From assembly GCA_020692245.1 (NCBI GenBank), contig JAIMKT010000009.1, forward strand, positions 26,926-83,878: a DNA stretch of 56,953 nucleotides, in the 5' to 3' direction. Under the pieces are notes generated by a model. It was not told where the DNA came from. It was given only the letters and a program-made list of their open reading frames with translations, and ran no database searches. The stretch comes from Microcoleus sp. GA_180221_E-2-1-MAG-45_12. Its GTDB lineage: Bacteria; Cyanobacteriota; Cyanobacteriia; Cyanobacteriales; JAAUUE01. A program made the translations under genes and the position numbers. Positions 1 through 56,953 of this stretch are shown here, piece after piece; position 1 is the stretch's first letter; every line of letters starts with the position of its first letter.

Positions 1-684
1 TATCTGGCGGCGGGGGGGAATTTGTTGATTCTTCTTGAAGCTCGCACGGGTACAGGTTTGGATGAATTATTCCGGGATTGGGGTGTGGTCTTAGATAACC
101 GGGTGGCGATCGACGGCTCTGGCAATGGCAGATTAATTGGCTTGGGGGCTGCAACTTCTCTGGTGACAACCTATGGCGACCATCCCATCACTAGGGATTT
201 GGGGACAGGAATTTCTCTATTTCCCCTCCCTCGATCGATCGAGCTGCAACCCGTGACTGGTGTCACCCAGACTCCTTTGGTAATTACCAATGAAAAAAGC
301 TGGGCAGAGGCAAACCCCGAACAGCAGCCCCTAGTTTTTGATCAAGCCACTGATAAACCTGGGCCCCTCAACTTAGCCGTAGCTCTGAGCCGCCCTGCTA
401 CTTCTAGCTCTGCAAGGGAATCTCGCCTCGTCATCTTTGGGAATGCCACTTTTGCTACTAATGGCTGGTTTGAACAGCAGTTAAATGGAGACTTGATCCT
501 GAATGCGATCGGCTGGCTGGGACAACAAAATAACCAGACCCTATCCATCCGTCCCAAGAGTCCTGCAAACCGCCGGATTAATCTAAATTCTTTCCAATAT
601 ATATTATTAGGCTGGACAGCGTTAGTGATAATTCCCTTGGTAGGTTTTACCACGGCTGGGGTGCTGTGGTGGCGGCGGAGATAA
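1..684 (+). CDS. GldG-like ABC-transporter auxiliary protein, C-terminal part
   Basis: The reading frame is open from base 1 (YLAAGGNLLILLEAR...), so this is the 3' part of a gene that starts outside the window. The TTG at 22 is only an internal codon. The fragment has the 'yl..GG.ll.l' segment typical of GldG-type auxiliary proteins. It ends with one hydrophobic helix (about 25 residues) and an RRR anchor, giving an extracytoplasmic domain tethered by a C-terminal membrane helix. In cyanobacteria such proteins follow an ABC-2 ATPase and permease and precede a DUF4340 protein, which is what follows here after 65 bp. The transported substrate is unknown. The family call is fairly sure; the role is inferred from the family. 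Confidence 0.75.
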   Translation, partial: YLAAGGNLLILLEARTGTGLDELFRDWGVVLDNRVAIDGSGNGRLIGLGAATSLVTTYGDHPITRDLGTGISLFPLPRSIELQPVTGVTQTPLVITNEKSWAEANPEQQPLVFDQATDKPGPLNLAVALSRPATSSSARESRLVIFGNATFATNGWFEQQLNGDLILNAIGWLGQQNNQTLSIRPKSPANRRINLNSFQYILLGWTALVIIPLVGFTTAGVLWWRRR

Positions 685-749
685 GAGTCTTTTAGAAATC
701 TAATTAACAATTATCCCCCTAGCAATGTAATAGCTTCCTAGTCCTAGTC

Positions 750-1334
750 ATGAAATTACAAAAAAACACTTTAGTCTTGATGATTACTGCCCTAATTCTA
801 GCGATCGGGGTATACTTTCTAGAGTTGCAAAGAGAGACTCTACCAGGCACTATTCAGGGGAATAACCAAGTAAATCAGCAGCGATTATTTGATTTTACCC
901 TTGCCGAAATTACGGATTTAACTATTACTAACAAAGGGCAAACCATTGAGATTACTAAAGGAGATCAAAAAACTTCTCTCTGGCAAATAAAAAGCCCAGA
1001 AAATGGGCCAGCCAATGATGCCGTAGTAGATTTCCTCTTGAGTTTACTAGTGGATAGTAGGGTCAATAGTCCCCTGAAGGTAGATAATAATCAATTCATT
1101 GAGTATGGCTTACATGCCCCGATCGCCACCATTGAAGCCAAGCTCCAAAATCAACAGACTCATCAACTATTTCTGGGACAACAAACCTTTGATAAAAGCT
1201 CTCTCTACGCTTACAAAGCTCTCAAGGAGCAATCTCAACTACCCAATCAGCCCTTACCTCAAGTATTTATTGTCCCTCTAAATTTTCAAAATGCGGTCGA
1301 TCGATCCCTCTCAGAATGGAAAAAAGATAGCTAG
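750..1334 (+). CDS. DUF4340 domain protein
   Basis: This 194-residue protein has an N-terminal membrane helix (residues 7-24, signal-anchor type). The domain behind it contains the 'W.i..P....a....v..ll..l' pattern and repeated 'G...p' turns of DUF4340. It lies 65 bp after the GldG-like gene on the same strand and is probably its operon partner, on the outer side of the cytoplasmic membrane. No enzymatic residues are visible. The family is known only as an accessory of ABC-2/GldG systems, so the function is not assigned. Confidence 0.75.
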   Translation: MKLQKNTLVLMITALILAIGVYFLELQRETLPGTIQGNNQVNQQRLFDFTLAEITDLTITNKGQTIEITKGDQKTSLWQIKSPENGPANDAVVDFLLSLLVDSRVNSPLKVDNNQFIEYGLHAPIATIEAKLQNQQTHQLFLGQQTFDKSSLYAYKALKEQSQLPNQPLPQVFIVPLNFQNAVDRSLSEWKKDS

Positions 1335-1378
1335 AAATTAGGGATTTTTATGTCTTAGGAAGACTATTCAACCCTTTA

Positions 1379-3814
1379 CTATTTCCTGTTTTCCACCTTG
1401 GCAATATCCAGCCTTGTTTTCAGCACAGTGTCTGGGTTGAGGCTGATGGAATCGATACCTAGCTCGACGAGGAACTGGGCAAACTCTGGGTAATCACTGG
1501 GAGCCTGACCACAGATGCCAATTTTCCTGCCATTGCGCTTGGCTCCGGCGATCGCCATCTCGACCATCCGTTTTACGCCCACATTCCGTTCATCAAAGAT
1601 ACTTGCCACGAGGGCAGAATCCCGATCTAAGCCGAGGGTGAGTTGGGTGAGGTCATTGGAGCCGATCGAGAAACCATCAAAGACAGCACTAAACTCGTCC
1701 ACCATGATCACGTTGCTAGGCAGTTCGCACATCACGTAGATCTGTAAGCCATTCACACCCTGCTCTAAGCCATGTTTTGCCATCTCAGCAATGACTTTCT
1801 TACCTTCTTCGGGAGTCCGGCAGAAGGGGATCATGGGAATCACGTTGACTAAGCCCATGTCATCCCGAACCCGTTTCAGGGCTTGGCATTCTAGGGCGTA
1901 GGCTTCCCGGTAATTTTCATCGTAGTAACGAGAGGCTCCCCGCCAGCCGATCATCGGGTTTTCTTCCGTGGGTTCAAACTGTCTCCCTCCCAAGAGATTG
2001 GCATACTCATTGCTCTTGAAGTCGGACATTCTCACCACCACAGGCTGGGGATAGAAGGCAGCAGCGATCGTGCCAATCCCGTAGGCTAGTTTATCTACAA
2101 AGAATTGGGGTTTATTGGGATAGCTAGCAGTGAGTTCGGCAATTTCCTTTTTCACGGTTTCGTCTTCGAGGCGATCGTAGTGGAGCAGAGCCAAGGGGTG
2201 CGCCTTGATATGGTTGGCAATGATAAACTCTAACCTCGCTAGACCCACACCATCACAGGGAGTATTGGCTCGACTAAAGGCTTTTTCGGGGTTGCCCACA
2301 TTCATGAGGATTTGGGTTCGAGTTTTGGGCAGATCATCTAGTTGAGTCTGGCGGATGGCAAATTTCAGCAAGCCTGCATAGACATTCCCTGCTTCACCCT
2401 CGGCACAGGAAACGGTGATTTCTTGCCCCGTAGTGATCGCTTCTGTGGCATGACCACAACCAACGATCGCCGGGATTCCCATTTCTCTAGCAATGATCGC
2501 CGCATGACAGGTTCTGCCCCCTTGGTTAGTGATAATGGCACTAGCCTTTTTCATGATCGGTTCCCAGTCGGGATCGGTCTTGTTAGTAACTAGGACTTCC
2601 CCAGCTTGGAAGAGGTCAATTTTGCTGACATCGAGGATCACTCTGGCTTTCCCTTGGCCGATCGCTTCCCCCACACTCCGCCCTTGAATAATTACCGGGG
2701 CAGTTTCTAGGAGTTCATAGTTTTCCAGGATATTACTGGCTTTTTGGGATTGCACAGTTTCTGGACGGGCTTGGACAATAAACAATTCGTTAGTGACTCC
2801 ATCCTTTGCCCATTCAATGTCCATGGGAGTATACATGCCCCTAGCAGCACTGTAGTGGTCTTCAATTACCATCGCCCACCGCGCTAGTTGGAGAATTTCT
2901 TCATCTTGCAAACAGAAAAGTTTTTGTTCTTGGGGAAGAACCTGTTGATTGCGGACTCGTTTGGAACCGCCCATGTCGTAGACCATCCGCAGAGCTTTGG
3001 TGCCGACTCGTTTTTCGAGAATTGGCTTAAATCCGGTCTTCAAGGTAGGCTTAAATACTAGGTATTCATCGGGATTCACTGCTCCTTGGACAATATTTTC
3101 TCCTAAACCATAGGCAGCAGTGACAACTACAGCATTCTTAAATCCAGTTTCTGGGTCGATCGAGAACATAACCCCAGAGGAGGCAAGGTCAGACCGCACC
3201 ATTTTTTGTACCCCAACGGAGAGGGCGACTTGGAAGTGATCAAAACCTCTGGCTTGGCGATAGGAAATGGCTCGATCGGTAAAAATCGAAGCAAAACAAC
3301 GATGACAGGCTTGGAGAACACTGTTTATACCTTGAATATTCAGATAGCTTTCCTGTTGTCCCGCAAAACTCGCATCGGGCAAGTCTTCCGCCGTTGCTGA
3401 AGAGCGCACTGCACAGTCGGTATTTTGACCATAGGTAGCGCAGAGCTGTCGGTAGGCTTCGGTAATAGCTAATTGCAGGTCGGCGGGGAAAGGAGTATCT
3501 AATACTAATTGCCGGGCTAGTTGGGCAGTTTGGCGGAGGTTTGGAATATCATTAACATCCAAATCAGCAAAGATTTCCCGGAGTTTTTGTTCGATCCCTG
3601 CTGCCCGAATAAAGTAGCGATAGGCATAGGCAGTGGTGGCAAATCCCCTCGGTACATTGACTCCTTTGGGGGTTAGCTGTTGAATCATTTCTCCCAAGGA
3701 AGCATTCTTCCCGCCGACTAAGGGCACATCAACGATCCCCACTTCTTCAAACCACAAAACTAGAGATTGATCTTTAGAGGGTTTTACCAGAATTTTTTCC
3801 ATAGTAGCAACCAT
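1379..3814 (-). CDS. ppsA: phosphoenolpyruvate synthase
   Basis: The 811 residues match the usual length of PEP synthase, which makes PEP from pyruvate, ATP and water for gluconeogenesis in the cytosol. The order is an N-terminal nucleotide/pyruvate-binding domain (about 15-360, with GGKNASLGEM and CAVRSSATAEDLP), the swivelling phosphohistidine domain (about 385-475, GGRTCHAAI with His437), and the C-terminal PEP/pyruvate barrel. The barrel includes GSNDLTQLTLGLDRD and the GICGQAPSD segment with the catalytic cysteine. The ATG at 3814 is used here; a second Met at residue 5 is an alternative start. The gene converges with the DUF4340 gene with 44 bp between them. It stands alone, with a long upstream region. 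Confidence 0.95.
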   Translation of the reverse strand: MVATMEKILVKPSKDQSLVLWFEEVGIVDVPLVGGKNASLGEMIQQLTPKGVNVPRGFATTAYAYRYFIRAAGIEQKLREIFADLDVNDIPNLRQTAQLARQLVLDTPFPADLQLAITEAYRQLCATYGQNTDCAVRSSATAEDLPDASFAGQQESYLNIQGINSVLQACHRCFASIFTDRAISYRQARGFDHFQVALSVGVQKMVRSDLASSGVMFSIDPETGFKNAVVVTAAYGLGENIVQGAVNPDEYLVFKPTLKTGFKPILEKRVGTKALRMVYDMGGSKRVRNQQVLPQEQKLFCLQDEEILQLARWAMVIEDHYSAARGMYTPMDIEWAKDGVTNELFIVQARPETVQSQKASNILENYELLETAPVIIQGRSVGEAIGQGKARVILDVSKIDLFQAGEVLVTNKTDPDWEPIMKKASAIITNQGGRTCHAAIIAREMGIPAIVGCGHATEAITTGQEITVSCAEGEAGNVYAGLLKFAIRQTQLDDLPKTRTQILMNVGNPEKAFSRANTPCDGVGLARLEFIIANHIKAHPLALLHYDRLEDETVKKEIAELTASYPNKPQFFVDKLAYGIGTIAAAFYPQPVVVRMSDFKSNEYANLLGGRQFEPTEENPMIGWRGASRYYDENYREAYALECQALKRVRDDMGLVNVIPMIPFCRTPEEGKKVIAEMAKHGLEQGVNGLQIYVMCELPSNVIMVDEFSAVFDGFSIGSNDLTQLTLGLDRDSALVASIFDERNVGVKRMVEMAIAGAKRNGRKIGICGQAPSDYPEFAQFLVELGIDSISLNPDTVLKTRLDIAKVENRK

Positions 3815-4140
3815 AAAATTGACCTCCCAAAGCTGGATTAATTTTCTTTAGTTTTTTAATTATTTTCTGACAGTAATCTGTAATATCTTTAACTAGTTTA
3901 TTGTTAGTTCATCATCAGTCTATACAAGGAAATGCTTATCAGAGAGACTATGCAAAACAACCATTTTCAAGACATCTGTGGCTACTGTCGGCATATTTAT
4001 ACTGTAACTAAAAAGCTGTGCTGTCCAACCAAATCTCAGCATTTATTTACATGATCAGTGTTTTTTTAGATAATTATTTTCCAGAAGTTTTCTTGACCAA
4101 AATTTTACAGAAAGATATTAATTTATTTAGAGATTCAGTG
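3815..4140. other. intergenic region upstream of ppsA
   Basis: This 326-bp AT-rich stretch lies between the ppsA start and the end of the tnpB element. It must hold the ppsA promoter on the minus strand. I see no convincing small ORF, tRNA or riboswitch in it. The IS right end begins at about 4141. Confidence 0.5.
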
Positions 4141-4180
4141 TTGACATACTCCCCGACCTAAAGGCACAGGGATTCTAAGC

Positions 4181-5308
4181 TCAAACAGCGATCGCAGGGA
4201 AACCCTGTCTAACATCGCCTAACTTAACAGTTGATGCCCCAACTGCACAAATATTTCTAGCGGCATTTTCATCTCGCCCATTCACAGACTGACAGGATGG
4301 ACAACGCCACTCTCTGATAGATAAATCTAGATTTTCTAAAACATGACCACAACTAGAGCAGGTTTTAGAACTGGGATACCATCTATCAATAAATACCACC
4401 ATTTTTCCTTTCTTAGTCGCCACCCATTCTAGAATCTGGATAAATTCCCCAAAGGCTAAATCTGAGATTTTTCTTCCCCATAATCTCTGCATTCCCTTTA
4501 AACTTAAAGTCTCAAAACAGAGAATATCAAATCTATCCGTTAGTTCATGAGCTAGTTTCCAAAACCAGTCATGACGACAATGAAGGACATCTTCATATTT
4601 ACGGACTAAGTTCTTTCTAGCTTTCTCTCGATTATGTGAACCTTTAACTTTATGAGAATGTTGACTACTAGCTTGTTTGATAGCTTTCATCGCCTGTTTT
4701 AGAAATTCTGGGGATTCAATCCTTGAACCGTCAGAGCAAGTCAGGAAGGTTTTTAAGCCAAAGTCAAACCCAGCGATTCTACTCATCTCGGATTTAATAA
4801 TTGGTTCATTCCCACTGTCATCAACTACTACAAACATGAATAACTCGCCTAAAGGAGTTCTCTTGATTGTAAGAGTCTTGACATTTCCTACTATTTTTCT
4901 GGAGTTCCAGTATTGATAGACCAGATTGCCAATTCTGACTCTGTTACCCCCTAAAAATTTGTATCCTGCTTGTTTGAGAGTGAAAGATTTATATTTCTTG
5001 ACTTTCTTGAAATTAGGTGGTTTAGCTCCTTTTTTGTGTTGTTGAAAGAATAGCTGGTATCCTTTTTCAATGCGTTGACAGATATCTTGTACAGCTTGAG
5101 AACCGACTGACTGCCAGAAAGGATTTCGTTTTCTGAGTTTGGCTATATGTGCCTGAAGTTTGCTACAGTTCAAGTGTTTCCCCCACATTCGGTAGTACCG
5201 TTTATGGAGGGCAATACAATGGTTATAGATAATTCCGGCAGCGTTGATGGTTTGCTTGAGATGTCTATTCCGCTTGTGTTGATAAAGCTTGAACTTCAGG
5301 GTTTTCAT
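4181..5308 (-). CDS. tnpB: RNA-guided endonuclease TnpB (IS200/IS605 family)
   Basis: This 375-residue protein has all RuvC-like catalytic positions: Asp182 (GFDFGLKTF), Glu266 (CFETLSL) and Asp346 (NGRDENAARNI). Its zinc ribbon is intact, with Cys317/Cys320 and Cys336/Cys339. The basic N-terminal helices (MKTLKFKLYQHKRN) are typical of the family. TnpB proteins are nucleases guided by an omega-RNA transcribed from the 3' end of tnpB and the element's right end. Here that RNA would cover about 4141-4300 on the minus strand and take its guide from bases just below 4141. The frame is undisturbed, so the nuclease may still be active even though tnpA is missing. Confidence 0.9.
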   Translation of the reverse strand: MKTLKFKLYQHKRNRHLKQTINAAGIIYNHCIALHKRYYRMWGKHLNCSKLQAHIAKLRKRNPFWQSVGSQAVQDICQRIEKGYQLFFQQHKKGAKPPNFKKVKKYKSFTLKQAGYKFLGGNRVRIGNLVYQYWNSRKIVGNVKTLTIKRTPLGELFMFVVVDDSGNEPIIKSEMSRIAGFDFGLKTFLTCSDGSRIESPEFLKQAMKAIKQASSQHSHKVKGSHNREKARKNLVRKYEDVLHCRHDWFWKLAHELTDRFDILCFETLSLKGMQRLWGRKISDLAFGEFIQILEWVATKKGKMVVFIDRWYPSSKTCSSCGHVLENLDLSIREWRCPSCQSVNGRDENAARNICAVGASTVKLGDVRQGFPAIAV

Positions 5309-5357
5309 GAGTTTATTTTACTGGCAATCTAGAATAAATCTAAAAAAATAAAATTAG

Positions 5358-5382
5358 AAGCCGTCCTGAAGTGACGGGGCTT
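5358..5382 (-). repeat. subterminal hairpin of the IS605-type left end
   Basis: AAGCCGTC at 5358-5365 pairs with GACGGGGCTT at 5373-5382 around a 7-nt loop, leaving two bulged G. It lies 50 bp upstream of the tnpB start. In IS605-type elements such imperfect palindromes are recognised by the Y1 transposase. Confidence 0.65.
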
Positions 5383-5503
5383 TATACCCAATTTTTTGGT
5401 AAAATATGCTTGCAGATTGAAAGTTTTTACCAGATTTATAGAATTTTTAATTTAGATTTTTCGATCGCCACAATAGTCCACGAGGTTGTGTAAGTTTTGA
5501 TAT

Positions 5504-6391
5504 TCAAAGATTTCTGAGCCAATCTCGAATTAAGCCGTTAACTTGGGTGGGAATTTCGTCGTGAGGGCAGTGACCAGCTTGGAGATAATACTCCGTGAGA
5601 TTTGGGTAATATTGCCGGAATTTTTCGCCCCGTTCCCTCGATCGCATCCACGGGTCTGCCTCACCCCAGAGTAGTAGCAAAGGATGCTGGAGTTGAGTCA
5701 GTAGAGTATCGAGCTTCTCGCCTTGGGGATTTTTGAACACCGCCCCAAAAACTTGCGCCGCTCCGACATCGCAGGAAGGACGATAAATATCTTCTACAAG
5801 TTGCTCGGTAATAGCGGAATGATCTAAATAAACCTTTTCTAGGGTTTTCCGAATCATAGATTTTTGGCGGACATACTGGAATAACAGGAAACTTGCCCAG
5901 GGTTGCAACAGGAGCGATCGCAGTCCTTGATTAATAATTTTTGCCACTGGATTGGGTGGGGGGGGCTGATTAAGCTCCGTGAAGGAACCTGCACTGTTGA
6001 GGAGAATTACCCCTTTGGCAGTTTCGGGACGCTGGGCAGCCACACTCAAAGCTGTGTAACCACCAAGGGAATTTCCGGCGATCACCACGGGTTGTTTAAT
6101 CACCTCTTGGATAAAATCCGCAATCTGATCCCGCCACAGATCCGCTCCGTAGGTAATCTCTGGTTTCGCCGATCGACCAAACCCCAAGAGATCGATCGCC
6201 CACACCTGAAAATCTTGGCTAAGTTCAGCAATATTTTTCCGCCAATGATCCGTAGAAGCCCCAAACCCATGAATCAGCAACAGGGGCGGTTGATTAGTTG
6301 CCTGTCCCGCTGTGACGTAGTAGATGGAATGGGATTGCCACTGCCAGTAAGTACCGGGAACTGTGGGGATGGGGTTAAGGGCTGAGGTCAT
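5504..6391 (-). CDS. alpha/beta hydrolase
   Basis: This 295-residue protein has the alpha/beta hydrolase pattern: oxyanion region HGFGAS (41-46), nucleophile elbow GNSLGG with Ser108, acid residue in WGEADPW, and catalytic His in AGHCPHDE near the C-terminus. A cap region follows the nucleophile. The substrate cannot be told. Homologues of this kind in cyanobacteria are annotated only as hydrolases. It stands alone on the minus strand, downstream of the PucC-like transporter gene, with 114 bp between them. No signal peptide is seen, so it is cytosolic. Confidence 0.85.
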   Translation of the reverse strand: MTSALNPIPTVPGTYWQWQSHSIYYVTAGQATNQPPLLLIHGFGASTDHWRKNIAELSQDFQVWAIDLLGFGRSAKPEITYGADLWRDQIADFIQEVIKQPVVIAGNSLGGYTALSVAAQRPETAKGVILLNSAGSFTELNQPPPPNPVAKIINQGLRSLLLQPWASFLLFQYVRQKSMIRKTLEKVYLDHSAITEQLVEDIYRPSCDVGAAQVFGAVFKNPQGEKLDTLLTQLQHPLLLLWGEADPWMRSRERGEKFRQYYPNLTEYYLQAGHCPHDEIPTQVNGLIRDWLRNL

Positions 6392-6505
6392 GTTAAGAAA
6401 TGTAAATAATCTAATTGTTAACTATTGTAACTACATTTCTTGCAGATTCTGCCTTGATCTGTGACCTAATCTACTAATCAGGCAATTTCAGCCCTGAATC
6501 CAGCA

Positions 6506-8005
6506 TTAATCTAAACTTTCTTGTAAAATCGTGGTCATGGCTTGCTCGGTGTTGTCTTGAAACTCCTTGACGTTGACTCGATCGAGGAGCGCGATCGCCA
6601 CAATCATCCCCACCGCTTGCAGAGCGAAGACCAAACCGTAGGCAAGCACTGGACTAGAAAACAGGAACCGCCCCACATCCAAGACAAACCCACCGCTAAT
6701 AGTTGCCAAAGCCCTAGCCATCGCCTGCGCTAGTCCCCAAGCACCGATAAAAGTCCCCGCCGTGGCTGCTGCCGTCAGGTCTAGCATGAGGGAAATTGCC
6801 CCGGTGGTGGTGATCCCCGCCGCTAAACCAAAGAGAAATACGACTCCTTGGAGGAGGCTGGCTGATTGAAAAAATCCGGCGGTGATGATCAACACAAAAC
6901 TAACCGCCACCAAGAGACAGCCTAATTTTGCTGTTTTTTGTTTTCCTAACCGAGGCACGATCAAAAATCCCGTAGTGCTGACCCCGATCAGTGTCCCCAT
7001 CCCCCAAAAAGCATTCAGTTGGGTAGTGGCGGCGATCGGCATCTGAAAAACCTCCCCGCCGTAGGGTTCTAGCACCGCTTCCTGCATAAACAAACTCAAG
7101 GTCATGATCAACAGGAAAGTAAAGAAAATCCCGGTTTGTCGACTAGCGGTGAGAATCTTGATCGCCCTGCCCAAGGTAATGCTATCTTCCCTAGAGGCAC
7201 TAGTAGAGCGGCTGGTGTAGCGGGAATATTTATCTTCAACGCCCCAAGTGGCTACCAGAGCCAGACCAAAGACAATCAGGGGCAGAATAATAAATAAACG
7301 GTTAATGGGTGCTTGTAGGGTTTCTAAGCTGGAGGGGAGAATTTCCTGCCCGGTGATCAAGGCAAAGCCAATATTGCCCCCCGTGACGATCGCTGGATCC
7401 GCAATACTTCTCAGCAAAATCCCACCGACAATGCCCCCAATCACAATCCCCACCATCAACATCGACCAGACAATTCCCACCACCTGCGATCGATTATGTT
7501 CTTCAGAAATATCTACCAACAGCGCTGCAAAGGGAGTAGAACTAGCGCTCAGGGTAATGCCATAGATGACAAACATCAACGCTAGCAAAGCCGTCCAGAG
7601 CAAGGTTTCCTGATTCCACAGCCAGCCGCCATTAGTTTGGATCAACGCCCCTAACCGCCACATAACTTGCACCGCCAAAAATACCACCACCGTGAAGCCG
7701 ATCGCCCCCAAGCGCACGTAGTTAGTCCGATGTTTGCCGCCAATGGGTCTGCTATCCGACATCTGCCCAAACCAGACCCGCGCCGGAGCCACAAACTGAT
7801 GCATGGCGATCGCCCCCGCCGCAATGGTTGCCGGAATCCCCAATTCACTGATCATCACCCGGTTTAAAATCCCCAAGGTGAGAATTGCCATCATCCCCAA
7901 GCCCATTTGGAATAAACCAATACGAGCGATCGTCCAAATTTTTAATTTCGGGATTTCCCCCGATACTGATAAAGATAGTTTTTCTGATAAATCTCCAGAA
8001 GCCAT
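6506..8005 (-). CDS. BCD/PucC-family major facilitator transporter
   Basis: The 499 residues have about 12 hydrophobic segments. The N-terminal motif WTIARIGLFQMGLGM...GILNRVMI and the loop PARVWFGQMSDSRPIGG are characteristic of the PucC/BCH2/LhaA-like branch of the MFS. That branch is linked in phototrophs to (bacterio)chlorophyll delivery or antenna assembly. A cytoplasmic loop with a run of Ser/Arg (about 265-280) separates the two halves. The likely job is pigment or pigment-protein handling at the membrane, inferred from the family. The gene has its own 5' region (8006-8151). Confidence 0.8.
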   Translation of the reverse strand: MASGDLSEKLSLSVSGEIPKLKIWTIARIGLFQMGLGMMAILTLGILNRVMISELGIPATIAAGAIAMHQFVAPARVWFGQMSDSRPIGGKHRTNYVRLGAIGFTVVVFLAVQVMWRLGALIQTNGGWLWNQETLLWTALLALMFVIYGITLSASSTPFAALLVDISEEHNRSQVVGIVWSMLMVGIVIGGIVGGILLRSIADPAIVTGGNIGFALITGQEILPSSLETLQAPINRLFIILPLIVFGLALVATWGVEDKYSRYTSRSTSASREDSITLGRAIKILTASRQTGIFFTFLLIMTLSLFMQEAVLEPYGGEVFQMPIAATTQLNAFWGMGTLIGVSTTGFLIVPRLGKQKTAKLGCLLVAVSFVLIITAGFFQSASLLQGVVFLFGLAAGITTTGAISLMLDLTAAATAGTFIGAWGLAQAMARALATISGGFVLDVGRFLFSSPVLAYGLVFALQAVGMIVAIALLDRVNVKEFQDNTEQAMTTILQESLD

Positions 8006-8151
8006 AATTTTAAGGTTTAGATAATTTAGATAGATTTCAATAACTGAAAATAAACTTTGAAATAGTTTTTTGAGATCCTATCGCAATTTCTGGGGATATT
8101 TGAGGATACTTTTTGATAACCAGATTTGATATAGATTGGTATAAATACTGG

Positions 8152-8790
8152 CTAGGTTCCGGGTAAGGCTCGGAGTTCTGGGGTGAGGTGGGTGCGATCG
8201 CCCAGCATTTCTAATAAAGGCCCATGAATGCCAAACTCCACCACGCTCACGGAGGACACCGGACAGCCTAAACGGTAGCGGAATCTGCCCACATCAATTC
8301 CCAGTAAGCTACAGAGCAAAATCCGAATGGTGGCTTTGTGGGAAACAATTAAAACCTTGCCCGTGGGATATTTATGCTTGATTTCATCAATGACTTGCAA
8401 AGCTCGATAGGCGATCGCCACTGCTAATTCCCCGCCCGTCGGTGCATACCAAGCCGGATCCGCTGACCACTTGAGATAATCATCATGAAACTCGGTATCA
8501 ATCTCGGCGGTAGTTTTTCCTTCCCAAGCTCCGTAATGGATTTCCTGTAAGCCATCCCGGATTTGCATTTCCAGTCCAGTTTGCTCACAGAGGGGACGAG
8601 CCGTGGCGATCGTGCGTTTTCTGGGGCTGACAAAAACTGCTTGCCAAGGATAGTCTTTATAGGTTTCTGCAAAGGCAGCAGCCATCTTTTCTCCTTCGAT
8701 CGTCAGGTCGGCATCGAGGCTACCACAAAATTTATTTTCTTGACTGAAGGGAGTTTGTCCGTGACGAAGGAAATATAGTTTTAGAGTCAT
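8152..8790 (-). CDS. histidine phosphatase superfamily protein (phosphoglycerate mutase-like)
   Basis: The protein begins MTLKLYFLRHGQTPFS, with the RHGQT phospho-acceptor histidine motif close to the start. It continues with YGAWEGKT (proton donor Glu region) and SHKATIR (second catalytic His). A 51-bp upstream extension to a TTG is possible but would put 17 non-conserved residues before the fold, so the ATG at 8790 is chosen, giving 212 residues. Such proteins act on small phosphoesters or as broad phosphatases. Which substrate is used cannot be read from the sequence. Confidence 0.85.
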   Translation of the reverse strand: MTLKLYFLRHGQTPFSQENKFCGSLDADLTIEGEKMAAAFAETYKDYPWQAVFVSPRKRTIATARPLCEQTGLEMQIRDGLQEIHYGAWEGKTTAEIDTEFHDDYLKWSADPAWYAPTGGELAVAIAYRALQVIDEIKHKYPTGKVLIVSHKATIRILLCSLLGIDVGRFRYRLGCPVSSVSVVEFGIHGPLLEMLGDRTHLTPELRALPGT

Positions 8791-8887
8791 GGTGAGGAAA
8801 TAGGTATATGGCGGGGAATTTTTGTTGGATAACCTTCCCAAATATTACAATGTAGAGGGCTTATCAAATATCTTGAGGGAAGTTTGG

Positions 8888-9127
8888 ATGGAAACGCAAA
8901 AGCAAGATTCTCAACAAGTGATGAAGACTATCTACCGAGGCTTAGGAGGCACTGCCCTAGGGGTTTTCTTAGTAATTATTTTCGCTTCTTCTGGAGTATC
9001 TGATTTCAATTCAGTGCAGGTAGGGGTTGCTTCAGGATTAATTCTCCTCTGTGGTGTGCTTTCAGGTATTTGGGGTGAAAAATTTATCGATATAGTCATG
9101 AAAACCCTAAATGCTACTAGTTTCTAG
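8888..9127 (+). CDS. small two-helix membrane protein
   Basis: From the ATG at 8888 the protein has 79 residues: a polar start (METQKQDSQQ) and two hydrophobic helices (about 20-40 and 45-62). An upstream TTG at 8822 would add 22 residues and overlap the promoter of the divergent phosphatase gene, so it is less likely. I do not recognise the family. Small membrane proteins of this shape are common and uncharacterised in cyanobacteria. Confidence 0.6.
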   Translation: METQKQDSQQVMKTIYRGLGGTALGVFLVIIFASSGVSDFNSVQVGVASGLILLCGVLSGIWGEKFIDIVMKTLNATSF

Positions 9128-9165
9128 CTTTGCAGATCGAAGAATTTCCCAAGGAAGTAAAATCT

Positions 9166-10551
9166 CTAGAAATCAGTTAAAATTCGAGCTTTTCTCAGGA
9201 CAAACTGTAGCACTGTATCTTCTCTGACGACAATATCCGCCGTGATATCCATCCCAGAATCTAGGGCATTGCGGGGATTATCTTTGAGGAAGAGCTGATC
9301 GGGAATAATCGTCACTTCAAAAAAGGGCTGGGCGGCTTCCGGGCTGGGGGCATTGGCTGGATTGGTAATATCCGCAGCGATCGACTCCACTCGACCATTA
9401 ATTGTCCCGTAATCTGGGTAAGGAAAAGCTGAAACTCGCATATTTACCTTTTGTCCCACTTCCACCCGACCAATATCTTGGGAGCTAACTCTGGCTTTGA
9501 TGACTAAATTGGCATCCTTGGGAGCGATGCGGGCGATCGGGTTATTGGGATTAATTGTCTGACCGGGGTTGCGGAGATTTAACTCCAAAATTGTCCCAGC
9601 CACAGGCGATCGAATGGTTGTTTTTTGCAGTTCTACTTCAATCTGCTGTAAATCTTTGGTATCTCGGTTAATTTGGTTTTGAATTTCTGACTGGCGTTGC
9701 AACAGGGCTTGTTTTTCCCGGTTTAGGGTGGCGATCGTGGCTTCTCCCCTAGCCTGCTCTCTGGCAATCTGTTCACTAGCAATGGTGACATTAGCATCGG
9801 TGGGATTTGCTGCTGCCCTTGCCTTTTCTAGTCTGCCCAGCGCTGCCTGCACTGCCAAGACTCGCTCATCAAACTGACTCTGGGACACCGCCCCCGCCGC
9901 CACTGCCTGCCGGAGGTTTTCCTGTTGTTGGAGGGCGATCTGATAACTTGCCTCCGCCTCCCGGAGTTCAGCACTAGTAATGGCTCCCCGTTCCGTCAGT
10001 TCCCGTTGGTTGCGATCGAGGTCTGCCCCCGCCGCCGTCATCGCCCGCCCGGTTTGGTTAGCTTCAGCCAAAATTTGACTATCAGTAAAACTAATCTGGG
10101 ATTGAATTTGGGTGATCTGGGTTTGATTTTGTTGGATGCTGTTCTGGAGTTGACTTTTTTGAATTTGTAGTCGAGTATCGCTGAGGGTCGCAATCACATC
10201 CCCTTGGTTCACTTCTTGGTTAACTTCCACTTCTAGCCTTTCCACTACCCCTTCGATCGCTGTTTGCACAATCCTAGTTTCCCCCAAGGGTCGCACCGTC
10301 CCCCCAGCCCGGAGAGTGACATTGTAGGGCGTAACCCCAGAGAGGGCGATAGCCACCCCAAAACTTCCAGCGATCACCAATCCCCCCCAAGTCAGCCAAC
10401 GACTGATCGGCGGCAAAAATTCATCGGTGGCAATTATTGGCAAATCTTCTCGGTCAAGGTCTGATTGGTTATCTAGTTGGCTATTCAAGGGTTTAATTAG
10501 GGATTTAGATTTTCTATCAATAATTCTAAAAACAATTTTAAGGGTAAGCAA
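9166..10551 (-). CDS. HlyD-family efflux periplasmic adaptor
   Basis: This 461-residue protein has one N-terminal membrane helix (about 52-72). A lipoyl-like half-motif follows (GVVERLEVEVNQEVNQGDVIATL), then a long alpha-helical coiled-coil hairpin rich in Q/N (about 130-310). The second lipoyl half (TTIRSPVAGTILEL) and a beta-barrel domain complete it. That order defines membrane-fusion proteins of ABC or type I exporters. No ATPase, permease or TolC gene adjoins it, so the partners lie elsewhere. The start is a TTG at 10551; no in-frame ATG exists upstream of the membrane helix. Confidence 0.85.
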   Translation of the reverse strand: MLTLKIVFRIIDRKSKSLIKPLNSQLDNQSDLDREDLPIIATDEFLPPISRWLTWGGLVIAGSFGVAIALSGVTPYNVTLRAGGTVRPLGETRIVQTAIEGVVERLEVEVNQEVNQGDVIATLSDTRLQIQKSQLQNSIQQNQTQITQIQSQISFTDSQILAEANQTGRAMTAAGADLDRNQRELTERGAITSAELREAEASYQIALQQQENLRQAVAAGAVSQSQFDERVLAVQAALGRLEKARAAANPTDANVTIASEQIAREQARGEATIATLNREKQALLQRQSEIQNQINRDTKDLQQIEVELQKTTIRSPVAGTILELNLRNPGQTINPNNPIARIAPKDANLVIKARVSSQDIGRVEVGQKVNMRVSAFPYPDYGTINGRVESIAADITNPANAPSPEAAQPFFEVTIIPDQLFLKDNPRNALDSGMDITADIVVREDTVLQFVLRKARILTDF

Positions 10552-10847
10552 CTCAGCTAAGGGGCTTTTCTTGAGTTATTCACTGTAATTACTGCTAACC
10601 ATGGACTAGACGGGGAAACGATATCTGGCAATCTGTTTTGGGGAACTTAATTCTTAACTAATCCTTCTCAGGGATGATTGTTGTGACGATCGAAAGATTC
10701 TGAACAATATTTAAAACTTGGGTAATATTAAACGATGTTGCTCAAGTATTTACCCAATATTTGCCTAACAACAGAAATAATGTGGTACAACTAAACCCAT
10801 TATTCCCTATAAATACAGATCACACAAAAGACAACATAGAAACAACA

Positions 10848-12008
10848 ATGGTATCTAACTCCTTATCAACTTCATTTTTACCTTGGCTCCAACACCTAAC
10901 TAAGCTGGGTAAACTAGGTCGCCGTCATTGGTGGTTATCTCTCATTGTTTGGGTGGCTTTCGTTGCCCCTGCTGCTGCCTTGGAATTGCGGGTGGCAGTG
11001 GAGCGGGGAGTTCGTCAAGTCCAACTAGGTAGCTCTACTGAGGCGATCGTCCGCAATGATGCGGGGGAAGAAGTAGGCAAAATTGCTGCCATGAATTCTT
11101 TTAGTGCCGTACCTAGGGGCGGAAATGTGGCTCTTGGCAATTGGCAGTCTGGAGCCTTGTGGATTGAACCTAGTGCTGATGGCTATGTGTGGATTGACGA
11201 TCGCTGGTATCGGGGCAGAACGCAAGTTGTCGCCACTGGAGATGGGTTAGTTGCTGTTAACCATGTGGATATGGAGCAGTATCTCGCCAGTGTTGTGGGT
11301 GCAGAGATGATCCCTAGCTGGCCCCTAGAATCCCTCAAAGCTCAAGCAGTAGCCGCCCGTACCTACGCCCTCCGGGAGCGATCGAAATCAGCAACTACCC
11401 TCTACGATCTGGGCAATACCACCATGCATCAGGTTTATAAAGGCTTAAACTCTGAAACCAATACCACTCAAGCCGCCGTCACTGCCACTGCTGGGCAGGT
11501 ATTAACTCACAATGGAGAGTTGATTTTGGCGGTTTACCATGCTTCTTCGGGGGGACATACAGAAAACGTTGAAGATGTGTGGATGGAGCCGTTGCCTTAC
11601 CTCCGGGGTGTGCCAGATTTTGATCAAGGAACCCCCAGTTATCAATGGACGGAATCCTTTTCCCGTAGCGACCTCAGCAACAAACTAAGCGGTGTTGGAC
11701 AGGTAACGGAAATCATCCCCACCAAAACCACCCGCAATGGCAGAATTGAAGCTGTGCAGATCCGGGGGACTCAGGGAACTCGAAATATGGAGGGAGAAGC
11801 CTTCCGCCGAGCTTTGAACCTGAAGAGTTTGTTACTCACACCTGTGCGGACTGCTGATGGTGGTTTCCAACTCCAAGGGAAGGGCTTCGGTCACGGTATT
11901 GGGATGAGCCAATGGGGCGCTTTTAAGCTGGCTTCCCAAGGAACCAACTACCAACAGATTCTCAATCATTACTACCAAGGGGCAACTCTAGCGGTGATCC
12001 AAAAGTAA
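10848..12008 (+). CDS. SpoIID/LytB-domain protein, probable peptidoglycan-acting hydrolase
   Basis: Starting at the ATG at 10848, the 386-residue protein has a basic N-region, a hydrophobic stretch (WWLSLIVWVAFVAPAAA) and an A-x-A site, hence a Sec signal peptide for export to the periplasm. The SpoIID core is clear: MEQYLASVVGAEM with the conserved Glu, PLESLKAQAVAARTYAL, and near the end GKGFGHGIGMSQWGA. SpoIID enzymes cleave denuded glycan strands in sporulators. Cyanobacterial homologues presumably remodel the cell wall. A TTG at 10761 in the same frame would mask the signal peptide and is not preferred. Confidence 0.85.
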   Translation: MVSNSLSTSFLPWLQHLTKLGKLGRRHWWLSLIVWVAFVAPAAALELRVAVERGVRQVQLGSSTEAIVRNDAGEEVGKIAAMNSFSAVPRGGNVALGNWQSGALWIEPSADGYVWIDDRWYRGRTQVVATGDGLVAVNHVDMEQYLASVVGAEMIPSWPLESLKAQAVAARTYALRERSKSATTLYDLGNTTMHQVYKGLNSETNTTQAAVTATAGQVLTHNGELILAVYHASSGGHTENVEDVWMEPLPYLRGVPDFDQGTPSYQWTESFSRSDLSNKLSGVGQVTEIIPTKTTRNGRIEAVQIRGTQGTRNMEGEAFRRALNLKSLLLTPVRTADGGFQLQGKGFGHGIGMSQWGAFKLASQGTNYQQILNHYYQGATLAVIQK

Positions 12009-12092
12009 TTGCTGGAATTAGTTCCTAGAAATTAATCCTGAAATTAATCTTTAGGGTGATGTCCTAATTAGTATCCAGAGGAGCTTTGTCCC

Positions 12093-12812
12093 ATGATTCC
12101 CCTCACTGACAATCTCCCGCCCCCGCCCCGTCCCTTGGTAACTTACGGTTTACTAGGTTTGATCATCGGATTATTTGCTTGGCAAGTCCATCTGAGTGCG
12201 ATCGAGCAACTAGAGCCTATCTTGCTGGGGCGGGGTCTAATTCCTAGTCGGTTAGCGGTGGTGACGAGTCAAGTTGTAGATGGAAACAATCCGGCTGCCT
12301 GGGTTGCTTGGCTCCTGGTAGCTAGTTCCTTAGTTACAGGAATGCTCCTCCATAGCAGTTTTGCCCAAATCCTCGGCAATGGAATTTTTTTGTGGGTGTT
12401 TGGACGGCGCCTAGAAGCCTATTGGGGAAGCGGCAAGTTTCTCCTGTTTTTTGTGGGCATGGGGATATTAACCGGACTAGGACAGGTGCTGATCGATCCT
12501 CAATTAGAGACTCCCTTAGTGGGAACCAATGGCTCGATCGCTGCCATCATCGGCGCCTACCTAGTAGCCTTTCCCCGGGCGAAAATTCACACTATCCTGC
12601 CTTTGGGTTTTATTTTTATTCCCCTAGAACTACCAGCCCTATTTTTTGGCTTCTGGTGGTTTGTCCAACAATTAGCCTACGGTATCGGGCAGCTATCTGC
12701 TATATCAGTCAATCAGGGATTACTCGCCTACTGGAGTCATGGCTTTGCAATGGTTTGGGGGGCAGTAGGAATGGGAGCCAGTTTGCATAGCTCCCCTAAG
12801 GTTGTTAATTAG
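12093..12812 (+). CDS. rhomboid-family membrane protein lacking the catalytic serine
   Basis: The 239 residues contain about six hydrophobic helices and rhomboid landmarks: HSSFAQILGNGIFLWVFGRRLE (His/Asn of helix 2) and GAYLVAFPRAKI after the active-site loop. The helix-6 His is His216 (YWSHGF). The serine motif GxSG reads GTNGSIAA, with Asn146 (codon AAT at 12528) where the nucleophilic Ser belongs. The neighbouring Ser148 is one turn away and is not the usual position. The protein is therefore probably a pseudoprotease of the iRhom/derlin kind, or has shifted chemistry. The start has a good Shine-Dalgarno (GAGGAG). It is 84 bp downstream of the SpoIID gene. Confidence 0.8.
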   Translation: MIPLTDNLPPPPRPLVTYGLLGLIIGLFAWQVHLSAIEQLEPILLGRGLIPSRLAVVTSQVVDGNNPAAWVAWLLVASSLVTGMLLHSSFAQILGNGIFLWVFGRRLEAYWGSGKFLLFFVGMGILTGLGQVLIDPQLETPLVGTNGSIAAIIGAYLVAFPRAKIHTILPLGFIFIPLELPALFFGFWWFVQQLAYGIGQLSAISVNQGLLAYWSHGFAMVWGAVGMGASLHSSPKVVN

Positions 12813-12865
12813 TTAGTTAAAGATTGCTAATTAAGATTGTTAATGAACCAGCAACCCATTTTGAT

Positions 12866-13390
12866 CTAGTTTTGTTCTGCTTCCACGGCGGGAAGATTGG
12901 CGACATCCTGCGCCCCTAGTTTAATTTTGACTACCTGCTGGGCTTCTTGCTTGGGTAGAGTCAGGGTGAGAATACCTTGCTCAAATTTGGCTCCCACTTG
13001 GTCGTTGACGACGCTGCTAGGTAAAGGAATTACCCGTTGGAATTTACCATAGTTAAACTCAGAGTGGATGTATTTGCGGGACTGCTCGGATTCTGTGGAT
13101 TCACCTGCTTCTGGGCTTACAGATTGGCTGGAGCGAATTTCCCCAGAAATCACCACTGCATCTTTGGTAACTTGAATATCTAAATCTTGACCATCAATGC
13201 CGGGAAGGATTGCCCGGAGCAGATATTGGTTGCCGTGGTCTTGGAGTTCGATCGCTGGTTTCCAGTAACCAAGACTATCTCGCTGGTTGCCGTTATGGGA
13301 ATTTGTCACCAAGTCATCAAAAATTTGGTCTACTTGTCTGCGGAGAGTTTCCATTTCCGAGAAGATGGGCTGAAAACGAATAATATTCAT
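12866..13390 (-). CDS. hspA: small heat-shock protein, Hsp20/alpha-crystallin family
   Basis: The 174-residue protein carries an alpha-crystallin domain (about 47-145: 'W.PAIEL.D....Y.LRA.LPGID', then 'GILTLTLPK') and a short acidic tail. It is an ATP-independent chaperone that holds unfolding proteins and, in cyanobacteria, protects thylakoids. The ATG at 13390 is chosen because GGAGGT lies 6-7 bp before it; the longer frame to 13447 is not needed. No CIRCE inverted repeat is evident upstream. Confidence 0.88.
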   Translation of the reverse strand: MNIIRFQPIFSEMETLRRQVDQIFDDLVTNSHNGNQRDSLGYWKPAIELQDHGNQYLLRAILPGIDGQDLDIQVTKDAVVISGEIRSSQSVSPEAGESTESEQSRKYIHSEFNYGKFQRVIPLPSSVVNDQVGAKFEQGILTLTLPKQEAQQVVKIKLGAQDVANLPAVEAEQN

Positions 13391-13538
13391 AGTTCTACCT
13401 CCGTTGAATTTTGGTCTAGGAATTTGGTCTGGGTAAGTTGGATTCAACCTGATTTATTTACCATGCTTTGATTATGCCAAGCCAAAAAGCTGTGGTAAGT
13501 GGGGTAAACCAGAAATTTCTAGGTAGGCTTTGCCGAAA

Positions 13539-13811
13539 TTATCGGGCAGCTTTGTTAGTTTCTATATATTGGCGTAAAACATTGTTAATCAGGGTTTGAT
13601 ACTGCTCCCCTTGAGCCTGAAACCACTGCTTTACCTCTGGATCAAGCTGCACTAGGTTATGGGCTTGCTCTGGGGGAATGCGTAAAACGGCGGTTTCAAA
13701 AAATTCGTCTGTCAACGGTGGAATATCTGAATAGTCAATATTCTCCTCAGATTTTGACTCTAAAGCTGCCCAGTTAGTACGAGAGGTACTGTTCAAATCG
13801 TTTCTGCTCAT
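13539..13811 (-). CDS. brnA: BrnA-like antitoxin
   Basis: This 90-residue protein ends in a ribbon-helix-helix-like segment (VKQWFQAQGEQYQTLINNVL), the DNA-binding part of BrnA antitoxins, behind an acidic toxin-binding N-terminal half. It overlaps the toxin gene by 38 bp, the usual toxin-first order for brnTA. It should bind BrnT and autorepress the operon. Confidence 0.85.
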   Translation of the reverse strand: MSRNDLNSTSRTNWAALESKSEENIDYSDIPPLTDEFFETAVLRIPPEQAHNLVQLDPEVKQWFQAQGEQYQTLINNVLRQYIETNKAAR

Positions 13812-14052
13812 GACGATTAGCTCTTCGTGCGGAAATAATTCGGATTACATTTTGTCTACGTTCTGTCCAGATTACGATCGCTATGCCAAAACCGAGAAAA
13901 CCGATTCCGCACCAGCGATCTTCGCCGTAGTCAAAACGATTATCTAGCTCAATCAACATTTCTCCATTAAACATTGCCGGAACATCAGCAAAATCAATCT
14001 CATGCTTACGAATATTTTCGAGATTTTTTCCTTCGTCCCACTCAAATTCCAT
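13774..14052 (-). CDS. brnT: BrnT-like ribonuclease toxin
   Basis: The 92 residues show the BrnT pattern: FEWDEGKNLENIRKHEIDFAD at the start, a central beta segment and the C-terminal RIISARRANRHEQKRFEQY. BrnT has a RelE-like fold and cleaves RNA to stop translation. The pair is transcribed right to left with overlapping frames, so both genes look intact. Confidence 0.88.
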   Translation of the reverse strand: MEFEWDEGKNLENIRKHEIDFADVPAMFNGEMLIELDNRFDYGEDRWCGIGFLGFGIAIVIWTERRQNVIRIISARRANRHEQKRFEQYLSY

Positions 14053-14116
14053 GAAAAATTAGAATATGCCAGATTAAACTAACTGCTTGAATTATTACAC
14101 ATTGGACTGAGATAGG

Positions 14117-14680
14117 CTAATTTTGTAACTGCATGGATAGAGCGGTGGCGATCGTCCAACCATCCATCAGCAATAACAACAAACTAAACCCTAAAAGAAT
14201 GATGTACATCCACGGTTGAGCAAGGGGGCGCAAATCTTGGGTATTAATCCCGGTTTTGGCTTGAATTATGTTAACTAACTTGGTAAAACCCACCACTCGC
14301 ATGGGTAATAGGTAGGCTTGGGGTGAAGATTTACTAGTGAAATAGTAGACTATCCCACCCTGCCCTGTGGTTCGCATTTTGATATCCTTGATTTCTGTCC
14401 AAGGTAACTGCCAGCCCCGGCGAAATAGCCAACCAATCCACTGGGGATAGGTGACTTGAATTTTTTCCTCATCTAAGATCACCTTTTCACTGAGGGCAGC
14501 GTAGACCAGTACCAATCCCAGAACGGAGCCAATCCACAGTAATTCAGGGGAAATGGGGGCATGGGTGGCAGCCGCCAAGAAGGGTAGGGGAATGATTAGG
14601 GCGATGTAGAGCAGAAGGAGGGTGAGACGAATTAGGGGCGAGATGGATAATTTTTGGGGAAGTTCGGGGAGAGATGACAT
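14117..14680 (-). CDS. membrane protein with PH-like domain
   Basis: The 187-residue protein has two N-terminal membrane helices (about 17-36 and 45-64). Next comes a soluble stretch of beta character (70-150: ILDEEKIQVTYP, WTEIKDIKMR, YLLPMRVVGF) resembling the bacterial PH-like domain of membrane proteins. A final helix closes it (157-172). Function unknown; family assignment is tentative. It is divergent from ddl, sharing a 75-bp promoter region. Confidence 0.6.
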   Translation of the reverse strand: MSSLPELPQKLSISPLIRLTLLLLYIALIIPLPFLAAATHAPISPELLWIGSVLGLVLVYAALSEKVILDEEKIQVTYPQWIGWLFRRGWQLPWTEIKDIKMRTTGQGGIVYYFTSKSSPQAYLLPMRVVGFTKLVNIIQAKTGINTQDLRPLAQPWMYIILLGFSLLLLLMDGWTIATALSMQLQN

Positions 14681-14755
14681 GATTTTGTTCAGGATTTGGC
14701 AACTATGCCCTAGTATTTTAAGGATATTTCCAGAAAAAGTGTAGGGAGCGATCGC

Positions 14756-15886
14756 ATGACTAAGGTTCGAGTTGGTTTATTGTTTGGGGGTTATTCGGGT
14801 GAGCATGAGGTGTCTATTAGTTCCGCACGGGCGATCGCTCAGGCTCTGAGTTTAGGCGAAAATAGCTCTAAGTACGAATTACAACCTTTTTATATCCAGA
14901 AAGATGGGCAATGGCAGGCGGGTAATTTGGCTCAACAGGTCTTAAGTTCTGGGCAAGCTCTCCAGCTATCAGGGGAAGAATCTGCACGATCGGCGGCTCC
15001 CCTAGGAATTTTGACCCAAGCAACGGCTCTCACCCAAGCTGATAGCAACTTAGATACTGCTTTAGATAAATTTGAAGCCTTGGATTCTGCCAAAATTGAT
15101 GTGTGGTTCCCCATCCTCCACGGGCCTAATGGCGAAGATGGCACAGTGCAAGGATTATTGAAATTATTGCAAGTACCTTTTGTCGGTTCGGGAGTCCTTG
15201 GCTCGGCGGTGGGCATGGATAAGATTGCCATGAAAATGCTGTTTGCCCAAGGGGGATTACCTCAAGTGCAGTATGTGGCGGTGAATCGATCGCAAATCTA
15301 TTCCAACCCCTGCGTTTTCCCGAAGCTCTGCGATGATATCGAAGCTAAACTCGGCTATCCCTGCTTTGTAAAACCAGCAAATCTAGGTTCCTCCGTGGGC
15401 ATTAGCAAAGTCCGTACTCGGCAGGAATTGGAAGCTGCCCTGGATAGCGCTGCTAGTTACGATCGACGGATTATTGTGGAAGCGGGCGTGACAGCACGGG
15501 AAGTAGAATGTGCGGTGTTGGGCAATGATGATCCCCAAGCTTCTGTGGTGGGGGAAATTACCTTTACCAGTGATTTCTATGATTACGAGACTAAATATAC
15601 TGAAGGTTTGGCAGGATTAGAAATTCCCGCCCAGCTGCCCCCAGAGGTGACGGCAAAAATTCAAGAGATGGCGATCGCCGCCTTTCAGGTAATCGATTGT
15701 GCCGGGTTAGCACGGGTAGATTTTTTCTATGTGGAATCTACGGGGGAAGTGTTAATTAATGAAATCAATACCATGCCGGGTTTCACCGCCACTAGTATGT
15801 ATCCCCAACTCTGGGCAGCCACGGGAGTTTCCTTTGCCGAACTGGTCGATCGACTAGTCCAGTTAGCCCTCGAAAGACACAGTTAA
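14756..15886 (+). CDS. ddl: D-alanine--D-alanine ligase
   Basis: The 376-residue protein is an ATP-grasp enzyme of peptidoglycan synthesis. Motifs are [16 protein letters not shown] (N-terminal domain), [37 protein letters not shown] (ATP-binding) and [16 protein letters not shown] (Mg-binding Asn/Glu). The length suits the cyanobacterial Ddl with its inserted loop at about 75-105. The start ATG follows GGGAG, and the spacer between the ribosome site and ATG is a HIP1 octamer. Confidence 0.95.
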
Positions 15887-15998
15887 ATTTGACTAAATTT
15901 GACCTTACTTCGGCAAGACTCAGTGACCACCTGTGCAGACTCAGAAATAGAGACTGTACATAAACTAGATTTGGAATCATCTTCTACGGTAATTTACT

Positions 15999-16616
15999 AT
16001 GACATTAGAGTCGATCGCTTTCCCCCCAGCTTCGAGAAAACCCGCCGCCGGATTGGTCGTCGTCCTCCACGGCTACGGAGCCAACTGTCACGATCTCGCA
16101 GGTATGGCAAAATTTCTTAACTTACCCGACTATTATTTTTTGTTTGCCGATGCGCCCTATGCCTATCCCTACGGTGGAGCTGGACGCATGTGGTACAACC
16201 TTGAACAACCAAACCCATCAGAACTCGCTGATAGTCGACAACTACTCCTAGATTGGCTCCGATCTTTAGCTGAAACTACAGGTATTCCCCTCGAAAAAAC
16301 TATTCTTGGTGGTTTCTCCCAGGGGGGATTTATGACCCTCGAAGTGGGGTTAAACTTACCTCTGGCGGGTTTGGTAGTTCTCAGTGGCTATTTACATCCC
16401 CAACCCCGACCAGATCGACCCAGTTTTCCCCCAGTTCTCCTAGTCCACGGGCAACAAGATGCTGTCGTTCCCCTGACCGCTGCCCACGAAACTAGAGATA
16501 CCTTAAATAGCTGGGGCTTAGAGGTTGATTATCATGAGTTTCCTATGGGGCATGAAATTAATACACCAAGTTTAGAATTAATGCATAATTTCGTAATCAT
16601 GAATACCCAAAATTAG
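15999..16616 (+). CDS. alpha/beta hydrolase, phospholipase/carboxylesterase type
   Basis: The 205-residue protein has VVLHGYGANCHDL near the N-terminus, the nucleophile elbow GGFSQGGFMT, the acid residue in HGQQDAVVPL and the His in MGHEINTP. This is the small carboxylesterase/lysophospholipase branch related to acyl-protein thioesterases. It has no signal peptide and is likely cytosolic. It sits 112 bp downstream of ddl on the same strand. The substrate is unknown. Confidence 0.85.
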   Translation: MTLESIAFPPASRKPAAGLVVVLHGYGANCHDLAGMAKFLNLPDYYFLFADAPYAYPYGGAGRMWYNLEQPNPSELADSRQLLLDWLRSLAETTGIPLEKTILGGFSQGGFMTLEVGLNLPLAGLVVLSGYLHPQPRPDRPSFPPVLLVHGQQDAVVPLTAAHETRDTLNSWGLEVDYHEFPMGHEINTPSLELMHNFVIMNTQN

Positions 16617-16679
16617 CGGTAAGATGTTATTGGGTTCAGATAAATCCCGCTAATATTCGTGACTCAGGAGGGTAGGGCT

Positions 16680-16892
16680 ATGGCAACTGCAACTTTTTCT
16701 ACTAAAGATATTTCCAGTGTAACGATCGAAGAAATGGCAAATTTAGCTGCACGCTTAGAAGCAGATGATTATACCGATGCTTTTGAAGGGTTGCAAGATT
16801 GGCACTTAATGCGATCGATCGCCTTCCAGCGTCCAGAACTAATTGAACCCTATTTGTACTTGCTAGACTTAGAAGCCTACGATGAAGCCTAA
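16680..16892 (+). CDS. conserved cyanobacterial protein, DUF2555-like
   Basis: The ATG at 16680 has AGGAGGG seven bases upstream, which decides it over the GTG at 16659. The 70-residue acidic protein contains 'M..LA.RLE.DDY...FEGL.DWHLMR.IAF.RPELIEPY', which I recognise with moderate certainty as the cyanobacterium-specific DUF2555 family. There is no membrane segment. The function is unknown. Confidence 0.7.
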   Translation: MATATFSTKDISSVTIEEMANLAARLEADDYTDAFEGLQDWHLMRSIAFQRPELIEPYLYLLDLEAYDEA

Positions 16893-16909
16893 TCAAGGAG
16901 GCTAAATTC

Positions 16910-16933
16910 ATGAAAAAAATACCCAACGTTTGA
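16910..16933 (+). other. seven-codon mini-ORF with a strong ribosome site
   Basis: AGGAGG at 16896-16901 is followed after 8 bp by ATG and the peptide MKKIPNV, then TGA. It lies directly after the DUF2555-like stop codon and 64 bp before the next gene. It could be a leader peptide, or the preserved start of a gene that has decayed. Confidence 0.3.
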
Positions 16934-16996
16934 ACTTTGGTGATGCACAGAGAAAATAGACTGTTACAATAGATGAAATGTAACAAATTGTAAAAT

Positions 16997-17188
16997 ATGT
17001 TGATTACGATTCTCATCTTTGTTTTGGCTCTTGTCGCATGGTCTCTACATCTCATGCAAGAAGCCATCTCCAAACAGGAATTTTCTCTGATGCTGGCGGG
17101 AGTTCTAGTTGCTATGTCAGCCGTCGCCATGCTGATAGTCTATTTTATTATGAATAATTATATGGGCTACATCAGTAGTGTTGCCTGA
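16997..17188 (+). CDS. small two-helix membrane protein
   Basis: The 63 residues form two hydrophobic helices (about 2-20 and 31-52) joined by a short polar loop (QEAISKQEF), with both ends probably on the same side. The frame has an ATG start and ends before the tRNA promoter. I do not recognise the family. The clean helix-loop-helix makes it a likely real gene. Confidence 0.5.
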   Translation: MLITILIFVLALVAWSLHLMQEAISKQEFSLMLAGVLVAMSAVAMLIVYFIMNNYMGYISSVA

Positions 17189-17230
17189 TTAATGCTGCTT
17201 TAGATTATTTAAAAGATTTTTTGATTTATC

Positions 17231-17260
17231 TTGACTTAGGGCTGGTCGATAAACTATACT
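17231..17260 (+). promoter_or_regulatory. sigma-70-type promoter of the tRNA pair
   Basis: TTGACT at 17231-17236 and TATACT at 17255-17260 are separated by 18 bp, and the tRNA-Ala starts 14 bp after the -10 box. This is a near-consensus promoter well placed for both tRNA genes. Confidence 0.65.
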
Positions 17261-17273
17261 AGAATACGCACAA

Positions 17274-17346
17274 GGGGTTATAGCTCAGTTGGTAGAGCAC
17301 TTCAATGGCATTGAAGGGGTCTGCGGTTCGAATCCGCATAGCTCCA
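17274..17346 (+). tRNA. tRNA-Ala(GGC)
   Basis: A full cloverleaf is readable: acceptor GGGGTTA/TAGCTCC (two G-U pairs) with discriminator A, and D stem GCTC/GAGC. The anticodon stem CTTCA/TGAAG has loop ATGGCAT (anticodon GGC), and the T arm is TGCGG-TTCGAAT-CCGCA. CCA is not encoded. Confidence 0.95.
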
Positions 17347-17363
17347 TTCCTGAAAGGGGTCAA

Positions 17364-17435
17364 GCGGGTGTAATTCAGTGGTAGAATGTCTGCTTCCCAA
17401 GCAGAATGTCGTGGGTTCGAGTCCCATCACCCGCT
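17364..17435 (+). tRNA. tRNA-Gly(CCC)
   Basis: The acceptor GCGGGTG pairs with CACCCGC, with discriminator T as usual for tRNA-Gly. The anticodon stem TCTGC/GCAGA has loop TTCCCAA (anticodon CCC), and the T arm is GTGGG-TTCGAGT-CCCAT. It is 17 bp after tRNA-Ala and likely co-transcribed. CCA is not encoded. Confidence 0.92.
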
Positions 17436-17455
17436 TTTTAATTCGCTCATGGCTT

Positions 17456-18337
17456 ATGGATTTACTGCGATCGCTCCCCCTCGGACTTTATCTAGAACAG
17501 CCTCTAACTTGGCTCCACCATATAGATTCCCGCGTTAAGTTAATTTGGTTGATGAGTTTTTTGGCAGCCCCGATCCTCGCTGACCCCATCTGGCGCTTAG
17601 GTCTGGTTGCATTTCTTATTTTGATCACCATTACTGCTCAAATTCCCCTCCGAGTTTGGAAACAACAGATGGGATGGTTGTTGCTAATTTCCTGCTTTGC
17701 TTTTTTATTGGTCAGTATCTCCGCCGATGGTTTAGCCGTCAGCCATCAGCCCCGGCTGCCAGAGTCGCAAATAGTCCTGCCCCAGCCCACCGCCTACAGC
17801 TACATCATCACGAAGGTCGGAGTCTTAACTGTCACTCGCCGCTCTCTAGACTTAGCCATCCGGGTCAGCACTTTATTTTTTACCGTGGTCTATAGTACCA
17901 ATTTATTTTTGTTAACTACGGCTCCAGAGGAAATTACTGCCGGAATTGAAGCTCTGTTGAAGCCTTTGCGCCGCCTCCATTTACCGGTGACAGAAATTGC
18001 CCTGACTTTAACCTTATCCCTGCGGTTTATTCCCCTAGTCTTGGAAGAAGTCCAGAATCTGGTGCGATCGGTCACTACCAGGGCGATTAATTGGAAAAAG
18101 TTGGGGGTGAAAAAGAGTTTGCAAATTTGGCTATTGGTGGCAGAAAGATTGCTAGAAAATCTATTGATGCGATCGGCCCAGATTGCCAGTGCCATGACTG
18201 TCCGGGGTTTCACTAGCCCAGACCAACACCAGATGCAGTGGCATCAACTGAAGCTCCGCCGGGGTGATTGGATCGCCGGGATTTGTCTATTGATATTTTG
18301 GGGGCTACGGGTTTTGTATGGTAATTTTGCAATTTAG
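17456..18337 (+). CDS. energy-coupling factor transporter transmembrane protein (EcfT/CbiQ family)
   Basis: This 293-residue membrane protein has about five to six helices and the EcfT cytoplasmic motifs (TLSLRFIPLVLEEVQ and SAMTVRGF, the Ala-Arg-Gly-like coupling helix). EcfT couples ATPase subunits to substrate-specific S components for vitamin or metal uptake. No A or S component is adjacent, so the substrate is unknown. The ATG at 17456 is chosen because the longer frame would run back into tRNA-Gly. Confidence 0.85.
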   Translation: MDLLRSLPLGLYLEQPLTWLHHIDSRVKLIWLMSFLAAPILADPIWRLGLVAFLILITITAQIPLRVWKQQMGWLLLISCFAFLLVSISADGLAVSHQPRLPESQIVLPQPTAYSYIITKVGVLTVTRRSLDLAIRVSTLFFTVVYSTNLFLLTTAPEEITAGIEALLKPLRRLHLPVTEIALTLTLSLRFIPLVLEEVQNLVRSVTTRAINWKKLGVKKSLQIWLLVAERLLENLLMRSAQIASAMTVRGFTSPDQHQMQWHQLKLRRGDWIAGICLLIFWGLRVLYGNFAI

Positions 18338-18427
18338 GGTTGCGATGAGTTGTGATCAGATAAATGTTATTAAACAAGTTGCGGTCAAACTTTGAAATTT
18401 AACTTGAACCAGGAAGGGTGTAATTTA

Positions 18428-18958
18428 ATGAGTGGTGAGGTACAGGCGTTGATTAGTGTGATTATGGGCAGTGATTCCGATTTACCCACCATGGCGGGGG
18501 CGATCGCTATTTGTGAAGAATTTGGGGTAATTCCAGAAGTTGCCATTATTTCTGCCCACCGGACTCCCGAAGTTATGGTAGATTTTGCCCAGAATGCCCA
18601 CTTGAAGGGAATTAAAGTGATTATTGCTGGGGCAGGTGGCGCAGCCCATCTACCGGGGATGGTGGCAGCCTTGACTCCTTTGCCTGTGATTGGGGTTCCT
18701 GTGGCAAGTCGGCATTTACAAGGCTTAGATTCTTTGTACTCGATCGTTCAGATGCCCGCCGGGATCCCTGTAGCGACGGTGGCGATCGGCAATGCTACCA
18801 ATGCGGGTTTATTAGCTCTACAAATTTTGGCAACTCACGATCCAGAACTCCAGACCAAAATTCAACAATACCGCAATAATCTCAAGCAAATGGTAGCAGA
18901 GAAGCAACAAAACCTAGAGGCGATCGGCTATCGACAATATCTCCAACAAATTCCCTAA
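18428..18958 (+). CDS. purE: 5-(carboxyamino)imidazole ribonucleotide mutase
   Basis: PurE converts N5-CAIR to CAIR in purine synthesis. The class I motifs are present: [17 protein letters not shown] and [13 protein letters not shown]. From the ATG at 18428 (AGGAAGGG upstream) the protein has 176 residues, a normal length. An upstream TTG in frame is not needed. It lies 90 bp after ecfT and may share its transcript. Confidence 0.93.
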
Positions 18959-18997
18959 CTCATAACAGTGGCTGGGAAGGTTAAAGGGTTACAAAAA

Positions 18998-19771
18998 TTA
19001 GGCTACTAGCATTTCTTCTGGTTGGTGGCGTAACTGCTCCATCACTTGATCTCGATAGTTTTGGAAATCATGATGCCGCTTAGTCTCTAGGGTTCGATCG
19101 CTCCCCAAGTTAATCATTAGTTCCTGCTTGATAGTGCCGGGATGGGAACTCAAAACATAGATGCGTTGCGAGAGAAATACTGCCTCCTCCACATCGTGGG
19201 TAATTAACAAAATCGTTGTCTGCGTCCGCTGCCAAACTTCCAGAAGAAACTGCTGCATCACTTCCCGAATTTGTACATCTAGCGCCCCAAAGGGTTCATC
19301 TAATAGGAGAATTTTCGGCTTAGAAGCCAAGGCTCTGGCGATCGCTACCCGTTGTCTCATCCCTCCTGATAGTTCTTGGGGCAAAGCTTGGGCAAAATTC
19401 GTTAAACCCACAACCTCTAGATAGTAACTCACGGTTTCTTGGCGGATTTTTTTAGCAACTCCCTGCAACTTCAAGCCAAATCCCACATTATCAGCCACAT
19501 TCAGCCAAGGATAAAGACTATAACGCTGAAAAACCAAACCTCGATCGGCCCCTGGCCCAATCACTGGCACACCATCCACACACACTTCCCCCAAGCTCGG
19601 CGCATCCAAACCCGCTACAATCCGCAGCAAAGTAGATTTCCCCGACCCAGAAGCCCCAACTGCCGTCACAAATTCCCCCTCCCCAATGTGCATATTAATA
19701 TCTTGGAGGGCAAGGAGTCTGCCTCTTTTTGTGAAAAATTCCTTCGATAAATTTGAGATGGTTAAGTGCAT
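18998..19771 (-). CDS. ABC transporter ATPase of the guanidine operon
   Basis: The 257-residue nucleotide-binding subunit has Walker A (GASGSGKST), signature LSGGMRQRVAIARAL and Walker B (KILLLDEPFGALD). These are the features of the nitrate/sulfonate/taurine uptake subfamily. It is the last gene of the operon that begins with gdmH, as in Synechocystis where sll1082 occupies this place. By that context it should power guanidine import. Confidence 0.9.
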   Translation of the reverse strand: MHLTISNLSKEFFTKRGRLLALQDINMHIGEGEFVTAVGASGSGKSTLLRIVAGLDAPSLGEVCVDGVPVIGPGADRGLVFQRYSLYPWLNVADNVGFGLKLQGVAKKIRQETVSYYLEVVGLTNFAQALPQELSGGMRQRVAIARALASKPKILLLDEPFGALDVQIREVMQQFLLEVWQRTQTTILLITHDVEEAVFLSQRIYVLSSHPGTIKQELMINLGSDRTLETKRHHDFQNYRDQVMEQLRHQPEEMLVA

Positions 19772-19855
19772 AAATTCTCCTAGCTTTTGGGGTTTTATAA
19801 TTTTATTAAAATCAATTGAAATTATTAGTAGTATGGTAATTGCTTCATTAGCTAA

Positions 19856-20698
19856 CTACTTGATAGACCATTTACAACTAACTTGCTGTAGCAGGCGAAA
19901 CAATAGATCGATCGTCAAGCCAATTAACCCAATCATGATCACCCCGGCAAAAATCTGATCAGTTTTTAGAAAGCGTTGCGCCACCGTAATTCTTCGCCCC
20001 AAACCCTCCGTTGCTGCTACCAATTCTGAGACAATTACTAAGTTCCAAGAAGCCGCCATATTTACCCGGGCTGCATCAATAATATTGGGCAAAATAAAGG
20101 GAGAAATTACCTGAAGTAACACCTGTAATCTCCTGCCGCCCAGAGTATAAGTCGTCTCAATTAATTCCTTCGGCACAAACTTCACGGCATCCATGACCAT
20201 CAGGGTATTAAAGAATAAAGTCCCAATAAAAATCAATAAAACCTTCGGCAGTTCTCCAATCCCAAAATAGAGAATCAATAAAGGAATGAAAGCCGAGGCT
20301 GGCATATAACGAACTAACCCAATTAACGGCTCAAACATGGCTCGAATACTGGGAAAAGTTCCCATCAAAATCCCTAGGGGAATAGACACACTAGCTGCTA
20401 ATAAAAAACCGGAACCGACTCGAAACAAACTAAAAACAATATCCTTTGCCAAATCTTCCTTTGTCCACAAATCCCAGAAAGCTTGTAAAACCTGCGCCGG
20501 ACTAGGCAAAAATAATTTATCAACTACTCCAGTGCTGGCAATAATTAGCCACAGGAAAAATGGGAGAGCGATCGACAGACAAGATAATACCCGGCTCAAA
20601 GGCTTAGGAATATCTTCCGCAATTCTCCAAAACACTGAGGGTGCAAGCATTCTAGGTGGGGATGAACTTTCAGAAGTAAAATCAGACATAGGTGTCAT
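19856..20698 (-). CDS. ABC transporter permease of the guanidine operon
   Basis: This 280-residue membrane protein has about six helices and the binding-protein-dependent permease loop (ELIETTYTLGGRRLQVLLQV), SsuC/TauC-like. It sits between the binding-protein and ATPase genes. A start at Met4 is equally possible. The substrate is inferred as guanidine from the operon and the upstream riboswitch. Confidence 0.88.
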   Translation of the reverse strand: MTPMSDFTSESSSPPRMLAPSVFWRIAEDIPKPLSRVLSCLSIALPFFLWLIIASTGVVDKLFLPSPAQVLQAFWDLWTKEDLAKDIVFSLFRVGSGFLLAASVSIPLGILMGTFPSIRAMFEPLIGLVRYMPASAFIPLLILYFGIGELPKVLLIFIGTLFFNTLMVMDAVKFVPKELIETTYTLGGRRLQVLLQVISPFILPNIIDAARVNMAASWNLVIVSELVAATEGLGRRITVAQRFLKTDQIFAGVIMIGLIGLTIDLLFRLLQQVSCKWSIK

Positions 20699-20772
20699 TG
20701 GGGTTGAGTTACTCGAAATAGTTAAAAATGTCTAGAATTGGTTCCACAAATACTTAATTTCACTGATATTTT

Positions 20773-21804
20773 CTAGCTGGGTTTATAGGCTTTAACAAAG
20801 CGATCATCAAACATTTTTCCTAGGTCTGGTTTAGCTTTAATTAATCCAGCTTCTAACAAGAATTTACTAATTTCTTCCGCAGCATAGCTAAGAGAATTCA
20901 TATCAGTTCCAGTAGTAAAAGCCTTGAGATTATCTTGAATATTAAAGATCGTTGTCCCCGCATCATATTCTTGATATTCAGCCTCAGAAACTCCCGCCCG
21001 TTTCGCCATAATTTTTACTGCATCTCCTTTATTTTTGCTGGTGAAATCTAGGGTAGCAAACCAAGTATTAACTAGGGCTTGAACATCTTGGGGACGCTCT
21101 TCTACCATTTTACGACTAACAACTAAATGGTCAGGAATTGCCCCCGGAAACTCTTTAGAAGTAAATAAAACTTTGCTATCAGTCCGCTTTAGGGCTTGAG
21201 TTGTGAAAGGAGCAAATACACCCACAGCGTCTACTTGTCCTGCCACAAAAGCTGCTGCCGCCGCCCCCGTTTCTAGGGGTTTAATCTCCACATCACTAGC
21301 TGCTAATCCAGCTTTTTTCAGCCCTAACAACAGCAGAAAATGATCTACGGTTCCAGCTTCGATCGCTACCGTTTTTCCTTTTAGATCAGCAACGGTACTA
21401 ATCCCTTCTCTGACAATAATTTGATCATTTCCAGTGGAGTTGTCATTGACTAACACAACTACTTGATCTGCTCCGGCGGCGATCGAGCTAATCGTATCAT
21501 TGAGGGTCTGGCTATTGGCATCTAGCTGCCCCGTAGCGAAGGCATTTATGGAATCCAGATAACCATCAAACCATTTCAACTCAACCTTGACATTATTTGC
21601 CTCAAATAGTTTTTGCTCCAAGGCTACTTGCCAAGGAAACCAACCAGGCCAAGCACTAAAACCTTGTCTAACAGGACTCACCACCGGAGCATTACTTCCC
21701 GTCCCATTAGAGCTATTACTAGATGGTGCTTGGTTGCAGCCAACTACAATTACTAAGCTCAAACAAAACATGGCAAATATCGATAAAAGACGATTGATTT
21801 TCAT
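20773..21804 (-). CDS. ABC transporter substrate-binding lipoprotein of the guanidine operon
   Basis: The 343 residues begin with a lipoprotein signal (hydrophobic SIFAMFCLSLVIVV, then GC with acyl-Cys at about 23) and a Ser/Asn linker. The rest resembles SsuA/NMT1-type binding proteins (WPGWFPWQVALEQKLF; LKGKTVAIEAGTVDHFLLL). GGAG lies about 9 bp before the ATG. It would capture guanidine in the periplasm, as judged from synteny with the Synechocystis sll1077-sll1082 operon. That specificity is inferred. Confidence 0.85.
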   Translation of the reverse strand: MKINRLLSIFAMFCLSLVIVVGCNQAPSSNSSNGTGSNAPVVSPVRQGFSAWPGWFPWQVALEQKLFEANNVKVELKWFDGYLDSINAFATGQLDANSQTLNDTISSIAAGADQVVVLVNDNSTGNDQIIVREGISTVADLKGKTVAIEAGTVDHFLLLLGLKKAGLAASDVEIKPLETGAAAAAFVAGQVDAVGVFAPFTTQALKRTDSKVLFTSKEFPGAIPDHLVVSRKMVEERPQDVQALVNTWFATLDFTSKNKGDAVKIMAKRAGVSEAEYQEYDAGTTIFNIQDNLKAFTTGTDMNSLSYAAEEISKFLLEAGLIKAKPDLGKMFDDRFVKAYKPS

Positions 21805-21900
21805 AGCTTAATCTCCGATTTTTGGTTGTTTGATTACAGGCTAGACTAGAAAACTTTTGGAGAATTGAGAATTAACATCTAATTAATCTTTCGTTAACTA

Positions 21901-22614
21901 TTAAGTAGTCGCATAGGCTCCTAAGGTTTCAGTGATTTTATGGGAAGTTACTACCTGTTGTTTTAACCAATCAAACCAAGTAAGCATCCCGGTTCCAGAT
22001 TTGCCAGAAATGGGAATAATCACGGCGTGGGGATTGATTTGCCTAATGTTATTAATAATGCGATCGACATCAATTTCTAGGTAAGGAGCCAAATCCATTT
22101 TGGTAATTAATACACAATCAGCCTCCTGAAACATAATGGGATACTTTAAGGGTTTATCTTCTCCTTCCGTAATACTTAAAAGGGCAACTTTGCCATGTTC
22201 ACCTACTTCAAATTCGGCAGGACATACAAGATTGCCCACATTTTCTACTAGGACTAAATCAAAATCTTCGGGATGATAATCCTTAGCCAATTGATGAATG
22301 CCTCCGGCTACCATTTGGGAATCTAAATGACAGGAACGTCCGGTGGTAATGGCAATCACTGGCACTCCGTACTGGCGTAATCGATCGGCATCTAACTGGG
22401 TGGTCATATCCCCTTCAATGACGGCAATTTTTAACTGTTTACTGAGGGCAGCTAGGGTTTTTTCCAGAAGAACAGTTTTACCAGCACCGGGACTACTCAT
22501 GATGTTCAAACAGGTAATTCCCCACTGATCAAAATGCTTCCGGTTGTGGTCAGCTCCGGCTTGATTGGCATGAAGCAGATTCATTTCTAGGGCAGCGTCA
22601 AAGGTTTGGTGCAT
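21901..22614 (-). CDS. ghaB: HypB-type GTPase, nickel accessory protein for guanidine hydrolase
   Basis: The 237-residue G3E-family GTPase has Walker A ([15 protein letters not shown]), [32 protein letters not shown] and TKMDL. The His-rich nickel-storing N-terminus of hydrogenase HypB is absent; the start is plain ([15 protein letters not shown]). No hydrogenase genes are nearby. In Synechocystis the equivalent pair sll1078/sll1079 is needed to load nickel into the guanidine hydrolase. The same role is assigned here from gene order. Confidence 0.88.
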
Positions 22615-22713
22615 AGGATTTAGGAGAATTTAGGAGAGTTAATTAAAGAGGATTAAGCTGGACAATTGATGAGGTATGGGGTAAAAATGCCTTCCGGTGG
22701 GAGGGGATAATTT

Positions 22714-22741
22714 AAGGTAAAAGGTAAAAAGTAAAAGGTAA
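22714..22741. repeat. heptamer tandem repeat between ghaA and ghaB
   Basis: Four head-to-tail copies of AAGGTAA (one with AAAGTAA) lie in the 204-bp gap inside the guanidine operon. Such short tandem heptamers are common in filamentous cyanobacteria. An effect on mRNA processing is possible but unproven. Confidence 0.7.
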
Positions 22742-22818
22742 GAAAATGAAAGAAAGTCTGATTATTTACAAGTGGATTGGCTCTAAAATAATTTGCGTTA
22801 TTAGCTAGATTTCCTACA

Positions 22819-23187
22819 TTAAATTGATGCAACTTCCATTTGTTGACACTCTAGACGATCGATCTTTAATTCCCGCCCCGATCGAATGTCTTCCATAGGT
22901 TTATTGCAAGTTGGGCAAGCATAACTAATACCTATTTCTGGATGGTATTCCTGTTGGCAAGTATGGCAAAAAGCAATGAGGGGAGTTTCTTTAATTACCA
23001 GTTCTACTCCTTCTAGAAAAGTATTTTGAGTCTGCGATCGAAAGGTGAATTGTAAACTAGCTGGTTCCACACAGGTAAACTTCCCTACTACTAAATGGAC
23101 TTTCTGAATTTGGGGTTGTGATTCTTGAGAGGAATACCAATCTTTGACAGTCATAATTAACGCCTTAGTCATATCAGTTTCGTGCAT
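22819..23187 (-). CDS. ghaA: HypA-type nickel chaperone for guanidine hydrolase
   Basis: The 122-residue protein begins MHETDM, retaining the His2-Glu3 nickel site of HypA. Its zinc knuckle has two CxxC pairs (CHTCQQEYHPE and YACPTC). AGGAAAA precedes the ATG. It is separated by only 26 bp from gdmH and is thus co-transcribed. With the HypB-like GTPase it would deliver nickel to the hydrolase. Confidence 0.88.
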   Translation of the reverse strand: MHETDMTKALIMTVKDWYSSQESQPQIQKVHLVVGKFTCVEPASLQFTFRSQTQNTFLEGVELVIKETPLIAFCHTCQQEYHPEIGISYACPTCNKPMEDIRSGRELKIDRLECQQMEVASI

Positions 23188-23213
23188 AGTTTTTTCCTCG
23201 TGATATCAACCTC

Positions 23214-24410
23214 CTAACTCCAGTTATCTTCGGGATCCGGTTGTCCCTCGGCATGAATATAAGTTGGCATGGTTTTTCTGGGTAATTGTCCCGATAGAAC
23301 AAGGTGAGCCATAGCATCGCAAATTACCCTAGTTGCTAATAAAGAAGTCATATCACTCACATCGTAGGGAGGGGAAACTTCCACCACTTCTAAACCACAA
23401 ACAGGAGCTTTTTGGATGATTTTACCGAGGAGATAAAGAGCTTCCCTGGGCAATAAACCACCGGGTTCCGGCCAGCCAGTACCGGGGACAAATCCGGCAT
23501 CAATGCAATCAATATCAAAGCTGATATACACGCAATCTGTGCCATCCAAGGCTCGTTCTAGGGCAAAATCTACCGCCGCATCCAAACCTCGATCGACAAT
23601 ATCCGTCACCGTGAGAATATTAGTAGCCCGTTCTCGACAGACTTTCACCCCTTGGCGGGGAACTTGCCAACCCCCAATCCCTAGCTGCACCAAGTTTTTT
23701 GCCGGAGCATTTTTGATATTCGTGGCATGGAACCAAGGGCAGGTGTGCATTCGTTCATCAAGGTCAGTTTCTTGGGTATCCACATGGCGATCGAAGTGAA
23801 TAATCCCCATTTTTTTATCTCCCAAGTGACGACAAATCCCCCGTACCGTGGGAAAGCCAATGGAATGATCTCCGCCGAGGGTTATGGGGAACGCTCCAGA
23901 ACTAAAAACGTGGGCGATCGCCTTAGAAATTTGATCAAAGGATTTTTCATTATTCGCCGGAATCGTAAACACATCCCCCACATCACAGAGGGTAATTTGT
24001 TCCCTCAGATCAATGCCCATTTCAAAATTGTAGGGAGTGTAGAGAGCCGAAATCCGGCGGATGCCTTGGGGGCCAAATCTGGTGCCGGGGCGGTAGGTAG
24101 TCCCAGAATCGTGGGGAACCCCCATAATCGCCACATCGTATTCCCCAACTTTGCGGACATCTTCGACGTAGGGAGCCTTCATAAAGGTATTAATCCCGGC
24201 GTAGTGGGGCAACTCTCCCCTAGAAAAAGTGGGGATCGATCGATCCTTGATACTAGGGGCGGCTTCTAGACCATACTCTAAGCCACGGGAGACTTCCTGT
24301 TGCCAACCTGTGAGGGGCAGTTGTGCTTCTAGTTCTAAGGCTCGACTTGCTTCGGTAGAAGGCTCATTTAATTCGGGATTTGGCTGAGAAGATGCAGATG
24401 TTTCAGTCAT
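23214..24410 (-). CDS. gdmH: nickel-dependent guanidine hydrolase (arginase/ureohydrolase family)
   Basis: The 398 residues have ureohydrolase metal ligands: His182 (LGGDHSIGF), Asp207/His209/Asp211 (HFDRHVDTQ) and Asp299/Asp301 (YISFDIDCID). The enzyme converts guanidine to urea and ammonia. Several features match the Synechocystis Sll1077 group rather than agmatinase: HFDRHVD in place of the usual HFDAHxD, the following ETDLDERMHTCPWFHATN segment, the roughly 90-residue N-terminal extension, and TGWPEPGG. Linked hypA/hypB-like and ABC genes and an upstream guanidine-I riboswitch make the substrate call strong. Confidence 0.92.
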   Translation of the reverse strand: MTETSASSQPNPELNEPSTEASRALELEAQLPLTGWQQEVSRGLEYGLEAAPSIKDRSIPTFSRGELPHYAGINTFMKAPYVEDVRKVGEYDVAIMGVPHDSGTTYRPGTRFGPQGIRRISALYTPYNFEMGIDLREQITLCDVGDVFTIPANNEKSFDQISKAIAHVFSSGAFPITLGGDHSIGFPTVRGICRHLGDKKMGIIHFDRHVDTQETDLDERMHTCPWFHATNIKNAPAKNLVQLGIGGWQVPRQGVKVCRERATNILTVTDIVDRGLDAAVDFALERALDGTDCVYISFDIDCIDAGFVPGTGWPEPGGLLPREALYLLGKIIQKAPVCGLEVVEVSPPYDVSDMTSLLATRVICDAMAHLVLSGQLPRKTMPTYIHAEGQPDPEDNWS

Positions 24411-24448
24411 AGGGTTAGAGTTAGTTTGAGTTAGATAATTATGAATGC

Positions 24449-24500
24449 AAAAAACCCAAGAGATCGCAGCACAAAAATTATGCTGATCATATCTCCCGGG
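24449..24500 (-). terminator. riboswitch-controlled intrinsic terminator
   Basis: On the minus strand CCCGGGAGAT (24491-24500) pairs fully, with two G-U, with ATCTCTTGGG (24455-24464). An inner CAGCA/TGCTG helix extends the stem, and six T follow (24449-24454). The 5' arm is the conserved 3' edge of the guanidine-I aptamer, so the terminator and the ligand-bound aptamer exclude each other. It ends 38 bp before the gdmH ATG. Confidence 0.85.
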
Positions 24501-24664
24501 CTTTTATCCCGCCGTGTTACCAATTAGCTAAACTTGGCGAATATGTTGTCTAACTTTAGGATTGGCTTGCTTCTCTCGGTGCAAACATTTAGCCGTCTCA
24601 ACTAGTAATATTTACTAATAATATTTGCTAGCAATCTCAACAACTAAACTGGAACCCTAGACGC
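24489..24664 (-). promoter_or_regulatory. guanidine-I (ykkC) riboswitch
   Basis: The minus strand carries the conserved blocks in order: CTAGGGTTCC (24651-24660), ACCGAGAGA (about 24572-24580), and ACACGGCGGGATAAAAGCCC running into GGGAGA (24492-24517). These are the signature segments of the guanidine-I class. The region between the first two blocks is unusually long and can fold as an extended hairpin. The terminator that follows suggests an ON switch: guanidine keeps CGGG/CCCG paired and blocks termination. Confidence 0.93.
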
Positions 24665-24693
24665 AATTTTTTATTTGGATTTTTCTTGGTTGT

Positions 24694-24735
24694 ATGTTAG
24701 TTGATTAAATTTCAAGTAATTGTATTAAAGGCTAC
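24694..24735 (-). promoter_or_regulatory. NtcA-activated promoter of the guanidine operon
   Basis: GTA-N8-TAC lies at 24722-24735. On the minus strand it is followed after exactly 22 bp by TAACAT (24694-24699), which fits the -10 form TAN3T. That spacing is the textbook class II NtcA promoter. Transcription would begin about 24686, some 20 bp ahead of the riboswitch. The site is read directly; NtcA binding is inferred. Confidence 0.8.
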
Positions 24736-24851
24736 CTAGGGCAAAAAATATTTCGATCGATCAAGTTTTCCCCTCTTGTTTATTTTCTAGTTTGTCCTCT
24801 GGGAAGTAAGCTTGTAAGCTAGATCATGACTATCTACCCAGTTATTCCCCC

Positions 24852-25598
24852 ATGCCCGATCCAGACCAGCTTAATTTATTTGACCTCGACCCCGAATCCC
24901 AGACTCTGCTGCCCGACCCCACTTTTGAGCCAGCTATTAAACCAGCGATCGACTCCACAAGCCCAGAGGTGGATTTTGACCTAATTCCTACCTCCAAGAA
25001 AATTCCCATTCCCCCCGGTACTTACGAAAATCTGGAGGAACTCACTATCCATTGCCGGATGTGCGATCGCTGCGACCTGAGCCAAACCCGGACGAATGTG
25101 GTGGTTAGTCGGGGCAATCCCCACGGGAAGATTATGATCATCGGCGAAGCTCCGGGGCAGAATGAAGATGAGCAGGGGCTACCTTTTGTGGGTCGATCGG
25201 GGCAGTTATTAGAAAAAATTCTGGCTAGTGTGAGTTTGAGTATGGAGGAGGATATCTATATTTGTAATATCAACAAGTGTCGCCCCCCAGAGAACCGAGT
25301 CCCCACGCCGGAGGAGATTGCTGCCTGTATTCCGTACCTGAAGGAGCAAATTCGCCTTGTAGACCCGAAGATTATTCTATTAACGGGAGCTACGGCGGTG
25401 CGGGGTTTGACGGGGGTGAAGCAAGGAATTACCAAAATTCGGGGGACATGGATCGAGTGGCAGGGCAGGTTATGTATGCCGATTTATCATCCTGCTTATC
25501 TTTTGCGGAATCCTAGCCGAGAGCAGGGCAGTCCCAAGTGGCAGATGTGGCAAGATATGCAAACCATTAAGGCAAAGTACGATGAGCTAGGGGGTTAA
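24852..25598 (+). CDS. uracil-DNA glycosylase, family 4 (Fe-S type)
   Basis: The 248 residues carry the family-4 motifs GEAPGQNEDEQGLPFVGRSGQLL and HPAYLLRNPSR. Candidate 4Fe-4S cysteines are CRMC (68/71), NKCRPP and AACIPYL. It removes uracil from DNA at the start of base excision repair. The first 55 residues are an extra acidic, proline-rich segment (DLDPESQTLLPDP) not found in the compact archaeal enzymes. It is divergent from the guanidine operon and its promoter lies within 24736-24851. Confidence 0.92.
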   Translation: MPDPDQLNLFDLDPESQTLLPDPTFEPAIKPAIDSTSPEVDFDLIPTSKKIPIPPGTYENLEELTIHCRMCDRCDLSQTRTNVVVSRGNPHGKIMIIGEAPGQNEDEQGLPFVGRSGQLLEKILASVSLSMEEDIYICNINKCRPPENRVPTPEEIAACIPYLKEQIRLVDPKIILLTGATAVRGLTGVKQGITKIRGTWIEWQGRLCMPIYHPAYLLRNPSREQGSPKWQMWQDMQTIKAKYDELGG

Positions 25599-25649
25599 GT
25601 AGGTAGTCATAGTCATTGCCACCAAAGTCAGGACGAAATTTGAACAACT

Positions 25650-26294
25650 CTAGAAGTAGTGGCTGCGGCGAATTTTTGTTACCTGATCGGCAATGTTGAG
25701 AATCCCTTGGGGCATGGCAGCTCCGGTGAAAATAATATCGATCGCCGGGGGACGCTGGTTGAGAAACTCCAAAACCTGATCTTCTGGGATTAAGCCTAGG
25801 TTCATGGCAAGACTGAGTTCATCAAGAATCACGAGGGCGTATTCTCCTCGATCGACTAACCCTTGGGTATGCTGCCACAATTCAGCCACGGAGCTTTGTT
25901 CTTCTGGGGTAATTTCTCCAGACTCTGCCCCTCGATCGGTCATATTCTCAGTAACATTCTCAGCAATATTTTCAGTAACAATCCCAATCATATTCCCCGT
26001 AATATCACGCTGGAGGTTGCACCGGAGCCAGTCTAGATTCTGCCCCAATCTTGTGGGATGTTGACTGCCTTGGTTGATCCCTCCCTTCAGGAACTGGACA
26101 ACGAGGACTTTGGGACCTTGCTGGGCAATGCGGAGGGCTTGGGCAAGGACATTGGTAAAAAATTTCCGCTCTGGTTGGGGGTCGGGGGCTGAACTGCTAT
26201 TGGTAAAAACCTGCACCATGCCGACGATCGAGGTCTGGGGCTGTTGGGTTCCTTGGGGTGTATCAATACTAGGAGTTTCTAGTTGCACGATCAT
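25650..26294 (-). CDS. CobO/BtuR-like protein with degenerate Walker A
   Basis: The 214-residue protein matches the corrinoid adenosyltransferase CobO in 'GMVQVF', VLVVQFLKGG, VILDELSLAMNLGLI and the closing DQVTKI. The ATP loop GDGKGKTT that should follow GMVQVF is replaced by NSSSAPDPQPERKFF. The middle has an inserted acidic segment with TEN/AEN repeats (about 107-118). Normal adenosyltransferase activity is therefore doubtful. I recall a cyanobacterial group of P-loop-like proteins with the same change. Function not assigned. Confidence 0.75.
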   Translation of the reverse strand: MIVQLETPSIDTPQGTQQPQTSIVGMVQVFTNSSSAPDPQPERKFFTNVLAQALRIAQQGPKVLVVQFLKGGINQGSQHPTRLGQNLDWLRCNLQRDITGNMIGIVTENIAENVTENMTDRGAESGEITPEEQSSVAELWQHTQGLVDRGEYALVILDELSLAMNLGLIPEDQVLEFLNQRPPAIDIIFTGAAMPQGILNIADQVTKIRRSHYF

Positions 26295-26524
26295 AGATTA
26301 AATGTACCTAAATATGCCGTTTCTTGGAGAAAAGTGAGTCCTAATCTTAGGTAAACCTTCTCAAGATTTAGTGTGAATGATGAATCAACTCCCCTATAAA
26401 ACACCAAATCTGGGTTGACCGTCAAGACAATAGGATAAAAAGTATTGATTCCCCTGATTACTCATCTGCAAAACTTGGGTAGAGCTTAGAGGATGTCTGA
26501 GTAGCCCATAGTTGCTGGGGATTG

Positions 26525-26628
26525 GCGACTAAAGTCGCAACTACGATTAATAAAGCCCTGAACTTTTCTTGAATGTGCCTTGAGTTTAGGTTAGAAAAGT
26601 GGATTTTTGTAGTAACGAATTTAGTCGC
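26525..26628. repeat. MITE-like inverted-repeat element
   Basis: GCGACTAAAGTCGCAACTAC at 26525-26544 and GTAGTAACGAATTTAGTCGC at 26609-26628 are imperfect inverted copies about 20 bp long bounding a 104-bp unit without an ORF. The left arm itself folds (GCGACT/AGTCGC). Similar GCGACTxxAGTCGC sequences are dispersed in many cyanobacteria. The rest of the 354-bp gap 26295-26648 shows no gene and must contain the promoter of the CobO-like gene. Confidence 0.55.
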
Positions 26629-26648
26629 TGGGAGATATTCGAGGGAAC

Positions 26649-28892
26649 CTAGGGGACTTGGAGATTGATCAGTCGATCGAGTAAATGCCCTTGATAGATA
26701 CCGTGGTCGGCTTGAACTATTATTAATTGCAGATTGTAATCGGGTTCAATTTGCAGATCCTGCCAAGGGACAGAAACTTCTAAACACTCCTGAAGCCCAA
26801 TTCTCGCTCTGGTAGCCCGATGCGCCCACTGTCCATGCTCGATCGCCTCTTGGAGCCAGCAGGATTGAGTCTGGAGATTGATACCCAGATGGTGGTGATA
26901 GCTATAGTTGAGGGGAGCCGTGTCGGGTAGTTCCGTTAGGGTAAGGGGGCTGTTGTGCATGGTGTGATCGCTGTAGAACCAGAGGAGATGTAGCTCATTG
27001 GCAAGGTCGACCTTGGGGTTGATGCCCACCTGAAAATCAAGACGCAGATAGAAATGCAGGTGATCCACGCCGTACCACACCCGTTGGATGGGGCTGCTTT
27101 GGTGCATAGTGCCTCGATCACCGCCGATATCTAACCTTCCTGCCCGATCCCAGTCCTGCTCATCCGCCAGACCATTAATCACGGGCTGAATATAACCTTG
27201 GGGTTGTTCCCGGAGCATTCCCTCATGTTTTTCCACAGGCTGGTGAAGAATTTCCGGCACTGGTTCTCCTAGAGCTGTGTAGATCGCCATTAAATGTTCT
27301 CGAAATAGTTGATCAAAAATGGCATCCTGATTAGAAGAATGACCGTAACCAAACCACCAGAACCAGTCAGAACCCTCGGCAGCATAGAGAGCTTCCCAAG
27401 CTTGGGGATTAGCTTCTTCCGTTGCTTCAGGATGATTGGCAAGGGCTTGACGGGCGGCAGCAAGTAAATCCCAAGCCTTGTTTTTGGCAGGATCCCCAAT
27501 CCATGTGGTAAAACTGCCATCTACCCAAGAACCACTATGGAGTCGATCGCTGGGCAGGGTGGCGGTGGGGGGAAATTCTTCTAGGTATTCCGAGACGGTG
27601 ACGAGTTTGATATCCTGGCGATCGCTCAACAAACTATAAAGAGTTTCTAAAAATAGCTTGCCGTCTTGATCATAAAATTCCCAACAGTTTTCCCCATCGA
27701 GGGCAATATTCACCAACCAAGGAGACTCAAGGGCAGTGGAGCCGGAATTCTGACGTTCTCCAAGGGTGCGGGCGATCGCATCCAGATGACCTATCAAATC
27801 CCGTGCTGCCCTGTAGGGATCCATGCCTCCGTAGGAAAACCCAATCAGATCCGACAAACGATGATCACGGAAGACAATCGCTAGATCACCTTGGGGAGTC
27901 GGTAAACGGTAGGGTTGATAGAGTAGCTCTGGTTCATACACCGTCCCCACACTATCCCGATGGAAAAACTGCTTAATTGTCCAGCCCAGCACCGCTTCAT
28001 CGCTACAAATCCACTGAAAACCCGCCTCTCGAATGGGAGATAGCACCTCTGGACTCACCGACTGCTCCGACGGCCATAGCCCCCGTGGGTTGCGCCCAAA
28101 ATATTTCTGGTACATTTGCCAAGATTTCTGGAGATGGCGGGGAATATCTTCCGCCCACTGGAAACGCTGCTGGGGTAAATGCATTTGGGGAATAGCAATT
28201 CGTCCTGCATCGGTATCTGCCAAAAGAGGCAGGATCGGGTGGGTGTAGGGGGTTGTAGTGACTTCTAGCTGTCCAGCATCTTGCATTTTTTTGTGTTGGG
28301 GCAGGATGCGACTGAGGATTTCCCGTTGCTTAGTATAGATGGCTTGGCGATCGCTCAAGTTAAATCCCTGTCCTTTTTGCAACCAGCTTGCAATCACCGG
28401 ATCATCCCAAAAGAGAGGGTCAATCCAAGCAAGGTTATGCCAAGCAAGCAAATCTCCATAATCTCCGGCTTGCCAATGCTCTAGACACCATTCTTTCCCA
28501 CGCTCTTGGCGTTGTTCGTAGAGTTGGGCGTAGCGGGGATGGGGATCAATGAGGGTGTGATGGTTGGCATCAAAGAAATGATCGACAACAAACCACTTAT
28601 CCCGGCTAGACAGGCATTCTTCTTGAGTTAGAGCTAAGGCAAGATAGGGATCCATCGCTCTCCCAGCTACATAGTCCTCTATCTGCAAAATCAAGGAGGG
28701 GACAAGGTTAACTGTCTGGTGCAGTTGGGGATAGCGCTCAAGGAGTAGTACCAAATCTAGGTAATCCTTTGTGCCATGCAAACGTACCCAAGGCAGACGG
28801 TACTGATAGAAACCAGTGTCATCGAGTTCTAAGCTTTTGTAGAGGGGCTGATGTTGGTGCCAGATAAAGGCAACGTAGAGAGGATGGGGCAT
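26649..28892 (-). CDS. glycoside hydrolase family 57 protein (alpha-amylase/amylopullulanase type)
   Basis: The 747 residues open with the GH57 hallmark FIWHQHQPLY and continue with conserved regions NLVPSLILQIEDY, RGLWPSEQSVS (Glu near 277, candidate nucleophile), WICSDEAVLG and LDGENCWEFYD. The C-terminal 200 residues form a beta-rich extra domain. Members act on alpha-glucans such as glycogen or starch-like polymers. No signal peptide is seen, so it is probably cytosolic and linked to glycogen turnover. It is a single gene with its own 5' region. Confidence 0.9.
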   Translation of the reverse strand: MPHPLYVAFIWHQHQPLYKSLELDDTGFYQYRLPWVRLHGTKDYLDLVLLLERYPQLHQTVNLVPSLILQIEDYVAGRAMDPYLALALTQEECLSSRDKWFVVDHFFDANHHTLIDPHPRYAQLYEQRQERGKEWCLEHWQAGDYGDLLAWHNLAWIDPLFWDDPVIASWLQKGQGFNLSDRQAIYTKQREILSRILPQHKKMQDAGQLEVTTTPYTHPILPLLADTDAGRIAIPQMHLPQQRFQWAEDIPRHLQKSWQMYQKYFGRNPRGLWPSEQSVSPEVLSPIREAGFQWICSDEAVLGWTIKQFFHRDSVGTVYEPELLYQPYRLPTPQGDLAIVFRDHRLSDLIGFSYGGMDPYRAARDLIGHLDAIARTLGERQNSGSTALESPWLVNIALDGENCWEFYDQDGKLFLETLYSLLSDRQDIKLVTVSEYLEEFPPTATLPSDRLHSGSWVDGSFTTWIGDPAKNKAWDLLAAARQALANHPEATEEANPQAWEALYAAEGSDWFWWFGYGHSSNQDAIFDQLFREHLMAIYTALGEPVPEILHQPVEKHEGMLREQPQGYIQPVINGLADEQDWDRAGRLDIGGDRGTMHQSSPIQRVWYGVDHLHFYLRLDFQVGINPKVDLANELHLLWFYSDHTMHNSPLTLTELPDTAPLNYSYHHHLGINLQTQSCWLQEAIEHGQWAHRATRARIGLQECLEVSVPWQDLQIEPDYNLQLIIVQADHGIYQGHLLDRLINLQVP

Positions 28893-28991
28893 ATCGCTAT
28901 TTGCTATTAATTCTTACGGGTTCAGCTTACTGGTGATCAACTTGAGGTCAAGAAGTCCCGTAGGGCTAAACTTTTCAGCTAACTATTTAAG

Positions 28992-31586
28992 CTAATTATC
29001 AAGCTCAGGGAATGGTGAGTTTTTTCTATTCACTAACTCTATAATCTCATCAAATTCAAACTGACGGGTAAGTTTTTCCAGAACCTTCATTAAATGTGAT
29101 GCACTGGGAGGCATCTGGAGAATGAGTTGATGCATTTGCTCTAGGTCTCCTTCTACGGTAGCTTGGTGTAGTCTCGATCGCCACTCTGCCCCCATGAGTT
29201 CCAATTCGGCTGAGAGAATTTCCGAGGAGATGCGATCATCTAGATTTGTCTCCTGCAATGGATTTGCTGCTGATTCTTCATAGAGATACTGCACTCCCAA
29301 ATGCTGGGAGAGTAAATCAAAAATCATCTTTTCTGTAAAAGGTTTTCGCAAGAAATCATCAAATCCGGCAGCGGTGACTACGGCTTTTTCTTCTTCCAAA
29401 ACATGGGCAGTTAAGGCAATAATTACTGGGAATTTACCTGAGACAGAGTTATTTTCAGTTTGAGATTTAATATATTTTGTTGCTTCATAGCCATCCATTA
29501 TAGGCATTCGGATATCCATCCAAATTAAATGGGGTTGCCAAGTTTCCCAAAGCTCGATCGCATCCTGTCCGTTACGTGCTTCTCTAATCTCAAATCCTAG
29601 GGGACTCAATAACTTAACTAACAATTGCCGATTAATTGGTTTGTCATCTACGGTCAAAATTTTATAGGTAGGCTGATGGGGGGCAAGAGCCAAAACTTGT
29701 GGAGAATTTTCATTGATATCTTTCGTAATATTAGTTTCTTTGACTACGTCTGCCTGCACAAAAAATCTCAAGGTTGTTCCTTTACCGACTTCACTCTCAA
29801 CCGTAATATCTCCCCCCATTAATTGCACAAACTGCCGACTAATCACTAAACCTAAACCCGTTCCTTCCTGAGCCGATCGACCCGATTCTGTCTGAGTAAA
29901 AGCCTTAAATAACTTTGATAATTCTCTAGGGGCAATGCCCACACCTGTATCGCTAATACTAAAATTCAAAGTATAGCTTTGAGTGGTTTCATTGAGAACT
30001 GAGTTAACTTTTAAAGTCACTCTGCCTTGGGGGGTAAATTTGATTGCATTATTCAATAAATTAATTAAAACCTGACGCAATTTTATCCCATCAATATAAA
30101 CATAACGAGGTAGGCTAGGTTCTCGATCGACTACTAGCTCTAAGCCAGCTTTTTCTATTTGGAGATGAAACAAATCTTCTAGATCACCAAGCAACTGATG
30201 TAGATCAAATTCTTTTTGGTTTAGCGTAGTTACTCCCGCTTCAATCTTCGAGAAATCTAGAACATTATTAATCAATGTTAATAAATATTCCCCATTGCGA
30301 TAAATAATTCCAGCATTCTCATATTGTTCTGTCGGCAAATCTTTTTTACGAAGCATGAGTTGAGAAAACCCTAGGATCGCATTCAGAGGCGTGCGTAATT
30401 CATGACTTATATTGGCAATAAATGAACTTTTAGCCTGATTTGCAACTTCTGCTTTTTTCTTTTCGATCGCTAATTGTTGATTCATTGCTACTAACTCCGC
30501 AGTTCTGCCAATGACTCTATCCTCTAATTCATGGTTTAATCTCTTTAAATTTCTTTCTGCTTGTTGCCGCTCACTCACTGTCGCTGACAATATTAGAGTT
30601 GTTATGGTTACTACTGTCATAAATGTTTGAAGTAACAGAGTTGCCTCACCGATCGTATTTGTTCTAGCTATAAATGGCCCACTATCATAGAAATTAGATA
30701 AAATTGAAATTGTTGATACCAAAAATGTTGCAAGAATAGATGTCTTTTGACCAAATTTTAAGGTTGCCCAGATAATAAATGGTAAAGGCAAATATTCTAT
30801 AGGATAATTCGCAATATATCTATCTATTTTTGTAAAAAATATAAAGTAACTAATAAAAACTGTAAAACATAATAGGAGAAGAGGTTGTAATTTCTTGGTT
30901 ATTGATTGGAAACTAAAAAATTGCTCTTGTAGTAGCTGATTAATAGGAAATAACAATAAAATTAAGGGAGTAAACACTAATATCCCTGTGAAATTACCTA
31001 ACCAAATATTCCAGAAAATACTAACAGTATTACTCCAATTACCTTCTGAAAATAAACAAGCCAAGGGACTCCACCTATCTTCTCGCAATAAACAGACCGT
31101 TGATATCATCAAAGTTGGCTTGATTAGAGTAGAAACTATAGCTCCTAAAAATATTAGTTTAAAGATATCATTGATACGATTTAAACGACGATCAAATCGA
31201 AAACGATCTAAAAACTTGATGGCAAATATGGTTTGTAATATTTCGTACAGTAAAGGTATGAGCTTGATGATCATACTAGCGTTACTATTGCCAATATCCA
31301 AAATGGGAAATACAAAAAAGAATATAGATATTGCTAATAAATAAATAGCTAATAGTCGTTTAATTCTGATTCTAAATAATAAAGTCACTCCGAGAGCAAT
31401 ACCCGCTGGAGGCCAAACACTCAAAGCCAGACGATCGAGGGATTGTAATTTTAACCCGAAGAACATTCCTAGCAAATAAGGAACAATAAATACAAAGCTT
31501 TGAAACCAGAATTTTCTGGATAGCGATCGACTTATGGATTCTACCGTTTGTGCTAAATATCGCTGAAGTTTTTGTGTTAAATTCAT
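28992..31586 (-). CDS. MASE1-type hybrid sensor histidine kinase (copy 1)
   Basis: The 864 residues comprise an N-terminal membrane sensor of about eight helices (30-335, MASE1-like, with WPPAGIALG), a short coiled coil, and HisKA with phospho-acceptor His395 ([10 protein letters not shown]). HATPase boxes follow ([21 protein letters not shown]), then a receiver (KILTVDDKP, acceptor Asp in [11 protein letters not shown]) and a 100-residue C-terminal helical tail. No output domain is present, so it must pass phosphate to other regulators. It is 80 bp downstream of a paralogue and probably co-transcribed. The membrane part is clearly more AT-rich than the rest. Confidence 0.92.
29239..29882 (-). 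repeat. 644-bp identical direct repeat, copy in kinase 1
   Basis: Read base by base, this tract is identical to 31893-32536 (constant offset 2654). It spans the end of HATPase and the whole receiver. Outside the tract the two genes differ at many positions. The first mismatches are at 29238 and 29883. Confidence 0.92.
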
Positions 31587-31666
31587 GATCGCTATTCATG
31601 ATTAATTAATTGATGGATAACTATAAACTATTTTCAGGATATTACTAATCTCTTATTGGCAAAATT

Positions 31667-34180
31667 TCAATATTTCTCAGGTTGTAACAGTTTTATAATC
31701 TCATCAAATTCAAACTGACGGGTAAGTTTTTCTAGAACCTTCATTAAATGTGATGCACTGGGGGGGATTCGGAGAATGAGTTGATGCATTTGCTCTAGGT
31801 CTCCTTCTACCGTAGCTTGAGATAGTCTCGATCGCCATTCTGCTCCCATGAGTTCCAACTCGGATGAGATAATTTCGGCGGGGGTACGATCGTCTAGATT
31901 TGTCTCCTGCAATGGATTTGCTGCTGATTCTTCATAGAGATACTGCACTCCCAAATGCTGGGAGAGTAAATCAAAAATCATCTTTTCTGTAAAAGGTTTT
32001 CGCAAGAAATCATCAAATCCGGCAGCGGTGACTACGGCTTTTTCTTCTTCCAAAACATGGGCAGTTAAGGCAATAATTACTGGGAATTTACCTGAGACAG
32101 AGTTATTTTCAGTTTGAGATTTAATATATTTTGTTGCTTCATAGCCATCCATTATAGGCATTCGGATATCCATCCAAATTAAATGGGGTTGCCAAGTTTC
32201 CCAAAGCTCGATCGCATCCTGTCCGTTACGTGCTTCTCTAATCTCAAATCCTAGGGGACTCAATAACTTAACTAACAATTGCCGATTAATTGGTTTGTCA
32301 TCTACGGTCAAAATTTTATAGGTAGGCTGATGGGGGGCAAGAGCCAAAACTTGTGGAGAATTTTCATTGATATCTTTCGTAATATTAGTTTCTTTGACTA
32401 CGTCTGCCTGCACAAAAAATCTCAAGGTTGTTCCTTTACCGACTTCACTCTCAACCGTAATATCTCCCCCCATTAATTGCACAAACTGCCGACTAATCAC
32501 TAAACCTAAACCCGTTCCTTCCTGAGCCGATCGACCTGATTCTGTCTGAGTAAAAGCCTTAAATAACTTTGATAATTCTGTAGGGGAAATGCCCACTCCC
32601 GTGTCGACAACTCGAAAATTCAAAGTATAGCTCTGGTTGTCTTCATTCAGCTTGAAACGAACTCTTAAATTCACACTGCCTTGTGGGGTAAACTTGATGG
32701 CATTGTTTAATAAATTAATCAAAACTTGTCGTAATTTTATCCCATCAATATAAATATAACGAGGGAGATGAGGTTCTCGATCGACTACTAGCTCTAATCC
32801 TGCTTTTTCTATTTGGAGATGAAATAAATCTTCTAGATCATCTAGTAACTGATGCAAATCAAATTCTTTTTGGTTTAACGTAGTTGCTCCGGCTTCAATC
32901 TTTGAGAGGTCTAGAAGATTATTAATTAATGTCAATAAATATTCTCCATTGCGATAGATAATCCCCATGTTTTCATATTGCTCAGGCGGGAAATCTTTTT
33001 TACGAAGCATGAGTTGAGAAAATCCTAGAATCGCATTTAGAGGCGTGCGGAGTTCATGGCTCATATTAGCAATAAAGGTGCTTTTTGCTTGGTTAGCACC
33101 CTCAGCTTTAACAGCTAATTCTCTTGCCTCCGCTTCGCTTTCTTGAAGATCCCTAGTTCGTTCTAAAACTCTCTGCTCTAGTTCAGTATTAGATTTCTGA
33201 AGATGGAGTTGGGCTTGGTTATTTTCGGCAACAACTGCTAAAAATGCCATAGTTGTAATTGCCATCACTCCCATAAACAATTGCAACAATAAAAGAGAAT
33301 TACTTTCTAAGAATTTTTGGTAAAAAACACCAAACTTGTTAAGTGTCATCCATGATGCTGTCTGGGAGACAACCACAACTAGTAAAATCGTTAACCTTGT
33401 TCCAAATCTAAAGGCAGACCACAGCAATGGCGGGAAAAATAGGTATTCAATTGGTTGGTTTTTTACAAGAGTTAGATACCAAATAACTATTAAACTTACT
33501 ATAGCCATAATCACTTCCCAAGGAACCCAAGAATGAAATTTTCTCTCTCGAGACGATCGCAGCCAAGTAATAACTAAAGGCGCAAATATAAGATTCCCAA
33601 TCCCATCCCCAGTCCACCAAGACCAAAACTGACTCCCATAACTTACTTGTAAGTTTTTAATTACATAATTATGATGCCAATAGGAAAGGATACCAATATT
33701 TGCCTGAAAAATAGCTCCTGTAAACAATGAACATAAGACAAAATTTACTACATGCCGCACCTTCTGGAAAGGATAATTTGTGCCTGTAAACCACAAGATC
33801 AATGTAGCGGTAATTAATGCTCCCAAGGTTGAGCCAATACTAGCACCCAAGGGAGGTAAAAAAAGAGCTAGACTATTGTCTGCATATAGTTGATCTCTTC
33901 CGTAGAGCTTATCAGCGATAAGATTAAAAAATAAAGTTCCCAATAGAACCCCAAACCAACGCGATCGTCCCCATGCTAAAAGAAATCCCACCATGAATCC
34001 AGCACCGGGCCATAGAGGTGCAGGCTTATCTATAAGATGATAGATTAAAGCAAGTCTAGAGACAGCATTATAAGCAACAGCAATTACTAGGACATCACGC
34101 CACCAATAACCATTTTTGATATCTAAACCGAGGCGATTTAGTAACATCGGCAAATTAGTAATAGCTTTCTTGAATATCAT
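31667..34180 (-). CDS. MASE1-type hybrid sensor histidine kinase (copy 2)
   Basis: The 837-residue paralogue of the next gene has the same order: MASE1-like membrane sensor (about 25-320, LWPGAGFMVGFLL), coiled coil, HisKA with His375 (ANMSHELRTP), HATPase, receiver and C-terminal helical tail. The sensor domain is strongly diverged from copy 1 while the receiver is identical. The two kinases thus probably read different signals and feed one output. It is the first gene of the pair. Confidence 0.92.
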   Translation of the reverse strand: MIFKKAITNLPMLLNRLGLDIKNGYWWRDVLVIAVAYNAVSRLALIYHLIDKPAPLWPGAGFMVGFLLAWGRSRWFGVLLGTLFFNLIADKLYGRDQLYADNSLALFLPPLGASIGSTLGALITATLILWFTGTNYPFQKVRHVVNFVLCSLFTGAIFQANIGILSYWHHNYVIKNLQVSYGSQFWSWWTGDGIGNLIFAPLVITWLRSSRERKFHSWVPWEVIMAIVSLIVIWYLTLVKNQPIEYLFFPPLLWSAFRFGTRLTILLVVVVSQTASWMTLNKFGVFYQKFLESNSLLLLQLFMGVMAITTMAFLAVVAENNQAQLHLQKSNTELEQRVLERTRDLQESEAEARELAVKAEGANQAKSTFIANMSHELRTPLNAILGFSQLMLRKKDFPPEQYENMGIIYRNGEYLLTLINNLLDLSKIEAGATTLNQKEFDLHQLLDDLEDLFHLQIEKAGLELVVDREPHLPRYIYIDGIKLRQVLINLLNNAIKFTPQGSVNLRVRFKLNEDNQSYTLNFRVVDTGVGISPTELSKLFKAFTQTESGRSAQEGTGLGLVISRQFVQLMGGDITVESEVGKGTTLRFFVQADVVKETNITKDINENSPQVLALAPHQPTYKILTVDDKPINRQLLVKLLSPLGFEIREARNGQDAIELWETWQPHLIWMDIRMPIMDGYEATKYIKSQTENNSVSGKFPVIIALTAHVLEEEKAVVTAAGFDDFLRKPFTEKMIFDLLSQHLGVQYLYEESAANPLQETNLDDRTPAEIISSELELMGAEWRSRLSQATVEGDLEQMHQLILRIPPSASHLMKVLEKLTRQFEFDEIIKLLQPEKY
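31893..32536 (-). repeat. 644-bp identical direct repeat, copy in kinase 2
   Basis: This is the partner of 29239-29882, identical throughout by eye. A tract of perfect identity inside otherwise diverged paralogues points to recent gene conversion, and it is a substrate for deletion that would fuse the two kinases. Confidence 0.92.
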
Positions 34181-34529
34181 AAAATTCTACTGGGAAGTAT
34201 AAAATCAATGTTGATGATTAGTCTCAAGGATTACTTTATCGTAAATATCAGCAAGGGAAATTTCTAAGGAAACAGTCGTAAATTTGAGGATCACTACGGC
34301 TCCATTATATTCAGAAAAATCTACTGGTATATATTCATTTTTATATATTGTTAAACGTGGGAATTTAAGGATAGAGAAAATCAAGGATACAGTCAAAAGG
34401 AAAAATCAAAGTTGGTGACGAAAATATGGGTAAATTGGAGAAGAATGATATTCTCAATTGAGGATTATTGTAGAGATTTTTAACTACTGATAATAAAGAA
34501 TGTAGGATTAGGTAAACACTTAGAAATAG

Positions 34530-34717
34530 ATGAGAAAAGTTACGGTGGGGGAGCGTTGGCTATATGCCTTTGATAACTTCATGGCGAATGATTGGGGGAC
34601 TGGCGGTGGTGTGAGGATTGTTTATCTTGGTGATGGCAGGGCTGGTGACGGCGATCGATCATGTTTTCGCAAGTTGTGGCAGTAAATGAAGAACGGGAAC
34701 GTGAAGCCTTAGAATAG
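34530..34717 (+). pseudogene. decayed N-terminal fragment resembling a CASTOR/POLLUX-type ion channel
   Basis: From the ATG at 34530 one reads MRKVTVGERWLYAFDNFMAN. After a frame change near 34590 the next frame gives IGGLAVV, a stop, then GLFILVMAGLVTAID. Joined, these resemble the start of cyanobacterial CASTOR/POLLUX-related channels (RLLYRFDNFMA..., then a membrane helix). At least one frameshift and one stop break it, and the rest of the gene is missing. The match is from memory and tentative. The remainder of the gap 34181-34529 shows no supported gene. Confidence 0.4.
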
Positions 34718-34743
34718 ATTGATGGATTAATTGAGAATTAAAT

Positions 34744-35937
34744 ATGACTGCCCTGCGCCCCCATCAAAAATCTAAAGCTCTGAAACCTTCTAGCCGCCGC
34801 CCTGCCAAGGAATTGTGTAGTGAGTGCGGTCTTTGTGATACCTATTATATCCACTACGTCAAAGAAGCCTGTGCCTTTATTAATCAGCAAATTTCCCAGC
34901 TAGAAGAGCAGAGCCACGGTCGATCGAGAGACTTGGAACAACCCAATGATGTGTATTTTGGGGTGCATCAAGAGATGATGGCAGCGCAAAAACTGGAGCC
35001 AATTCCGGGGGCGCAGTGGACAGGGATAGTGAGTTCGATCGCCATTGAGATGTTGCACCGGGGTTTAGTGGAAGGGGTAGTGTGTGTACAGAATACAGAG
35101 AGCGATCGTTTCCAACCCATGCCGATTATTGCCCGGACTGCCGAAGAAATCCTTGCAGCGAGGGTCAATAAGCCTACTCTTTCTCCCAATCTCTCCATCC
35201 TTGAACAGGTAGAAAAATCAGGGATGAAACGCCTCTTGGTAATCGGGGTCGGCTGCCAGATTCAAGCATTACGAGCCGTGGAAAAACAACTAGGCTTAGA
35301 AAAACTCTACGTGCTGGGGACTCCCTGTGTGGATAATGTCACCCGTGCTGGGTTGCAAAAGTTTCTGGATACCACCAGTCGATCGCCCGCCACGGTAGTT
35401 AGTTATGAATTTATGCAAGATTTCCAAGTCCACTTCAAGCACGAAGACGGCTCCGAGGAAAAAGTCCCCTTCTTTGGGCTAAAAACGAACCAACTTAAGG
35501 ATGTGTTTGCCCCTTCCTGCATGAGTTGTTTTGATTATGTGAATAGTTTGGCAGATTTGGTCGTGGGTTACATGGGTGCGCCCTTTGGTTGGCAATGGAT
35601 TGTTGTCCGCAATGATACAGGTAAGGAAATGCTGGATTTGGTACAAGATCAACTAAGAACCCAACCAGTCATGAGTCGGGGCGATCGCCATCAAGCGGTA
35701 CAGCAAAGCATCCCTGCCTACGATCAAGGGGTGACTCTGCCGATGTGGGCAGCAAAGTTGATGGGAGTGGTCATTGAAAAAATCGGGCCTAAGGGTTTGG
35801 AATATGCTCGGTTCTCGATCGATTCTCACTTCACTCGCAACTACCTCTACACCAAACGCAACCACCCCGAAAAACTAGAAACCCACGTCCCCGACTTCGC
35901 CAAGAAAATAGTTTCTCAATACAAATTACCTGAATAA
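34744..35937 (+). CDS. bciB: ferredoxin-dependent divinyl chlorophyllide a 8-vinyl reductase
   Basis: The 397-residue protein belongs to the F420-hydrogenase beta-subunit family. It has an N-terminal cysteine cluster (CSECGLC and a Cys in VKEACAF) and a second site (APSCMSCFDYVN), which bind Fe-S centres beside a flavin. Length and motifs match Synechocystis Slr1923, which reduces the 8-vinyl group during chlorophyll a synthesis. Plant 7-hydroxymethyl chlorophyll reductase is a relative but is not expected here. The gene stands alone and converges with the HlyD gene with 24 bp between them. Confidence 0.88.
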   Translation: MTALRPHQKSKALKPSSRRPAKELCSECGLCDTYYIHYVKEACAFINQQISQLEEQSHGRSRDLEQPNDVYFGVHQEMMAAQKLEPIPGAQWTGIVSSIAIEMLHRGLVEGVVCVQNTESDRFQPMPIIARTAEEILAARVNKPTLSPNLSILEQVEKSGMKRLLVIGVGCQIQALRAVEKQLGLEKLYVLGTPCVDNVTRAGLQKFLDTTSRSPATVVSYEFMQDFQVHFKHEDGSEEKVPFFGLKTNQLKDVFAPSCMSCFDYVNSLADLVVGYMGAPFGWQWIVVRNDTGKEMLDLVQDQLRTQPVMSRGDRHQAVQQSIPAYDQGVTLPMWAAKLMGVVIEKIGPKGLEYARFSIDSHFTRNYLYTKRNHPEKLETHVPDFAKKIVSQYKLPE

Positions 35938-35961
35938 ACGCCATAGATATTATTTGAGATA

Positions 35962-37437
35962 TTATTTGCAAGTGCGGACATCAGGTATTGATTGAAAAGG
36001 TGCTACAAGTTTGTACAGTTCTCTCCAGACAATTTTATAAATTTGTTCTTGACCAAGATTAAGAGCAGCCTGACCTGTCATGCCCATCGTTAACTCTGAA
36101 TTGGGGTTATCAAGTTTAATCCACACAGTAGCCGATCTTTGACTGGGATTATTGGGATTAACTTTTATTTCGTTTTCTATACGATAAATTTTTCCCTTGT
36201 ATTCAATGCCTCCATTTGGTACAAAAGTTACGTTTTCAACCTTTTGCAATTGGCAATGATCAATTTGGTCAACTTCTAATTTTGCCATCATATCATTGGG
36301 GCTGTAGTAGAAAACATCAATGGACTTAGGCAATTTTTGATCAAGATAACCTTGAATTTCTTTTAGTTCAGCAACCCCATCAAAGGGTGCGAGTAATGTT
36401 TGGGCTTCTTTTTGATCTTTCTGATAAGCCTTTTCCTTTTCTAGCTGATTAATTTTAATATCAAATTCTCTCACTTTCTGGCTAGATCGATTCAATTCTT
36501 GCTCGGCTGTATCTTGGGCTGCTCCCTTTTCAGTTACTCGATCGCTATCTTCTTGTACCCTTTTCAAAAGTTGCTCAACCGCCACACTTTTCTCGGCTTC
36601 AACTTGCAACATCTCCGCCTCTAAACTACTGATTCTCCCTTCTATTTGCGATACTTCAATCTCAATATTGATAACTGGTATCCGCCCCATACCGCCTTCG
36701 CTTTCTAACTCTTTATATTTGGCCAAAATACCTTGTTTAGATGCCAACTGAGCACCCAAACTTGACTGTTCTTGTCTGAGCTTGTTTATTTTTGCCTCAT
36801 GCACTGCCATGATTGGGGAGATAGCTAAAGCCCTCTGACTTTGTTCTAAGCTATTGACTGCACTTCTGTAACCAGAGTTGGCTTGCTCTAATTCTCTTCT
36901 CTTTGTACTTTCTTCCTCTTGAGCAGACCTTTTCTGGGATTGAGCGTCAGAAATATCATTTTCGATTTTTCTAAACTTTTCTTCCTGTTGAGGATCGACG
37001 GTAGAAATGACTACATCACCTTTTTTTAATTCTCTAGTTTCGCTAATTTCTTTGACAATGCTTCCTTGGTGGGCAGAAAGTTTTCTGACCTTGGTTGGAT
37101 CCGGATTCGGTTCGGCGGCGGCACTAATAGGCTTAATACTATAATTCAGAGGATACATCCCAATTACGGCTAACACTGCGGCGATCGAACCCACCATGAT
37201 TAGGCTATGGGGAATTTTGTTTAATACATTTTGTGTTTTACTAGAACCACCGTCACCTCCAGAGCCGCCATTTTGGGGAATGGGAAGAGTTGCTTCTGGT
37301 TGAGTTGGCAACTGAGCCGGGACAGGGAGTTTTTGGGCTGCGGGTGAACTTGTTAGGGGTTTGATCTGGTTCGGGGGGACTACCTTGAGACGAGGGGCAG
37401 GATTTTTGGGAGAGTCGATCGATTCTTGAGATTCCAT
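35962..37437 (-). CDS. HlyD-family secretion adaptor paired with an M50-like protein
   Basis: The 491 residues start with a proline-rich cytoplasmic tail of about 75 residues and a Gly/Ser linker, then one membrane helix (about 79-95). A lipoyl half-motif (GSIVKEISETRELKKGDVVIST), a long coiled-coil hairpin (about 150-345) and a beta domain with a terminal 'GMTGQAALNLG' strand follow. It is 95 bp downstream of the M50-like gene. The pairing suggests a membrane complex that exports or matures a secreted protein. No ABC ATPase or TolC is nearby. Confidence 0.85.
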   Translation of the reverse strand: MESQESIDSPKNPAPRLKVVPPNQIKPLTSSPAAQKLPVPAQLPTQPEATLPIPQNGGSGGDGGSSKTQNVLNKIPHSLIMVGSIAAVLAVIGMYPLNYSIKPISAAAEPNPDPTKVRKLSAHQGSIVKEISETRELKKGDVVISTVDPQQEEKFRKIENDISDAQSQKRSAQEEESTKRRELEQANSGYRSAVNSLEQSQRALAISPIMAVHEAKINKLRQEQSSLGAQLASKQGILAKYKELESEGGMGRIPVINIEIEVSQIEGRISSLEAEMLQVEAEKSVAVEQLLKRVQEDSDRVTEKGAAQDTAEQELNRSSQKVREFDIKINQLEKEKAYQKDQKEAQTLLAPFDGVAELKEIQGYLDQKLPKSIDVFYYSPNDMMAKLEVDQIDHCQLQKVENVTFVPNGGIEYKGKIYRIENEIKVNPNNPSQRSATVWIKLDNPNSELTMGMTGQAALNLGQEQIYKIVWRELYKLVAPFQSIPDVRTCK

Positions 37438-37532
37438 AGAATTGCACCAGATTGACAGATTAATTATTTTTAGTGAGATGAGTGTGGGCGAAAATGTAAA
37501 ATTTGGGAAATTTGCTGTGAATTTTGAGCAAA

Positions 37533-39047
37533 TTAAACACTTCTATCCTTGGGTTCTGGGAAGTAGAAGTAGATTAGCCATCCTAGAAAAAGCGTGAGTA
37601 GAAGCATAGGGATATTTTCCAGACTCCAACCCAAAAGCCGAGAAAGCAAAAAGCCAAATACTAAAATGCTGTAGGCAAGGCTAAAAGGGGCGTAGGCAAG
37701 CAAAATCCAGCGAGTTTCTTGGGGTTCATTACTGGGTTTGAAAGTGAGGAGACTGCGATAAAAATCCCTCGATCGACCCCGCAAATCTATCACTCCCGTG
37801 ATCGCCTCTAGGAAAAAATAACCATCAAACTTTGCCAAAGGGTTCATATTCCATAGCACCGTCACTAGCGCCGCCGTCATCACTAGATAACTGGTTGTGT
37901 GGAGCCAACTGGTAGGATCCGCAATTTGTAAGACCCAGAAAGCCCCCATCCAGATCAAGAATTGCACCACTAATCCCGCCCCCACCACCAAAGCACGCTG
38001 ATAGACTTTGGGCAAGAAATAGGAATCCGTAGTCAGACAGTAAGCCGTGGGCATCAAACACATAAACATCACCCCCACCTCCGGCACCTTCAGGTCTAGC
38101 TGGGGAACTTGACGAGCGTAGTGCTTGAGGGTGAAACAATGCCCCAATTCGTGGATAGTAACGATGATTAGGGAGTAAATAATAAAGGGTATTAATAGTT
38201 GTGAGCCTTGATTTTGCCAGAGCTTCTGCCCATGACTCGCCAATGTTCCGGCTTGAGAAGTTGCCAAAATTGCGCTAAAAATTAGCCCAAATACCATTAA
38301 GTAACCACTGGGACGACTCCAGAGCCAACCCAATTTGTCCACATGGCGACTCAACCAGCGATCGGGATTTGCCAAGGGTTTTTCAAAAAACAATAATTGC
38401 AAAGGATTAAACTTACCCCGCCTCTTGCCTTTACTGGGGCTAGTCCCTTGGATCATTCTATTCATCTTTAGATGCTGCCAAAGTAAGGGAAAATGGGGTT
38501 CAATTTTGGCAACTTCGGCTGGGGACATGGTTTCGAGGAATTCGATCGCCTCCTTCGCATCCTCATTCATAAACATAAAAGTGCGATCGATGGGATTCCG
38601 CAACAACCAGATATTCTCTTTTAACCACCAATGTTTATAGGGAACCCACTGTAATCCCGGCTTTAGGGGAGACTTACTAACAGCAGGGCTTACTCCGGCA
38701 GAGATGGCCTTTTCCTGATCTCCAGTATCATCAATTCCCTCATCCCCACTGTCCACAGCCAAAACTCCCATACCTACTAATTTCTCTACTAACTTGGTAA
38801 CTAAATTTGGGGGACAATCAGGAAACTTGCGGCTACAGGCTTTCTGTGTATGGCTTTGGGTATACTTGCCAACAAAACAACTCAGAGCATAGACTTCTGG
38901 CTCCGAGAGGAGATGTAATTTCCCACCTACTTGCCACATCCCTTGATTGGTCTGGCGATCAAACTTTGGCTTAGAATAATCTGTACTGATATCTGGGAGT
39001 AACCAGTCCTGATCATCGTTATCTGGTAGAGAGTAGTGAGCAAACAT
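37533..39047 (-). CDS. M50-like membrane metalloprotease (putative peptide zinc metalloprotease type)
   Basis: The 504-residue protein has a soluble N-terminal part (1-200) whose first 95 residues look like a winged-helix/PqqD-like module. About eight membrane helices follow. The zinc site is TIHELGHCF with His299, Glu300 and His303, and the second ligand motif is NMNPLAKFDGYFFLE. Such proteins sit beside HlyD adaptors in cyanobacterial and RiPP export loci. The active site is complete. The substrate is unknown, but the divergent mosaic hydrolase is the obvious candidate. Confidence 0.82.
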   Translation of the reverse strand: MFAHYSLPDNDDQDWLLPDISTDYSKPKFDRQTNQGMWQVGGKLHLLSEPEVYALSCFVGKYTQSHTQKACSRKFPDCPPNLVTKLVEKLVGMGVLAVDSGDEGIDDTGDQEKAISAGVSPAVSKSPLKPGLQWVPYKHWWLKENIWLLRNPIDRTFMFMNEDAKEAIEFLETMSPAEVAKIEPHFPLLWQHLKMNRMIQGTSPSKGKRRGKFNPLQLLFFEKPLANPDRWLSRHVDKLGWLWSRPSGYLMVFGLIFSAILATSQAGTLASHGQKLWQNQGSQLLIPFIIYSLIIVTIHELGHCFTLKHYARQVPQLDLKVPEVGVMFMCLMPTAYCLTTDSYFLPKVYQRALVVGAGLVVQFLIWMGAFWVLQIADPTSWLHTTSYLVMTAALVTVLWNMNPLAKFDGYFFLEAITGVIDLRGRSRDFYRSLLTFKPSNEPQETRWILLAYAPFSLAYSILVFGFLLSRLLGWSLENIPMLLLTLFLGWLIYFYFPEPKDRSV

Positions 39048-39185
39048 GGTAGTTGAGAAATAGTAGATTAGCTCTGAATATAGAACATGATGTTACTGTG
39101 GTCAAGTCTTTAGAAAATATCTCAAGATATCATTCTCTAAGTGATTCTATTTAATTTTCTTTGCTTTTGTAATTTTTGTATGATA

Positions 39186-39218
39186 TTTGTGTAAAGTTTG
39201 TGTAAAGTTTGTGTAAAG
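39186..39218. repeat. three perfect 11-bp tandem repeats in the divergent promoter region
   Basis: TTTGTGTAAAG occurs three times head to tail with no mismatch. Read on the minus strand it is CTTTACAC with AAA spacers, i.e. 8-bp boxes every 11 bp. This is the geometry of OmpR/PhoB-type regulator sites. The repeats lie 107-139 bp before the mosaic gene and about 140-170 bp before the M50-like gene, so they could control both. Confidence 0.8.
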
Positions 39219-39324
39219 TACTTTTAATAGCTATTTTAATGATCACTTTAATCAACTATACTTCAGCTTAAATAATTACATTTGCAATCATCGACTTACA
39301 TTAATCATCAAGTGAGGTAATTTC

Positions 39325-42300
39325 ATGGTTTGTCAGGGTCATCAACGCCAGAAAGATCATCCACGTCGTTTATTTTGTGGTTCCGGTAAAGACCAAAAAT
39401 CCCCCAGTGTTATTCCACTCGACATTGAACCTATCGAATCGTCAGAAATCCCCGCAGAAAATGATCTGTCGGAAGAGTTGGTAGAAAGCTCGATCGAGCC
39501 CAGTTCAGAATCTCCAGAACTAGAAGCGGCAGATTTCACTGCCCTAGAAGTTGCCGAAATTCCGGGAGAAGAAGCAGACTGGGATCCTCTGGCAGCAGAG
39601 GAAATCGAAGTAGAAAAAGTATTGGAAGATTTGACCAATGATAGTAGCAGCCTCACCTCTGAGCAACCTGCCGCCAACAGTCAAGAGGAAGAAACCTCCG
39701 AAGAAACAACAGAAATCACAACAGAAACTTCTAGCGCAGTAGAGCCAAGTCTAGAAGTTAGCAGTGAAGAAACTGAGTCGATCGATCCCGTTGCAGAATC
39801 TGAATTAGAAGAGGATACGATCGATCCCGTTACTGAAAATGAATCTGAACCAGAAGAAGATGCGATCGTGGCGGAAGCTGACGAAACCGATACAGATACC
39901 GAATCCAGTGAAGTAACTGATGAAGACCCAGAGGATGAAGACGCAGAAGACACCCTGGTAGATATTCCCCTGTTACTCTCAGATGTTGTTGGTGGTTTGG
40001 GAACAGTGACAGACCCCTCTGGGCAGCTATCGGTGATTTGGAAATTTGATGGGGGAGCCTACGAAGGACAAGTCGGGGTAGTTTCGACTGCTGGCTTAGA
40101 AAATTATGACCTGAACTCGATCGAGTTTATGCAAGAAGCCCTCCGCCGAGCTTTAGCAAATATTGTTGTCGATGACACTACGGAAGGGTCTGAATTTTCA
40201 GGAAATATGGGCGATGGAGACTCCAATCATGGGGAATTTACTGGGGAGAAAATTGTCCAACTCTCAGTGGGAGAGCAGTTTTTCTTTGTAGTCATCCCTA
40301 ATGGTACTTTTACCAATGTTTTAGCCAGCCTTGAAGCAGGAGAAGTCCCCACAGGCAGCATCCGTCCTCTATTTTCGCTTACAGTTGCCAACCCAGACAG
40401 CATGAATCACTTTGTGCAGGTGGTAGACCTGACTGGGAAAGGTAGTACCTTCGCCCTAGAAGATATCAGCAATGACCAGAAATCTGACTGGGATTTGAAT
40501 GACATCATTATCACTGTCAAGGGTGCAGACCTAGACGCTCCAACGGTGGGTGACTTGATCGATGCTGGGGTGATGGATCAGGAACCTTGGTGGCGAGAAG
40601 GAGAAGTCTGGAAAACCATTGTGGAATCGGTGGTTGATACCATTGCCGAAGAATACGACTTTCCCAAGGAAGACCAGCCCTTGATTGGCTTTATCGATAC
40701 CCATTTAACCCAAGGGAATCCCGACATAGATTACAGCCGAATTATCTTTGGCAAAGATTGGATTGAGAATGATAGTGATCCTACGGTGAGTAGTGAAGAA
40801 GGAGGTCACGCAGATCATAGTCATGCAACAGCTGGTGAAGGAACTCATCTAGACCATATCTTGGAAATTGTGGGAGCTACCAGAAATAACGGGGTTGGCA
40901 TCGATGGGATTAATGATGTGGCTCCTCTGTGGGTGAGCAGTGCTGTGGAATCTGGAAAGTGGGCTGATGCCTTGATAGATTTTGTGGATACGGCGATCGC
41001 TTCCAATCAACCCAACGCTGTTATTAACTTGAGTATTGACCTGACCCAAGTTAACCCTGATGGCAGTGTAACTACTCGTTATGAGTTTACTCCCCAAGAA
41101 CGGGGGGCGATCGAGTATGCCAGACAAAGCGGTGTGCTAATCGTAGCAGCAGCAGGAAATGATGGCGGAGTGATGTCAGTGTTGGGGCAAGCCTCCCAAG
41201 AGTTTGACAATATCATCACCGTCGGGGCAGCCGATGGTATGGCTAGGGCAGCTTATTCCAGCTATGGCTATGGTTTAGATATTATGGCTCCTGGTGGCTC
41301 GATCGACAATCCAATCCTTTCTAATGCTGGGGACGGTCTGGGAACAATGGCAGGAACTTCCGTCGCCACAGCCCAAGTAACCGGAGCCGCATCTCAAGTC
41401 TGGGCAGCAAATCCTGAATTAAGTTATCGCCAAGTAATCGAGATTCTCAAGGAAACTGCCACAGATATCAACACTCCCGGCTGGGATGAAGAAACCGGAA
41501 CAGGACTTTTGAACATTACAGCAGCCGTAGGTCTAGCAAAGATAACGACACCGGGAGTATATAATCCTGAATCTTTTCTGATTCCTACAACATGGGATGG
41601 ATCAGAAAATTTAGTACCTAGCGAGCGAGCTGTCAGCACTGAGTATGGAAATTATAATCCCAATGTAAGTACTAATTTCCTTAATAAAGTTAAAACTATT
41701 GGGCTAAATCTAGGTTTAACACCAGAGTATTTGATGGCAGTGATGGGGTTTGAAACAGGAGGAACCTACTCACCAAGTATCAGGAATCCAGTTAGTGGAG
41801 CAACTGGCTTGATTCAGTTCATGCCCTCCACTGCTATAGGCTTAGGAACATCTGTCAGTAAACTGGCACAGATGACAGCAATTGAGCAATTAGATTATGT
41901 TGAGAAATATCTCAGACCTTATAAGGGACGTTTTTCAACTTTAGAAGATGCTTATATGGCAGTCCTCTGGCCAGTTGCTGTAGGAAAAGGATCAAACTAT
42001 GTTCTATTCCGATCGGGTACGATTCAGTACACACAGAACAGCGGCTTAGATGCTAATCGGGATGGAGTAGTTACAGCTAGTGAAGCTGCAAATAAAGTCC
42101 GTAAATACTTACCGCCTGCATCTCTCTTTGATAGTCAACAAAACAACGGTAGCTCATCAACTTTTAGTGGAAAAGTTCAGAATGCTGGTTATGTGCAACA
42201 AGTTGGATTTGTCCGAGTTCGTTCTGGTCCAGGAACTACGGGCTATACAGAAGTAGCAAGGCTCAATCCCGGCGATACACGCCAATTTTCTGGTGAAACT

Positions 42301-43695
42301 CAAGGTCAATGGGTTGCTGATCCAAATATGCAGGGAGGAGGTAGCAGTATTTGGTATCGTCTTGCCGATGGCAGTGGTTATGTCTCTGGTCAATATATCG
42401 AAAAACTTAGTTTAGACAGAACTGTTGGCTATGATGGCACATCAACTCATCAAACTTATATCAATACCTTCAATCGCATTGGTGGTGAAGCTGTTTTGGG
42501 TTTACCACTTAATAATGTTCACCCTTGGGAAAATGGTTACGCTCAAGACTTCCCCGGTCGCTTGGATGGTAAAGGGGCAATTATGAAGTCTAATACCAAC
42601 GACAACTCTTATTGGGTTGGTGGTGATTTGTGGACTACATTTTTAGGAGCAGGTGGTGCTGGCGGAATCTTGCAGTATCCTACCTCTGATCGCTATGCTA
42701 CTAACAGTGGTTGGCGACAAAACTTTCAAGGTGGGGCAATCCTCAAATCATCCAAAGGAATTTTCCCGCTTTATGGAGGTATTGGTAGTCACTACTTAAA
42801 TAATGAGAATGGCGAGAAAGGACGGCTCGGCTTTCCTACTAGCGGAGAAGTTAGTATTGGTGGTGGGGTAATTATCCAAAACTTCGAGAATGGTCGGATC
42901 ATTTATGGCGCTGGACCAACTCGGACAGAAATGAATGGTGGGCAATCAATCACTATTAATAGTTACATAGTTAGTGGGAACTTTTACCCAGTTTTCAAAA
43001 ACTATCAAGGCACACTTGGTAATCCAATCTCAGGAGTAACTAATCACTCTAGCGGTGTAACTTATCAATTATTCCAAAATGGTTCCATTGTCAGTAGCAA
43101 AAATGGTACGTTCCCTCTATATGGTTCCGTTCGTCAAACTTACTTAAATAATGGTGGCTTAAACGGATTCCTTGGTGCGCCAACAAGTGCAGAAATTGGG
43201 ATGGGTAATGGTGTCACTAAACAAACCTTTGAAGGTGGCTACATTATCTGGAACGGACGTACAGCAACTGCTTATCGAACTGGAACTAGTCAACCTACCC
43301 CAGTTACTGGTAGCTGGCAAAGTCCTCTTGCTAACTATAGAATTACAGGCACTTTTACCGGTGCTTACCCAAACCATCAAGGTATGGATTTAGCTGCTAA
43401 TTTAGGAACTCCAGTCGAAGCGGCTAAAAGTGGTACTGTTTCATTTGTTGGTTGGTATCCATCTAATTTACATAATGGAGGGTATGGTCTATACGTTAAA
43501 ATTAATCATGGCAATGGTGAAGAAACTGTTTATGCTCATCTATCACAAACTCTTGTAACAGTGGGACAGCAAGTAACTGCGGACACAGTTATTGGTAAGG
43601 TAGGAAGCACCGGAAACTCTACTGGACCTCATTTACATTTTGAAGTGCGTGTTAATGGCTTGCCAAGAAATCCACAAAATTACATTCAATTTTGA
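39325..43695 (+). CDS. mosaic protein: acidic region, DUF4114, S8 protease, lytic transglycosylase, SH3, LGFP-like repeats, M23 peptidase
   Basis: This 1456-residue protein has, in order: a basic, Cys-containing leader without Sec features (1-25); a strongly acidic low-complexity region (about 32-210); a DUF4114-like domain (about 218-402); and a subtilisin-like domain (about 450-740; Asp458, probable His508, Asn612, Ser679). Then come an SLT-like transglycosylase (about 784-930, Glu810) holding an EF-hand-type loop (Asp909-Glu920), an SH3 domain (961-1030), repeats of LGFP type (1033-1315), and an M23 metallopeptidase (His1351, Asp1355, His1436, His1438). Two different peptidoglycan hydrolases in one chain suggest attack on, or remodelling of, cell walls. 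GAGG precedes the ATG. A terminator follows 66 bp after the stop. Confidence 0.85.
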
Positions 43696-43760
43696 TTAAT
43701 ATTAGTACTCATCTTCTGAACTATTGATTCAAACTAGAGAGGGAAATAATCAATATTTGA

Positions 43761-43795
43761 GCGATCGAGATTCTTCAGAGTTCGATCGCTTTTTT
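43761..43795 (+). terminator. intrinsic terminator built from HIP1-related sequence
   Basis: AGCGATCGA (43760-43768) pairs with TCGATCGCT (43782-43790) around a 13-nt loop, followed by a run of T to 43795. It would end the mosaic hydrolase transcript and lies before the antitoxin start. Confidence 0.8.
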
Positions 43796-43858
43796 ATTGG
43801 GGCGGGGATACGATCGCTTAGAATAATACATATTCATAATGTCTTAGCCCAATTTCCT

Positions 43859-44071
43859 ATGCTAACCTCAACTTTTGATAGTATTCTGGATGCGATCGAA
43901 ACCCTATCTCTAGAAGAGCAAACCTCTTTACTAACCATCATGCACCGGAGAATTAGTGATCGTCGCCGTGCCGAAATTGCGGCTAACATTGCCCAAGGAA
44001 GACAAGACTATCAATCTGGAAATGTTTTTAGAGGCACAGTGGAAGAAGCGATCGAGGAACTAAACCGTTGA
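43859..44071 (+). CDS. antitoxin of a type II toxin-antitoxin pair
   Basis: From the ATG at 43859 the protein has 70 residues, mostly helical and charged (FDSILDAIETLSLEEQTSLL, RRRAEIAANIAQ). It ends GTVEEAIEELNR, like many short cyanobacterial antitoxins that precede RelE/ParE toxins. A longer frame from 43724 would run through the terminator and is rejected. The stop TGA overlaps the toxin start. Confidence 0.75.
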   Translation: MLTSTFDSILDAIETLSLEEQTSLLTIMHRRISDRRRAEIAANIAQGRQDYQSGNVFRGTVEEAIEELNR

Positions 44072-44352
44072 AAGTTATCATTTTTGCCAACTCATTCAAA
44101 CGTGCCTACAAATCCCTGATCCGCAAACATCCAGAACTAAAATCTAAAACCGAAAATACTTTAAGGCTTTTAGCAGAAAACCCCTTTAATCCATCACTAC
44201 AAACCCACAAACTCAAAGGTCAATTAGCTGGTTCTTGGGCTTGCAGTGTAGAGTATGACTGCCGGATTGTGTTTGATTTTATTGAAAATTCAGAGTCGGG
44301 AGATGAAGAAATTCTCTTGCTCGATATTGGTAGTCATGATGAGGTTTATTAA
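44068..44352 (+). CDS. RelE/ParE-superfamily toxin (YafQ-like)
   Basis: The 94-residue basic protein has FKRAYKSLIRKHPELK, a central 'NPFNPSLQTHKLKGQLAGSW' loop and a C-terminal DCRIVFDF...LLLDIGSHDEVY strand pattern, with the final His-Asp near Tyr94. This is the mRNA-interferase toxin fold. It starts at a TTG that overlaps the antitoxin stop (TTGA), so translation is probably coupled. The frame is intact. Confidence 0.82.
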   Translation: MKVIIFANSFKRAYKSLIRKHPELKSKTENTLRLLAENPFNPSLQTHKLKGQLAGSWACSVEYDCRIVFDFIENSESGDEEILLLDIGSHDEVY

Positions 44353-44570
44353 AATCGAGATTCTTAGGGATTCGATTCTCTTGCAGAGACACTTCGGGAA
44401 CGCTTTTTTATTGGCATGGGAGTGCGAAAAAAGAAAACATTACAAAAAAAAGGAACGCTTAGAAATACGTCCCCAATTAAATATTTATAATTTTTTGATC
44501 TAAGTTTTGAGAATCCCACAGATTGCCCAGACTGAAATTGTTCTCAGCCCAGACCTAGGGAGGCAATAAT

Positions 44571-44807
44571 TTAGTAATCGTTGAGGTTAATCCCTGCTTG
44601 TTTTGCCATGGCTACTAAACCAATTTTATCAATGGTTTTGAGGGCTTTAGTGGAGATTTTAATTTTTACCCAACGGTTGCCTTCTGCCCACCAGAGGCGC
44701 TTGTATTGAAGATTTACTTGTTGCAATCTTTTGGTATGACGGTTGGAGTGGGAGACGGCGCAGGCGTTGTTTGCCTTCTTGCCAGTTAGTTCACATCTAC
44801 GGGACAT
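44571..44807 (-). CDS. rpmB: 50S ribosomal protein L28
   Basis: The 78-residue basic protein has the L28 pattern [27 protein letters not shown] and [15 protein letters not shown]. It is a component of the large ribosomal subunit. The length is normal for cyanobacteria. It has an ATG start with GAGAG upstream and is a single gene. Confidence 0.95.
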
Positions 44808-44881
44808 AATAATTTCTCTCTAGATTTTTAATTTAACGTGCTAAACCATAATAGTATACCTAGACGGAATCCGCTACTAGG

Positions 44882-45166
44882 CTAGGAATTCTTGTCTGTG
44901 AGCCGGGGCAAGATGGGGCGGGGATTAGACGGGGGCAGATAATATTCGGGGCGTTGGTGCAAATCTGAGGTGACAGAGCGCAGATCTCGGCGACTGCCCT
45001 GACGATAACGGAGGACGATCGCCCCCACTGTCATCACTCCCGCTACCCCCAAAAGTGACCATTCTTGCTCAAAACCCCCAATCATAAACTCCATCAGAGC
45101 CATAGTGATCACAAAGCTCGTTACTGGTTCTCGGCGATAGGTTGATCTTAGAAGTTTTTGCCACAT
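44882..45166 (-). CDS. small membrane protein of unknown function
   Basis: The 94 residues have two hydrophobic helices (about 16-30 and 35-53), then a basic, Arg/Pro-rich C-terminal tail (RQGSRRDLRS...PPSNPRPILPRL) probably in the cytosol. It is 58 bp after ispG on the same strand and may be co-transcribed with it. The family is not recognised. Confidence 0.55.
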   Translation of the reverse strand: MWQKLLRSTYRREPVTSFVITMALMEFMIGGFEQEWSLLGVAGVMTVGAIVLRYRQGSRRDLRSVTSDLHQRPEYYLPPSNPRPILPRLTDKNS

Positions 45167-45224
45167 ACATTTGCCTAAGTTCTACTCATTCAAGTTTAAT
45201 ACAACCTGAAATTACTACCTAAAC

Positions 45225-46445
45225 TTAACTCGGCTCTACCCATTTCCCGTCAGCTTTGATGAGGTTAATTAACTCCACCACTCCTTGATCTTCGGGGACT
45301 TTTTTAATTTCTTCCCGACCCCGATAGAGAGAAATATAGCCTGCTTGCTTGCCCACATAGCCATAATCAGCATCCGCCATTTCCCCCAAACCATTGACGA
45401 TGCAACCCATCACCGCAATATCTAAGCCAGTTAAATGATTAGTGGCTTCCCGGACTTTGTGCAGCACTTCTTCGAGGTTAAACAGGGTGCGACCACAGGA
45501 AGGACAGGCGACATACTCCACCATCGTTTTTCGTAAACCCAAGGCTTGGAGAATGCTGTAGCAAACGGGGATTTCCTTTTCTGGAGCCTCTGTCAGGGAA
45601 ACCCGGATTGTGTCCCCAATGCCATCAGCGAGGAGGGTCGCAATACCTGCCGTAGATTTAATTCTACCGTATTCCCCATCTCCGGCTTCTGTCACACCTA
45701 AGTGGAGGGGATAATCCATGCCCAATTCATCCATGCGCTTCACCATGAGGCGGTAGGCAGCAATCATCACGGGAACCCGGGCAGCCTTGAGGGAAATCAC
45801 AATATTTCTAAAGTCGAGGGATTCACAGATGCGGATAAATTCTAAGGCTGACTGCACCATGCCTTCGGGAGTGTCACCGTAGGTAAATAGCATTCTTTCG
45901 CCGATCGAGCCATGATTTACCCCAATTCGCAGAGCTTTACCCTGATCTCGGAGGGAAATTACCAAGGGAGAGAGGGTTTCACGGATTTTTTCACCAATTT
46001 CTGCAAATTCTGTGGGAGTGTATTCTGTACGATCGCTCTTTGGTTTCTCAAAAACGTACAGCCCCGGGTTAATGCGGACTTTCTCAATATGCTTGGCAAC
46101 TTCTAGGGCAATTTTTACGCCATTGTGATGGACATCTGCCACTAGAGGCACGTCTTGGTAAGTAGCAATTAATTTTTGCTTGATTTCAGCAAGGGCTTTG
46201 GCATGAGCCATGCTGGGAACTGTCACCCGGATAATTTCGCAACCAACTTCGTGCAACCGCCGAATCCCTGCTACAGAGCCATCAATATCCAAGGTATCTT
46301 CATTGATCATGGATTGCACCACTACGGGATGTCCACCGCCGATCGTGATCTTGCCTACTTGGACGGGACGGGTGCGCCGACGATGAATGGTGGTATCAAA
46401 GGTAGGTGCGCTGGGGTTGGCGATGGGTGCAGAGAGGGTTTGCAT
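45225..46445 (-). CDS. ispG: (E)-4-hydroxy-3-methylbut-2-enyl-diphosphate synthase
   Basis: The 406-residue protein is the penultimate enzyme of the MEP isoprenoid pathway, using a 4Fe-4S cluster and, in cyanobacteria, ferredoxin. Cluster ligands are in [11 protein letters not shown] and [11 protein letters not shown]. The barrel motifs [20 protein letters not shown] and RIGVNHGSI are present. Length and order are standard. Confidence 0.95.
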
Positions 46446-46616
46446 AAATTAAAACTAAAAGTTAGAACAACATATTCTTCTACCTCTAGCTTGCCATAGA
46501 AGGGAAAAGTTCGCTAGACACAATTTAGTAGCCAGCAATTATTATCCTTATGGAAAATCTCATAGAAAATTAACTGGTGTTAGGCTTTATTTTTATCAAT
46601 TGGGGGGGATAAATTC

Positions 46617-47531
46617 ATGGTTAAGGTTCCAGTTATTGATTTTGCGCCCTTTACTCAGGGCAACGGGCAAGAACAGCAATCAGTTGTCAACCAAATTAGT
46701 CGAGCCTGTGAAGAGATTGGTTTCTTTTACCTAAAAAACTATGGCGTGTCTCCAGAACTACTAGGACAACTCCTGCACCAGTCCCGGAGCTTTTTTGATT
46801 TGTCGGCAGAGGTTAAGCATAAACTAGCTCGATCGACCCAGACAAACTGCGGTTATGTCGGATTCCAAACAGAAAGACTCAATCCCAAAAATCCCGGCGA
46901 CCTCAAAGAAGCCTTTAATGTGGGTTTAGGAAATTTAGAACCACCATTAGATACATTGCCGGAACTAGCAGAATTTCAGCAAATAGTCAGGCAATTTTAT
47001 CAACTCACTACCCAAGTCATCGCCCCCCAAATTCTTAGAGCCTTTGCCCTTGGCTTAGAACTGCCCTTAAATTTCTTTGATGATCACCATGGTGAAAACT
47101 ACTTCCTGCGGCTGCTCCACTATCCCCCCATTACTCAAAAGCCCGAACCCGATCAACTTCGAGCCGGGGCGCACTCTGACTATGGCAGTATTACTCTTCT
47201 TTGGCAGGACGAAATTGGGGGGCTAGAGGTGTTGACTCAGCAGGGGGAGTGGCTGGCAGTTCCCTACCAAGCGGATACTGTAGTTGTGAATGTCGGGGAT
47301 GCGATGCAACATTGGACAAATAACTGCCGTCGATCGACCAAACATCGGGTAATTATTCCCCCAGAGACAAAAATGGGTATTTCTCGTTACTCGATCGCTC
47401 TTTTCTGTGACCCCAACCCAGAGGTAGAACTAACCTGTCTCGAAACCTGCTGTTCCCCAGACAACCCACCCAGCTACCAACCCCAGTTAATGCGGGATTT
47501 TCTTGCCCAACGTCTCAACGCCACTTACTAA
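46617..47531 (+). CDS. 2-oxoglutarate/Fe(II)-dependent oxygenase, isopenicillin N synthase-like
   Basis: The 304 residues show an N-terminal DIOX_N segment (VPVIDFAPF) and the jelly-roll core with Fe ligands HSD (AGAHSDYGSITLL) and His in STKHRVIIP. The cosubstrate Arg-x-Ser site is SRYSIALF. Such enzymes hydroxylate or desaturate small molecules. The substrate is unknown and no biosynthetic cluster surrounds it. It is divergent from ispG with a 171-bp gap. Confidence 0.87.
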   Translation: MVKVPVIDFAPFTQGNGQEQQSVVNQISRACEEIGFFYLKNYGVSPELLGQLLHQSRSFFDLSAEVKHKLARSTQTNCGYVGFQTERLNPKNPGDLKEAFNVGLGNLEPPLDTLPELAEFQQIVRQFYQLTTQVIAPQILRAFALGLELPLNFFDDHHGENYFLRLLHYPPITQKPEPDQLRAGAHSDYGSITLLWQDEIGGLEVLTQQGEWLAVPYQADTVVVNVGDAMQHWTNNCRRSTKHRVIIPPETKMGISRYSIALFCDPNPEVELTCLETCCSPDNPPSYQPQLMRDFLAQRLNATY

Positions 47532-47543
47532 CTCTCGCTAGCT

Positions 47544-48038
47544 CTAATTTTCATCCCAAAAATCAGTATTTAATATTACCTCCAGATCACGGCTAAATTG
47601 CCACGTATCAGGGAAAGTAACTGATTTGTAACCTGCTTCTTGTCTAACTTCATCTAGAGCATCTTCAAGGACTTCATCAAAGTTAGTCAGCCAAATATTT
47701 TTTAGACTAGGTGACTGTTTAAGAATGTCTCGAATTTGTCTACGTTGTTCTCTGATCGTGCGTTCCCAGCCGTTGAATTCTCGTGGCATATCCACATAGC
47801 AACGCTTAAGTAAATGCTCTAACAAAGTTCTCAAGCGACTTTTAAGCTCACGTCTATCTCTGCCTGCCAAGCCCTCTAACTCCTCGATTAAGTTGATAAT
47901 ATCTAGATTGTGCAAATCACCTGCTTTTAGTTGGTCGATCGTAGTTTCTAGCCATAGGTTCAGGTCAGATTCATAGAGATTATTTTGCTCTTGTTGGTTA
48001 TTTAGCTGGTTATTTGGTTTGGCGATCGCTGGATTCAT
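47544..48038 (-). CDS. DUF29 domain protein
   Basis: This 164-residue, mostly helical protein has the DUF29 pattern 'YE.D...WLE..I..L..GD...LD..NLIEELE.....RRELKSRL..LL.HLLK'. DUF29 proteins are very numerous in cyanobacteria and of unknown function. The gene converges with the oxygenase with 12 bp between stops. Its promoter region is shared with divergent cobH. Confidence 0.85.
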   Translation of the reverse strand: MNPAIAKPNNQLNNQQEQNNLYESDLNLWLETTIDQLKAGDLHNLDIINLIEELEGLAGRDRRELKSRLRTLLEHLLKRCYVDMPREFNGWERTIREQRRQIRDILKQSPSLKNIWLTNFDEVLEDALDEVRQEAGYKSVTFPDTWQFSRDLEVILNTDFWDEN

Positions 48039-48220
48039 CTGCTCTACCTCTCAGTCCTGAGTACAATCTGCGTACAGTTTCTAGTATATTCCAGAAGCAA
48101 ATCCCAGAAAAATATCCGGTTGCCCACCTAGGGTAGATAATCTCTTCTGCCCCGCCCTAGTTCTGATATACTCAGCAGTAATTACAACAGCGTGGTTCAC
48201 CTGTACAGGAAAGACAGTCT

Positions 48221-48850
48221 ATGGAATGGCACATGAGCGATGCCCAGAGTTTGGCAATTATTGATCAAGAAATTGGGGATCATTTATTTACTCCAGCAGA
48301 GTATGAGATCGTGCGGCGGGTGATCTATGCCACGGCAGATTTTGAGTATAAATCTTTGATTCGCTTTTCGGAACGGGCTTTGCAGGCAGGGGCGGCGGCG
48401 TTGGCAGCGAGGAGTACGATCGTCGTCGATGTGCCAATGGTACAGGTAGGAATTACCCCTTTTATCCAAACTAGTTTTGCCAACCCAGTCTATTGCAGCA
48501 TGGAAGCCCTCACCAGACCCCAAAAGGAGAAAACCAAGGCAGCTTGGGGAATGCAGACCCTCGCCACGCGCTATCCAGAAGCGATTTTTGTTATCGGTCA
48601 AGCCCAAACTTCCCTGACTTCTTTGGTAGAATTGATAGAGCTAGAAGAAATTAAACCCGCCTTGGTGATTGGTACGCCCTCTGGTTTTGTCGATGTAGAT
48701 GTAGCAAAAGATCGCCTCAAGGACTCTTTAATCCCTCATATTCGCATTGAAGGACGCAAGGGCGGAGCGGCGGTGGCAGCGGCAATTATGCACGGATTGG
48801 TGGATTTAGCATGGCAAGCCTACGGGGAGAATGCTAACGGAGTTGGTTAA
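48221..48850 (+). CDS. cobH: precorrin-8X methylmutase
   Basis: The 209-residue CobH/CbiC protein moves the C-11 methyl group to C-12 in corrin-ring synthesis, giving hydrogenobyrinic acid or its cobalt form. Recognisable are RRVIYATADFEY, VVDVPMVQVGI, ALVIGTPSGFVDV and GRKGGAAVAAAIMHGL. The ATG at 48221 has GGAAAG upstream; Met5 is an alternative. No cobalamin riboswitch box was found before it. Confidence 0.92.
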   Translation: MEWHMSDAQSLAIIDQEIGDHLFTPAEYEIVRRVIYATADFEYKSLIRFSERALQAGAAALAARSTIVVDVPMVQVGITPFIQTSFANPVYCSMEALTRPQKEKTKAAWGMQTLATRYPEAIFVIGQAQTSLTSLVELIELEEIKPALVIGTPSGFVDVDVAKDRLKDSLIPHIRIEGRKGGAAVAAAIMHGLVDLAWQAYGENANGVG

Positions 48851-48901
48851 TTGTTGATCGTGGTTATCGATTAGCTGCTGGCGATGATGGATTAGTTGGC
48901 A

Positions 48902-48919
48902 GGTGGGGCAATACCCACC
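48902..48919 (+). repeat. GGTGGG/CCCACC dispersed palindrome
   Basis: GGTGGG-N6-CCCACC lies between cobH and polA, close to the widespread cyanobacterial palindrome with core GTGGGCAATGCCCAC. It could fold in RNA, but only weak T-runs follow, so a terminator role is uncertain. Confidence 0.5.
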
Positions 48920-48948
48920 CTACTTGGAATTTTTGAGAACAGTTCGGG

Positions 48949-51900
48949 ATGACAGAAATGACAGAAAATAAACCTCTATTAATTTTAGTCGATGGTCATT
49001 CTTTGGCTTTTCGTTGTTACTATGCCCACAGCAAAAAAGGCGGTTTGACGACCAGCACGGGCGTTCCGACTAGTATTACCTTTGGATTTATCAAATGCTT
49101 GGTGGAAGTGATTACCAAATATCAGCCCCAGGGGATGGCGATCGCCTTTGATTTAGCTACCCCAACTTTTCGCCATGAATTAGACCCTACCTACAAGGCA
49201 GGCAGAGATGAGACTCCGGCGGATTTTATTCCCGATTTAGCCAATTTACAGGAACTGGTGAGGGCTTTGGGGCTGCCATTGTTGACCACACCGGGCTATG
49301 AAGCAGATGATATTCTGGCGACCTTGACCCAGCAGGGACAGGAATCTGGGTATACGGTCAAGGTGCTGACGGGCGATCGAGATATGTACCAGCTTGTGGA
49401 TGAGGAGAAAAATACCAGCGTTTTATACTTCAGTCGGGACTATTCGAGCCGGGGTTCTGGCAGTGATATCAAGGAAATTAAGACCCCGGAAGTCGTGACC
49501 AAGTTGGGGATTTTACCCAGTCAGGTGGTGGATTATAAGGCTTTGTGCGGGGATAAGTCGGATAATATTCCGGGAGTGGCGGGAGTCGGCGAAAAAACTG
49601 CGGTGCAATTGCTGACGAAGTATCACAATCTAGAAACTATTTATGATTCCCTAGATGAAATGACTGGGGCGGTGAAAAAGAAACTGGAGGCGGGGCGAGA
49701 AAAGGCGTTTCATTCTCAACACATGGCTCGACTAAATTTTGAGGCTCCGATAGTTGTGACCTTGGAAGAATGCCGTCTTAAGGGTTTCGATCCTAATTTA
49801 GTAATGCCAATTTTAGAGAAGTTAGAGTTAAAATCTTTCCTGAAGAATCTAGCAAAAATTCAAACTAGTTTTGGGGGCGAAGAACTCTTAGATAGGCTGG
49901 AGAAAGCCCTAGATAATCCTCAAGATTTATCTCTAGAAGCAACTACACAGTTACCTCTAAATCTAGCTACAAATTTATCTGCAAACCTATCTCTTCAATT
50001 AGGTAATGCACCTCTTCAACTAGAGGCAAATTCTAATATTCAAGATGCAGATATTGATTTCTTTACTGCCGAAGATACTCACAATTATCAACCAGCCTCA
50101 GATGTGAAGTTAGATATTTTAATTGTGGATACTCCAGATAAGTTGGCAACTTTAATTACTACTCTGGAAAATTTGGCGACAACTCACCCCGTGGCGTGGG
50201 ATACGGAAACTAGTGATCTTGACCCCCGCAAGGCAGAATTAGTGGGGATTGGTTGTTGCTGGGGAGAGAATGCCACAGCGTATATTCCCCTCGGTCATCA
50301 CTTGGATCATCATCTTAATCCTGAGCAGGGATTACAACTCGATCGAGCCATGGTTTTAGAATCTATGCGCCCAATTTTAGAAGAGGAAAAATATCCCAAG
50401 GTTTTACAAAATGCCAAGTTCGATCGCCTCATCCTCCGCAATCAAGGAATTAATTTAGCTGGGGTGACTTTTGACACCATGCTAGCTAGTTATGTTCTGA
50501 ATCCCGATCGTAACCATAGCCTCAAACAAATGGCATCCCAATATCTAGAAATTAACACCATTACCTACGAGGAATTAGTTCCCAAGGGGAAGACGATCGC
50601 AGATATTGCCATTCCTGATGTTGCCTACTACTGCGCTTTGGATGCCTATATGACGTGGCATTTGTACGATCATTTCCAAGCAAATTTGGCTGAATATCCA
50701 GACCTTGCTAAGCTGTTTTTAACGGTGGAATTACCCCTCGAACCAGTATTAGCAGAAATGGAGTTTATGGGGATTCGTATTGACACGAACTATCTGCAAA
50801 CATTTTCCCAACAACTAGAGCAGGATTTAGCTGCCATTGAAAAGCAAGCCTACGCCGCAGCGGGGGAAGAATTTAACCTTGGTTCTCCCAAACAATTGAG
50901 CGTGATTTTATTTGAGAAATTAAAGTTAGATACCAAGAAATCCCGGAAAATTAAAACAGGTTATTCTACCGATCATGCAACTCTAGAAAAATTACAGGGC
51001 GACCATCCGGTGATTGAAGCAATTCTAGAAAATCGCACCCTTGCCAAATTAAAATCCACCTACGTAGATGCTCTTCCTGAAATCGTCAGCCCGAAAACTC
51101 AGCGTATTCATACGGATTTTAACCAAGCGGTGACTAGCACTGGCAGGCTTTCTTCTTCTAACCCCAACTTACAAAATATTCCCATCAGAACTGCTTTTTC
51201 TCGGCAGATTCGCAAGGCTTTTTTACCACGAGATGGCTGGCTATTAGCTGCCGCCGATTATTCCCAAATTGAACTAAGAATCCTGGCCCATCTCTGTCAA
51301 GAACCAGTGCTATTACATGCCTATCAAAATAACGAAGATATTCATACAGTGACGGCAAGATTAATCTTTGAAAAGGAAGAGATTAGCTCTGAGGAAAGGC
51401 GGTTAGGAAAGATTATTAACTTTGGGGTGATCTATGGCATGGGGGCGCAGAAATTTGCCCGGGAAGCGAAGGTAACGGTGGCTCAGGCTAAGTCTTTTAT
51501 TGATAAGTTTAATACTCGTTATGCCCAAGTTTTTAATTATTTGGAACAACTAAAACGAGAGGTGATTAGCCGGGGTTATGTCACGACAATTTTGGGACGC
51601 AGACGCTATTTTCAGCTAGAAGGCGATCAGGTGAAGGCGTTGCGAGGGGTTCCCCCAGAAGAGATTGATCTGAGCCGGATTAAACTTAGTCAGTATGATT
51701 CTCAAGCACTACGATCGGCCGCCAATGCTCCCATCCAAGGCTCTAGTGCGGATATCATCAAAATAGCTATGGTGAAGCTGCATCAGGTTTTACAAAGTTA
51801 TAAAGCGAAGTTGTTACTCCAAGTCCACGATGAATTAGTTCTAGAAGTGCCTCCGGCAGAATGGGAAGAATTGCAACCCCAAATTAAGGCAGCCATGGAG

Positions 51901-51972
51901 TCGGCAGTGGAGCTAACTGTACCCTTGTTGGTAGAGGTGCGATCGGGCCAAAACTGGATGGAAACAAAGTAA
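48949..51972 (+). CDS. polA: DNA polymerase I
   Basis: The 1007-residue enzyme has three domains. The 5'-3' exonuclease (about 8-300) shows LVDGHSLAFR, EADDILATL and CGDKSDNIPGV. The 3'-5' proofreading domain (about 385-580) has an intact WDTETSDLD, NAKFDRL and YYCALDAYMTW. The polymerase (about 620-1007) has ADYSQIELRILAH, RRLGKIINFGVIYGMG and LLQVHDELVLE. A low-complexity linker (about 325-365, repeated LxLNLATNLS-like units) separates the first two. It functions in repair and Okazaki-fragment processing. Met4 is an alternative start. Confidence 0.96.
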   Translation: MTEMTENKPLLILVDGHSLAFRCYYAHSKKGGLTTSTGVPTSITFGFIKCLVEVITKYQPQGMAIAFDLATPTFRHELDPTYKAGRDETPADFIPDLANLQELVRALGLPLLTTPGYEADDILATLTQQGQESGYTVKVLTGDRDMYQLVDEEKNTSVLYFSRDYSSRGSGSDIKEIKTPEVVTKLGILPSQVVDYKALCGDKSDNIPGVAGVGEKTAVQLLTKYHNLETIYDSLDEMTGAVKKKLEAGREKAFHSQHMARLNFEAPIVVTLEECRLKGFDPNLVMPILEKLELKSFLKNLAKIQTSFGGEELLDRLEKALDNPQDLSLEATTQLPLNLATNLSANLSLQLGNAPLQLEANSNIQDADIDFFTAEDTHNYQPASDVKLDILIVDTPDKLATLITTLENLATTHPVAWDTETSDLDPRKAELVGIGCCWGENATAYIPLGHHLDHHLNPEQGLQLDRAMVLESMRPILEEEKYPKVLQNAKFDRLILRNQGINLAGVTFDTMLASYVLNPDRNHSLKQMASQYLEINTITYEELVPKGKTIADIAIPDVAYYCALDAYMTWHLYDHFQANLAEYPDLAKLFLTVELPLEPVLAEMEFMGIRIDTNYLQTFSQQLEQDLAAIEKQAYAAAGEEFNLGSPKQLSVILFEKLKLDTKKSRKIKTGYSTDHATLEKLQGDHPVIEAILENRTLAKLKSTYVDALPEIVSPKTQRIHTDFNQAVTSTGRLSSSNPNLQNIPIRTAFSRQIRKAFLPRDGWLLAAADYSQIELRILAHLCQEPVLLHAYQNNEDIHTVTARLIFEKEEISSEERRLGKIINFGVIYGMGAQKFAREAKVTVAQAKSFIDKFNTRYAQVFNYLEQLKREVISRGYVTTILGRRRYFQLEGDQVKALRGVPPEEIDLSRIKLSQYDSQALRSAANAPIQGSSADIIKIAMVKLHQVLQSYKAKLLLQVHDELVLEVPPAEWEELQPQIKAAMESAVELTVPLLVEVRSGQNWMETK

Positions 51973-52046
51973 CCCAAATTCAGAATATTTATTCAATCTC
52001 TCTAGCAAACTGATCTATCTAAATCTGTGTAATCTGTGTAATCCTC

Positions 52047-52979
52047 CTAATCCGTGTTCAGCATTTTCCCTTCCTCTCGAACCGCGATCGCCACCCCCAC
52101 CAAGACAATTAAGGCTCCCAATAATACCGAATCCTTGGGAACTTCTTGGAAAATAAAATAGCCCAAAATGCTAGAACTAATGGGTTCAAATAAAATTGCC
52201 AGGGTAACTAGGGTCGGAGAAATCCACTGCACAGCCCAGTTGAGCGTAGTATGACCAATTACTTGGGAGAGGACTGCCATCAGCCCAATGTAACCATAAA
52301 CTGCCCAAGGATAGCCTGTGTAACCTGTCCCAAACATCAGGGGAAGGGGGATTAACACCACCGCTGCCGTCGTGTAGGCGATCGCCACGTAACTACTAGT
52401 CCCCAAACCTCTTTTCTGAGCCTGCTGCCCCAAAAGTAGATAACAACTAGCTCCCCAAGACCCCAACAAGGCTAAAAAATCTCCGAATAAGGGATTACTC
52501 GCCGTAGTTGTGGTGCTGGTATCCCCAAACGCAATCATGATTCCCCCAGTTAAAGCCAAGGCAATCCCGATTATAGTTAAATTGCTAGGTCTTTCCCGGA
52601 GCCATAACCAAGAGAGGAGAGCTACCCAGACGGGATTTGTAGTGACGATCGTCGTGGAAGCAGCAATGGTTGTGAAGGAAAGAGACGTGATCCAAGTAGC
52701 AAAATGCAGAGCTAGGGCAACTCCGGCTCCCAAAGCAAAGATGAAAGCCCTTGGTTGGATGGATTGTTGACTAGATTGCCGAACAACTCCACCCCAAGCT
52801 GGCAGGAAAATTAGAGCAGCGATGGTTAATCTGGTAGCAGCTACGAATAGGCTAAAGCCCACACTCCGGATCCCTGCCGCCTCGATCGACAACCGAATTA
52901 ACACTGCCGCCGCCGACACTGCCAAAACTCCTGCCACCAAAATTATTCCCACTTGCCACAAAGAGGGCTGTGATTTCAT
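52047..52979 (-). CDS. DMT-superfamily (EamA) transporter
   Basis: The 310-residue protein has ten hydrophobic helices arranged as two EamA repeats. The C-terminal half contains the conserved 'S.vi.....w..q..sp....l...epv..s.lg' pattern. Members export or exchange metabolites such as amino acids. The substrate is unknown. It is convergent with polA and has 41 bp to the downstream end of prs. Confidence 0.88.
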   Translation of the reverse strand: MKSQPSLWQVGIILVAGVLAVSAAAVLIRLSIEAAGIRSVGFSLFVAATRLTIAALIFLPAWGGVVRQSSQQSIQPRAFIFALGAGVALALHFATWITSLSFTTIAASTTIVTTNPVWVALLSWLWLRERPSNLTIIGIALALTGGIMIAFGDTSTTTTASNPLFGDFLALLGSWGASCYLLLGQQAQKRGLGTSSYVAIAYTTAAVVLIPLPLMFGTGYTGYPWAVYGYIGLMAVLSQVIGHTTLNWAVQWISPTLVTLAILFEPISSSILGYFIFQEVPKDSVLLGALIVLVGVAIAVREEGKMLNTD

Positions 52980-53020
52980 CTACAACTATCTACGATTACC
53001 TACTATAGGAAAGGCTGTAA

Positions 53021-54013
53021 CTATCTAAACATGCTACTAACCGAGCTATCTTCATGGATCCGCCAGATAGTCTCCCCGATCACATTTGCCACAGACAGAA
53101 TTTGGAGTTGGGGGAAGCGATTACTTTCAGAAATGGGGATGGAGTTGGTCACAATTACCTCCTCAAAAATCCCACTGGAGAGTCTTTCCACTGCTGGAGG
53201 AGAGAATACAGCGTGGGTTGCACAGGCATAGACCTGTCTAGCTCCTTGTCGTTTGAGGATCTTGCCGCCCTCAGAAATTGTTCCCGCCGTATCAATAATG
53301 TCATCGACCAAAACCGCAGTCTTCCCAGCCACATCCCCAATAACGTTCATCACCTCTGCTTCATTGTGAGCCTGACGACGTTTATCGATAATCGCCAAGG
53401 GAGCATCGTTGAGCTTTTTGGCAAAGGCTCTAGCTCTGGCTACTCCGCCCACATCAGGAGAGACGACAACAATATCCGATAAACCCTTGTTAACTAAGTA
53501 ATCGAGAATTACTGGGGATCCATAAACATGATCAAAGGGAATATCAAAATATCCTTGGATTTGGGCAGAGTGGAGATCCATAGCCAAGACACGGTTAGCT
53601 CCAGCTTTAGTGATCAGGTTAGCTGCCAATTTTGCAGTGATAGATTCTCGACCCGCAGTTTTTCGATCGGCCCGCGCATAGCCATAGTAGGGAACCACCG
53701 CAGTGATCTGCCGGGCAGAAGCACGACGACAAGCATCGATCATGATCAGGAGTTCCATCAAGTTATCGTTGACTGGATAGCAGGTGGGTTGAATTAGATA
53801 TACATCACATCCCCGAATCGATTCTTGAATTTGAACGTATAGTTCTCCATCAGCAAAACGTTTCCGCACCATTGGCCCCAAATCCATGCCTAGGTAGCGG
53901 GCTACTTCTGTAGACAAGGCAAGGTTAGCAGAACCAGAAAAAATTCTCAAACGATTACTATCATCAAGATTAGGTAGAGGTGACTGAATAGTCAGAGTAG
54001 CAAGACGGCTCAC
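53021..54013 (-). CDS. prs: ribose-phosphate pyrophosphokinase
   Basis: The 330-residue PRPP synthase makes phosphoribosyl diphosphate from ribose 5-phosphate and ATP. Motifs are RFADGELYVQI, the flexible-loop region ADRKTAGRESITAKL, and the PRPP-binding loop AVLVDDIIDTAGTI. The extra N-terminal 20 residues are usual in cyanobacteria. It starts next to a 510-bp noncoding region. Confidence 0.96.
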   Translation of the reverse strand: MSRLATLTIQSPLPNLDDSNRLRIFSGSANLALSTEVARYLGMDLGPMVRKRFADGELYVQIQESIRGCDVYLIQPTCYPVNDNLMELLIMIDACRRASARQITAVVPYYGYARADRKTAGRESITAKLAANLITKAGANRVLAMDLHSAQIQGYFDIPFDHVYGSPVILDYLVNKGLSDIVVVSPDVGGVARARAFAKKLNDAPLAIIDKRRQAHNEAEVMNVIGDVAGKTAVLVDDIIDTAGTISEGGKILKRQGARQVYACATHAVFSPPAVERLSSGIFEEVIVTNSIPISESNRFPQLQILSVANVIGETIWRIHEDSSVSSMFR

Positions 54014-54523
54014 GGTAGTTCCTCACGGTGCATTGGTAGCATCAATTTTTAATATCATCTTATTATAGAAATCCCCCTTAAATCTACAAAACTTAATCGG
54101 GGCAGAGCCTTATTCTTTAGAAAAGATTTGCATTTGCAGATAGTCCTAAGATTAGAAGAGTAACTCTAGGTTCTGTCGGCGTTACTGGGCTTTAAGCAGT
54201 GTTTCATGATCGGCATACTCTGAATACCAAAAATCTGGTTTTATCAGTATATTTACTTGGGGAGGCTAAAGCCATTACTACAAGAGTAAAGTCAGCTTTT
54301 CTAGAGCAAAGAATAGTGCCTACTATCATACTCGAATTTGGGATCAGAGACGTTTCTGGGTAATGCTCCTTGTTAACTGCTAACTGCTAACTGCTAACTG
54401 TTTTCAGAATTGGGTAGATACCCCCATAGGATCACGGGTGTCTTTCCCCTAGAACAAATCGGGGATCAATTGCGATGATAAAGGTACAAGAAATACTTGG
54501 GCTTTAGATCACCAAGAAAACCT
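54014..54523. other. long noncoding region between prs and the 54524 gene
   Basis: This 510-bp stretch separates divergent genes and must hold both promoters. Besides a heptamer repeat at 54373-54400, a C/G-rich part at 54420-54465 (ACCCCCATAGG, TTTCCCCTAG, TCGGGGAT) could pair within a transcript. No ORF is convincing. A small RNA is possible but not supported by any family I recognise. Confidence 0.35.
54373..54400. repeat. heptamer tandem repeat CTAACTG
   Basis: Four perfect head-to-tail units (TTAACTG followed by three CTAACTG) lie upstream of the 54524 gene. It is a short tandemly repeated repetitive sequence of the sort typical of filamentous cyanobacteria. Confidence 0.8.
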
Positions 54524-54913
54524 ATGGATTATATTTATTTCCTTGCCAACGCTAGTCTTACTATCCGAGTAGTAGAACACCTCCGGGCTTTTACCAGTTT
54601 ACCTGTGCAGTTCATGACCGTAATTCATCAGATAGACGGCTGGGTAGTTAAAATCAAAATGAGTAAACCTCTTTCACCCCAAGATGACGGTGATTTCCGG
54701 GCTTATATGCAAGAGTTGGGTATTTCTTACGCTCCAGAAATGCGATTACAAATGGCTTTGTGGAGTTTAGAAACTGGACAAGCCCCGATCGAAGTGATGC
54801 GACGCTATCAAGTGCCAGTAGTCTCCCACGGCAGACCTGATTGTCGGGATATTGAGGCTTTTAAGGAGCAGTTTACCCAAGGCTTAGGTTACTGTCCTGA
54901 AACTCTTGCCTAG
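54524..54913 (+). CDS. conserved protein of unknown function
   Basis: The ATG at 54524 gives a 129-residue soluble protein. The first half is strand-rich (MDYIYFLANASLTIRVVEHL, FMTVIHQIDGWVVKIKM) and the second half helical with an HGRPDC turn and a 'CPETLA' end. The TTG upstream at 54497 is less likely. I do not recognise a named family. Its composition and CGATCG content match the neighbours, so it looks native. Confidence 0.65.
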   Translation: MDYIYFLANASLTIRVVEHLRAFTSLPVQFMTVIHQIDGWVVKIKMSKPLSPQDDGDFRAYMQELGISYAPEMRLQMALWSLETGQAPIEVMRRYQVPVVSHGRPDCRDIEAFKEQFTQGLGYCPETLA

Positions 54914-54973
54914 TTTTTCATAACACTTTCACAATAAGGCAAAAGCTCAATGATCAAATCAAAATTAAATCAA

Positions 54974-55074
54974 AGTTTCCGTTGACAATAGTTTCCGTTG
55001 GCAATATTTAGTCTGAAGATAATTTCTGAAAATAATCTCAAGAATAATCTCAAGAATAATCTCAAGAATAATCT
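54974..55074. repeat. two adjacent tandem-repeat arrays (16 bp x2, 12 bp x3.7)
   Basis: AGTTTCCGTTGACAAT (54974-54989) is repeated with one change at 54990-55005. After 25 bp AATAATCTCAAG runs three full times and a partial fourth (55031-55074). They fill the 227-bp gap ahead of the zinc-ribbon gene. The frame through them (NNLK repeats) is not taken as a gene. Confidence 0.8.
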
Positions 55075-55140
55075 AACTACTCTAGCTAATTGCCCATTTA
55101 AGAATTTCATTATTTTGCATAACTGCAAGGGAAAATTATT

Positions 55141-56202
55141 ATGGGAAAATTCTTTACTTGTCCTTGGTGTAATTATGCTCTGCTGCTACATTTCAGCAAT
55201 GGCAAACAACAACTATACTGTCAGCATTGCCATCAGGAAGTACCGATTAGTCTTGCTAATTCTGTGACTGAAACTCCGGGGAGTAAACACAAAAATCAGC
55301 CCCAGTCCACTGATGTAGCCCGAGGACAACTTGCCATTCAGTTTGCAGAAATCAGGGAATTGACTGCTGTCTCTCAGGGTAAATCTCAGAGTGGATTGAT
55401 AAGAAGATTATCGGAGCAGACAGCCTATGTGACGGAAGGAGGGCAAGGATATTTAGAGTATCCAGAAGAGGAAGAAATGACCTTGCTTAGTTATGTAGCT
55501 CATTTTCTTAGCCGAGGTAAGGTGGTATTTAGTCATGTCCACGGCAGGCTTCCCTATCGGGGATGGGTCTACAAAAATGTGGGTTATGATCCTCAGTTCT
55601 TAGAGTTTTGGCTGCAATTGCATCGCCGCAAAGATTTCGCCCAGTTGTACCTAGAGGGTGATATTTATAGCTTTGGACAGTTTTTTAATGGCAGTTTTGA
55701 GGTGGGAGAGTGTGTGCGCTGCAATCTCCAGATTCCGATTCCCTTGGGAATGCATCACTACGGCGGGGGCTGCCATCTCTGCGATAAACAACCAACCAAT
55801 AAAACGCTAAATCTCTTGGCTGTGGGGACTGTCCCAGCTAATCACCACCTTTTAGAGAAGTTGTTTGCCCTCCGGGGGTTTAAGGTGACTTTTTTGGCGC
55901 ATCCTTTGCAAGTGACGGCAGAAATTTTGGCGGCGGGGGTAGATTTAATTCTGCTCTACGATGAGGTTGGGGAAAAAATGGGGCAGTTTTGGTTAGAGCT
56001 GCTCCATAGTCATGAGGAGTTAGCCGATGTGCCGATCGCCGCCCTCAGTCGCCAAGCAGGAGCCGGAACAAAAGTAGCTTATAGTCACCCAGAAAGTTCT
56101 CTCCAACGGGATATTGGTGGTGAAAGTTTAGCCACGTCTCTACATTATCTTGCCTACCAGCATTTTCAGACTCGATCGACCCTCTACTGGTTGCCCCATT
56201 AG
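55141..56202 (+). CDS. two-zinc-ribbon protein with receiver-like C-terminus
   Basis: The 353 residues have a first zinc ribbon (Cys7/10 and Cys27/30), a helical and aromatic-rich middle (about 60-185), and a second ribbon (Cys191/194 and Cys211/214). From about 224 a Rossmann-like segment (LNLLAVGTVPANHHLLEKLF...GVDLILLYDEVG...VPIAALSRQAG) resembles a response-regulator receiver. The N-terminal acidic pocket of a receiver is missing. No family is recognised. Nucleic-acid or protein binding through the ribbons is a guess. GGGAAAA precedes the ATG. Confidence 0.7.
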   Translation: MGKFFTCPWCNYALLLHFSNGKQQLYCQHCHQEVPISLANSVTETPGSKHKNQPQSTDVARGQLAIQFAEIRELTAVSQGKSQSGLIRRLSEQTAYVTEGGQGYLEYPEEEEMTLLSYVAHFLSRGKVVFSHVHGRLPYRGWVYKNVGYDPQFLEFWLQLHRRKDFAQLYLEGDIYSFGQFFNGSFEVGECVRCNLQIPIPLGMHHYGGGCHLCDKQPTNKTLNLLAVGTVPANHHLLEKLFALRGFKVTFLAHPLQVTAEILAAGVDLILLYDEVGEKMGQFWLELLHSHEELADVPIAALSRQAGAGTKVAYSHPESSLQRDIGGESLATSLHYLAYQHFQTRSTLYWLPH

Positions 56203-56253
56203 ATTATTAGCAAAGTTACTGAAAAATAATTCTTTTCTAAATTATTCCTGCAA

Positions 56254-56953
56254 TTACTGGAGAGTAGTTTTGGAAGCAATCCGGGTTTTCTTGCGATCGC
56301 TATCTGATAAATCTTCACCAGTTTGTAAGCGAGTGGCATTGTCTTGGAGGACGGTGGCGGCTTTGGTGTCCCCCATTTGCAGAGCAGTATTTGCCGCAGA
56401 TTGGAGGAGAGTGGCAGCAGAGGTGCGATCGCCCTGTTGGAGTTTGATTTCTGCCATCTGAGTCTGGCGATATTTGCCTAAAGACAGGATAGCTTGTTGG
56501 GCTTTGGGAGCCGGGGCGGTTTGATACACACTTTGGACGGTCAGAATTAGAGGAAACACGGGAGAAAGGAGATTTTCACCATAGCCGGGATGGTCGTAGC
56601 TGATCTGCACCTGACCAATGGTTTGTTCACCAATAGGCAAGTTATTTAGGTAGAGATTGGCAAGGATCAGACGCTCCTGTCCCTGCATCAGGTCGCCTAG
56701 GTAAACTCGGTAACTGGCTCCTTCTAGTTGGGGAGAAAGCTCGATCGTGTCGGGGGCGACTTGGGCGATGGGCTTTAGTTCGGCAAGGCGGGCTTGGGGA
56801 CTGAGGGTCAGCAACAGGGAAGCATTGGTTAAACCCACAGATTGGAGGCGATTAAACAGGGCAGAAAATTCCTGCGCCGCCTGTTCTGGGTACTCGATAT
56901 AACGGAGGCTTCCTGCTCCAGCATCAGCAATCTTTTCAAGAATATCTTGATTC
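56254..56953 (-). CDS. VWA-domain protein, C-terminal part
   Basis: The frame stays open from the stop at 56254 to the right edge, upstream of the GTG at 56838 (residues NQDILEKIADAGAGSLRYIE...), so the gene begins outside the window. The edge sequence is the last helix-strand of a von Willebrand A domain, with 'NQDILEKIADAGAGSL'. A beta-rich domain and a helical, TPR-like tail (AAATLLQSAANTALQMGD) follow. Cyanobacterial proteins of this build are annotated as Ca-activated chloride-channel homologues, a label without functional proof. Confidence 0.8.
   Translation of the reverse strand, partial: NQDILEKIADAGAGSLRYIEYPEQAAQEFSALFNRLQSVGLTNASLLLTLSPQARLAELKPIAQVAPDTIELSPQLEGASYRVYLGDLMQGQERLILANLYLNNLPIGEQTIGQVQISYDHPGYGENLLSPVFPLILTVQSVYQTAPAPKAQQAILSLGKYRQTQMAEIKLQQGDRTSAATLLQSAANTALQMGDTKAATVLQDNATRLQTGEDLSDSDRKKTRIASKTTLQ

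Follow-up and report, generated by a model that had tools for sequence, protein, structure and literature searches.

The window, i.e., the whole stretch of 56,953 nucleotides that was analyzed, derives from a 4.2 Mb cyanobacterial draft genome. It contains three intact open reading frames (ORFs), in which the genes for a HlyD-like adaptor and an M50-type protease are oriented divergently from a gene for a giant protein; the ORFs thereby confirm the three-gene arrangement described in an earlier, sequence-only reading. The trio is flanked by an FrhB-like gene on one side and by a toxin-antitoxin pair on the other. Elsewhere in the window, at 18998-19771, an ABC-type gene is found. A near relative is Coleofasciculaceae cyanobacterium SM2_1_6 with 87% M50 identity. 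The locus is composed as follows.

35962-37437, minus strand: HlyD-type periplasmic adaptor, an ORF of 491 aa with a weak match to HlyD_D23 (19.9 bits)
37533-39047, minus strand: M50-type intramembrane metalloprotease, an ORF of 504 aa matching NF041824 (E=5.9e-28) below the cut-off
39048-39324, no strand: divergent intergenic region of 277 bp, within the block aligning to a congener
39325-43695, plus strand: giant effector candidate, an ORF of 1456 aa

In the M50 protein, the following segments can be discerned.

38754-39005, minus strand: RRE/PqqD-type domain 1, residues ~15-98, with a bbb-aaa fold in AlphaFold2 and a match to PqqD 5sxy
38442-38678, minus strand: RRE/PqqD-type domain 2, residues ~124-202, matching 6jx3 and 5v1u and kept in short M50s
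38139-38153, minus strand: HExxH zinc motif HELGH, residues 299-303, with H299, E300, and H303 invariant
37818-37844, minus strand: NPLAKFDGY motif, conserved in relatives, with D408 as the putative third zinc ligand

The HExxH motif and the distal Asp, located in transmembrane helices, by which M50/site-2 proteases are recognized are both present, H299, E300, H303, and D408 being invariant, and N402, P403, F407, D408, and Y410 are invariant across 13 relatives. On PF02163, the window protein scores 18.6 bits (cut-off 27.2), while all 13 relatives match, the best of them with E=3.3e-9. With the daptide protease model NF041824, it reaches 98.1 bits vs. a curated cut-off of 300.

The N-terminus of M50 is predicted to consist of two consecutive bbb-aaa folds (AlphaFold2, 60 N-domains, mean pLDDT 82). 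Domain 1 resembles PqqD (5sxy; Foldseek probability 0.99, Z 6.8 in VIA-align), and domain 2 resembles RREs that were solved with leader peptides (Foldseek and VIA-align; 6jx3, Z 8.5; 5v1u, Z 8.2); a Z near 8 is weak by itself, and RREs dominate the top of both structure lists. Since Pfam gave no PqqD match for the N-domain, the fold was taken from structure prediction. The models thus show tandem folds of the leader-binding RRE/PqqD type. A single PqqD-like N-domain had been proposed earlier; the fold was correct, but AlphaFold2 and Foldseek give two such domains in tandem. Domain 1 is duplicated in certain M50s and is encoded by a small standalone gene in others. The short M50s of Microcoleus and relatives have a single RRE, which is the second domain, and are without an adjacent HlyD.

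The adaptor shows three segments.

37372-37392, minus strand: N-terminal tail motif RLKVVPP, of a type conserved in the HlyDs of these loci
37147-37203, minus strand: single TM segment, residues 79-97, hydropathy maximum 2.22
35962-37146, minus strand: hypervariable periplasmic part, 30% identical to that of the congener, with no DNA alignment before ~37175

As in type I secretion, an HlyD-type adaptor is part of the set, either adjoining M50 or fused to it, and one fused M50-HlyD homologue matches RND_mfp (5.8e-18). A tail motif of the [LF][KR]xVxP type ([LF][KR]VVPP) is found in 47 of 55 HlyDs from these loci, and possibly constitutes a docking site. Hypervariability of the adaptor was seen in further locus pairs and is not strictly linked to cargo. 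Tight co-inheritance of adaptor type and cargo was considered and rejected, since the adaptors of loci L148 and L152 are 88% identical whilst the endings of their giants look unrelated.

The giant is a mosaic with the following features.

39364-39429, plus strand: leader in a genus-specific form, [22 protein letters not shown], residues 14-35
39415-39969, plus strand: acidic tract, residues 31-215, with 70 acidic residues and 1 basic residue
40267-40524, plus strand: DUF4114 (PF13448, E=2.1e-13)
40678-41505, plus strand: subtilase S8 domain (PF00082, E=3.7e-26) with Asp/His/Ser catalytic motifs present
41540-43695, plus strand: exchangeable C-terminal module (SLT, SH3, LGFP, M23); DNA homology to the congener stops at ~41540
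41710-41859, plus strand: SLT-type lytic transglycosylase segment (PF01464, sub-threshold) with FETGG and GLIQ motifs
42211-42402, plus strand: SH3_3 (E=5e-5, below cut-off)
43015-43167, plus strand: LGFP repeat, best of two (PF08310, E=6.7e-22)
43372-43674, plus strand: M23 endopeptidase (PF01551, E=1.3e-32)

Of the modules assigned to this protein earlier, S8, LGFP, and M23 stand, the latter with intact HxxxD and HxH motifs, while SLT and SH3_3 are sub-threshold (the SLT segment tested alone scores 18.7 bits on PF01464, cut-off 21.3), and DUF4114 had been overlooked. The N-terminus is basic and contains no Sec-like hydrophobic core (hydropathy, max KD15 0.67), in agreement with the earlier claims that the giant has no Sec signal and carries an acidic tract. 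The short leader was also said to be basic and to contain Cys. The basic stretch is there, as are C3 and C18, the only Cys residues of the protein, but they are not conserved: the congener has Tyr at both positions. A role of these residues in lipidation or tethering was therefore discarded.

Most giants have an N-terminal motif, F-I-L-E-x-I-x-T-P-S, in common, which lies ~30 residues into the protein, preceded by a stretch rich in Lys/Arg and followed by an acidic one. Across 60 distinct leader proteins, the positions L, E/D, T/S, and P do not vary; the search pattern itself demanded some of these fixed positions, and the sole giant missing the pattern is cut at its 5' end. The giants with this leader are ~600 to 4400 aa long, and their bodies vary, comprising S8/DUF4114, LysM, or Ig/dockerin domains. 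Because the bodies differ, the leader is the common denominator. A Sec-like core was found by hydropathy in none of 58 leaders. In the window, the leader has diverged from FILEPILTPSG to a form that is common to four giants of two genomes, i.e., the window giant, a second giant encoded in the same genome (L053), and two from the congener, and the leader model misses it. The LEPR-XLL model NF012209 was rejected as the direct home of the cyanobacterial leader, as the 6 leaders tested gave no match. The common leader, together with the tandem RRE folds modeled for M50, supports the earlier suggestion that the giant may be recognized by the M50-HlyD pair.

The C-termini of the giants are polymorphic. 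Within two genus-level sets, one of Nostoc and one of Microcoleus, most pairs are 80-95% identical over the N-terminal 350 residues and unrelated over the last 150; in Nostoc pairs with L188, identity over the N-terminal 350 residues goes down to ~70%. Thus, as in polymorphic toxins, a conserved N-terminus is combined with an exchangeable C-terminal effector domain. At the locus of the window, the exchange can be located by comparison with the congener, to which the DNA is 82.6% identical over 37175-41540, a block that starts at the adaptor N-tail, spans M50, and stops where S8 ends. Past ~41540, no similarity to the congener giant remains, and the latter terminates in a class 3 lipase (Lipase_3) instead of SLT/M23. 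The periplasmic part of the adaptor is swapped as well, with 30% identity vs. 87% for M50. At this locus, the adaptor thus changes together with the cargo.

In type I secretion, an ABC ATPase is linked to the adaptor. A motif search, which addresses linkage only, found an ABC ATPase within 6 kb at 1 of 80 loci. More distant homologues of M50, located on proteobacterial plasmids, are PqqD/RRE-M50-HlyD fusions. Their operons also encode TolC and additional adaptors and, in several cases, a giant, which is adhesin-like (DUF4347/Ig); no ABC gene is annotated in these operons. A short N-terminal LE(P/S/A)R motif is present on the adjoining giant in 3 of 5 proteobacterial loci, the starts reading LESRQLFDGA in E. 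coli, LEPRVVYDAS in Burkholderia, and LEARYMFDAA in Variovorax, and one proteobacterial counterpart scores 16.5 bits on NF012209 (cut-off 17). These operons and leaders suggest an ABC-less pathway reaching beyond the Cyanobacteria, with a likeness between the leaders that is one of form, without statistical support.

Probably, the cyanobacterial gene set constitutes a leader-dependent, ABC-less pathway for the export and maturation of polymorphic antibacterial effectors. This reading builds on the observed recurrence, leader, RRE fold, co-occurrence, and polymorphism, whereas leader binding, transport and its energy source, leader cleavage, the use of TolC, the targeting of competitors, and immunity are proposals. 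Counting against it are the diverged leader of the window, the short M50s with one RRE and no adjacent HlyD, the loci with M50 and HlyD but no giant within the flank, the absence of a recognized immunity gene for the M23/SLT cargo, and the fact that no ATPase is known to drive transport. The giant would be made without a Sec signal, and M50 would bind its N-terminal leader through the tandem RRE domains. M50 and HlyD, which are sometimes fused, would engage the giant as one inner-membrane/periplasmic unit, in which M50 probably cuts the leader and from which the giant would be handed to an outer-membrane channel of the TolC type. The DUF4114/S8 middle probably serves in Ca-dependent folding, surface display, or self-processing. 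The C-terminus, in this case SLT, SH3, LGFP, and M23, would be an interchangeable warhead against the peptidoglycan of competing cells.

Alternatively, the pair may act in maturation only, removing the leader or shedding the giant, while an ABC type-1 system encoded elsewhere, or some other route, carries out transport. M50 enzymes are proteases, the nearest NCBIfam models are RiPP maturation proteases, the gene set is without an energy source, and an ABC-type gene is present elsewhere in the window (see above). However, an ABC ATPase is nearby at just one of the 80 loci, HlyD adjoins or is fused to M50, and the proteobacterial M50-HlyD is accompanied by TolC and adaptors without an annotated ABC gene. 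Furthermore, the C-termini of the giants are too variable to hold a C-terminal signal. A role in maturation only is, therefore, unlikely.

The nature of the endings bears on the function of the cargo. They include M23, SLT, CHAP, amidase plus CHAP, GH19-like, Lipase_3, colicin-E3-type RNase (PF09000), and Ntox24 domains. To the extent that sequence can tell, this polymorphism favors an antibacterial effector, one of the possibilities raised in the sequence-only reading. The other, wall remodeling, would imply that M50-HlyD deploys a hydrolase acting on the producer's own wall for gliding, hormogonium formation, or filament breakage. The SLT and M23 domains of the window cargo would fit such a role, and wall-binding LysM and LGFP repeats are common in the giants. 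However, it is disfavored because the same leader-bearing bodies also end in an E3-type rRNase domain, Ntox24, lipase, or a GH19-like domain. Near-identical N-termini carry unrelated endings, and the spread is patchy (23 of 386 genomes, all in the class), so that remodeling is quite improbable. Equally improbable is the ordinary secretion of adhesins or matrix exoproteins, in which the giants would be surface proteins with the C-terminal enzymes as incidental decoration. DUF4114, LGFP, Big/dockerin, and tectonin domains in the giants agree with this, as does the adhesin-like DUF4347/Ig character of the proteobacterial counterparts, but the endings are enzymes typical of antibacterial effectors, and cassettes are exchanged at the C-terminus.

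Absence of a recurring neighborhood had been set beforehand as the refutation of a functional link; the trio was found to recur across cyanobacterial families and to co-occur genome-wide. M50 is present in 15 of 60 relatives and in 28 of 386 genomes of the phylum, 23 of these within the class. Eighty further M50 loci were examined, of which 41 had 5 kb or more of flanking sequence to either side. Among these well-flanked loci, a leader or S8 giant is present at 30 and HlyD at 26. M50 and HlyD form one polypeptide at five loci (L136, L140, L158, L166, and L177), and the divergent order of giant and M50-HlyD is kept even in class-level relatives (L218 and L219). At certain loci, M50 and HlyD are intact and there is no giant within the flank. 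No close relatives of M50 outside the Cyanobacteria were among the 80 kept GTDB loci, for which the query patterns favor close relatives.

Giants with S8 and DUF4114 are concentrated in M50-carrying genomes. In the survey of 386 genomes, with leaders called at E<=1e-3, 14 had both leader and M50, 1 the leader only, 9 M50 only, and 362 neither (Fisher P=8e-19, in a test that ignores phylogeny). The single genome with only a leader contains a decayed relic, in which the leader is fused to the S8 end, with stops. Within one genus, the M50-carrying species (G002, G229, G236, and G384) have leaders, and the one without M50 (G033) has none. The possibility that a protease and an adaptor, both generic, lie next to a hydrolase by chance, conceivable inasmuch as every part comes from a large family, is contradicted by this recurrence and co-occurrence and has virtually no probability left.

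The concept closest to export by M50-HlyD is that of the PrsW-dependent polymorphic toxins, for which a membrane-embedded peptidase was proposed as conduit and processor; they likewise combine a conserved N-terminal trafficking part with exchangeable C-terminal toxins (PMC3482391). In contrast to the PrsW mode as described there, the peptidase is here a separate M50 with RREs, accompanied by an HlyD adaptor, and a leader motif marks the cargo. The main text of that survey does not mention M50 (PMC3482391). The proteobacterial LEPR-XLL-like/DUF4347 operons share the RRE/PqqD-M50 fused to HlyD and the adjacent giant, but their cargo is adhesin-like, TolC and extra adaptors are in the operon, and the motif is related in form only. 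The RiPP M50 proteases daptide_HExxH (NF041824) and LiaK/YydH (NF058609) have the same HExxH membrane protease domain, but the window protein scores far below the cut-offs, and the substrates here, at ~600-4400 aa, are proteins rather than short peptides. Type I secretion (ABC-HlyD-TolC) similarly involves an HlyD adaptor and cargo without Sec signal, whereas here an ABC ATPase is not linked and the conserved signal is N-terminal. Also the tandem RREs of cyanobactin ThcOx and TruD are RRE-like folds preceding an enzyme domain, and ThcOx aligns over both; here, however, the RREs precede a membrane protease, and the leader motif differs.

More tentatively, the cyanobacterial and proteobacterial sets may represent a single undescribed pathway, in which an M50 with RREs replaces the type I ABC transporter, reads an N-terminal LE-type leader on giants, and exports and trims them with HlyD/TolC, and of which the cyanobacterial branch delivers polymorphic antibacterial effectors by means of an adaptor with a hypervariable periplasmic domain. 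In the open-access literature, no description was found of either the cyanobacterial gene set or the proteobacterial set of giant, TolC, and M50-HlyD. If this reading is true, polymorphic toxins have an extra delivery route, and the RRE fold serves the export of very large proteins rather than the modification of small peptides. It would also hint at what the LEPR-XLL-like giant operons do in proteobacteria, and filamentous cyanobacteria would offer a system in which antagonism can readily be tested.

As stated in the sequence-only reading, an immunity gene is not recognized in the window for the M23/SLT cargo, and the adjoining genes resemble an ordinary toxin-antitoxin pair. A downstream DALR-like gene was rejected as specific immunity, since it stays put while the endings change. 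A small ORF is located directly after the E3-type ending (DUF6980, L203), after that of L205, and after lipase-type endings.

The periplasmic domain of the HlyD-type adaptor changes far faster than the neighboring M50 protease. When the loci L179 and L159 are paired, for example, the identities are 91% for M50 and 44% for HlyD, and the pair L143/L144 gives 88% for M50 vs. 51% for HlyD. Such fast divergence suggests recombination or diversifying selection.

The genome from which the window derives encodes a second leader-bearing giant with an S8 domain, in the locus L053 on another contig (C67), and this gene is followed by a small one:

G000:C67:16272-19862 (L053 4273-7863), second leader-bearing S8 giant
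L053 7924-8331, 135-aa gene after the giant

The small family to which the 135-aa gene belongs is found again, together with an ending similar to that of the L053 giant, in L165, L086, and L180, and it also occurs within the giants of L208, L207, and L057.

The two genes directly 3' of the giant in the window probably make up a type II toxin-antitoxin pair of the usual kind:

43724-44352, + strand, 115-aa gene and RelE/YafQ-type toxin gene

Several other genes lie near giants or M50 genes in cyanobacterial loci. A gene whose product (~350 aa) carries a DALR anticodon-binding-like domain is located after or near the giant in L061, L152, L181, L187, L188, and L205, all from distant cyanobacteria, and it is retained where the ending of the giant differs. 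In L147, L148, L174, and L090, a gene for a SurA/parvulin-type (PpiC) isomerase, possibly an accessory chaperone, adjoins the giant or sits near it. In the branch lacking HlyD (L181, L187, L188, L204, L207, and L208), a small PEP-CTERM-like exported protein is encoded near M50; Microcoleus and its relatives have a different exported protein of ~230 aa.

The proteobacterial counterpart on a Variovorax plasmid includes the following gene:

CP063167.1 19413-68132, 48.7-kb gene (~16,000 aa) adjoining TolC, adaptors, and the M50-HlyD protein

Elsewhere in the window, the following genes are present:

4181-5308, - strand, IS605 OrfB/Cas12f-like TNB transposon-type gene
9166-10551, - strand, second HlyD adaptor gene, typical HlyD_3/HlyD_D23, near a PucC-type transporter gene
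28992-34180, - strand, two successive genes for MASE1 hybrid histidine kinases that carry response-regulator domains

The second adaptor gene is apparently unrelated to the M50-HlyD-giant locus.
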